A stretch of 41,303 nucleotides of DNA, taken from contig DAHWHN010000006.1 of the NCBI GenBank assembly GCA_027335685.1, positions 1 through 41,303 of the forward strand. The letters are read 5' to 3'. The position numbers and the translations under genes were made by a program. Within the stretch, counting starts at the first letter, position 1. Each line of letters begins with the position of its first letter. The notes under the pieces were generated by a model. It did not search any database. It saw only the letters and a program-made list of their open reading frames with translations, and was not told where the DNA came from. The DNA is from Acidimicrobiaceae bacterium. GTDB taxonomy: Bacteria > Actinomycetota > Acidimicrobiia > Acidimicrobiales > Bog-793. Below, piece after piece: positions 1 through 41,303 of the stretch.

Positions 1-242
1 TCCTGGGCCTGGTCGCCGCAGGCACAGCTCGGCACGACGGTGTCCGAGATCGGGGAGACCGGCCAGAACGCGAGGAGCGCGAGCACGACGTAGAGCCCGA
101 CGACCACGAGCACGGGCCACGAGCGCCGCAGCCGGCCAACCCCGCGACGGCGGCCGCCGGACGGGTCGGGACGAGCGTCCGCGTCGCCTTCCCGGCGCAG
201 CCGGAGACCCACAGCCCGCTCCGACTCCAACGCGTCAGTCAC
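1..242 (-). CDS. N-terminal fragment of a membrane protein (possibly GT-C-like), truncated by window edge
   Basis: Reverse-strand GTG at 240-242 opens VTDALESERAVGLRLRREGD...RRSWPVLVVVGLYVVLALLAFWPVSPISDTVVPSCACGDQAQ, with one clear TM helix, running off the window start. Confidence 0.55.
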   Translation of the reverse strand, partial: MTDALESERAVGLRLRREGDADARPDPSGGRRRGVGRLRRSWPVLVVVGLYVVLALLAFWPVSPISDTVVPSCACGDQAQ

Positions 243-391
243 CACCTGCTTGCCCCCGGGTACCGACACGCCAGCGCTCGCGCCGGAGACCTTAATCGGG
301 CCTCGCCAGTCACGCACGGGCGCGGCTCACCACCGCCTCGGCGGGGGCGACCCGCCGGACGCCAACCGGGGGCCGACGAGGCTGCGCCTTG

Positions 392-1243
392 CTAGGAGAA
401 GAGCCCGCCGAAAGGATCCGGCCCGATGGGCCGAGCCTCGACCTCGGGTTCGGCATAGCCCGCGTAGCCGGTTCGCTCGAGGTCGTCGGCGAGCCCGGGA
501 CCGCCGGACGCAACGATCCGTCCCTTGACGAGGACGTGGACGACGTCGGGATGGAGCTCGTCCAATAGCCTGCGGTAGTGCGTGATCGCGAGAACGCCGA
601 GGCCGGCTGCCCCGGGCTCCCCGGCTGCCGTCGCGCGCTCGACGCGGCGCGCCACAGCGCGCAGGGCGTCGACGTCGAGGCCCGAGTCGAGCTCGTCGAG
701 GACGGCGAAACGGGGAGCGAGGACCGCGAGCTGCAGGGTCTCGATGCGCTTCTTCTCCCCGCCCGAGGCGTCGACGTTGAGCGCGCGACCGAGGAACGCC
801 GGTGCGAGGCCGATCGCTGCAGCCTCGGCAGCCAGCTTCGCCCCGAGGGCGGCGGGCTCTGCGTCGGCCTCGCACCCGGCGGCGGCGAGCGCCGCCCCCA
901 GCACGTCGGCGATCGACACGCCCGGGATCTCGACGGGGTCCTGCGGCGCGAGGAACAGCCCGGCCTGGGCCCTCTCGTAGGTATCGAGATCCAGCAGCTC
1001 GACGCCGTCGAGCCGCACGGACCCGCCGAGCACCTCGTAACCCGCACGACCCATCAGGACGTGGGAGAGCGTGCTCTTGCCGGCGCCGTTCGGGCCCATG
1101 ATCGCGTGGACCTCGCCGCTGTGCAGCTCGAGGTCGATGCCGTGCAGGATCTCGACACCACCGACCGCCGCGCGCAGACCGGCGATCGTGAGGGTGCTAG
1201 AGCGCCCGACGCTCGGGTGCGGGAGGCTCGCGGTCGTCGTCAT
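392..1243 (-). CDS. sufC: Fe-S cluster assembly ATPase SufC
   Basis: Walker A GPNGAGKSTL, SGGEKKR signature, AVLDELDSGLDVDAL; ATG overlaps the end of the Rieske gene (ATGA). Confidence 0.95.
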   Translation of the reverse strand: MTTTASLPHPSVGRSSTLTIAGLRAAVGGVEILHGIDLELHSGEVHAIMGPNGAGKSTLSHVLMGRAGYEVLGGSVRLDGVELLDLDTYERAQAGLFLAPQDPVEIPGVSIADVLGAALAAAGCEADAEPAALGAKLAAEAAAIGLAPAFLGRALNVDASGGEKKRIETLQLAVLAPRFAVLDELDSGLDVDALRAVARRVERATAAGEPGAAGLGVLAITHYRRLLDELHPDVVHVLVKGRIVASGGPGLADDLERTGYAGYAEPEVEARPIGPDPFGGLFS

Positions 1244-1554
1244 GGCAGCACGACCGACACGTCGGTGCCGTCGACGAGGACCTCGTAGACCGCCACGGGC
1301 CGCGTCGCAGGCAGGGTCAGCGGCTCCCCGTCGAGCAGGGAGAACGCGCTGCCGTGCTTCCAGCACTCGATCTCGCAGGCGTCGGGGTCGACGGCGCCCT
1401 CGGACAGCGAGAAGTCCTCGTGGCTGCAGGTGTCCGCGACCGCCCGGAATCCGTCCGAGCAGCGCACGAGGCAGATCTGGACGCCGCCGGCGTCGAAGCG
1501 ACGCGCTTCGCCGACGGCGAGGTCGCCGACACCGCACAACCGGGACGCCGTCAC
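1240..1554 (-). CDS. Rieske-type [2Fe-2S] ferredoxin associated with SUF operon
   Basis: CSH...CWKH Rieske motif (C-X-H ... C-X2-H), 104 aa, overlaps sufC and sufD by a few bp. Confidence 0.9.
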   Translation of the reverse strand: MTASRLCGVGDLAVGEARRFDAGGVQICLVRCSDGFRAVADTCSHEDFSLSEGAVDPDACEIECWKHGSAFSLLDGEPLTLPATRPVAVYEVLVDGTDVSVVLP

Positions 1555-2945
1555 GCGGGCGACCCCGGGCTAGCGACCGTCGTGCGCCCGGCCGCCAGGA
1601 CGCCGTCGGACAGCCGGCGCGCGACGGCCGCACGCAGGTACGCTGCGACCCCCGGGACGGGCGCCCTGTCGAGCAGGTCGTCGAAGAAGCCGAGCAGGAT
1701 GAGCCGCTCCGCCACCTCCCGGGGGACGCCTCGGGTCGCGAGGTAGAAGAGCTGGTCGGCGTCGATCGGACCGACCGCCGATGCGTGGCTGCACCGCACG
1801 TCGTTCTCCTCGATGTCGAGGTTCGGCACGGAGTCCGCGTGGGCACCCTCGGACAGCACGAGGTTGCGGTTCGTCTGCGAGGCGTCCGCGCGCTTGGCTC
1901 CGGGATGCATGTGGATGAGCCCGGTGTAGACGGATCGAGCAGTGTCGGCCACCGCACCTTTGAAGACGAGCTCGCTGCGCGTGCGCGGGGCCTCGTGCTC
2001 CTGGAAGGTGCGCATGTCCTGGACCTGCGTGCCGTCGCCGAGGTACACGGCGAGCAGTTCGCTCGCCCCGCCAATGCCGGCGAGCACCGAGCTCGTCAGC
2101 TGGCGGGCGTACTCGCCGCCGAGGGCTGCGAGGAACGAGTGCATGACGGCGTCGCGACCGACGTTGCTCGCCTGGTAGCCGAGGTGCCACGCACGACGCC
2201 CGAGCTGCTGGACGCTCGTGTGCTCGAGCTGTGCGCCGTCGCCGAGGTCGACCTCGAGCAGCGGGACGACGAGACATGGCTCGTCGCCCGAGACGACGAG
2301 CTCGACCACGCTCGCCCTGGCCCCCGCACCGAGCACGACGAGCGCCCGCGGGAACGCGGCTCCTCCTCCGGGGCCCCGGCCGACCTCGTGGACGATCACG
2401 ACCGGCTCCTCGAGCTCGACGCCCGCCGGAACCCGCACGACCACCACGTCGGGGCACAGCGCGGTGGCGAGCGCTGTCAGCGCGTCGGCCCTGCGACCCA
2501 GGTGCACGCCGAGCTCCTCGGGCTTTGTGGCGAGGTCCTGCGCGGTGTCGACGCGCACCCCGAGGGCCGACGCGCCCTCCGCGAGCACCACCTCGACGGC
2601 GTAGCCCCCGGCGCTGCGGACGAGCGCGCTGCGCGCCCCGACGGCGTCGAGGAAGCGCTGTGCCTCGGTCGACAGCGGCGATCGCGCCGGCTCGAGGACC
2701 GGGGCGAACGCGTCGAGGTCGAGCTCGTCGATACGGCTGTAGCGCCACTGCTCCTCGGCCTCGGTCGGCAGGGCGGCCGTCGCGAGCCCGTCGGCCGCGC
2801 ATGCGCGCAGCTCGGCGAGCCACGTCGGACCTGCGAGCATCGCCGAGGCCGCGGCGAACCGTGCGAGCCCGTGCTGGACCGTCGAGGCCGCGGATGGCGC
2901 AGAGCCCGCCACGTCAGGTCCGCGCGACGGCGTCACGACGCTCAC
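1551..2945 (-). CDS. sufD: Fe-S cluster assembly protein SufD
   Basis: SufBD core (QTNRNLVLSEGAHADSVPNLDIEENDVRCSHASAVGPIDADQLFYLATRGV); GTG at 2945 overlaps upstream stop (GTGA). Confidence 0.93.
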   Translation of the reverse strand: MSVVTPSRGPDVAGSAPSAASTVQHGLARFAAASAMLAGPTWLAELRACAADGLATAALPTEAEEQWRYSRIDELDLDAFAPVLEPARSPLSTEAQRFLDAVGARSALVRSAGGYAVEVVLAEGASALGVRVDTAQDLATKPEELGVHLGRRADALTALATALCPDVVVVRVPAGVELEEPVVIVHEVGRGPGGGAAFPRALVVLGAGARASVVELVVSGDEPCLVVPLLEVDLGDGAQLEHTSVQQLGRRAWHLGYQASNVGRDAVMHSFLAALGGEYARQLTSSVLAGIGGASELLAVYLGDGTQVQDMRTFQEHEAPRTRSELVFKGAVADTARSVYTGLIHMHPGAKRADASQTNRNLVLSEGAHADSVPNLDIEENDVRCSHASAVGPIDADQLFYLATRGVPREVAERLILLGFFDDLLDRAPVPGVAAYLRAAVARRLSDGVLAAGRTTVASPGSPA

Positions 2946-3331
2946 GAGGAGAGATCGTCGGGCGAGGACGGAGCGCGCCACGTCGGACCGGGACGGCGGA
3001 TGCGCTGCCACCATCGCCCGCCGGCGCGCCCGGCTGCGCGCTCACGCGCCTCGGCCTCGGCGCGTGCTGCGGGGCCGACGGCGTTGACGATGCCCTCTGC
3101 CTGGTCGAGCAGGCTCGCGATCTCGGCGCTCGACCCGTCGGGCTCGTCCTCGATCGCAGGCTCGACCAGCTGGCCGTGCGCCCATCCGGCGTCGGCGAGG
3201 CGGCGCTCGTAGCGCGCACAGTCGGCCGGGCAGCGCCACGGCGCCTCGGGAGCGAGGTCCAGCACGCAAAAGCGCGCGACCTCGCCGGAGCTGTACGTCC
3301 TCGACTGGAAATGCTTGCACTCCTCGCGCAT
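2942..3331 (-). CDS. Small Cys-rich conserved-looking protein between sufB and sufD
   Basis: MREECKHFQSRTYSSGEVARFCVLDLAPEAPWRCPADCARYERR..., C-X16-C-X11-C-X3-C; translationally coupled to sufD. Confidence 0.7.
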   Translation of the reverse strand: MREECKHFQSRTYSSGEVARFCVLDLAPEAPWRCPADCARYERRLADAGWAHGQLVEPAIEDEPDGSSAEIASLLDQAEGIVNAVGPAARAEAEARERAAGRAGGRWWQRIRRPGPTWRAPSSPDDLSS

Positions 3332-3404
3332 CGGCACGCCTGCTGAGCCTCCTGCCACGCTTCCGCCTCGGCGCCGCCCCTGGACGGGGAAGCGTGACGG
3401 CCGA

Positions 3405-4805
3405 TCAGCCGACCGACCCTTCCATCTGCAGCTCGATGAGCCGGCTCCACTCGACCGCGTACTCCATCGGCAGCGTCCGCGTGATGGGCTCGATGAAGCC
3501 GTTCACGATCATGCCCGTCGCCTGGGCCTCCGTGAGACCCCTACTCATCAGGTAGAAGAGCTGGTCGTCACCGACCTTCGACACCGTCGCCTCGTGGCCG
3601 ATCGACGCGTCACGCTCGCCGACCTCCATATACGGCATGGTCTCGGAGACCGACTCCTCGTCGAGGATGAGCGCGTCGCAGCGGACGAAGGACTTCGCGT
3701 GCCTTGCGCCTTCGTCCACGTGGACCTTGCCCCGGTAGGTCGTCTTTCCGCCATCTTTCGAGATCGACTTCGAGATGATGGTGGAGGTCGTCTCCGGGGC
3801 GCAGTGCACCATCTTTGCTCCCGTGTCCTGCATCTGGCCCGCCCCGGCGTAGGCGACCGACAGCACCTCGCCGGACGCCTTCGGACCCATGAGGTACACC
3901 GACGGGTACTTCATCGTGAGCCGCGACCCGATGTTGCCGTCGATCCACTCGACGTGGGCCTCCGCCTCGGCGCGCGCCCGCTTGGTGACGAGGTTGTAGA
4001 CGTTCGAGGACCAGTTCTGGATCGTCGTGTAGGTGATCCTGCTCCCCGGCAGGGCGACGAGCTCAACGACAGCCGAGTGCAGGGAGTCGCTCGAGTAGAC
4101 GGGCGCCGAGCATCCCTCGACGTAGTGGACTTGGGACCCCTCGTCGGCGATGATGAGCGTTCGCTCGAACTGCCCCATGTTCTCCGCGTTGATCCGGAAG
4201 TAGGCCTGGAGCGGCATGTCGACCTTCACGCCCGGGGGCACGTAGATGAACGAGCCGCCCGACCAGACAGCCGAGTTCAAGGCGGCGAACTTGTTGTCCC
4301 CGGGTGGGATGACCTTGCCGAAGTAGCGCCGGACGATGTCGGGATGCTCGCGCACCGCCGTGTCCATGTCCGTGAAGAGCACACCGAGACGCTCGAGGTC
4401 CTCCCGATTGCGGTGGTAGACGACCTCGGACTCGTACTGTGCCGTCACGCCGGCGAGGTACTTCCGCTCGGCCTGGGGGATGCCGAGCTTCTCGTAGGTC
4501 TGCTTCACCGAGTCGGGAAGCTGCTCCCACGCGTCGACCTGCTTGTCGGTCGGCTTGATGTAGTAGTAGATGTCCTGGAAGTCGAGGTCGGGCATCTTCT
4601 GGGCGAACCACTGCCGCATCGGCTTGTCGGTGAAGCGCCGCAGCGCGTCGAGGCGGAACTTCAGCATCCAGGCAGGCTCGGACTTGATCCCCGACATCTC
4701 GCGGACGATCTCCTCCGAGAGGCCCTTGCGGGGCTTGAAGACGTAGTCTTCGACGTCGCTCCATCCGAGCTGGTACTTGCCGAGGTCAAGCTCCGTCACA
4801 GCCAT
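3405..4805 (-). CDS. sufB: Fe-S cluster assembly protein SufB
   Basis: Full-length SufB, MAVTELDLGKYQLGWSDVEDYVFKPRKGLSEEIVREMSGIKSEPAWMLKFRLDALRRF...; alternative upstream ATGs at 4859/4892. Confidence 0.95.
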   Translation of the reverse strand: MAVTELDLGKYQLGWSDVEDYVFKPRKGLSEEIVREMSGIKSEPAWMLKFRLDALRRFTDKPMRQWFAQKMPDLDFQDIYYYIKPTDKQVDAWEQLPDSVKQTYEKLGIPQAERKYLAGVTAQYESEVVYHRNREDLERLGVLFTDMDTAVREHPDIVRRYFGKVIPPGDNKFAALNSAVWSGGSFIYVPPGVKVDMPLQAYFRINAENMGQFERTLIIADEGSQVHYVEGCSAPVYSSDSLHSAVVELVALPGSRITYTTIQNWSSNVYNLVTKRARAEAEAHVEWIDGNIGSRLTMKYPSVYLMGPKASGEVLSVAYAGAGQMQDTGAKMVHCAPETTSTIISKSISKDGGKTTYRGKVHVDEGARHAKSFVRCDALILDEESVSETMPYMEVGERDASIGHEATVSKVGDDQLFYLMSRGLTEAQATGMIVNGFIEPITRTLPMEYAVEWSRLIELQMEGSVG

Positions 4806-4852
4806 CTCGCCCGAGACTCCGTTCCCCCCGGCGACGCCGAGGATTTCTCCTG

Positions 4853-4866
4853 CCTGCATAGTAACA
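4853..4866 (-). promoter_or_regulatory. Candidate -10 region upstream of sufB
   Basis: AT-rich TTTGTTACTATG on the minus strand, the only AT-rich patch upstream of sufB. Confidence 0.35.
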
Positions 4867-4979
4867 AATCGACCACGCAGGACGATCACCACCCGGTAGC
4901 CGCACGCACGGGTCGGACCACGCCGCCGTCGCCGGCCGATCTCGACCCGAGCGGCTGACGAGGTCCGCTCGATCGCACG

Positions 4980-6140
<1,161 letters not shown>

Positions 6141-6292
6141 AGCGAGCCAGCTCCTCGCTCAGCTATCACACTGCCTATTCAATCGCGGATCGCCAGTGGC
6201 CACACCGCGGTCGACGCCCTGTCACGAGATCGAAAGCATCCCGTGCGCCGACGGCCGATCGTGTGCGGGCACGCGCACGCTCGACCACGACC

Positions 6293-6829
6293 TCAGGTGC
6301 GCGCCCCGTACAGCGGGCGGCGCGCCGCGTCGATCTCGGAGCGGCGCGGATTGCGCCTGTCACGCTCCGACAGGATCGGGTCGGCGAGACCCCAGTCCGC
6401 GCCGATCTCGGGGTCGTCCCAGGCGACGCCGAGCTCGTCGACGGGGTTGTAGTACGAGTCGACAAGGTAGGTCAGCGTCAGGTCGGCGAGCGACGCGAAG
6501 CCGTGGGCGACTCCCGGTGGCACGAACACGCCCCGCTCCTCGCCGTCGCCGAGGAGCATATGCACGGTCGCCCCCTCCGTCGGCGAGCCCGTCCGCAGGT
6601 CGTGCAGCACGACCCGGGCGAGCCCTCGCGTGACGTACCAGTAGTCCGCCTGGTGGAGGTGGTAATGGAGCCCGACGACCGCGCCGCGCTCTTTGTCCGA
6701 CCGGTTGCCCTGCACCATCTCGCGCCCGAGGGGGAACCACGACCGGCGGTAGCTCTCGACGAAACGGCCCCTGCTGTCTCCGTGCGCGTCGGGCACGACG
6801 ACGGCGACGTCCCGGATCACTTCCGACAT
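6293..6829 (-). CDS. dTDP-4-dehydrorhamnose 3,5-epimerase-like (RmlC family) cupin
   Basis: GRFVESYR...GLHYH...RTGSPTEGATVHMLLGDGEERGVFVPPGVAHGFASLADLTLTYLVDSYYNPVDELGVAWDDPEIGADW. Confidence 0.85.
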   Translation of the reverse strand: MSEVIRDVAVVVPDAHGDSRGRFVESYRRSWFPLGREMVQGNRSDKERGAVVGLHYHLHQADYWYVTRGLARVVLHDLRTGSPTEGATVHMLLGDGEERGVFVPPGVAHGFASLADLTLTYLVDSYYNPVDELGVAWDDPEIGADWGLADPILSERDRRNPRRSEIDAARRPLYGART

Positions 6830-6972
6830 CGCGACCTCTGCCACTTCAGCCCCTTTCCCGTCCCGGCCGGGCTCGCCGGGCTCGCCGCGAGACGCTACCG
6901 GACCCGGTGACCCCCGTACGGCGCAGCGCAGCTGCTCGCGCCGGTGGTGCGCACGCTCCGCCCCACGGTGTC

Positions 6973-8055
6973 TCACGGCAGGCGGAGCTCGCCCCCCGGA
7001 CCCTCGACGAGCAGGCCGTCGGCGACGAGCGCGGCCGCGACCCGCCGGGCGCGCCCCTCGTCCGCGATCCAACCCGTGATCTGCCCGAGCTGCGCGGGCA
7101 GCACGGGTCCGTCGCACGCCGCGCGCACGATGCGGCCCCGCCCCTCGCGGTCGGATCCGGAGAACCGGCTCTGCCGCGCCGTGACCCCTGCGGATCCGAC
7201 AGCCGGGTCCGGTGGAAGTCCCTCGTTCGGTCCCGCACCGGGCGGGTCCGGTGCTCGCGCGCCGCTGCTCGTCGCACCGTCGCCGCGACCGGACTCGCGG
7301 GCCGCGACGTCGGGGCGCGTCGCGGCGTTGCGCCACGCGCATGTCGAGCCCAACGGGCAGCTCGGGCACGCCGGCCGGCGCGACCGGCACACGAGGCTGC
7401 CGAAGTCCATGAGCGCGAGGTTCCAGTCGCGGCTGCGCTCCGCGGGCACGAGGCCGTCCGCGAGGCGCTGGGCCTCGGCGCGCCGAAGCGGGTGGCCGGC
7501 GACGGCACGGGCGAGGACACGACCGACATTGGTGTCGACGACCGCCGCGCCGACGCCGAACGCCGTGGCGAGGACGGCCCGCGCGGTGTACGGGCCGACG
7601 CCGGGCAGAGCGAGCAGCTCGTCGAGGGTCGACGGTACCGCGCCGTCGTGGCGCTCGACGATCGCTCCGGCAGCCGCGTGCAGACCGAGCGCCCGGCGGT
7701 TGTAGCCGAGTCCCGCCCACGCACGCACGACGTCGCCGGCCGCAGCGCGCGCACAGTCCCGTGCCGTCGGGAACAGCGCGACAAGGTCCGGGTAGCGCTG
7801 CGCTGCTCGAACGACCGAGGTCTGGGCGAGCATCGTCTCGGCGAGGAGGATCTCCCAGGGGTCTCTCGTGCTCCGCCACGGAAGGGCGTCACGCTCGGCC
7901 CGCGCGCCCTGCCACCACGCCAGCACGGTGTCGACGAGCGCGGTGTCGACGAGCGCGGTGTCCGCTGCACCGGCGGCAACGTCACGGCTCGCGCCCCCGG
8001 GGTCTGCTCGTCGCGCGAGCGCACCGTCCGGTCGCAAGACCGCGCCGCGCGGCAA
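6973..8055 (-). CDS. mutY: A/G-specific adenine glycosylase
   Basis: HhH-GPD motif LPGVGPYTARAVLATAFGVGAAVVDTNVGRVLAR, MLAQTSV, FeS loop C-X6-C-X2-C-X5-C (CRSRRPACPSCPLGSTC). Confidence 0.92.
   Translation of the reverse strand: MPRGAVLRPDGALARRADPGGASRDVAAGAADTALVDTALVDTVLAWWQGARAERDALPWRSTRDPWEILLAETMLAQTSVVRAAQRYPDLVALFPTARDCARAAAGDVVRAWAGLGYNRRALGLHAAAGAIVERHDGAVPSTLDELLALPGVGPYTARAVLATAFGVGAAVVDTNVGRVLARAVAGHPLRRAEAQRLADGLVPAERSRDWNLALMDFGSLVCRSRRPACPSCPLGSTCAWRNAATRPDVAARESGRGDGATSSGARAPDPPGAGPNEGLPPDPAVGSAGVTARQSRFSGSDREGRGRIVRAACDGPVLPAQLGQITGWIADEGRARRVAAALVADGLLVEGPGGELRLP
7927..7956. repeat. 15-bp perfect tandem duplication near mutY N-terminus
   Basis: ggtgtcgacgagcgc repeated twice, giving TALVDTALVDT. 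Confidence 0.85.
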
Positions 8056-8085
8056 TCGCCTCGGGCGGCGATCAGCGCTCGCGGA

Positions 8086-8514
8086 TCACTCCGGCCGGGC
8101 AGGCCGGGTCGAGAACGCGAGCGCCCAGTCGTCCTGCGACTCGCCGTCGATCGTCAGCCGCCAGCTGTAGCGGGTCTCCGGCGTGAGCGGGAGCGGGCCG
8201 AAGTTGAGGGCGAGCGCGACGTCGACCGGGCTGCCGGGCGGCACGGCGACGGGTCGGGCGACCTCGAAGTCCCCGCGGACCTCGATCGCCTGGGGACCGT
8301 CGGGGGTCTCCGCGATCACCGGCTGGCCGTCCTCGTCTGCGAGGTAGAGCTCCCAGTGGTGGGGGCGGTCGACCTCGGTCCAGTCGACGTCGATCTTCAT
8401 CGCGATCGCCGACGGCATCGGATCGGGCCCGATCAGGCTCCAGCCTCCACCGAGCACGTAGAGCTTCCCGTCGGCCACCTGGGCGGCGTCACACAGCATC
8501 ATCGTCAAGCGCAC
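8086..8514 (-). CDS. DUF6941-like hypothetical protein
   Basis: 142 aa, MRLTMMLCDAAQVADGKLYVLGGGWSLIGPDPMPSAIAMKIDVDW..., compact beta-rich composition. Confidence 0.75.
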   Translation of the reverse strand: MRLTMMLCDAAQVADGKLYVLGGGWSLIGPDPMPSAIAMKIDVDWTEVDRPHHWELYLADEDGQPVIAETPDGPQAIEVRGDFEVARPVAVPPGSPVDVALALNFGPLPLTPETRYSWRLTIDGESQDDWALAFSTRPARPE

Positions 8515-8582
8515 GGCCCAAACGTAGCTGCTCGGGTCGCGCCATCCGGTGAGGCGGCGTCGGGCGCTCGGGTTAGGCTTCC

Positions 8583-9236
8583 GTGGTGACCGAGCTGGGC
8601 CTGCGCAACGACGTGTACCGACGGCCCCTGGCGACCGCGCTCGAGCGGCTCGGTGTCGGGCCGGGATGGCGCTGCGCCGACGTCGGGGCCGGTGCGGGGG
8701 ATGTCTCTGTCGCGCTCGCCGAGGTGGTCGGACCGGCGGGCCGCATCTTCGCCGTCGACAGCGATCCGCTCGCGCGCGACGAGGTCGCAGCCGCCGCGGC
8801 TGCGGCGGCCAGAGCCCAGGTCGTCGCCGTCACCCAGGCAGGAGAGGACCTCCTCCTGCCCGAGCTGGTCGACCTCGCCTTCTGCAGGTTCCTGCTCATG
8901 CACGTCCACGAGCCGGCGATCGTGCTCGCCCGGATGGGGCGCGCGACGCGCCCGGGCGGCTTCGTCGTCGCGCAGGAGCCCGTGACGACGGCGGGGCGTA
9001 TCGACGGCACGCCGATGTCCATGCCGGGGGCCCGGCATCCCGACGTCGGGGCGCTCCTGCCCGCGCTCGTGCGCGACGCGGGGCTCGAGCTCGTCGACGC
9101 GTGGGCCGAGGCGCCGGCGGGAGCAGGTCCGGGACCCGTCTCCGCCTATCTGGCCTCCCTGACGGGCGTCGACCCCGGCGACGACCCCGTCGTCCTGCCT
9201 CCGCTCGTCACGGTGATCGCGCGCCGTCCGGGCTGA
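8583..9236 (+). CDS. Class I SAM-dependent methyltransferase
   Basis: Motif I CADVGAGAGDVSVALAEVVGPAGRIFAVDSD; start GTG 8583 or 8586. Confidence 0.85.
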   Translation: MVTELGLRNDVYRRPLATALERLGVGPGWRCADVGAGAGDVSVALAEVVGPAGRIFAVDSDPLARDEVAAAAAAAARAQVVAVTQAGEDLLLPELVDLAFCRFLLMHVHEPAIVLARMGRATRPGGFVVAQEPVTTAGRIDGTPMSMPGARHPDVGALLPALVRDAGLELVDAWAEAPAGAGPGPVSAYLASLTGVDPGDDPVVLPPLVTVIARRPG

Positions 9237-10521
9237 CCACCGGCGCCGCGATCCGGCGACCGCGGCGCGACGCGACCGGCGCCGCATGCCGCTCGAGCCA
9301 GACCGACGTGGCCGCGAGCGCGGCGAGAAGGGCACCAGATGCCGCCAGCGCGTCGAGCGCGACGCTCGTCGTCGACCCGTGGGCGACGACGACGGCGGCG
9401 ACAAGGGCTCCTGCACCTGCCCACGGGAGGAGCACCGCTGCGCTGCGGTGCGCGAGGTGATGGCTCACGAGGTAGGACGAGATCCCGAGCAAGGCGTAGG
9501 AGATCGACAGGACGCGCAGCGCCACCGTCGCCCCCGCGTACCGGTGGCCGAACACGACGAGCACGACGAGCGGGGCGGCGGCGCAGAGCACGCCGGCCGT
9601 GCCGAGCGCGAGAGCTGCGACCTCGGCGAGGCCGACCCGGAAGGCCCGGCCGTCCCTCGAGCTCGCTCCTCGCGCGACGTCGGGGAAGATCGACGTCGCG
9701 GCGGCCGCCGACACGAAGTACGCGATGCTCCCACCCGCCGACGCCGCGGCGTAGTACCCGGACGCCTGCGGGCTGAGCCAGTGCCGGGCGGCGACGGTGT
9801 CGATGCTCATCAACGAGAGCAGGCCCGTGAAGCCGAGGACGGAGAGCCCCACCTCGCGTACCTGCAACGGAGCGCTGCGCGCACCGGGCCTGCTCGCGGC
9901 GAGCACGAGGGCGAGCAGCACGAGAGCGGTCGCCACCTCCCCGAGCGCCGCGCCGGCGAGCGGCCCGACGATACCCGGTCGCAGCGCGACCCACACCCAG
10001 CCCACCGCGAGCCGGAGCGCGGCGCCCCCTGCCGCCGCGAGCCCGACCCACGCGTACCGCCTCTCGCCGACGAGGGCGCCTCGTGGAACCCCTTCGAGCA
10101 GGATCGCACCGAGGTAGGCGCCGCAGAGCGCGACGGCCCAGTCGCCCGACAGGTGCAGGAGCGGGTCAAGCACCGGCACGAGGACGAGGGCGGCGCAGAC
10201 GAGCGCCGCGGCCCCGCCTGCGGCGAGCAGGATGGGGCGACCGAGACGGAGCGCTCCTGCGGGCGCGACGGCGACCTGCCGGGTGACGGCCGACTGCACC
10301 GCGGAGAGCGGGACAGCGAGCAGGGTCGCGAGCGCGAGCACGGAGCCGACCGCTCCGTAGCTCGAGCGCCCGAGAAGGCGCGAGAAGACGGCGTTCGCGG
10401 CAAAGCTCAGGACGCTGACGCTGAGCAGCCCGGCCGTGAGCACGTGGCGACCCCGTCCCTCCACCGAGAGGTCGGCCGAGCCGTCCGCGCCGTCGCGCGC
10501 CGGCCGCCGGCGCGTCGTCAC
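9208..10521 (-). CDS. Polysaccharide flippase (Wzx/MOP superfamily)
   Basis: ~12 hydrophobic segments; VLSFAANAVFSRLLGRSSYGAVGSVLALATLLAVPLSAVQSAVTRQVA typical of MOP oligosaccharide flippases. Confidence 0.85.
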   Translation of the reverse strand: MTTRRRPARDGADGSADLSVEGRGRHVLTAGLLSVSVLSFAANAVFSRLLGRSSYGAVGSVLALATLLAVPLSAVQSAVTRQVAVAPAGALRLGRPILLAAGGAAALVCAALVLVPVLDPLLHLSGDWAVALCGAYLGAILLEGVPRGALVGERRYAWVGLAAAGGAALRLAVGWVWVALRPGIVGPLAGAALGEVATALVLLALVLAASRPGARSAPLQVREVGLSVLGFTGLLSLMSIDTVAARHWLSPQASGYYAAASAGGSIAYFVSAAAATSIFPDVARGASSRDGRAFRVGLAEVAALALGTAGVLCAAAPLVVLVVFGHRYAGATVALRVLSISYALLGISSYLVSHHLAHRSAAVLLPWAGAGALVAAVVVAHGSTTSVALDALAASGALLAALAATSVWLERHAAPVASRRGRRIAAPVVSPDGARSP

Positions 10522-11810
10522 GAGCGCCGGGGCGGTCTCTCGAGCACCGTGGCCGAGCCGGCTGCCGAGCGCGCTCGGGAGCTGTCGCCGATCTGGTCGT
10601 GCCGACCTCGCGTGTCACGGCCCTGGGTGTCGCGGCTGTCCTCGTCGTCCGGGCTGCCGATCGCCCCGCGCTCGACGATCGGGTAGATGAGGCCGAAGCC
10701 GGCGAGCGACGCCCCGTCGACGACGAGCGACTGCGCGAGCGCGGCGAGCGGGATCGCCCGCGAGAAGGTGTGGTTCGTGTGGATCCAGAGCACGAACAAC
10801 ACGGCGTCGATCGCGATCCCCGCAGCCGCCGCGACGAAGCCGGTGGTGAGGCAGGCCGCCGGGAGCGACGCCCGCGCGTGGCCGCGCCGACGCCGGACCC
10901 GACCGGTGAGGGCGCGCTGGCGCTCGGAGAGGACGAACCCGGCGACGAGCGCCTGGACGCCGAGGATCAGGGCGATGCCGGAGATGAAGCTCGGCTGCCA
11001 GCGAAGCGAGCCGACGGCGAGCCCCGCAGGGTCGACGAGCCCGACGACCTCGAGGCCCGCACCGATCGCCAAGAGCACGAGCCCCGGAGCGACGAGCATG
11101 AGGTGGGGCGCGAGCAGCAGGATCTGACGGACGTGGCGCCAGCCGTCGGAGAACGTGTTGAGCTTCGAGGTGCCCGTGCGTTCCCGGTAGCCCGTGCTCG
11201 TCTCCGTGACCCTGAGGCGCGCCCGCCCCGCCAGGATGAGCATCTCCGACGCGAACTCCATGCCGGTCGAGCGCAGCCCGAGGGACAGGATCGCCTCGCG
11301 GCGAAAGGCGCGGTAGCCCGACTGGCTGTCGGTCACCGTGAGACCTGCCGCCGCCCGCCGGACGAGCATCGTGAGGATCGGCGTGCCGACCCGCCGGTGG
11401 AGGAACGGCATCGTCGAGCTCGGTGCCTCGCTCAGTCGCTCGCCGACGACGATGTCCGCCTCACCGTCCGCGATCGGCCCGACGAGGCGGGCGATCTTCG
11501 ACAGGTCGTAGGTGAGGTCCGCGTCGGCCATCACGACGATCTCGCCGTCGGCGGCCTCGATCCCGGTACGGAGAGCCCGGCCGTAGCCGGGCCGCTCCTC
11601 GTGCACCACCCGAGCTCCGTGGGCCTTCGCGACCTCGACGGAGCGGTCCGTCGAGTTGTTGTCGACGACGAGCACCTCGCCTCGGTACCCCGCGAGCTCG
11701 AGTGCGGCAAGGGCCTCGTCGACGCACTCGCCGACCGAGTCCTCCTCGTCGAGGCACGGCAGCACGACGGTCACGAGCACGGGATCGACGGCGATCGCCT
11801 CGAGGCTCAC
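10518..11810 (-). CDS. Glycosyltransferase family 2, dolichol-phosphate mannosyltransferase-like with C-terminal TM region
   Basis: VVLPCLDEEDSVGECVDEAL...VVDNNSTDRS...VMADADLTYDLSKI...DSQSGYRAFRREA; overlaps 9208-10521 by 4 bp. Confidence 0.9.
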   Translation of the reverse strand: MSLEAIAVDPVLVTVVLPCLDEEDSVGECVDEALAALELAGYRGEVLVVDNNSTDRSVEVAKAHGARVVHEERPGYGRALRTGIEAADGEIVVMADADLTYDLSKIARLVGPIADGEADIVVGERLSEAPSSTMPFLHRRVGTPILTMLVRRAAAGLTVTDSQSGYRAFRREAILSLGLRSTGMEFASEMLILAGRARLRVTETSTGYRERTGTSKLNTFSDGWRHVRQILLLAPHLMLVAPGLVLLAIGAGLEVVGLVDPAGLAVGSLRWQPSFISGIALILGVQALVAGFVLSERQRALTGRVRRRRGHARASLPAACLTTGFVAAAAGIAIDAVLFVLWIHTNHTFSRAIPLAALAQSLVVDGASLAGFGLIYPIVERGAIGSPDDEDSRDTQGRDTRGRHDQIGDSSRARSAAGSATVLERPPRRS

Positions 11811-11900
11811 GAGACGCGGGCTCCTGGCTCGGCGACGGGCGCAAGACGCAGCACTTGGCTAGACTAGTTTGACGAGCACCTCGGCGGGCACCGCCGGCTC
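11811..11900. promoter_or_regulatory. Divergent intergenic region with AT-rich core (ttggctagactagtttgac)
   Basis: Lies between divergent GT genes; locally AT-rich in a GC-rich context. Confidence 0.35.
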
Positions 11901-13118
11901 GTGGCACCCGTGCGCCGAGGACCGGTCCACTATCGTGGGGCGATACGCACAGACCCGCTCCGCCTCCTCGAGACCCCGCCGCGCTACCCCCCGTTCACCG
12001 GGGGTGTGGAAAATGTCGCACAGGCCGTGTGCACGCGGCTCGTCACCGGAGGCGACGACGTGCTCGTGATCTGCGCAGACGAGCCGCGGGGCGCGAGCGA
12101 CGCGGGCGACGGCGTGCCGGTCCGTCGTCTGCCCTGGCGCGTCAAGCTCGCGAACACCAACATCACGCCCGGCCTGCCGCTCGCGCTGGTGCGCGAGCCG
12201 TGGGACGTCGTCCACACGCACCTGCCGACGCCATGGTCCGCGGACCTGTCGGTCTACGCGGCCCGCATCCTCGGTCGAGGATCGGTCCTGTCCTTCTACA
12301 ACGCAACGGTCGGGGACGGCTGGGCGGGCCTGCTCGCGCGGGTCTACAACGCGACGGCCTTCCGCTGGACGCTGCGGCTCGCGGACCGCGTCGTCGTCGT
12401 GTCGGACCGGTGGCACGACGAGCTGCTCGAGCTCGAGCCCACTCTCGCCCCCCGCCTCGTCGTCATCCCGACCGGCGTCGACCTCGAGCGCTTCCGGCCC
12501 GGACGACGCGGCGACGGGCGGCAGCTGCTCTTCGTCGGGGTCCTCGACCGGTACCACCGCTACAAAGGGCTCGACGTCCTGCTCGACGCGCTCCACGAGG
12601 TACGCGAGCCGTTCGAGCTGACCGTCGTCGGCGACGGCGGGCTGCGGCCGGAGTACGAACGGCAGGCAGCGCAGCTCGGTCTCGGCGGGCGCGTGCACTT
12701 CGTCGGGCGCCTCGACGACGACGCGCTCGCCGCCCGGTACGGCGAATCGGACGTCTACATCCTCCCGTCGGACTTCGCGCGCCAAGAAGGCGGCTTCACC
12801 CTGACCGCCCTCGAGGCGATGGCGAGCGGCCTGCCGGTCGTCCTCGCCGACGGCGCCGGTCAGGTCGCCGCCGAGGCCGAGCAGGCCGGTGCCGGGCTGC
12901 GCGTCCCCGCCGGCGACGTCGGCAGGCTCGCGGCGGCGATCACGCAGCTGCTCGTCGACCCGCACGGGCGCGCGGCGATGGCGCAGGCAGCGCGGAGCTT
13001 CGTCGAGCGCCGGCACTCCTGGGACGACATCGCCGGGCGTCGGCGCGCCCTCTACGCGGAGGTCGCCGAGATCGCGCGCCTCCGGCGCCGCGCGCGACCG
13101 TGGCGCCGGGAGCCGTGA
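11901..13118 (+). CDS. Glycosyltransferase family 4
   Basis: PPRYPPFTGGVENVA ... VVIPTGVDLERFRPG ... LLFVGVLDRYHRYKGLDVLLDAL ... GGFTLTALEAMASGLPVV; start codon uncertain. Confidence 0.9.
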   Translation: MAPVRRGPVHYRGAIRTDPLRLLETPPRYPPFTGGVENVAQAVCTRLVTGGDDVLVICADEPRGASDAGDGVPVRRLPWRVKLANTNITPGLPLALVREPWDVVHTHLPTPWSADLSVYAARILGRGSVLSFYNATVGDGWAGLLARVYNATAFRWTLRLADRVVVVSDRWHDELLELEPTLAPRLVVIPTGVDLERFRPGRRGDGRQLLFVGVLDRYHRYKGLDVLLDALHEVREPFELTVVGDGGLRPEYERQAAQLGLGGRVHFVGRLDDDALAARYGESDVYILPSDFARQEGGFTLTALEAMASGLPVVLADGAGQVAAEAEQAGAGLRVPAGDVGRLAAAITQLLVDPHGRAAMAQAARSFVERRHSWDDIAGRRRALYAEVAEIARLRRRARPWRREP

Positions 13119-14038
13119 GTGACGGCCCGCGCGTCCGGGTCGCCGCGGTGGTCGTGGCGTGGCGCGAGCTCGGGGCCACCCTCGAGGCAGTGGAGAGCCT
13201 GCTCGCATCGACGACTGCGTTCGAGCCGATCGTGTGCGTCGCGCAGGACTACGATCCCGAGGACCTGAGGACCCTCGAGCACGCGCTCGCCGGGCACGAG
13301 GTGATCGCGCTCGAGGACAACATCGGTTTCGCCGCTGCGGTGAACCTCGCCGTGGGCCGCGCCCTCGCCTGCGGTGCCGACTGGGTGCTCCTGCTCAACA
13401 ACGACGCGACGATCGACCCGTCCTGCGTCGAGCGCTGCCTCGCCGAGGCGTCGCGCCATCAGCGCGTCGCCGCCGTCGGACCCGCGATCGCCTACGCGCA
13501 CGACCCCTCTCGGCTGTGGTTCGCCGGTGCCGCGCAGAGCCGCTGGTTGGCCGTCGTCTGGCACCGCGGCCACTTCGCGCGCCCGGGCAGGCTCCCCCCG
13601 AGTGCCGACAGCGACTACATCCCCGGCTGCTGCGTCCTTGTCGCCGCGTCGGCGTGGCGTGACGTGGGTCCGCTGCGCGAGGACTTCTTCATGTACTACG
13701 AGGACGCCGAGTGGGGCGAGCGCGCGCGGGCCCGGGGCTGGCGACTCCGGTACCTCGGCGAGATGCTCTGCCTGCACGCGATGGCGCTGTCGTCGGGGCA
13801 GCAGGGCAGCAGGCTGCTCGCCGAGTCCGCTGCCTACTACCTCGAGCGCAACCCGCTCCGCTACGCCCGGGAGACGCGCCGGGTCCTCTTGCGCCTCAGC
13901 CGGACCGCCGGCGTGCTCACCGTGTGGACCGGCTACAACCTCACCCGGGTCCGGCCGTCGCAATGGCCGACCGTCGGGCGCGCCGTCGCGCAGGGGCTCC
14001 GCGACGGCTGGAACGGCACGATGGGGCGCCGCCCGTGA
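13115..14038 (+). CDS. Glycosyltransferase family 2 (rhamnosyltransferase-like)
   Basis: GTG overlapping prior TGA; LEDNIGFAAAVNLAVGRAL, DWVLLLNNDATIDPSCV, FFMYYEDAEWGERARARGW. Confidence 0.92.
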   Translation: MSDGPRVRVAAVVVAWRELGATLEAVESLLASTTAFEPIVCVAQDYDPEDLRTLEHALAGHEVIALEDNIGFAAAVNLAVGRALACGADWVLLLNNDATIDPSCVERCLAEASRHQRVAAVGPAIAYAHDPSRLWFAGAAQSRWLAVVWHRGHFARPGRLPPSADSDYIPGCCVLVAASAWRDVGPLREDFFMYYEDAEWGERARARGWRLRYLGEMLCLHAMALSSGQQGSRLLAESAAYYLERNPLRYARETRRVLLRLSRTAGVLTVWTGYNLTRVRPSQWPTVGRAVAQGLRDGWNGTMGRRP

Positions 14039-15276
14039 CGGGGCCGGCCAGTGCGCCCCGCGAGGGTGAGCCCCGCGACGGTGCGCCCCACGAGGGTGCG
14101 CCCCTCGAGGGAGCGCACTGCGTCGTGGCCTACGACTGCCTGTTCCCCTGGACCATCGGCGGGGCGGAGCGGTGGTACCGGTCGCTCGCGGAGCAGCTCG
14201 TGTCGTCCGGGGCGCGCGTCACCTACCTCACCCGCGTCCAGTGGGACGGCGATCCCCCCGCGATCCCCGGCGTCGACGTCGTCGCCGTCCAGCAGCGGTG
14301 CGAGCTGTACCTTCCCGACGGGACACGCAAGACGGGGCCGCCGTTGCGCTTCGGTGTCGGCGTGTTCTCCTGGCTCGGACGCCACAGGGGCGACGTCGAC
14401 TCGGTCCACGTCGCGAACTTCCCCTACTTCTCGCTCCTCGGTGCGCGCCTCGCTCTGCTCGGTACGGCGACTCCGCTCGTCGCCGACTGGTTCGAGGTCT
14501 GGCCCGCGACCTTCTGGCGCCGCTACGCGGGAACCGTCGCCGGGACGGTCGGAGCCGCCGTCCAGGAGGTCTGCCTCGCGGCCTCACCCCACGCGCTCGT
14601 GTTCTGGGAGCACACTGCCCGCCGCATCCGGGCGCACCGCCTCCATGGCGAGCTCACGGTCCTTCCCGGCCTGCTTCCGAGTCGAGAGGTCAACCCGGCG
14701 GCGCAGCTCGGCACCCCGGCGCGTCCCGTCGCGCTCTTCGCCGGGCGCCATGTGAAGGACAAGGGCGTCCGCCAGCTCGCCGAGGCGCTCCGCGTGGCCC
14801 GGTGCGACGTCCCGTCCCTCGAGATGGTCATCGCCGGCGAGGGACCCGAGACCGATCTGATCGAGAGCGAGCTCACCCGGCTCGGGGTCCGGGAAGCCGC
14901 TGCGCTGACCGGCAAGGTGTCCGACGACGAGCTGGAGCGCCTCGTCGCGCACGCGTCGTGCGTCCTCGTCGCGTCGGTGCGGGAGGGCTACGGGCTCATG
15001 GCCGTCGAGGCGGCGGCGCTCGGCACGCCCGCCGTCGTCGCCGCCCACCCCGAGAACGCGGCGGTCGGCCACGTCGTCGACGGCGTCAACGGGTTCGTCG
15101 TGGAGCCCACCGCGTCCGGCCTCGCACGCGGCATCGTCCGCTGCGTCGAGGGCGGCGCGGCGCTGCGCGCGTCGACCGCGCAGTGGTACGCAGCGCACGC
15201 ACCGTCGATGAGCATGGCGAGCTCGGCGCGTGCCGTCGTCGAGCTCTACCGGCGGCTGGGAGTCGCCGGGCGCTGA
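14035..15276 (+). CDS. Glycosyltransferase family 4
   Basis: GTG overlapping prior TGA; WTIGGAERWYRSLAEQL ... LFAGRHVKDKGVRQLAEAL ... VASVREGYGLMAVEAAALGTPAVV. Confidence 0.92.
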   Translation: MTGPASAPREGEPRDGAPHEGAPLEGAHCVVAYDCLFPWTIGGAERWYRSLAEQLVSSGARVTYLTRVQWDGDPPAIPGVDVVAVQQRCELYLPDGTRKTGPPLRFGVGVFSWLGRHRGDVDSVHVANFPYFSLLGARLALLGTATPLVADWFEVWPATFWRRYAGTVAGTVGAAVQEVCLAASPHALVFWEHTARRIRAHRLHGELTVLPGLLPSREVNPAAQLGTPARPVALFAGRHVKDKGVRQLAEALRVARCDVPSLEMVIAGEGPETDLIESELTRLGVREAAALTGKVSDDELERLVAHASCVLVASVREGYGLMAVEAAALGTPAVVAAHPENAAVGHVVDGVNGFVVEPTASGLARGIVRCVEGGAALRASTAQWYAAHAPSMSMASSARAVVELYRRLGVAGR

Positions 15277-15286
15277 CGCTCAGCGC
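15270..15286. terminator. Compact inverted repeat between convergent genes, candidate bidirectional terminator
   Basis: GCGCTGA-cgc-TCAGCGC, 7-bp perfect arms containing both stop codons. Confidence 0.4.
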
Positions 15287-17028
15287 GGACCGAACCTGCA
15301 GAACGTCACCGGTTCGAACCCGGCACCGATGTGGGCCGCCTCGACGTCGCAGGCACGGGCGACGAGCCCGGGTGCGCCGAGCCGGGCGAGGTAGCGCGAC
15401 GTCCCCTTCGGCGTCGAGAGCCCGTGCCGGGGCGGCACGTCGACGAACACGACGTCGATGTCGCCTCCGTCACGGCGCACGCGTGCAAGCGCCCGGTGGA
15501 CGAGCACGCGGTTGGCCGGCGTGAGGAGGTTCCCGATGCCGCCGATCGCGACGAGGCGCTGCGGGAGCTGGGGGAACAAAAAGCCCATCGGCTGGCCACC
15601 GACCTCGACGACTGCGTCGGTCTTGTCGTTGTCGAGCACGTGGGGGAGCTGGAGGCTGAAGTACCGGCTCCCGAACGGCACCCGCAGCCAGTAGTTCCCC
15701 GGCCACGCGGTGGCGGCGCAGAGCGCGCAGACGACAAGGACCGTCGGTACCAGCCCGCCCGCAGCTCGGGCGCGCCACGGTGACGTCGCGGGGGCGAGCG
15801 CGGCGAGGCGGCGGAGGACGGCGACGATCACGACCGGCGAGAGCACCTCGAGCGGCAGGACGTAGCGGTAGATGCTGAAGACCTTCATCCAGACGGCCAA
15901 CGAGACGGCGAAGGTCACGATGAGGTAGCGGTCCGCGTCCGCGTCCCGGGTCGTGCCCGTCTCGGCTGCGACCACCCGGGCGTCGTCGAGCGGCGACGCG
16001 GCGACGGCTCGCCGGCCGACGGCGCGCCAGAGCAGGCGGGCGGCGCCGGCGAGGACGAGGAAGCAGGCGAGGATGTACGCGAGGGGCAACGAGAGCTCGC
16101 GGAAGCGGATCTCGCCGACCAAGAGAGGGTGCGCGACCCACCGGAGCGGGAAGCTCAGGCCCGCGAGCACCGATCGCGGGCCGTACCCTCCCCCGGCGAG
16201 CCGGGGCTTCGGGACGTACGGCGAGTGGAAGATGCCGAACGACGCCTGCGTGAAGGCGATGGGGTCCCCGTAGTGCACCCAGAGGAACCAGCTCCAGTAG
16301 CCCGAGGTCGCAGCGACGCCGGCCACGCCACCGGCTGCGCCCGCTCCGAGGCGTTTTGCCCGATCCCGCAACGAGCCCCCGACGGCCACGAGCCCGACGA
16401 CGATCCCGACGGCCACCGGAAGCTCCGAGAGCTTGAGGCCTGCGCCCGCCCCGGCGAGGGCCCCGGCGAGGGCCCAGCGCCACAGCTCGCCGGGCGCCCC
16501 CCGCCTGTCGACCGCCTGGAGGGCGAGCAGGACCGCGCCGACGAGGGGAACCGCGACGATCGTGTCGCCCATCGAGTTGCCGATCTGCGCGGCGAACCCG
16601 CCTGCCACGGCCGCGGCGACGCCGGTCGCGAAGCCGACGACCCATGAGCGCGTGAGGCGGTGGGCCACGAGGACGACGAGCAGCGGACCGCAGCCTTGCA
16701 CCGCGCCGACGACGGCCGCTTCAAGCCGGGGGGGGCTGTGGCCGATCAAGAGATAGATCGGCACGTCGAGCAGCGGGTTGATGAGGGACTGCAGCTGCGC
16801 CGCGTAGACGTCCACGCCGAGGCGGTCGTGGAGGAACGCATAGGCGATGTAGTAGTGGTAGTTGAGCAGGTCGTAGTTCGCGTCCTGGCCGATCGCGAGC
16901 GCCGCGAGGGCGCAGCCGAGCGGGAACGCGAGGAGCAGCGCGCGCCGAAGCCCGGGCGCGTGGGCACGCGCACCTGCGCGCACGGCCCCTGGCACGCGAG
17001 CTCCCTGGTGCGTCCCGGTGCGCTTCAC
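15280..17028 (-). CDS. Polytopic membrane protein, GT-C glycosyltransferase-like (paralogue A)
   Basis: Multiple TMs; GCALAALAIGQDANYDLLNYHYYIAYAFLHDRLGVDVYAAQLQSLINPLLDVPIYLLI; GTG start. Confidence 0.8.
   Translation of the reverse strand: MKRTGTHQGARVPGAVRAGARAHAPGLRRALLLAFPLGCALAALAIGQDANYDLLNYHYYIAYAFLHDRLGVDVYAAQLQSLINPLLDVPIYLLIGHSPPRLEAAVVGAVQGCGPLLVVLVAHRLTRSWVVGFATGVAAAVAGGFAAQIGNSMGDTIVAVPLVGAVLLALQAVDRRGAPGELWRWALAGALAGAGAGLKLSELPVAVGIVVGLVAVGGSLRDRAKRLGAGAAGGVAGVAATSGYWSWFLWVHYGDPIAFTQASFGIFHSPYVPKPRLAGGGYGPRSVLAGLSFPLRWVAHPLLVGEIRFRELSLPLAYILACFLVLAGAARLLWRAVGRRAVAASPLDDARVVAAETGTTRDADADRYLIVTFAVSLAVWMKVFSIYRYVLPLEVLSPVVIVAVLRRLAALAPATSPWRARAAGGLVPTVLVVCALCAATAWPGNYWLRVPFGSRYFSLQLPHVLDNDKTDAVVEVGGQPMGFLFPQLPQRLVAIGGIGNLLTPANRVLVHRALARVRRDGGDIDVVFVDVPPRHGLSTPKGTSRYLARLGAPGLVARACDVEAAHIGAGFEPVTFCRFGPR
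16855..16919 (-). repeat. Left arm of 65-bp inverted repeat (2 mismatches) shared with 17383-17447
   Basis: Direct comparison: revcomp tcggctgcgccctcgcggcgctcgcgatcggccaggacgcgaactacgacctgctcaactaccac. Confidence 0.95.
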
Positions 17029-17270
17029 GTGTACGTCGAACGGCTGGCTACGGCGCGTCCCTTTCGAGTCGCGTGCCGGACGAGCAAGTCACCGGCGTGC
17101 CCGAGTGCCTGGACGAGCACTCGGTCAGATCGCATTTGTCAATTGTGTTACGAACGTAGCACGGACCCGATCGCGACGTCGCAGCAGCAGAGCGGCGGCG
17201 GCGGCGGCGGAGCAACTACCGTGCCAGGACCAGCGCGTGCGTCACGACCGGCGCACGGACAGGAGGCTCG
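17029..17270. promoter_or_regulatory. Divergent promoter region between GT-C-like paralogues
   Basis: Intergenic, with AT-rich patch gcatttgtcaattgtgttacgaacgtagc (17132-17160) and a (GCG)n run. Confidence 0.5.
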
Positions 17271-19223
17271 ATGGCGCACAGGGCGCCGGCAACCACGGCA
17301 GGGACGCGTCGGCCCGACCGCGCGACGACTCCACCCGCCAGGCTCCGCTGGCCCGAGCGCGCCGTCCTCGCGCTCCTCCCCGTCGGCTGCGCGCTCGCGG
17401 CGCTCGCGATCGGCCAGGACGCGAACTTCGACCTGCTCAACTACCACGCCTTCGACCCGTACGCGTTCCTCCACAACAGCCTCGCCGTCGACGTCATCCC
17501 CGCGTCGCTGCAGAGCTACCTGAACCCGCTCATCGACGTCCCGTTCTACGCGCTGATGACCCACGTCCCCCCGCGTTTCGAAGCCGCGATCGTCGGCGCC
17601 GTCCAGGGGCTCAACCTCGTGCTCGTCGCGTGCATCGCCCGCCGGGCGACCGGGTCACGGCTGCTCGCGCTCGCGGCGACGATCGCGGCCGGGGTCGCGG
17701 GAGGGTTCGCGTCCGAGCTCGGCAACTCGATGGGCGACACGATCGTGAGCATCCCCGTCCTCGCCGGCGTCTGGTGCGCGCTCGTCGCGATCGAGCGCGG
17801 ATCGGCCACGCCAGGTGCACGACCAGGACAGGCGCGCCGCCACCGGACGCGCCGAGACGCGGTGGGCCACGACGACGCGAGGCGCGCCGAGACATGGTGG
17901 TGGGCTGCCGCAGGTGCCCTGGCGGGGCTCGGGGTCGGCCTCAAGCTGTCCGAGCTCGAAGTCTGCGTCGGCCTGGTCGTGGCAGCCGGAGCCGTCGCAG
18001 GATCGTGGCGCGATCGCCTCCGGCGCCTTCTCGTCACCGGGCTCGCGGACCTTGCGGGCCTGCTCGCCACCGCCGGGTACTGGACGGTCCACCTCTGGCT
18101 CACCTACCACGACCCGCTCGTGTTCGACGCCTCGTCGAACGCGCTCTTCCCGACCCCGTACCTTCCCGCGGCAGCGGCCCAGGGGCGGGGCTTCCTGCCG
18201 GCGAACCTCTTCCAGGCTCTCGTCTATCCCCTCTACTGGTTCGTGCACCCGCTCGCGGTCGCGGAGATCCCGCTGCGCGAGCTCTCGATCCCGCTCGCCT
18301 ACGTCCTCACCGCAGCCCTGGTCGTGGTCGTCGTCGCCCGAGCGATCCTGCGCACGGCACGGGCTGGGGCTCGGTGGGCGCGCCGGAGCGCGCCTGGCGC
18401 AGCCGGCGCAGCCCCCGACCCGCTGCCCGCGTCGCGGGCGGACGACCATGTCGCGGCGCAGGCCGACCGCTTCTTCCTCGTGCTCTTCGGCGTCTCGCTC
18501 GCCATCTGGACCAAGCAGCTCGGCGTCTACCGGTACCTCATGCCCGTCGAGACCCTCGCGCCGCTCGTGATCTGGGCAGCCGCGCGGCGGCTCTCGCTCC
18601 TCGCCGCCGAGCGCCGGGGAGGCGTGCCGGGCCGGGCAAGCCGGCGCCGGCGCGCCCTCGCGGCGAGCTTCGTCGTCGCGTGCACCGCCTGCGCCGCGAC
18701 GGCCTACCCGGCGAGCTACTGGCTGCGCGTGCCTTTCGGGACCCGCTTTTTCACCGTGCCGACTCCACCCCTGCTCCAAGGGCGGCGACCCGACGCGGTG
18801 CTCCAGGTGAGCGAGCAACCGCTCGCCTTCGTCTACACCGTCCTTCCGAGCCGGATCATCGCCGTCGGTTACCTCGGCAACATCCTCGACCCGACCTACA
18901 TCCGGCTCGCCGACGACGCCGTGCGCCGCGCCGTCGGCGCCGGGGGTTCGGTGCTCGTCGACTTCGTCGGCTCCTACGGTCCCGGCCTCCGGGTCCCACC
19001 CGGCACGAGCGCCTACCTCGCCGAGCTCGGCCTCGGGCGCCTCGCCCCGGACGCCTGCGACATCGACCGTGCCCACGTCGGGGCTGCGCCCTTCTACCTC
19101 ACGTTCTGCCGGCTCGGGCCCCCTCCTCCGGCACGCCCGTCGCCGCGCGCCGCGCGCGGACATGGCGCGCCACCACGTGCTCGAGCCGCTCCACCATCTG
19201 CCGGCCGACCGTCGCCGAGCTGA
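17271..19223 (+). CDS. Polytopic membrane protein, GT-C glycosyltransferase-like (paralogue B)
   Basis: GCALAALAIGQDANFDLLNYHAFDPYAFLHNSLAVDVIPASLQSYLNPLIDVPFYALM; end-to-end similarity to paralogue A. Confidence 0.82.
   Translation: MAHRAPATTAGTRRPDRATTPPARLRWPERAVLALLPVGCALAALAIGQDANFDLLNYHAFDPYAFLHNSLAVDVIPASLQSYLNPLIDVPFYALMTHVPPRFEAAIVGAVQGLNLVLVACIARRATGSRLLALAATIAAGVAGGFASELGNSMGDTIVSIPVLAGVWCALVAIERGSATPGARPGQARRHRTRRDAVGHDDARRAETWWWAAAGALAGLGVGLKLSELEVCVGLVVAAGAVAGSWRDRLRRLLVTGLADLAGLLATAGYWTVHLWLTYHDPLVFDASSNALFPTPYLPAAAAQGRGFLPANLFQALVYPLYWFVHPLAVAEIPLRELSIPLAYVLTAALVVVVVARAILRTARAGARWARRSAPGAAGAAPDPLPASRADDHVAAQADRFFLVLFGVSLAIWTKQLGVYRYLMPVETLAPLVIWAAARRLSLLAAERRGGVPGRASRRRRALAASFVVACTACAATAYPASYWLRVPFGTRFFTVPTPPLLQGRRPDAVLQVSEQPLAFVYTVLPSRIIAVGYLGNILDPTYIRLADDAVRRAVGAGGSVLVDFVGSYGPGLRVPPGTSAYLAELGLGRLAPDACDIDRAHVGAAPFYLTFCRLGPPPPARPSPRAARGHGAPPRARAAPPSAGRPSPS
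17383..17447 (+). repeat. Right arm of 65-bp inverted repeat (2 mismatches) shared with 16855-16919
   Basis: tcggctgcgcgctcgcggcgctcgcgatcggccaggacgcgaacttcgacctgctcaactaccac. Confidence 0.95.
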
Positions 19224-20400
19224 AGCGCTCACCGACGACGGCAGCCGCCGACGCGCCGAGCCGGGCGCGCACGGCGGGGTGCTCGTAGAGCATGCGCAGC
19301 CGCCTCGCTGCCTCGCCGACGTCCGGCTCCGCCCAGGTCTCCCCCGCGACGTAGACGTTGCGCGCCGCGGGGTTGAAGCGGAGCTCGCCGGCGTCGACGG
19401 CGCACGTGTGGTAGCCGACCGGGCAGCCTGTCGAGATGTCGAGGAAGTCGCACGGCCCCGAGTAGCCCGTCGCGACGACAGGGCGGCCGGCGGCCATCGC
19501 CTCGGCGATCCCGAGCCCGAACCCCTCTGCCCGGTGCAGCGAGAGGTAGACGTCGCACGCCGACGTCAGCGCGGCGAGCTGGCTGTCGCTCATCTCGGTG
19601 TCGAGGAGCGTCCCGCCGGCGTCCGAGACGGCGCGCGCGAGCGCGAGGTGCGCCTCGGGCAGGGTCGCGAGGTTGATCGTCTTCACGACGAGGTGCGCGC
19701 GACGCGCCCGCTCGGCCGGGGAGAACGCCCTCCGGTACGCCTCGACGGCGCCGAGGGGGTTCTTGCGCGCCAGCGTCGAGCTCGCGTCGAAGCTGCAGAG
19801 CACGAGGAAGCGGTCCTCGGGCAGGCCGAGCGCGCGGCGCGCACCGCCCTGCCACGCCTCCCCGGCCGAACCGTCGACAGCGGTGCCGGTGTGCCCGCAG
19901 CGACCCGCGTCGGTCCCGACCGGTCCGTCGTCGACCACGCAGGGCACGACGGCGACCGGACAGGTCGCGTGCCGCTCGAAGACCTCCGCCACGAAGCGCG
20001 ACGCCACCCAGATCTCGTCGACCCGACGTGTCTCGCGGACGAGGTCCGGCGCCAGCGTGGAGAGCTCCCAGAACCACGAGACGACGACGGGTCGCGCGAG
20101 CGGCTCGGGCCGCAGGAAGGACTCGGGGATGACGTGGAACTCGTTGACGTTCAAGAAGAACAGGTCGACGCCGTGGGGCCGGCCACGCGGGAGCTCGCGC
20201 AGCTGCGCGGGCAGGCGGTGCGGTGCCCGAGGCGCCCCGTAGTCGTAGTCGACGAGAGCGACGGGAACACCCGCCTCGACGAGCGCGAGGACGCTGCGGC
20301 GTGCCGCCTGCGCGAGGCCTGTCGTCGACTCCCAGCTCGCGATCGCGTTGACGCCTGGTGGGCGCCGGAGCGCACCCGCCGGCCCCGACGCCGTGGCCAC
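19099..20400 (-). CDS. Glycosyltransferase family 4
   Basis: SWFWELSTLAPDLV...VDEIWVASRFVAEVF...RKNPLGAVEAYRRAFSP...CDVYLSLHRAEGFGLGIAEAMAAGRPVVATGYSGPCDFLD; GTG 20400 (or TTG 20403). Confidence 0.88.
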   Translation of the reverse strand: MATASGPAGALRRPPGVNAIASWESTTGLAQAARRSVLALVEAGVPVALVDYDYGAPRAPHRLPAQLRELPRGRPHGVDLFFLNVNEFHVIPESFLRPEPLARPVVVSWFWELSTLAPDLVRETRRVDEIWVASRFVAEVFERHATCPVAVVPCVVDDGPVGTDAGRCGHTGTAVDGSAGEAWQGGARRALGLPEDRFLVLCSFDASSTLARKNPLGAVEAYRRAFSPAERARRAHLVVKTINLATLPEAHLALARAVSDAGGTLLDTEMSDSQLAALTSACDVYLSLHRAEGFGLGIAEAMAAGRPVVATGYSGPCDFLDISTGCPVGYHTCAVDAGELRFNPAARNVYVAGETWAEPDVGEAARRLRMLYEHPAVRARLGASAAAVVGERFSSATVGRQMVERLEHVVARHVRARRAATGVPEEGARAGRT

Positions 20401-20410
20401 CAACCCTGCC

Positions 20411-21898
20411 TCAGGGCCGCCGCGCCACGAGCGCGCACGCGCCGGCCACGAGCGCCGCGTCGCCAAACCGGGGCGCGAGCCGGCGGAGCTCGACGTCGGC
20501 GAAGCCCCGCGCCGCGACCGCGAACGCGAGGAACCCGCAGCCGACATGGCGGTCCGACACCGTGACGGCGACGGCCGGCTCCGTCCCGGCAGCGGCCCCG
20601 ACGGGGTCGGACAGGTCGATCACGAGGACGCCACCCGGCTCGATCGCGAGCGCCGCGAGGTCGACGAGCTCGACGATCTCACCCGCGGTCAGGTAGCCGA
20701 CGACGCGGGCTGCCGTGAGCGCGCCGACGCTCGACCTGTCGAGACCACGCACGTGCTCGACGACGTCGTCGACCGCGACGACGCCGGCGGCCACGGCGTC
20801 GTCGGCCACAGGGCCGACGTCGACGCCGCGCGCGTCCAGGCCCGCCTTGCGCAGCAGCTCGAGCCACTCGCCTCGTCCCGCCCCGACGTCGAGCACGGGC
20901 TTGGTCGATTGCGTCCCGACGATGTCGGCGAGGTAGCAAGCCGCACGTGCCTCGGCACGAGATGCCGGCTCGACGAGCGCGTCGGCGTAGGCGGCCCACA
21001 GCTGCTCGACGGTCCCCGGGGAGCCGGCGAGGCGAGCGGGAAGCGGCCCTGCGTCGCCACGCGCAACGTGCGCCGCGCCGAGGGCGAGGTCGACCTGGGC
21101 GAGCCGGAGACGCAGGGCGGCGAGCTCGCGCTCGACGGCCCGCTCGGTGGCGCGCAACCTCGCCGTGAGCGCCTCGCCCGCCGCACGCTCGGCCACGAGG
21201 CGCTCGGCGACATCGTCGGCCGCGACCTCGACGCGCGCCGAAAGGTCCCCAATCTCGCTCCGGATCGAGCCGATGCCGTCGTGGTAGCGGGAGAACGACT
21301 GCCGGTCGACGAGGTCCAGCTCCGCGCGCAGCCCGTCGAGCGCCTCCTCGACAGATGCGAGCGCGTAGCCGTGCGCCTCGAGCTTCGGCACGGCCGCCTC
21401 GATCGCCCAACCCTGGCGCTCGAGCGCCGCGCGCAGGTCGCGCACCGCGTCCTGGAGCTCGGCGAGGGTGCCCAGCGCAGCGTCGAGGCGAGCGGCGTCA
21501 CCGTCGGCGCGAGCGGCGAGGGCGTCGAGCGCGTAGCCGTGCGCCTCGAGCTTCGGCACGGCCGCCTCGATCGCCCAACCCTGGCGCTCGACGCGCCCGG
21601 CGACGTCGTCGACCCGGGCGGCGAGCGCTCCGGACTCGGCGCCCAGCGCGGCGAGCGCAGGACCGGCGTCGCGCGCCAGGCTCTCGACCCGCTCCTCGTC
21701 GAGGGCGGCGCCGAGTGCCCGCACGTCGTCACGCAGCGTGTGGTTGAACGCGACCTGCTCGCGCAGGACCGGCCACGCGATCCGCGCGACGACGCGCTGC
21801 GCGAGACCGGCACGGCGGCCACCTGATCTGTCGAGCCCGAGGTCCGGCGACGGGCGCGCCCCGGCGGGACCGTCGCTGTCCGGCGTCGGCTGCGACAA
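20411..21898 (-). CDS. Coiled-coil protein with C-terminal SAM methyltransferase-like domain (ccMT-1)
   Basis: Long Ala/Glu/Leu/Arg coiled-coil N-half, then PVLDVGAGRGEWLELLRKAGLDARGVDV; similar in architecture to 24553-26007. Confidence 0.82.
   Translation of the reverse strand: MSQPTPDSDGPAGARPSPDLGLDRSGGRRAGLAQRVVARIAWPVLREQVAFNHTLRDDVRALGAALDEERVESLARDAGPALAALGAESGALAARVDDVAGRVERQGWAIEAAVPKLEAHGYALDALAARADGDAARLDAALGTLAELQDAVRDLRAALERQGWAIEAAVPKLEAHGYALASVEEALDGLRAELDLVDRQSFSRYHDGIGSIRSEIGDLSARVEVAADDVAERLVAERAAGEALTARLRATERAVERELAALRLRLAQVDLALGAAHVARGDAGPLPARLAGSPGTVEQLWAAYADALVEPASRAEARAACYLADIVGTQSTKPVLDVGAGRGEWLELLRKAGLDARGVDVGPVADDAVAAGVVAVDDVVEHVRGLDRSSVGALTAARVVGYLTAGEIVELVDLAALAIEPGGVLVIDLSDPVGAAAGTEPAVAVTVSDRHVGCGFLAFAVAARGFADVELRRLAPRFGDAALVAGACALVARRP
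21358..21423. repeat. 66-bp perfect direct repeat, copy 1
   Basis: Identical to 21526-21591; encodes (minus strand) the ERQGWAIEAAVPKLEAHGYAL segment. Confidence 0.97.
21526..21591. repeat. 66-bp perfect direct repeat, copy 2 (period 168 bp = 56 codons)
   Basis: Identical to 21358-21423. Confidence 0.97.
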
Positions 21899-21942
21899 CG
21901 ACCCTCTCCTTTCGCCCCGGCTCTGCGGGACCCCGACAACGG

Positions 21943-24540
21943 CTACGAGACCCTAACGCCACCCGGGAGATGTGGCAGGACGATCTCGGCGGCTGTGTCC
22001 GCCGGCCGGACCGTCGAGACGAGGGCGGCGAGGGCGTCACGAGCCTGCGAGGCGACGGCTGCGGGGAGCCATGCCGTCTCCGCCGTCTTCCTCGCCCGCG
22101 CCCCGACCCGCCCGCGCAGGGCCGGGTCCGCCGCGAGCCTGCGCATCCAACGGGCTGCTCCGGCTACGTCCGGCTCGAGCCAGAGATAGCCGGCTCCCGG
22201 AGGTGCCGCCGACTCCGAGTCCAGGTAGAAGTCGGCGTCGGTCGCCTCACGGACCTCGTAGCCGACACGGCAGCCGTCCCGGCCGCTCGTGTGACCGTCG
22301 AGGGCCGACCAGCTCGTCGCGAGGACGACCTTGCCGCACGCCATCGCGTCGACCAGCAGGAGACCGACGGGCTCGGCACGGTGGAGGGAGACCACGACGT
22401 CGCTCTCGTCGAAGAGAGCTTGCAGCTCGCCCCGCGAGGGGTCGAGGACGATCCGTCCCCGGACCCGCGCCAGCTCCTCGGCGAGGCGGGCGGCGGCCTC
22501 GGGCCGCGCCGCCGATCCCCCGAACGCCACGGTGAGGCGCGCCAGGCGACCCCGCTCGCCGCTCGGGAAGGCCGCCCGGAAGGCGTCGACGACGGCGAAG
22601 GGGTTCGCATAGGCGACGCCCGTCCCCTCCTCGACCGCCGCGAGGAGCTCGCACGGCCCCGAGCGAGCGCTCCGTTCCACCGGCACGCCGGCGCAGGCCG
22701 GCCAGGCCACGATGCGCGCGGGCACAGAGGTGCTCATCGCCGCGACCTCTGCGCCGTGCTCGCCCGCGACCCACACGTGCTCGGCGAGCTCGAGCAGCAG
22801 CCTGTAGTCCGTCGTGAGCGGGGTGAGGCTCGGCGCGAGGACCGCCACGACGCGGTGGCCCCGCGCCCGGCGGACACGGGCCAGCCGGCCCATCCGCCCC
22901 GCCGACGCGTCGTCGGCGACGTAGAGGGCGACGACGTGGGGGCAGCGGGTGACGAGGTCCCGGTCCGCGCGGTCCATCTCCTCCTCGGCGAGCTGGAGGA
23001 CGGCGCGGTCCCGGGTCGCGCGCGCCGCCGCCTCGGCCCGGTCGCCGTGCTCGCTCCGGCCCGCCGCGTCCGCCGCTCCGTCCGCCCGACCGGGTCGACC
23101 GGGCTCCGGGGTGCCCCCCGCCGCGCCCGGTGACCCGGGGGCCACCGTGGCGCCCGGCTGCGACCGGTCGCCGTCTCGGACCGCCGGGCCGAGCGGTGCA
23201 GACAGCTCGGCGGCGACGACGTCGATCCCGCCGGCGCCGAGCGCGTCCACGAGGCGTCGGGCTCCTCGCGCCAGCTCGCCCGGGCTCCGGACGACGAACA
23301 GGTTCGCGCCGGCGAGCGACCGGGACCCGAGTGCCAGGTGCCTCCGGCTCGCCACCTTTCTCGCGCGCTGGGCAGCGCAGTGCTCGACGTGGGCCACGTA
23401 CTGCTCTGCCACGACGCGGTAGGTCGCCTCGCTCTCGACGAAGCGCCTCGCGGCCTCTCCGGCGCGCCGGCAACGCTCGGGGTCCGCCGCGACCGCGTCC
23501 ATGATCTCGACGAGGCTGTCGTGCTCGCGGTCGAAGTCCGTCGTCACGCGCCAGCAGTACCGGCTGTCCAGCTCGCGGAACTGCAGCACGTCGCTCACGA
23601 TCGCAGGCCGACCGGCGCCGAGGGTCCGCATCAGCGTCGCGCTCATCTCCCCGGCCGTCGGCCAGCGCAGCGAGATCCCGACGTCGCACAGCGACATCTC
23701 CCGCTCGAGCTCGTCGAGCGGGAGGTTCGTCTTCACCTCGAGCGCGCCGGCGAGGTCGGGCCGCTCTGCGAGCCGGCGCACCTCGATCTCGAGCAACCGG
23801 TCGTCGGCGCGTCCGGCGATCACCATCCGGGCAGCCGGCCGGCGGGCACGGACCTCGGCGAAGGCCTCGACGATCGGCATGATGCGCTTGTAGTAGTTGA
23901 TCCCGCCGAAGACGCCGAAGACGACCTCTCCCGGCCGTCGTGGCTCGAGGCGCGGCACGTCGGGGACGATCTGGGCAGGAAGCTGGATCGTCGCGATGTC
24001 GGCACCGCCGTAGCGCCGGCGCATCTCACGTGCCATCGCGCTCGAGTGCACGAGCGTGCGCACGTTGGACTCGACGATCCGCCGAGCCAGGAGGACGGCG
24101 ATCCGGTCGAGGTCGATCCTGCCGTTGCCGGCGTCCACGAGCGGCAGGTCGTCCTCCGGCGCGATCGCGGGGCAGTCGTACGCCACCTCGTCGCGGAATA
24201 TCGTGCTCCGGGCGTCCCCGCACATCTCCGCGGTGAAGTCCGCGAGAGACGGGTCGTGGAGGACGAGCAAGCCGGGCTCCTCGAAGGCCCGGCCGTAGAT
24301 GAACCGGTGGAAGTTCGGGTTGTTGCCCATCTGGTAGATCGCGCAGTCGTACTCGCCGGGGAGCACGCTCGAGTCGCCGACCACATCGACCCCGTCCGGC
24401 GCCCGGGCGCTCCAGAGCACCTCGTCGCTGACCACGGCCGTCACGTCGAGCAGGTTCCTGAGCTCTTCGAGCAGCTCGTAGCTGTAGTCGCCGATCCCCG
24501 TGCGCTCGGGCGGCAACGGGGAGAAGAACGCGACCCGCAC
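21943..24540 (-). CDS. Two-module GT4-GT4 glycosyltransferase fusion; second module divergent
   Basis: N-module FFSPLPPERTGIGDYSYELLEEL ... DVGISLRWPTAGEMSATLMRTLGAGRPAIVSD; C-module NPFAVVDAFRAAF ... DVVVSLHRAEPVGLLLVDAMACGKVVLATSW. Confidence 0.85.
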   Translation of the reverse strand: MRVAFFSPLPPERTGIGDYSYELLEELRNLLDVTAVVSDEVLWSARAPDGVDVVGDSSVLPGEYDCAIYQMGNNPNFHRFIYGRAFEEPGLLVLHDPSLADFTAEMCGDARSTIFRDEVAYDCPAIAPEDDLPLVDAGNGRIDLDRIAVLLARRIVESNVRTLVHSSAMAREMRRRYGGADIATIQLPAQIVPDVPRLEPRRPGEVVFGVFGGINYYKRIMPIVEAFAEVRARRPAARMVIAGRADDRLLEIEVRRLAERPDLAGALEVKTNLPLDELEREMSLCDVGISLRWPTAGEMSATLMRTLGAGRPAIVSDVLQFRELDSRYCWRVTTDFDREHDSLVEIMDAVAADPERCRRAGEAARRFVESEATYRVVAEQYVAHVEHCAAQRARKVASRRHLALGSRSLAGANLFVVRSPGELARGARRLVDALGAGGIDVVAAELSAPLGPAVRDGDRSQPGATVAPGSPGAAGGTPEPGRPGRADGAADAAGRSEHGDRAEAAARATRDRAVLQLAEEEMDRADRDLVTRCPHVVALYVADDASAGRMGRLARVRRARGHRVVAVLAPSLTPLTTDYRLLLELAEHVWVAGEHGAEVAAMSTSVPARIVAWPACAGVPVERSARSGPCELLAAVEEGTGVAYANPFAVVDAFRAAFPSGERGRLARLTVAFGGSAARPEAAARLAEELARVRGRIVLDPSRGELQALFDESDVVVSLHRAEPVGLLLVDAMACGKVVLATSWSALDGHTSGRDGCRVGYEVREATDADFYLDSESAAPPGAGYLWLEPDVAGAARWMRRLAADPALRGRVGARARKTAETAWLPAAVASQARDALAALVSTVRPADTAAEIVLPHLPGGVRVS

Positions 24541-24552
24541 GGACGCGCGCCC

Positions 24553-26007
24553 CTAGGGCCGGTGACCGACGACCACGTAGTCGGCGGGCGCGAACAGGTG
24601 GACGTTGACGGCGTCGACGACGGCACCGACGGTTTCGGCCCACGGCTCGTCCGGCTTCGGGCGCTCCAGTCCCTGCGCCTGCTCCGCCCGCTCGAGCCGG
24701 CGGACCTCGACGTCGGTGAAGCCACGTGCGCCGACGAGGAAGGCGAGCAGCGGCGGCGGCAGCGGGCGCCGGTGGGTCGGGTCGAGGTAGAACGACGACG
24801 CGCCGACCACGAGGTTCTCCGGGTTCTGCGTCTCGAGAAGGATGAGCCCGCCCGGCCGGATGGCCCGAGCGCTGAGCTCGACGAGCTCGATGAGCTCGTC
24901 GACCCCGAGGTGCTCGACGACCTGGATGGCCGTGACCGCACCGAGGGAGGCGGCGGGCACCCCGAGCAGGTGCGCGCGCGCGTCCTCGACGCGGACGTCG
25001 AGGCCGCGTGCTCGGCACGAGGCCGCGTGCTCGGCGTTGAGCTCGACCCCGTAGGCCGGGACGCCTCCGGCGGCGAGCACGTCGAGGAGCTCGCCGCGGC
25101 CAGAGCCGACGTCGAGGACTGGTCCTCCCGCGTCGGCGAGGTCGTCGAGGTAGAGCCGGACGCGCTCGCGCACGACGGGCTCCGGGCCGCGAAAGGCCTC
25201 CGCGAACACCGCTTCCAGGCTCGCGAAGCCGCTCGGCACGCCTGCGAGCTCCGCTGGCGCCGGCACGTCGGGAAAGCTGCGGCGGACCTGGGTGAGGAAC
25301 AGGTCGAGCTGGCCCATGCGGAGCCAGACGTCGTCGAGTGCGGCCCGCCAGGCATCGCGGTGGGTCGCGGCGCCGTCGAGCGCCTCGAGCGCGGCGGAGC
25401 GGGCAGCCTCGGACGCCGCGGCGATCGCGTCGTCGATGCCCGCGCGCACGGCCAGCACGTCGTCCGTCACGGCGGCCAGCCCGGTCGACACGGCCTGCGA
25501 CGCGATGCCCGACGCAGCCTCGACTGCGGCTTCCCGGACCCCGGGCAGCGCGGACTCGAGGTCGTCGAGGCGCAGCTCGAGCTCGTCAAGGGCGGCGCGC
25601 AGGCGACCGACGCCGTCGTGGTACCGGGCGAGAGCCTGCCGCTGGCCGAGGTCGACCTTGTCCTGGACGAGGTCGATCTGGCGGATGAGGTCTCCGGTCG
25701 CCCGCTCGAGGTGGGTGAGGAGGAACTCGTGGCGGTCGAGCGGCTCCTCGTGGCGGACGAGGACGCTGCTGTGGTGCGCGAGGTCCCCGTCGACACGGGC
25801 GAGACGGAGCTCGTCGCTGTCGAGGCGCGCCCGGACCGCGTCGAGCTCGGCGAGCAGGGCGCGGTTGACCTGGACCTGGTGGCGCAGGACGGGCCAGAGG
25901 ATGCGACCGAGCAGGCGCCGGGCGAAGCGGAACCGCCCCGGGGCGGCCGGCAGCCCGATGTCGGCGTGCGCCTCGGCGACCGACCAGCTCGGGGTCAGGC
26001 CGGGCAC
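24553..26007 (-). CDS. Coiled-coil protein with C-terminal SAM methyltransferase domain (ccMT-2)
   Basis: WPVLRHQVQVNRALLAEL ... RYHDGVGRLRAALDELELRLDDLE ... PVLDVGSGRGELLDVLAAGGVPAYGVE ... ETQNPENLVVGASSFYLDPTHRRPLPPPLLAFLVGARGF; start GTG 26007 is a best guess. Confidence 0.85.
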   Translation of the reverse strand: MPGLTPSWSVAEAHADIGLPAAPGRFRFARRLLGRILWPVLRHQVQVNRALLAELDAVRARLDSDELRLARVDGDLAHHSSVLVRHEEPLDRHEFLLTHLERATGDLIRQIDLVQDKVDLGQRQALARYHDGVGRLRAALDELELRLDDLESALPGVREAAVEAASGIASQAVSTGLAAVTDDVLAVRAGIDDAIAAASEAARSAALEALDGAATHRDAWRAALDDVWLRMGQLDLFLTQVRRSFPDVPAPAELAGVPSGFASLEAVFAEAFRGPEPVVRERVRLYLDDLADAGGPVLDVGSGRGELLDVLAAGGVPAYGVELNAEHAASCRARGLDVRVEDARAHLLGVPAASLGAVTAIQVVEHLGVDELIELVELSARAIRPGGLILLETQNPENLVVGASSFYLDPTHRRPLPPPLLAFLVGARGFTDVEVRRLERAEQAQGLERPKPDEPWAETVGAVVDAVNVHLFAPADYVVVGHRP

Positions 26008-26090
26008 GAGGTATCGCCCGTCGTGGTCGGCTCGCTCGTCGCCATGGCGCGCCCATCGTACCGGGGCCCGCCGCCCCCTGCCGAGCTCGT

Positions 26091-26138
26091 CCCAGCCCAG
26101 CCCAGCCCAGCCCAGCCCAGCCCAGCCCAGCCCAGCCC
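26091..26138. repeat. Pentanucleotide microsatellite (CCCAG)9
   Basis: Nine consecutive cccag units then cccg, between the 26213 gene and ccMT-2. Confidence 0.97.
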
Positions 26139-26212
26139 GGTCGGGTCCGCGGTCCCCCGCGCGTCGCGCCCGGAGCCGCACGGGCGGCGCCAGGGCGCGA
26201 GGTGCGGGCTTG

Positions 26213-28612
26213 CTAGCGCCCGCTGCGGGCGCGCCAGCGCGGCCGTCGTGGGGCAGTCCGGCGGCGCTCGGCAAGGACGGACTGTGCGTGGGCAAAGCGC
26301 GCCGCGACGACGCGTGCGCGCGCCTCGAGCCCGTGGTGCTCGAGCACGTCGGCCTGAGCAAGCGCCCCGCGCTCGCGCGCAAGGTCCGGGTGGTCGGCGA
26401 CCTCGCGCAGCAGCCGTGCAGCGACTGCGAGGTCCGGCTCGGCCCAGCGCGCGCCGTGCGGGTACGGGTCGTGCGCGACGGGCACGTGGCCCACCGTGTA
26501 GGGCACGAGGTAGGAGTTCTGCTCGGTCATGAAGTCGAGGTTGCCCGAGTAGCCGGTCGCGACGACCGGCTTTCCGAGAGCCATCGCCTCGGCGAGGGTG
26601 AGCCCGAAGCCCTCCGAGCGGTGCAGCGAGACGTAGCAGTCGCACGACGCCATCAGGGCCGACTGCCCGGCCCGGTCGAGGTAGCTGTCGAGGACGACGA
26701 CGTCCGGCCGTCGGCTGGCCTCGCGCTTCAACCGCTCGAGCTCCCCGGCGCGCCGCTGCGCGTTGACCGCCTTGAGCACGAGCACGGGACCCTCGCCCGG
26801 CGCGAACGCCCGGCAGAACGCCTCGAGGAGCCCGAAGGGGTTCTTGCGCTCGACGTCGCTCATCACGTCGAAGCAGAAGAGGAACATCGTGCCCTCCGGG
26901 AGCCCGAGCTCCCGGCGAGAGCGCGCCGCGGCGGGGCTCGGCGCGACGACCGGGAGCGGGAAGGCGACCACTGGAACGGTCGCGACCGCGGCGATCGCCC
27001 GGCGGGTGAACTCGCTGTTGGCCCAGACCTCGTCGACGTAGGCAAAGGACGCCGCGTAGCGGGCCGGGAACTCCTCGAGCTCCCACGCCCACAGGCCGAT
27101 CGTGTAGTGGTCGGCGAAGAACCCCGGCCCCACCCGGGCGGCGAAGCGGGGGAGCTCGTCCGCGTTCACGCAGACGAGGTTGACGTCGAGATCGTCGCGC
27201 CGCGACGCGTCGAACTCGTGGAGCTGCCTGCTCGCCGACGTCACGTCGACGTAGGTCGACGTCGTGATGCCCGCCCGCTCGGCGGCGAGCACCGCGAGGC
27301 GACCGTGCTCGCCGACGCCGGTCTCGGCGCGCAGGTACCCTGCGACGCGTATCCCCGGCCGGGGGGATGCAGGCGCAGGGCCGACGGCGCGATCTGCCAG
27401 CGCGAGACGGGCGTCGAGCCGGCCCTGGGCGACCTCGTGGTGGCTCCACTCGGCGACACGGTCGCTGTCGGCGCCGTCGGGATCCGGGAAGACCGCCTGC
27501 AGGTCCGGGCGGCTCGCATGCAGCGCGGCGAGATAGCGCGTCAGGCGACCACCGGGCCGCTCGTCGGGCACGGCGTTCAGCCAGTCGAGGAACTGCCGGC
27601 CGTCGTCGTCGAAGGGGTTCGGCGGCGCAGCGAGCGCACAGCCGTCGTGCGCCTCACTGTCGAGCAACGCGGCGCGGAAGAGCGCGCGCATGACCCGGTC
27701 GTACGCGAGCCCGTTGCCGAGGCGCCCGAACGCGTACTCCGGCGACACGCCGCCGTGACCCGCAGCGACAAGCCGGCTCGCGTAGTCGTCGCACAGCCTG
27801 GCCAGGCCGGGACGCTCGGACAGCACGATGCGCGGCTGCTCGCCCTGGTGCTTGCTCAGCAGGTGCGGCGCATCCGGGCTGTAACCGCTGAAGTGGAAGA
27901 AGTGGATGGGCTCGCCGTCGAGGCGTGGCAGCACCCCGTCGAAGGCGACCTCGCGGCCATGCAGGTTCCAGTACGCGACGTTGAAAGTCGGATCGTGCAC
28001 GATCGATGTCGGGAACAGTCCGGGCACGAAGTCGACCCAGCGCTGGTCCACGAAGCGCATGTGCACCGGATCGGTCACGCACTCCCGGCGCAGCCGCACC
28101 TTCCAGAAGTCGAGGAACTCCGCGGCATCTCTCGACACCGCGACGAAGCCGAGGTTGTAGATCCCCGACGCGAGGATGTCGCTCTCGGTGACGCTCCGCC
28201 CGTCACGCGGGATCGGTCGGGTCACGTGCGGTGTCAGCACGATGCCGGTCTCGACGGCCCGCTCGCAGAGCTCGTCGAGCGGCGCGTAGACGACGACGTC
28301 GGGATCGAGGTAGAGCACGGCATCCGCGCCACCGGCGAGGAGCGTCTCGAGCAACCAGGGCTTCACGGCCGTCGCGATCTCGAGGACGTCGTAGATCGCG
28401 ACCATCTTCACGAGCTCCTCGGGCGCGATCCCGATCTCGTCGAGGTGGAGGATCCGGAACGGCTCCGCCGACGTGCCGACGCTCCGCTCGAGGTCGTCGA
28501 GCAGCAAGACGTCGAGGACCGATCCGGGGTGGTGGCGCGCGAACGACGTCGCGAGCACACGCGCCGCGGGCAGGTAGTTGCGAGCGACGATCGTGCAGGC
28601 GCGGACGGTCAC
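26213..28612 (-). CDS. GT8-like + GT4 fusion glycosyltransferase
   Basis: N-terminal CTIVARNYLPAARVLATSFARHHPGS ... AVKPWLLETLLAGGADAVLYLDPDVVVYAPLDEL (DxD present); C-terminal GT4 CYVSLHRSEGFGLTLAEAMALGKPVVATGYSGNLDFM; GTG 28612 or ATG 28663. Confidence 0.88.
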   Translation of the reverse strand: MTVRACTIVARNYLPAARVLATSFARHHPGSVLDVLLLDDLERSVGTSAEPFRILHLDEIGIAPEELVKMVAIYDVLEIATAVKPWLLETLLAGGADAVLYLDPDVVVYAPLDELCERAVETGIVLTPHVTRPIPRDGRSVTESDILASGIYNLGFVAVSRDAAEFLDFWKVRLRRECVTDPVHMRFVDQRWVDFVPGLFPTSIVHDPTFNVAYWNLHGREVAFDGVLPRLDGEPIHFFHFSGYSPDAPHLLSKHQGEQPRIVLSERPGLARLCDDYASRLVAAGHGGVSPEYAFGRLGNGLAYDRVMRALFRAALLDSEAHDGCALAAPPNPFDDDGRQFLDWLNAVPDERPGGRLTRYLAALHASRPDLQAVFPDPDGADSDRVAEWSHHEVAQGRLDARLALADRAVGPAPASPRPGIRVAGYLRAETGVGEHGRLAVLAAERAGITTSTYVDVTSASRQLHEFDASRRDDLDVNLVCVNADELPRFAARVGPGFFADHYTIGLWAWELEEFPARYAASFAYVDEVWANSEFTRRAIAAVATVPVVAFPLPVVAPSPAAARSRRELGLPEGTMFLFCFDVMSDVERKNPFGLLEAFCRAFAPGEGPVLVLKAVNAQRRAGELERLKREASRRPDVVVLDSYLDRAGQSALMASCDCYVSLHRSEGFGLTLAEAMALGKPVVATGYSGNLDFMTEQNSYLVPYTVGHVPVAHDPYPHGARWAEPDLAVAARLLREVADHPDLARERGALAQADVLEHHGLEARARVVAARFAHAQSVLAERRRTAPRRPRWRARSGR

Positions 28613-28628
28613 GGTGCTGTGCCTCGGC

Positions 28629-31139
28629 TCAGAGGAAGCGGCGGACCGCGTCGGCGGCCGCACTGGAGTAGCCCTTGCGGAGCTTCTTCTCGATGGCGTC
28701 GACGCGCCGCCGCACGAACCGCTCGGCCTGGGCGACGCCGTGCTCGCGCAGCACCCGATCGCGCGCGCGCTGGCCGAGCACCCGAGCGTCGTCGGGGCGT
28801 GCCGCGACGCGCCGCATCAGCTCGGCAGCCGCGCCGACATCGGGGTCGAACCAGTGGTCGGTTGCGTCGTAGGGCTCCCGTCCCGGACCCACCCGTACGC
28901 GCTCTCCCGGGACGAGCAGGGCGGTCTCGTCGTCCATGAAGTCGAGATTGCCCGAGTAACGCGTCGCGATGACCGGTTTGGCGAGGGCCATCGCCTCGCC
29001 CATCGCGAGCCCGAAGCCCTCTGCCCGGTGCAGCGACACGTAGCACTGGCAACTGTCGATCAGGGCGGCGAGGGCCGGGCTGCTCAGGTAGCCGTCGACC
29101 ACCGCGACGTCCGGCCGCTCCGAGGCCGCGATCAGGAGCTGCTCGAGCTGTGCGCGCCGCTGGTCGCCGTTGACGCTTTTCAGCACGAGCACCGGACCCG
29201 CCCCCGGAGAGAACGCTGTCGTGAAGGCCGCGAGGACACCGAGCGGGTTCTTGCGGTCGAAGCCCGACAAGAAGTCGTAGGTGTAGAGGAAGCAGAACCC
29301 GTCGGGGACCCCGAGCGCCGCCGCGTCGAACGAGGCGTCACGCGACGGTTCGACCACGGGATGGGGAAAGACGTGGACCTCACGGTCGACCGCAGGAGCC
29401 ACGGCGTCCCTGACGTAGCTGCTCGGCACCCAGATCTCGTCGAGCATCGCCGCCGAGACGGCCATCGACGCCGGCAGCGACTCGGTCTCCCAGGCCCAGA
29501 AGCCGACGTTGTAGCGACCGTCGAAGAACTCCGGACCGACCACCGACGCGAAGCCGGGGAGCTGGTCGGCGTTGACCCAGACGAGGTTGATGCGGCGATC
29601 GGCGCGCGGCGAAGCTGCCGCGTCGGCACGGGGCGGGCCCTCGTGGAGCTGGCGGCTCGCGCGGGCACCGATCGTGACTGCAGAGACCTCGACGCCCGCA
29701 GATACGAGCACGTCGAGGGCGAGGCGTGCGGCTTCGCCGACGCCGGACTCGGCGCGCAGGTACCCGGCCAGCGCGACACCTGGCCGCAGCGCCGCGGGCG
29801 CGACGGCGACGGCACCGGTCGGAGCCGACCACCATGGCGTCGCCGCCAGCGCCGTGCGCAGAGCCGGCGGGACGCGCGCCTCGTCGAGCCCGTGCTCGCC
29901 GACCCACTGGCGGAACCTCGCGGCGTCCACCGTCGCGAGCCGCGGGAAGTGCCACACGAGATCCGCGCGCTCGCGGTAGACCTCGACCAGGTAGCGCGGG
30001 ATCTCGGGTGCGAGCGGATCCGCCGGGTCGGGCGCGGCCAGCCAGTCGTAGAACGGCGCGCGGCCGGCCGGGCCGTCGGGGTCGGGCGCGGCCTGTTCGT
30101 CCCACCGGGCCGATGCGGCGGCCCGGCGGACGATCCGGCGCATGCGCTCGTCGACGACCACCGCTTCCGCGCGACCCGGCGGCTCGGTTCCGGCGCTCGG
30201 ACCGCCGTCGGGCTCGAGCGCCGCGGAGCCGTCCATCTGCAACTGCTGCGCCCGCTCGTCGCACAGCCGGCGGAGTGCCGGGTTCTCGCTCAGAAGGACA
30301 CGCGGTCGGCGGCTGCCCGCCGGGCCGACGAGGTACGGCTGCTCGGGATCGAAGCCCTGGAGGTGTGCAAGGACGAGAGGGGCGCCACCGGCACGGTAGC
30401 CGTCGGTCGCGCTCCAGCTGACCGCCCGCTCGTGGGCGTTCCAGGCCGCCACCCCGACGCCCGGCGCCCGGCAGAGCTGCGCGCCGAACAACTGCGGCGC
30501 GAACCCGAGCGCTGGCTGCGCTCGGCTCGGGTGCCCCCCCGGCGACGACGCGAGGTGCCGCAGCGACCGCTGCCACCAGTCGAGGAACGCGCTCGCACCC
30601 GGGGCGACGGCGACGATCCCCGGGTCCACCGGGCCGGCGTCGACGATCTCGGCCTCGCTCGGGGACCACCCGTCGCTCGGCAGGGGGCCGAGCAGGCGGG
30701 GCACGAGGACGGCCGGAACCCCGCCCGGCGGCACGAGGTCGTCGAGCGCCGCGAGCATCACGACCTCGGGCGAGAGCCACACGACCGGGCGACCCCGCCC
30801 GAGCAGCGCCGCCACCAGTGCCGGTGCAAAGCATGCAGCGAGGTCGTCGCCGCTGCACAGCCACGCGAGCTCGTGGCGCCTCCAGGGCTCCAGCGCGAGG
30901 TCGCCGGTGCGCACGATCTCGACCGGCGTCTCGACGCCGGGCAGCGGGTCGAGCCCGGCCCGCTCGGTCGCGCCCGGGTTGCCACCGGCATCGCGCCCGG
31001 CCGAGGTCTCGCCCACCTCGTCGACGAGAAGGACCACCAGTGCCTCGCCCTCGTGGTGTCGCGCAACCGCGCGCGCGAGGGACCGGACCATCCCCCGGCG
31101 ACGGCGTGTCACGGCGGTGCAGACCAGCGGCACCGTCAC
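28629..31139 (-). CDS. GT8-like (degenerate) + GT4 fusion glycosyltransferase, paralogue of 26213-28612
   Basis: N-domain aligns but has VWLSPEVVMLAALDDL where the paralogue has LYLDPDVVVYAPLDEL; C-terminal GT4 CYVSLHRAEGFGLAMGEAMALAKPVIATRYSGNLDFM. Confidence 0.85.
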   Translation of the reverse strand: MTVPLVCTAVTRRRRGMVRSLARAVARHHEGEALVVLLVDEVGETSAGRDAGGNPGATERAGLDPLPGVETPVEIVRTGDLALEPWRRHELAWLCSGDDLAACFAPALVAALLGRGRPVVWLSPEVVMLAALDDLVPPGGVPAVLVPRLLGPLPSDGWSPSEAEIVDAGPVDPGIVAVAPGASAFLDWWQRSLRHLASSPGGHPSRAQPALGFAPQLFGAQLCRAPGVGVAAWNAHERAVSWSATDGYRAGGAPLVLAHLQGFDPEQPYLVGPAGSRRPRVLLSENPALRRLCDERAQQLQMDGSAALEPDGGPSAGTEPPGRAEAVVVDERMRRIVRRAAASARWDEQAAPDPDGPAGRAPFYDWLAAPDPADPLAPEIPRYLVEVYRERADLVWHFPRLATVDAARFRQWVGEHGLDEARVPPALRTALAATPWWSAPTGAVAVAPAALRPGVALAGYLRAESGVGEAARLALDVLVSAGVEVSAVTIGARASRQLHEGPPRADAAASPRADRRINLVWVNADQLPGFASVVGPEFFDGRYNVGFWAWETESLPASMAVSAAMLDEIWVPSSYVRDAVAPAVDREVHVFPHPVVEPSRDASFDAAALGVPDGFCFLYTYDFLSGFDRKNPLGVLAAFTTAFSPGAGPVLVLKSVNGDQRRAQLEQLLIAASERPDVAVVDGYLSSPALAALIDSCQCYVSLHRAEGFGLAMGEAMALAKPVIATRYSGNLDFMDDETALLVPGERVRVGPGREPYDATDHWFDPDVGAAAELMRRVAARPDDARVLGQRARDRVLREHGVAQAERFVRRRVDAIEKKLRKGYSSAAADAVRRFL

Positions 31140-31176
31140 CGCGGCGGCTCCTTCTCGCCCGCTCCGGCGGGACGCG

Positions 31177-31860
31177 CTACGCGAGCGACGACCGGAGCAC
31201 CTCGAGCGTCCGCTGCCACGCGAGCCTCGACGCCTGCTCGTCGTAGACCTCCGGCCGGGTGTCGTTGAAGAACGCGTGCTGGGTCCCGGGGTAGGTGTGC
31301 ATCGTCACGTCGGTGACGCCCGCCGAGCGCAGGGACGTCTCGAGCTCGCCGACGTAGCGCGCGCTCGCGAAGTCGTCGTGCTCGGCGAAGTGGCCGAGGA
31401 CCGTCGCCCGCAGGGCCGACCAGTCCGGCTGCGCGTCGGGCCACATGATGACCCCGTAGAAAGGGACGACGCAGCGCACCGCGTCGGGGCGCTGCGTGCC
31501 GAGGACGAGCGCGAGACCTCCCCCCATGCAGAACCCGACGACGCCGACCGAGGATCCCGACGAGCGGGCGAGCAGCGCGTCGACCGCGCCGGAGAAGTCC
31601 TTTCCCGCCTTGGCCAGGTCGAGCGCCATTGCGAGCTTGCCCGCCTCGTCGGGCTCGCTCGCCGTCTTGCCGTGGTAGAAGTCGGGGGCGAGCGCCACGA
31701 AGCCCTCTCGGGCAAAGCGGTCGCAGACGTCGGTGATGTGGGGGACGATGCCCCACCACTCCTGGATGACGAGGACCCCTGGGCCGGTCCCGGTGTCGGG
31801 GGTCGCGAGGTAGCCCTGCCCCGTCGTGCCGTTGCTCGCAAACTCGATCGTCTCGGACAT
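31177..31860 (-). CDS. Dienelactone hydrolase family protein
   Basis: VLVIQEWWGIVPHITDVCDRFAREGFVALAPDFYHGK ... VGVVGFCMGGGLAL ... HAFFND. Confidence 0.93.
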   Translation of the reverse strand: MSETIEFASNGTTGQGYLATPDTGTGPGVLVIQEWWGIVPHITDVCDRFAREGFVALAPDFYHGKTASEPDEAGKLAMALDLAKAGKDFSGAVDALLARSSGSSVGVVGFCMGGGLALVLGTQRPDAVRCVVPFYGVIMWPDAQPDWSALRATVLGHFAEHDDFASARYVGELETSLRSAGVTDVTMHTYPGTQHAFFNDTRPEVYDEQASRLAWQRTLEVLRSSLA

Positions 31861-31895
31861 GGCGCGAGGCTACCGTGGCCGGCTCGCGCCCGGCG

Positions 31896-32690
31896 TCAAC
31901 GGCTGAGCTCGAGGGGTGCCGGGCAGTCGCTCGCGCCGAGGACGGCCGCCGGCCGCCCGGGGCCGGCGGGCCCGACCACCCGAGCGATGTCCTCGACCTC
32001 GACGAGGCGGTCCGTGCCGCAACGAGCCGCCGCCGCGGCGAACAGTGGTGCCGGCAGGAGCCGACCGACCCCGACCATCGCCCAGAGCGCGACGCCACGC
32101 TCCCGGGCCCGGGCGGCGAGGAAGGCCCCGTCTGGCACGAGGCACCCCTGCGGGCCGGCGGCCGTCGCCTCGAGCACGAGCACGTCGGCGCCGGAGAGGG
32201 CTCCCGGCGACTCCTCGGCCCGCCATGCTGTCGCCGGCGAGCCGCCCGACAGCTCCTCCAGGGCACCGCGCAGCGCGAGCGGAGCCCCGACGAGGCGGAC
32301 CTCGAGGTCCGGTCGGGCGCGCAGGGCACGCGCGAGCTCGGTCGACGCCCCCGCCACGACGACGGCGCCCCCGGGCAGCGCCGCCGCGAGCTCGTCGCCT
32401 GTGCAGTCGTCGACGAGCAGCGCGCACGCACGCGCCGCAGCGTCACGAGCACCGCCGGCGCCGTCCGCGCAGAGCACGAGGGACGACGCCCACCACAGCG
32501 GTCCGCAGCAGGGGTGGGCGGCGACGAGCCGGCGGGCCGCCATGACGAGCATCGGCTGCGAGCTCGCCAGGTCGGCAAGGCTCGCCGCGGCCTCGGGAAC
32601 CAGGATGTCGACGTCGAGGTCGTCGGCGCGAGCGAGGTACCGCAAGCGCTCGATCGGGTGCACCGCGGTGAGGCTACCGGCCACCTGCAC
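31896..32690 (-). CDS. eIF-2B/MtnA-fold-like hypothetical protein
   Basis: HPIERLRYLARADDLD ... GADVLVLEATAAGPQGCLVPDGAFLAARARERGVALWAMVGVGRLLPAPLF resembles the eIF2B alpha/beta/delta family; start GTG 32690 or 32663. Confidence 0.6.
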   Translation of the reverse strand: MQVAGSLTAVHPIERLRYLARADDLDVDILVPEAAASLADLASSQPMLVMAARRLVAAHPCCGPLWWASSLVLCADGAGGARDAAARACALLVDDCTGDELAAALPGGAVVVAGASTELARALRARPDLEVRLVGAPLALRGALEELSGGSPATAWRAEESPGALSGADVLVLEATAAGPQGCLVPDGAFLAARARERGVALWAMVGVGRLLPAPLFAAAAARCGTDRLVEVEDIARVVGPAGPGRPAAVLGASDCPAPLELSR

Positions 32691-32701
32691 GGAGCCGGTG
32701 C

Positions 32702-34075
32702 TCAGCCGACGATGCCGCCGCGCGTCATGGCGAGCACGTCGAGGGCACGGTCCACCTCGTCGTCGCCGAGCAGGCCCATCTCGAGGACGACCGACTTGAG
32801 GTCCCTGCCCTCGGCGAGCGCCCGCTTCACGACCTTGGCGGCGTTCTCGTAGCCGATGTAGGGATTGAGCGAGGTCACGATCGACGGCGAGGAGAGAGCG
32901 TAGGTCCGGCAGCGCTCGACGTCGGCGACGATCCCGACGACGCACTTGTCGGCGAGCGCCCGGCTCACGGACGCGAGAAGCCGGATCGACTCGAGGAGGT
33001 TGCGGGCGATGACGGGCAGCATCACGTTCAGCTCGAAGTTGCCGGCCGAGCCCCCGAACGCGACGGCGGCGTCGTTGCCGAACACCTGCGCGACCACCTG
33101 ACAGACCGCCTCGGGTACGACCGGGTTCACCTTGCCCGGCATGATGGAGCTCCCGGGCTGGAGATCCGGCAGGTGGATCTCGCCAAGCCCGCACCGCGGT
33201 CCGGACGACATCCAGCGCAGGTCGTTCGCGATCTTGTAGAGCGACACCGCGATCGTGCGGAGCACGCCGGACGCCTCGACGAGCGCGTCGCGCGCCCCTT
33301 GAGCCTCGAAGTGGTCCCGCGCCTCGCTGAGGGGCAGCCCCGTGACGCGGCGGAGCCGCTCGACCACCGCGGCGGCGAAGCCCGGCTTCGCGTTGAGCCC
33401 CGTGCCGACGGCCGTGCCGCCGAGAGGCAGCTCCCCCACGCGGCCGAGGCCGGCCTCCAGCCGCTCGACGCCGTGCTCGACGGCCGCCGCGTAGCCACCG
33501 AGCTCCTGGCCGAGCGTCACCGGGGTCGCGTCCATGAGGTGCGTCCGTCCGGACTTCACGACCTCGGCGAGCTCGACCGACTTCGCGCGCAGCGTCTGCG
33601 CGAGGTGCTCGAGCGCGGGAACGAGGTCGCCGACGATCTCCCGGCACGCCGCGAGGTGGATCGCGGACGGGAACGTGTCGTTGGACGACTGCGAGGCGTT
33701 CACCTCGTCGTTGGGCCCGACGCTGCGCCCGAGCCGTGCGCCTGCGATGTGCGCGAGCACTTCGTTCATGTTCATGTTCGTCGAGGTGCCCGATCCCGTC
33801 TGGAACACGTCGACCGGGAACTGCTCGAGATGCCCGCCCGCAGCCACCTCCGACGCAGCCGCGTCGATCGCCTCGGCGACGCCGGCGTCGACGACACCGA
33901 GCTCCGCGTTGACCAGGGCCGCCTGGCCCTTGATCAAGGCCAGCGCCGAGACGAGAGCGGGCTCGACGGTCCGGCCCGAGATCGGGAAGTTCTCGACGGC
34001 GCGCTGGGTCTGCGCCCCCCAGAGCGCCGCGTCGGGCACCAGCACGTCGCCCATCGAGTCGTGCTCGACCCGCAT
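32702..34075 (-). CDS. fumC: Class II fumarate hydratase
   Basis: [54 protein letters not shown]-like segment; full length. Confidence 0.95.
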
Positions 34076-34328
34076 GGTCGAGCCCGCCACGTCCCCACGG
34101 TCCTCGTGAGCGCCCACGGTCCGTCCTCCCGTCCTCGTGCCTGGTCCTGGTGCCTGGTCCTGGTGCGGCCCGCTGACCCGGGCCCGCTCGCCTGCTCGCT
34201 GCCGGCGCCTCGCGGCCGGCGCGGGAGGCGGCTCCACCGTAGCGGGCAGCCCCGCAGCCGGCGAAACGCGACTGCAACGAAGCGTGCTTGCGCCGCCCGG
34301 GCCGCCCCCGGTAGGTTTCTACGACATT

Positions 34329-35513
34329 GTGACAGCAATCGAGCGGATTTTCGCGTCCGCCCGGCGACGGCGGCGCCTCGTGCGAGACGTGGACCTCTCC
34401 GGCAGACGCCGCCTGCCCGCTGTGGTCGCGGCCGGGACGGTGCTGCTCGTCTCGGCGGCCGTGCTGCCCGACGCCCTCGCAGGAGGCTCACCGGCTGCTG
34501 CGGCGTCGGTCGCCTCCCTCCAGGCCACCGCGGCGCACATCGCGGCCGAGGTCAACGCGGCGGACACCCGGCTCCAGGTGCTGTCCGAGGAGTACGACCA
34601 GGCGTCGCTGCGCGTGCAGGCCCTCGAACGGGAGATCCGGGTGGACCGTGGCCAGCTCGATCGGGCAACGCGCTCCGTCCACCGCGACGCGCGGAGCTTG
34701 CACAGCGACGCCGTCGCGGCCTACGTCGACGCGGGCTCCTCGAGCGAGCTCTCCGTCGTGATGTCCGCCTCCGCGAGCTCGCTCCCGCTCCAGCAGACGT
34801 ACCTGCAGGCAGCCTCGGGCTCGCTCAGCACGGCGATGACGTCGCTACAGGACTCCCGGCACAGCCTCGCAGTCCACCAGGCGACCCTCGTGCACGCCGA
34901 GCGCGCGGCGGCGCGCGGCGAGACGACGCTCGCGGCCTCCAGACAGGCGGCCGCGGCGGTCCTCGCCGGCCTCGGCAGGCTCGAGCGGGGCGTGAAGGGT
35001 CAGCTTGCTGCGGCGGTCGCCCAGCAGGAGCAGATCCAGCAGGCACAAGCCGCTGCCCGGGCCGCGGCCCTGCGCGCGGCTGCGCCGACCGTCGCCGCAG
35101 CCGTCTCGCAACCGCCGCCCCCGACGCCGACGCTCGTGCCGGCCTCGGCGCCGGCAGGGAGCTCGGCCGGGGCCGTCGCCGTGCACGCCGCCGAGAGCCA
35201 GATCGGCGTGCCCTACGTCTGGGCCGGGGCGACGCCGGGCCAGGGGTTCGACTGCTCCGGCCTGACGATGTGGGCATGGGGCCAGGCCGGCGTCAACTTG
35301 CCCCACAGCGCCCAGGACCAGTACGACAGCATCGAGCACGTCTCGCTCTCCGACCTCCAGCCGGGCGACCTCATCTTCTACGCGAGCGGCGGCTACATCT
35401 ACCACGTGATCATGTACATCGGCGGCGGTCAGGCCGTCCAGGCCGAGAACACCGGCACGACGATCCAGATCACGCCCGTCTGGCCCGGTGCCTACGGCGC
35501 CGGGCAGCCCTAG
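34329..35513 (+). CDS. Secreted NlpC/P60 peptidoglycan endopeptidase with N-terminal coiled coil
   Basis: Signal/TM near N-terminus, coiled coil, then GVPYVWAGATPGQGFDCSGLTMWAWGQAGVNLPHSAQDQYD...LQPGDLIFY...YHVIMYIGGG. Confidence 0.93.
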   Translation: MTAIERIFASARRRRRLVRDVDLSGRRRLPAVVAAGTVLLVSAAVLPDALAGGSPAAAASVASLQATAAHIAAEVNAADTRLQVLSEEYDQASLRVQALEREIRVDRGQLDRATRSVHRDARSLHSDAVAAYVDAGSSSELSVVMSASASSLPLQQTYLQAASGSLSTAMTSLQDSRHSLAVHQATLVHAERAAARGETTLAASRQAAAAVLAGLGRLERGVKGQLAAAVAQQEQIQQAQAAARAAALRAAAPTVAAAVSQPPPPTPTLVPASAPAGSSAGAVAVHAAESQIGVPYVWAGATPGQGFDCSGLTMWAWGQAGVNLPHSAQDQYDSIEHVSLSDLQPGDLIFYASGGYIYHVIMYIGGGQAVQAENTGTTIQITPVWPGAYGAGQP

Positions 35514-35540
35514 CGCCCGTCAGGCCGGCGAGGCTCGCCG

Positions 35541-36509
35541 ATGCACGCGGCGGTCGTCGCCGGCGGGGAGGTGGCCTGGGAGGTCCGGCCGGACCCCGTC
35601 CCCGGCACGCACGAGATCCTCGTGCGCGTGGAGGCGGCCGGGCTCAACGCCGCAGACCTACTGCAACGGGCCGGTCGCTACCCACCACCCCCCGGCGCTC
35701 CGGCCGACATCCCCGGCCTCGAGTGCGCGGGCACCGTCGTCGAGACCGGGCCGCGCGTCGAGCGCTTCGCCGTCGGCGACCGCGTGATGGGCCTGCTCGG
35801 TGGCGGCGGCCAGGCCGAGCTCGCTGTGCTCCACGAGCGCGTCGCGCTCGCCGTGCCCGACGGCGTGGCGACAGACGCCGCCGGCGCGTTCTGCGAGGTC
35901 TTCGCGACGGCCTACGACGCGCTGTTCAGCCAGGGCCACCTCGCCTCGGGCGACCGCCTGCTCGTGAACGGCGGAGCCGGAGGCGTCGGGATCGCCGCCG
36001 TCCAGCTCGCCAGGGCCACGGGCGCGCGCGTCGTCGCGAGCGTGCGAGACGCGAACAGGCGAGCCGCCGTCGCCGAGCTCGGCGCCGTCGCCGTCGCCCC
36101 CGACGCCACGCGCGACCACGCCCCCTACGACGTCGTCCTCGAGCTCGTCGGCGGGCCCAACATCGCGACAGACCTCGCAGACCTCGCGACAGGAGGGCGG
36201 GTTCTCGTGATCGGGACCGGCGCGGGCCGTGCCGCGGAGCTCGACCTCGGGACGCTCATGGCTCGCCGCGCGACGATCCGGGGATCGACGCTGCGCGCGC
36301 GCTCGCTCGAGGAGAAGGCGACGCTCTCCCGCAACCTCGAGCGCCACGTCCTGCCCCTCCTCGCGTCCGGGCAGCTCGTGGTGCCGATCGAGCGGCGCTT
36401 CGCCTGCGCGGACGTCGCGTCGGCCTACGAGCGCTTCGCAGCGGGTGCAAAGCTCGGCAAGATCGTGCTCGTCGCCGCAACTCACAGCACCGGCACAGCA
36501 ACTACCTAG
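35541..36509 (+). CDS. Quinone oxidoreductase / zinc-type alcohol dehydrogenase-like (MDR superfamily)
   Basis: GLNAADLLQRAGRYPPPPGAPADIPGLECAGTV ... LLVNGGAGGVGIAAVQLARATGARVVASV. Confidence 0.92.
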   Translation: MHAAVVAGGEVAWEVRPDPVPGTHEILVRVEAAGLNAADLLQRAGRYPPPPGAPADIPGLECAGTVVETGPRVERFAVGDRVMGLLGGGGQAELAVLHERVALAVPDGVATDAAGAFCEVFATAYDALFSQGHLASGDRLLVNGGAGGVGIAAVQLARATGARVVASVRDANRRAAVAELGAVAVAPDATRDHAPYDVVLELVGGPNIATDLADLATGGRVLVIGTGAGRAAELDLGTLMARRATIRGSTLRARSLEEKATLSRNLERHVLPLLASGQLVVPIERRFACADVASAYERFAAGAKLGKIVLVAATHSTGTATT

Positions 36510-36542
36510 CACCGCCACAGCCGCACGCGCGACGGTGGCGCC

Positions 36543-38542
36543 GTGCGCACCCCGAGACAGCTCGTCCGCAGAAAGGGTCGTGGGTCGCTCGCGCCTTCGG
36601 CTCCCTCGCCTCGCCAGAGGACGTCACGGCGCAAGACGGTAGCCTTCTACTCTATCCTGGTCCTCGCCGTCGCCGCGGTGGCAGGCCTCGGGCTCAACTC
36701 CGTCTTCGACACCGGATCTGCGCCGACGGCAGCCGTCCGCACGTCGTCGGTGACCGTCGGCACCGTCCAGGCCACGGAGAGCTCGACGGGCAACGTCGCC
36801 GCAGCCAGCACGGCGTCACTCGCCTTCCCGGTGAGCGGCACGGTCACCGCGCTCGACGTCGCGGTCGGCGACCACGTGCGAGCCGGCGAGGTCCTCGCAC
36901 GGATCAGCACGAGCCAGGCCGAGGCGACCCTCGCGACCGCGCAGGCGACCCTCGCCGCGGCGCAGCAGAACCTCGCGACGGCCGAGCAGGGCGGGAGCGG
37001 CTCGACGCTCGACGCCAACCAGGGGACCCTCGTCGCGGACGAGGAATCCGTCACGAGCGCCGAGCAGCAAGTGGCCTCCGACCAGAGCACCCTCGCGACC
37101 GCCCGAGCCCAGCTCGCATCCGACGCGCGCCTCGGCTGCCCGCTGTCGACGGAATCGGGCTCGGCGGGGAGCACCGCGAGCAGCTCGACGACCGGGACGA
37201 CGTCGGGGAGCGGCTCGACGACCGGGACGAGCAGCTCCAGCTCCGGCACCACGACGAGCGGGGGCTCCGCAACGGGCCAGCTCCGAGCCTTCAACGCGGC
37301 GACGAGCTCCGCTCCCCAGGTCACGACCGGATCGGCGAGCAACGTGACCGCGACCGGAGCGTCCCTCGAAGGGTCCGTCGATCCCGACGGCTCGGACACC
37401 TCGTACTCCTTCGACTACGGCACGACACCTGCGCTCAGCCGTTCGACCGCGGCGACGGCCATCGGGAGCGGGACGGCGGCGACGGCGGTCACCGTCGATC
37501 TCGAAGGGCTGCGCCCGAACACCACCTACGCCTTCCAGCTCGTCGCGACGAACGCATACGGCACCACCCGCGGCGCGACGGTGAGCTTCACCACGGCCGA
37601 GAGCACGTGCGAGTCGGACCGGAGCACCGTCACGACAGACACCCAGGCCCTCGAGCGCGAGCAGGCCGCGCTGGCCCAGGCGCGCCTTGCCCTCGCGGGC
37701 GAGAGGAGCTCCATCGCGACGAGCGCGCAGACCAACGCGGTCACCGTCGCCGAGGACCGGGCGACGGTGGTGCTCGACCAGGCAACGGTGGCTGCCGACG
37801 CCTCCGACCTCGCGGGCACGACGCTCACGTCGCCGATCAGCGGGACGGTCAGCGCCGTGAACGGGTCCGTCGGGTCGACCGTCACGGCCGGGACCTCGAC
37901 GGTCACGACCGCGACCGAGACGGCGAGCAGTGGGACGAGCTCGACCGGTAGCTCGGGTGGCTCGTCGGGATCCAGCTCCAGCTCGTCGGGGTTCATCACC
38001 GTCACCGACCTCGGCCAGCTCGACGTCGTCGTCGGCTTCCCCGAGGCGGACATCGGATCGGTCGCCGTCGGTCAACCGGCGACGATCACGCTGCCGGCCC
38101 TCCCCGACACCGAGCTCTCCGGCAAGGTCACGGCCATCGCGACGACCTCGACGGTCTCGAGCAACGTCGTGACCTACGACACGACGGTCAGCATCTCCGA
38201 CCCTCCGGCGACCGTGCGCGACGGCATGACCGCCGACGTCGACGTCATCGTGGCGTCGAAGACGGGCGTCCTCGAGGTCCCGAGCGCCGCGATCACGACC
38301 GTCGGCACGAGCTCGACCGTGACGGTCCTGCGCGGGACGACACAGGTCAGCGTGCCCGTCGTCACCGGGGTCGTCGGGAGCTCGACGACCCAGATCGTGA
38401 GCGGGCTGACGGCCGGCGAGAAGGTCGTCCTCCCGACCGTCACGGTCGCCGCCGCGTCGGGTGCGACGACGACCGGCGGCGGGTTCGGCGGCGGCTTCGG
38501 CGGAGGCGGCTTCGGCGGAGGCGGCTTCGGCGGAGGTGCGGG

Positions 38543-38546
<4 letters not shown>
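36543..38546 (+). CDS. Membrane fusion (HlyD/MacA-like) adaptor with FN3-like domain inserted in the hairpin
   Basis: TM, lipoyl halves (SGTVTALDVAVGDHVRAGEVLARI / SPISGTVSAVNGSVGSTVTAG), Ser/Thr linker, FN3-like VTATGASLEGSVDPDGSDTSYSFDYGTT...LEGLRPNTTYAFQLVATNAYGTTRGATVSFTT, Gly-rich tail. Confidence 0.88.
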
Positions 38547-39387
<841 letters not shown>

Positions 39388-39391
<4 letters not shown>

Positions 39392-40611
39392 GCTGGCTCG
39401 ACAACCTCCGGATCGCCGTGCACGGCATCCTCGCGAACAAGCTCCGGTCGCTGCTGACCGTGCTCGGGGTCCTGATCGGCGTGGGAGCCGTGATCATCCT
39501 CGTCGCCGTCGGCACGGGATCGTCGGCCGCTGTCCAGGCGCGCATCGACCGGCTCGGCACGAACACGATCACGGTGCTCAACCGCGGGTCGTTCGGCCGC
39601 GGCCCGTCGACGACGGCGACCCAGACCCAGCCGGCAGTGCTCACGCTCGCGGACGTCCAGGCGATCAGCAACCGGTCGCAGGCGCCTGACGTGGCCTCGG
39701 TCTCGCCGGTCATCTCGACGAGCGTGACGGCGACGTTCGGGGCGGCGACGACGACCGCGTCGGTCATCGGCAGCACGCCGTCCTACCTGACGGCCGACGA
39801 CTACACGGTCGAGGCCGGTAGCACGCTCACGAGCGAGGAGGTCTCGAGCAGGGCGCGCGACGTCCTCATCGGCCAGACCGTGCTGTCCGACCTGTTCGCG
39901 TCCGGCACGAACCCGATCGGTCAGAGCATCCAGCTCGACTCGGCGACGTTCAAGGTCGTCGGCGTGCTCGCGGCGAAGGGCACCTCGGGGGTGACGAACC
40001 AAGACGACGTCATCATCGCGCCCTACACAGCTGTCCAGGACGAGCTCACAGGAGAAGCCTCGACGTTCACCGAGCTTCTCGTCCAGGGCCGTTCGTCGAG
40101 CACCCTCGACCTCGCTGCGACCGAGGTGGAGGACATCCTCGCAGCTCAGGAGAACACGACCGTGGCAGACCTGCCGTTCACCATCGTGAACCAGGCGACC
40201 CTGCTCAGCACGGCGACGTCGACGTCGAGCACCTTCACCGTCCTCCTCGGCGCGGTCGCCGCCATCTCCTTGCTCGTCGGCGGGATCGGCGTGATGAACA
40301 TCATGCTCGTCTCGGTCACCGAGCGGACACGGGAGATCGGCATCCGCAAGGCGATCGGCGCGCCGAAGTCGGTCATCCTCGCGCAGTTCCTCTTCGAGGC
40401 CGTCGTGCTCTCGTTGCTCGGTGGGGCGTCGGGCGTCGTCGTCGGCCTGATCGGCTCGCGCTTTCGCATCGACGGCGTGCAACCCGTCGTCGCCACGTAC
40501 TCGATCGCCCTCGCGTTCGGCGTGTCGCTCGCCGTCGGGATCTTCTTCGGCTTCTACCCCGCGAACCGCGCCGCATCGCTCCGCCCGATCGACGCGCTGC
40601 GCTACGAATGA
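39388..40611 (+). CDS. MacB-type ABC transporter permease
   Basis: ILANKLRSLLTVLGVLIGVGAVIILVAVGTG ... VGGIGVMNIMLVSVTERTREIGIRKAIGAPKSVILAQFLFEAVVLSLLGG. Confidence 0.95.
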
Positions 40612-40627
40612 CGAAAGGGACCGACCG

Positions 40628-41284
<657 letters not shown>

Positions 41285-41303
41285 CACGATGCCGGTCGGG
41301 ACG

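Follow-up and report, generated by a model that had tools for sequence, protein, structure and literature searches.

Introduction

Opposed paralogues with inverted repeats inside their coding sequences are known from type I restriction-modification systems, in which hsdS loci invert between repeats of 15–298 bp (PMC4948785); these inverting loci often include a recombinase gene (PMC7394358). In Saccharomyces, homogenised inverted gene pairs with 4-kb near-identical repeats undergo flip/flop, and both orientations are observed (PMC9731477). Concerted evolution and gene conversion of duplicated prokaryotic genes are also already known (PMC6053082).

Here, we analyse a short inverted repeat shared by two head-to-head genes, g1 and g2, of an Acidimicrobiaceae bacterium. 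The stretch of DNA that we analysed (the window; 41,303 nucleotides) is contig 26 of a 2.39-Mb genome that is 82% complete. We consider it probable (about 0.8) that the repeat arose as a side effect of an ancient head-to-head duplication and corresponds to the most constrained motif stretch of two GT-C-like genes.

Results

A near-perfect inverted repeat lies inside two head-to-head paralogues

The gene g1 (15280–17028, minus strand, GTG start) encodes a GT-C-like polytopic membrane protein of 582 amino acids, as judged from its open reading frame, coding-type GC at codon positions, orthologues with 79–80% amino acid identity in the genus and GT-C-like fold matches. Its paralogue g2 (17271–19223, plus strand, 650 amino acids) was assigned from its open reading frame, its alignment and its orthologues in other genomes, and the two proteins align with 50% amino acid identity. 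Their neighbours are a run of group 1 and group 2 glycosyltransferase and methyltransferase genes, which is flanked by SUF genes and, on the opposite side, by a MacB-like exporter. The long stretch of such glycosyltransferase and methyltransferase genes, at 10518–31139, is likely a surface glycan locus. A search of a plasmid collection gave no match.

Arm 1 of the repeat (16855–16919, minus strand) comprises the g1 codons for GCALAALAIGQDANYDLLNYH, at the end of the first transmembrane helix (TM1) and in the first loop, including the conserved Asp 49; arm 2 (17383–17447, plus strand) comprises the homologous g2 codons, for GCALAALAIGQDANFDLLNYH. The arms are inverted and identical at 63 of 65 positions, with mismatches at arm positions 11 and 46, one of them silent (GCC/GCG) and the other a Y/F exchange. 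The initial annotation had described the repeat in these terms, and its coordinates, its inversion, its two differences and its placement at homologous codons of head-to-head paralogues were all reproduced. The enclosed 463 bp (16920–17382) hold both N-termini, both start codons (GTG at 17028 on the minus strand and ATG at 17271 on the plus strand) and the shared intergenic region (17029–17270), in which a consensus scan, uninformative in itself, found no sigma-70 promoters or terminators. A wider and weaker inverted similarity surrounds the arms (16694–16925 and 17377–17608; 232 nt, 78%), and the block pattern has only two sites in the whole window, which are the arms themselves.

As had been proposed, identity falls off outside the arms. 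The block is an outlier against the remainder of the two coding sequences, both in nucleotide identity (97% vs. 60%) and in identical codons at conserved residues (19/20 vs. 146/255). The identity of the arms exceeds chance recoding. When g1 and g2 were recoded synonymously 1000 times, the longest run with at most two mismatches averaged 31 bp and never exceeded 54 bp, compared with 65 bp in the real pair; in addition, 19 identical block codons are seen where codon usage predicts 12.7–12.9 (P = 3e-4 to 6e-4).

The block encodes a putative catalytic loop

The block spans the end of g1 TM1 and the adjoining loop, where the family motif is GxDxNxDxxNYH. Residues G47, D49, N51, D53, N56, Y57 and H58 are invariant across 9 homologues, including relatives from Caballeronia and Rhodopila. 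The structure of g1 predicted by AlphaFold2 (mean pLDDT 66.7, pTM 0.73) places the first helix at residues 18–46, and the invariant D49 and D53 directly follow it. Foldseek matched the model to ALG12, Pmt4, ArnT, STT3/OST and AftB with a probability of ~1.00, to be read with E ≥ 1.5e-3, TM ~0.4 and the mean pLDDT of 66.7 of the query. The modelled polytopic membrane fold thus resembles that of known GT-C enzymes. GT-C enzymes bear an acidic catalytic residue in the loop after the first helix, so strong constraint at the block is expected, and we infer that GxDxNxDxxNYH is probably the catalytic loop of a GT-C-like enzyme. The likeness to ArnT, PMT, STT3, ALG12 and AftB lies in the fold and in an acidic motif in the loop that follows TM1; unlike these enzymes, g1 and g2 matched no family in Pfam and NCBIfam searches, and g1 had no match in a PDB sequence search.

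The block is equally conserved between genomes and genera

We searched 34 other genomes of the family for g1 and g2. Besides the window's genome (G000), the head-to-head pair was found in two genomes of the same genus (G001 and G002) and in two further genera (G012 and G015), and split pieces were found in G026. In the five assemblies with the head-to-head pair, which span three genera, each strand carries exactly one copy of the block pattern, and block identity across the three genera is 88–98% in all comparisons, whether orthologous or paralogous. Over 60 bp, the window's g1 and g2 differ from each other at 2/60 positions; the window's g1 differs from G015 g1, in another genus, at 1/60, and the window's g2 differs at 1/60 positions from each of G015 g1 and G015 g2. 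Codon mismatch, computed for three genomes at codons whose residue is identical in every row, is 0.11 with the own partner, 0.15 with a foreign partner and 0.17 with an orthologue in the block, compared with 0.39, 0.46 and 0.43, respectively, outside it. Because foreign partners and orthologues mismatch about as little as own partners, the block is held across the whole family and not mainly through exchange within one genome. We accordingly rejected intragenomic exchange as its main cause, since the genes of foreign genomes match as well. The initial annotation had allowed that the block might simply be the most conserved motif, and this agrees with its equal conservation between species and genera.

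With few exceptions, the block uses the preferred codons of this GC-rich genome (top codons at 19/21 and 20/21 positions vs. 15.7 expected), and its near identity is probably due to this codon choice together with a protein sequence that hardly varies there. Most of the silent-site identity, we infer, stems from codon preference. Against this explanation, silent-site identity is above the codon-usage prediction, which calls for an additional constraint or for conversion now and then. Silent identity is therefore partly unexplained by codon usage, and block identity as a whole is above the codon-usage null, yet equally high between genera. The codons TTG, shared by both genes in G001 and by both in G002, and CTT, shared by both in G001, would fit micro-conversion and likewise count against this explanation.

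In every comparison within the family, silent sites diverge about one third as much in the arms as elsewhere, a reduction that exceeds the codon-usage effect. This is what a DNA or RNA element (a binding site or a structure) superposed on the coding block would produce by fixing silent sites. Such an element is very improbable: the block is no more prone to RNA structure than its synonymous recodings are (z −1.3 to 0.1 in five genes), on which ground RNA structure in the block was rejected, and codons that are the preferred ones require no extra element.

The cassette has one orientation in the genus

The initial annotation had read the repeat as an invertible switch, in which recombination between the arms flips 16920–17382 and exchanges the promoters and N-termini of g1 and g2. 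The geometry of the arms suits such a switch, hsdS systems being known to invert on repeats of 15–298 bp (PMC4948785), and the claim that both frames would be preserved was correct, in that an in silico inversion between the arms leaves the bodies of g1 and g2 open. However, the window and G002 align over ~4.5 kb, cassette included, as one collinear piece, the same is true of G002 and G001 (92%), and no flipped cassette was found among the assemblies of these three genomes of the genus. Within the genus, the sequences upstream of the block match from g1 to g1 and from g2 to g2 (z 14–76), whereas z for g1-g2 pairing is ~0. A fixed inversion within the window's genus was rejected, the N-termini and promoter sides having stayed with the same gene bodies.

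A scan of window genes revealed no member of a recombinase family; recombinase genes are present on other contigs of the same genome, with no link to the g1/g2 locus shown. The N-termini of g1 and g2 are short leaders without a known specificity role, and coding constraint probably explains the arms. With one orientation in the genus and no recombinase among the scanned window genes, the switch is unsupported, and we regard a reversible one as extremely improbable. Hardly more probable is a variant in which the arms recombine only rarely, inverting the promoter and N-terminal cassette of a divergent GT-C pair and so exchanging expression between two surface-glycan enzymes, while gene conversion keeps the arms alike.

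Contig-end overlaps suggesting assembly branching were not found in G001, G015 or G026. The G001 MAG contains two differing versions of the same g1 stretch, on contigs C215 (end of L025) and C221 (L026); this MAG either mixes strains or has two g1 copies.

Gene conversion between the paralogues in a sister genus

In the sister genus g14 (G015 and G026), segment trees conflict between parts of g1. Codons 235–582 give clean g1 and g2 clades (100/100). In contrast, codons 59–102 place G026 g1 inside the g2 clade (96/98), and codons 103–190 place both G015 g1 and G026 g1 there (93/93). The DNA upstream of G026 g1 is g1-type (z 23.9 vs. 0.4), the g2-like tract sets in close to the block, and g1 sequence returns in the body. 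In G015, the inverted arms are at least 163 bp long, include exact matches of 89 bp and 44 bp and extend to the contig end. These tracts rest on MAG contigs, for which chimeric assembly is possible, and the two independent assemblies agree on codons 103–190. Because g1 of the sister genus contains g2 sequence (the G026 tract and the G015 arms), inter-paralogue gene conversion appears, from these trees, to occur in this gene pair, and the case for it is confined to the sister genus.

Three features of these contigs are also of interest. The G026 g1 (contig C5, L030, 124–2070) combines g1-type upstream DNA, g2-like codons ~37–190 and a g1-type body, a mosaic that is either a conversion tract or an assembly chimera, the contig having a low coverage of 1.56 according to its title. 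The near-identical inverted g1/g2 arms of G015 (contig C5, L028, 1–163 and 1278–1440) lie at a contig edge and are a better exchange candidate than the window's block. Finally, g1 of both genomes (L028 and L030) has a second patch of g2-like states at codons ~290–322, which may be ancestral states or another conversion.

Recurrent short conversion of the inverted paralogues could also homogenise the block in the window's own genus, without inversion. The sister-genus trees, the G026 tract that begins near the block under g1-type upstream DNA and the exact inverted matches of G015 all favour this process, as does the slightly greater closeness of own pairs than of foreign pairs over the 60-bp block (3.2 vs. 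5.1 differences; 2/120 permutations), a signal that is weaker at silent sites alone (8/120 permutations). Outside the block in the window's genus, however, 271 sites are orthologous, 28 concerted and 25 cross, so that concerted sites are at the level of homoplasy; the site counts inside the block are too small for the same test. The blocks of the window's two genes are, over few informative sites, no closer to one another than to another genus. We therefore consider homogenisation by recurrent conversion unlikely, if less so than a switch. The ongoing exchange or gene conversion that the initial annotation had suggested thus holds for the gene pair in the sister genus, by the segment trees, but does not follow for the window's genome, where the block is conserved equally between species and genera.

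Discussion

The repeat is real and its cause ordinary: it is a conserved motif in head-to-head duplicates, and a switch is unsupported. In the mechanism that we propose, an old duplication would have produced a head-to-head pair of GT-C-like genes of the glycosyltransferase type, and the block at the end of TM1 and in the first loop (GxDxNxDxxNYH) would have stayed near identical under near-invariance of the protein, with preferred codons of a GC-rich genome adding to nucleotide identity. Gene conversion between the paralogues would be a secondary process, and in the sister genus the block may lie near one tract end. Head-to-head duplicates that share a conserved coding motif can thus mimic the repeat of an invertible switch, and comparison of orthologues separates the two. 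The recurrent transfer from g2 to g1 in the sister genus would be a modest example, from uncultured bacteria of the Acidimicrobiia type, of conversion between paralogues in inverted orientation.

As in prokaryotic concerted evolution (PMC6053082), partial transfer between paralogues appears to have taken place in G015 and G026. In contrast to those systems, transfer between g1 and g2 is patchy, falls mainly in the first ~200 codons, stops short of whole-gene homogenisation and is seen in the sister genus only. As with the Saccharomyces flip/flop pairs (PMC9731477), inverted paralogues that are kept similar could in principle re-create inversions, whereas the g1/g2 repeat is 65 bp long and has one orientation.

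The inverting hsdS loci of type I restriction-modification systems (SpnD39III / Spn556II and others; PMC4948785, PMC7394358) share with g1/g2 the opposed paralogues, the inverted repeats within coding sequences and the possibility of in-frame hybrids. Because no alternative orientation was observed in the genus and no linked recombinase was found among the window genes scanned, we do not assign g1/g2 to hsdS-type switches. At hsdS loci, inversion is observed, a recombinase is often present at the locus and the repeats separate variable specificity domains. At g1/g2, orientation is fixed in the genus, the window genes scanned hold no recombinase, and the repeat is the most conserved motif of the protein, so that a flip would exchange only a short N-terminus and a promoter.

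Follow-up and report, generated by a model that had tools for sequence, protein, structure and literature searches.

The window, i.e. the whole stretch of 41,303 nucleotides analysed here, encodes a coiled-coil protein (ccX) that carries the same cassette twice in its coil and has a degenerate C-terminal methyltransferase domain. An intact coiled-coil methyltransferase paralogue (ccMT) is encoded two genes upstream. The reading that we tentatively prefer, which we place a little below evenly balanced, is that ccX would be a non-catalytic or altered coil paralogue, a spacer or scaffold beside intact ccMT with exchangeable heptad cassettes. It would derive from a paralogous copy that largely lost its catalytic side and kept an enlarged coil, and would serve a membrane-associated complex of glycosyltransferases as a spacer or scaffold subunit, with the intact terminator ccMT as its partner in the cluster. 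Gene conversion would exchange sequence between the cassettes, and blocks of complete heptads could be added or removed, so that the coil can change in length and stay in register. In ccX, the coil seems to have persisted beyond its enzyme. It is a case where the copy of a terminator may have become a pure spacer, and may represent a "ruler" separated from its enzyme. The genome that contains the window (G000) is an Acidimicrobiaceae MAG of 2.39 Mb, 82% complete, and the named relatives of the host are Acidimicrobiaceae and unclassified actinomycete MAGs.

The reading frame of ccX is open over 495 aa (Table 1). A sequence-only reading of the window had described two identical 66-bp blocks that lie 168 bp apart and encode ERQGWAIEAAVPKLEAHGYAL twice, and both statements proved correct. 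The blocks are identical at 66/66 nt with a start-to-start distance of 168 bp (56 codons, or 8 heptads), and translation gives the same residues at positions 104-124 and 160-180. Each cassette has 22 codons, i.e. three heptads, and copy 1 in protein order is the higher-coordinate block (minus strand). As controls against a chance repeat, we used the same gene in the orthologues of two congeners (G014 and G015). The longest exact repeat within the gene was <15 nt in G014 and 16 nt in G015, and the 66-nt identity in ccX is therefore not due to chance. The sequence between the blocks had been taken for diverged and the repeat for a tunable unit of 56 aa. The other 34 residues of both "56-aa units" show no evident mutual similarity and are not recognisable as diverged copies, and a 56-aa duplication was ruled out, the match being limited to 22 codons. 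What stands of the tunable unit is recurrent in-frame recombination at 168 bp; only the 22-codon cassette repeats.

Table 1. Features of the ccX gene and of the surrounding cluster
Feature	Position	Strand	Details
GT4-type glycosyltransferase directly downstream of ccX	19099..20350	-	start approximate
ccX: coiled-coil protein with degenerate methyltransferase domain	20411..21898	-	495 aa; TTG start; stop codon 20411-20413
Methyltransferase-like domain of ccX	20414..21013	-	GAGRGEW (motif I) present; EH/ETPNPEN/FYLDPTH and C-terminal block lost
Helical coil, ccX residues 28-279	21062..21817	-	AF2 model, heptad statistics
QSFxRYHDGIG motif, conserved, between coil 1 and coil 2	21269..21304	-	
Cassette copy 2, ccX residues 160-180	21358..21423	-	DNA identical to copy 1
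Cassette copy 1, ERQGWAIEAAVPKLEAHGYAL, ccX residues 104-124	21526..21591	-	22 codons
N-terminal module of ccX, residues 19-52 (DLGL..R..GLAQRVVARIAWPVLREQVAFN), conserved, basic, amphipathic	21743..21844	-	alignment
Double GT4-type glycosyltransferase between ccMT and ccX	21943..24540	-	
ccMT: intact coiled-coil methyltransferase paralogue	24553..26007	-	GTG start; 3dli_A TMt 0.90, rmsd 2.1
Glycosyltransferase, GT4-type C-terminal half	26213..28663	-	synteny conserved
Glycosyltransferase, GT4-type C-terminal half	28629..31139	-	synteny conserved

ccX belongs to a cluster in which the gene order GT - GT - ccMT - double GT4 - ccX - GT4 is conserved in close relatives. The GT4 neighbours, the absence of a kinase from ccX and its domain order (coil N-terminal, methyltransferase-like part C-terminal), all proposed earlier, were confirmed. 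The motifs of ccMT are intact, and gene order is what links it to ccX. A split machine, in which ccX would be a former terminator reduced to a ruler, its coil retuned by cassette recombination and paired with an intact capping methyltransferase, is possible and, in our view, doubtful.

Several other elements surround these genes. Between a GT gene and ccMT (26091-26138), the pentanucleotide CTGGG (minus strand) is perfectly repeated in 9.6 copies. This repeat closely precedes a conserved TANNNT box, is absent in G014, G015, G027 and G013, and is a candidate phase-variable promoter of the intact methyltransferase. A short ORF encoding MATSEPTTTGDTSCPA (25995-26045, minus strand) begins with an ATG 9 nt past TACGAT and ends with a TGA overlapping the initial codons of ccMT. 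This arrangement recurs, with differing residues, in the same four genomes, and the ORF resembles a conserved leader that is translation-coupled and possibly leaderless. Moreover, two similar, divergently oriented multi-helix membrane proteins (15280-17028 and 17271-19223), whose synteny with the cluster is conserved, gave no Pfam match. Further away, a RodZ_C-like protein has an Asp-Ala run encoded by an in-frame GCGTCG tract of nine copies (5566-5619), and the window's end holds a perfect GGGCTC array of 9.3 copies (41221-41276).

The methyltransferase part of ccX was compared with 59 columns conserved in 25 relatives. ccX retains 32-34 of them in the three congeners (G000, G014 and G015), and the orthologue of a sister genus (G027) retains 42/59. 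None of the three congeners has kept the EH motif (GY here), ETPNPEN, FYLDPTH or the C-terminal block. SAM motif I is still present, as is the acidic residue that follows strand 2. In addition, the Pfam methyltransferase score of ccX is under its cut-off, and the C-terminal AF2 model is poor (3dli match, TMt 0.54). Descent from the 3dli-like / Methyltransf_23 class I family is clear, and the substrate-side motifs of an active member of this family are gone. The earlier suggestion that ccX is a chain-terminating methyltransferase is not supported in view of these losses, which concern motifs kept in the 25 relatives; the intact enzyme is the ccMT paralogue. With so many motifs gone and an intact ccMT in the same cluster, a terminator role of ccX itself is doubtful. 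A residual or changed methyltransferase activity is possible, given that motif I and the acidic residue have been kept.

ccX could also be an active methyltransferase with a changed substrate specificity and itself the ruler-terminator, which we consider rather improbable. The intact motif I and acidic residue are consistent with this alternative, as are the dN/dS of the methyltransferase part between G014 and G015 (0.23) and the order of N-terminal module, coil and methyltransferase, which is that of the Wzt-linked family. However, the motif losses shared by three congeners, the low Pfam score and the C-terminal model, with its TMt of 0.54 vs. 0.90 for ccMT, argue against it. Enzymes with intact motifs occupy the ccX slot in three relatives (G012, G013 and G030), and G027 is intermediate. 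A coil-only relative of 194 aa, with the N-terminal module and without a methyltransferase domain, is encoded among the same glycosyltransferases in G001 (L030, 1498-2079); its orthology to ccX is unsure.

The structure prediction supported an extended helical coil, as the sequence-only reading had expected: the AF2 model of ccX (mean pLDDT 76.5) has helices at residues 28-119, 125-175 and 180-279. Over residues 100-200, the hydrophobic period is 3.48 (0/500 shuffles as strong) and the a+d heptad score reaches a z of 7.4 (0/5000 shuffles). The periodicity of the whole coil (residues 55-275) is weaker, its Fourier power being matched by 58/500 shuffles and its a+d score by 4/5000. In the AF2 model, the helix is interrupted at the HGY of both cassettes. 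The cassettes may therefore act as hinges, and inserting a further one need not just extend a straight rod; this model is a monomer, which cannot tell a straight rod from a fold-back. The best 18-mer of the N-terminal module (muH 0.61, net charge +5) is in the top 0.2% of the protein's windows, and the module is a candidate membrane or polymerase anchor. The coil is thus predicted to extend between the catalytic end and the putative anchor, as in WbdD, with a helix broken at the cassettes.

We measured coil lengths across the family between conserved landmarks (21 proteins for the linker). Coil 1 varies from 33 to 182 aa across relatives and coil 2 from 47 to 136 aa; the linker between coil and methyltransferase is 66-69 aa long in 19 of the 21 proteins, and 80 and 88 aa in the others. 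Coil 1 has 147 aa (21 heptads) in G000 and G014, and 150 aa in G015, where a 3-aa insertion disrupts the register. With 182 aa (26 heptads), coil 1 of G027 is longer than 147 aa by exactly 35 aa, i.e. 5 heptads. Coil 2 has 54, 65 or 76 aa in the ccX-slot proteins (steps of 11), and 92 vs. 136 aa in the congeners G018 and G020 (+44). In-frame tandem arrays were detected by Tandem Repeats Finder in 13 of 76 coil regions, in 0/77 methyltransferase halves and in 0/75 downstream kilobases (Fisher p 6e-5 and 1e-4, respectively). For all arrays with a period of at least 18, this period is a multiple of three. In-register, stepwise variation of coil length within the family, and with it the presence of a length-variable coil in a family of glycan chain-terminators, is well supported; the rod seems to evolve in length by complete coiled-coil steps. 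Cassette number and coil length differ by exact heptad or hendecad steps between genera, but the predicted gain or loss of exactly 56 aa was found neither within the genus nor among G000, G014, G015 and G027.

Individual arrays differ in their units. The coil methyltransferase of G020 (L051, 8968-10680) has about 7-8 tandem 11-aa units EQYDAVNTRIQ (33-bp units, 91-96% matched, period 3.66), and its congener G019 (L050) has three KELSDTKYSLA units. A Planctomycetota relative (L094, 7240-10089) carries 4.5 units of 144 bp (48 aa) in the pre-methyltransferase region, and a Halochromatium relative (L116, 7393-9591) has 3.7 units of 42 bp with 100% identity. No usable literature turned up on length variation of such coils by tandem repeats.

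The coil could also be an oligomerisation or tethering device whose length drifts neutrally and measures nothing. The wide range of coil 1 among relatives is in line with such drift, and in ccMT the dN/dS of the N-terminal module and coil exceeds that of the methyltransferase part. Nevertheless, this explanation is unlikely, as several length changes preserve the heptad or hendecad register, and both WbdD and WbbB have been found to set glycan length through the length of their coil (PMC11231755).

The dN/dS of ccX is 0.23-0.50 vs. 0.11-0.24 for ccMT, and its branch length is 1.01 vs. 0.17. These dN/dS values and the long branch indicate that ccX is under weaker yet still purifying selection. 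Motif loss, the long branch and relaxed selection would also be expected of a decaying pseudogene of a duplicated terminator. This origin is very unlikely, since the frame is open in three species with a dN/dS clearly below 1, so that neither a broken frame nor an absence of purifying selection is observed; moreover, synteny is strict and the coil is kept at 147-150 aa in all three.

Returning to the exchangeable cassettes of our preferred reading, the ccX orthologues of the congeners G014 and G015 share its start and its gene order and are 52-54% identical to ccX; that of G027 shows ~43% identity. G027 and the host genus form a clade with a support of 99/98. Across 397 genomes of the order, ccX matches fall from an E-value of 5e-162 (G027) to 2e-85 and, because of this drop, the form with cassettes seems confined to these two genera. 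Within the host genus, the number of repeats, which had been expected to vary between strains, is invariant, with two cassettes in 3/3 genomes. The two cassettes of a genome match each other at 66/66 nt in G000, 51/66 in G014 and 55/66 in G015. Since the same two cassettes have diverged in the congeners, the identity in G000 points to their local homogenisation. G027 has its own cassette pair, identical over 52 nt with a spacing of exactly 168 bp, and a third clear cassette 35 aa upstream. As the pairs of both G000 (66 nt) and G027 (52 nt) are identical, homogenisation most likely occurred at least twice. The 3' part of the G000 cassette (PKLEAHGYAL) is copy-1-like and its 5' part (GGTTGGGCGATC) resembles copy 2 of G015; a clear direction of conversion from copy 1 to copy 2 was dropped on account of this 5' part. 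Although G000 is a single MAG that is 82% complete, an assembly artefact can hardly explain the 66-bp identity, as the independent assemblies of G014 and G015 share the two-cassette layout at 56-59 codons and G027 has a separate 52-nt identity at the same distance.

The family is spread over Actinomycetota, Pseudomonadota, Acidobacteriota and further phyla. We also surveyed the surroundings of 77 of its loci, which come from many phyla, counting as Wzt-like any ABC ATPase with a YSxGM signature. Such an ATPase was found near 40 of the 77 loci; in 31 cases it is upstream on the same strand, and most of these are adjacent. In E. coli O9a, wzt is followed by wbdD, an order that these 31 loci resemble. 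A WbdD-like genomic setting is found in the wider family. No Wzm/Wzt gene was detected in the window's cluster or in its synteny clade, and the ccX locus does not show the wzm-wzt linkage of WbdD. Of 35 genomes of the host family, 32 contain Wzt_C; in the congeners it lies at a separate locus with other GT4 genes. Its lack in G000 is best put down to genome incompleteness; as both congeners have Wzt_C, we withdrew this lack as an argument against an ABC route. An ABC pair on contig C122 was ruled out as Wzt, being Drr-like. The literature on smtA/wzt in Xanthomonas and on methyltransferases of the common polysaccharide antigen provided nothing usable.

Finally, we compared ccX and its family with known systems. 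Polysaccharide length has been shown to be set by coiled-coil rulers in a few systems of Klebsiella and E. coli. The coil of WbdD bears the terminator at its distal end and binds the membrane and the polymerase with the other; coil length and recruitment set glycan length, and the O8 protein has no kinase (PMC3482155, PMC11231755). Like WbdD of E. coli O9a and O8, the ccMT/ccX family combines a methyltransferase-type domain with a long coil that has a basic amphipathic end; many members directly follow wzt, and ccX shares the absence of a kinase with O8 WbdD. In contrast, the polarity of the family is mirrored, with the N-terminal module first and the methyltransferase C-terminal, and ccX has lost its catalytic motifs in a cluster without wzt. 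WbdD matches the family profile by general class I methyltransferase likeness (E 0.002-0.007 over motif I; E 0.002 over ~65 positions) and without specific sequence homology. The closest structure, 3dli (a SAM methyltransferase of Archaeoglobus fulgidus, known from its structure only), matches the profile with an E-value of 7.7e-63 and the ccMT domain over 221 residues (TMt 0.90); the solved chain has no coil, and ccX matches it poorly (TMt 0.54). In WbbB (O12) and ORF6-O7 of Klebsiella, a coil also separates the terminating domain from polymerising glycosyltransferases, but their terminators are a Kdo transferase and a methyltransferase-kinase at the N-terminus, and their glycosyltransferases are fused in one chain, whereas those of the ccX cluster are separate proteins (PMC11231755). 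ccX, which has no intact terminating catalytic domain, cannot be assigned as a WbdD-type member because its catalytic motifs are lost. By context and layout, the family works like a WbdD-type system, and a glycan ruler role is plausible for it; for ccX itself, control of glycan length is an inference. The family places its enzyme at the opposite chain end from the known rulers and carries tandem arrays in the coil and none in the enzyme half, and its natural coil-length variants could show whether coil length predicts glycan length.
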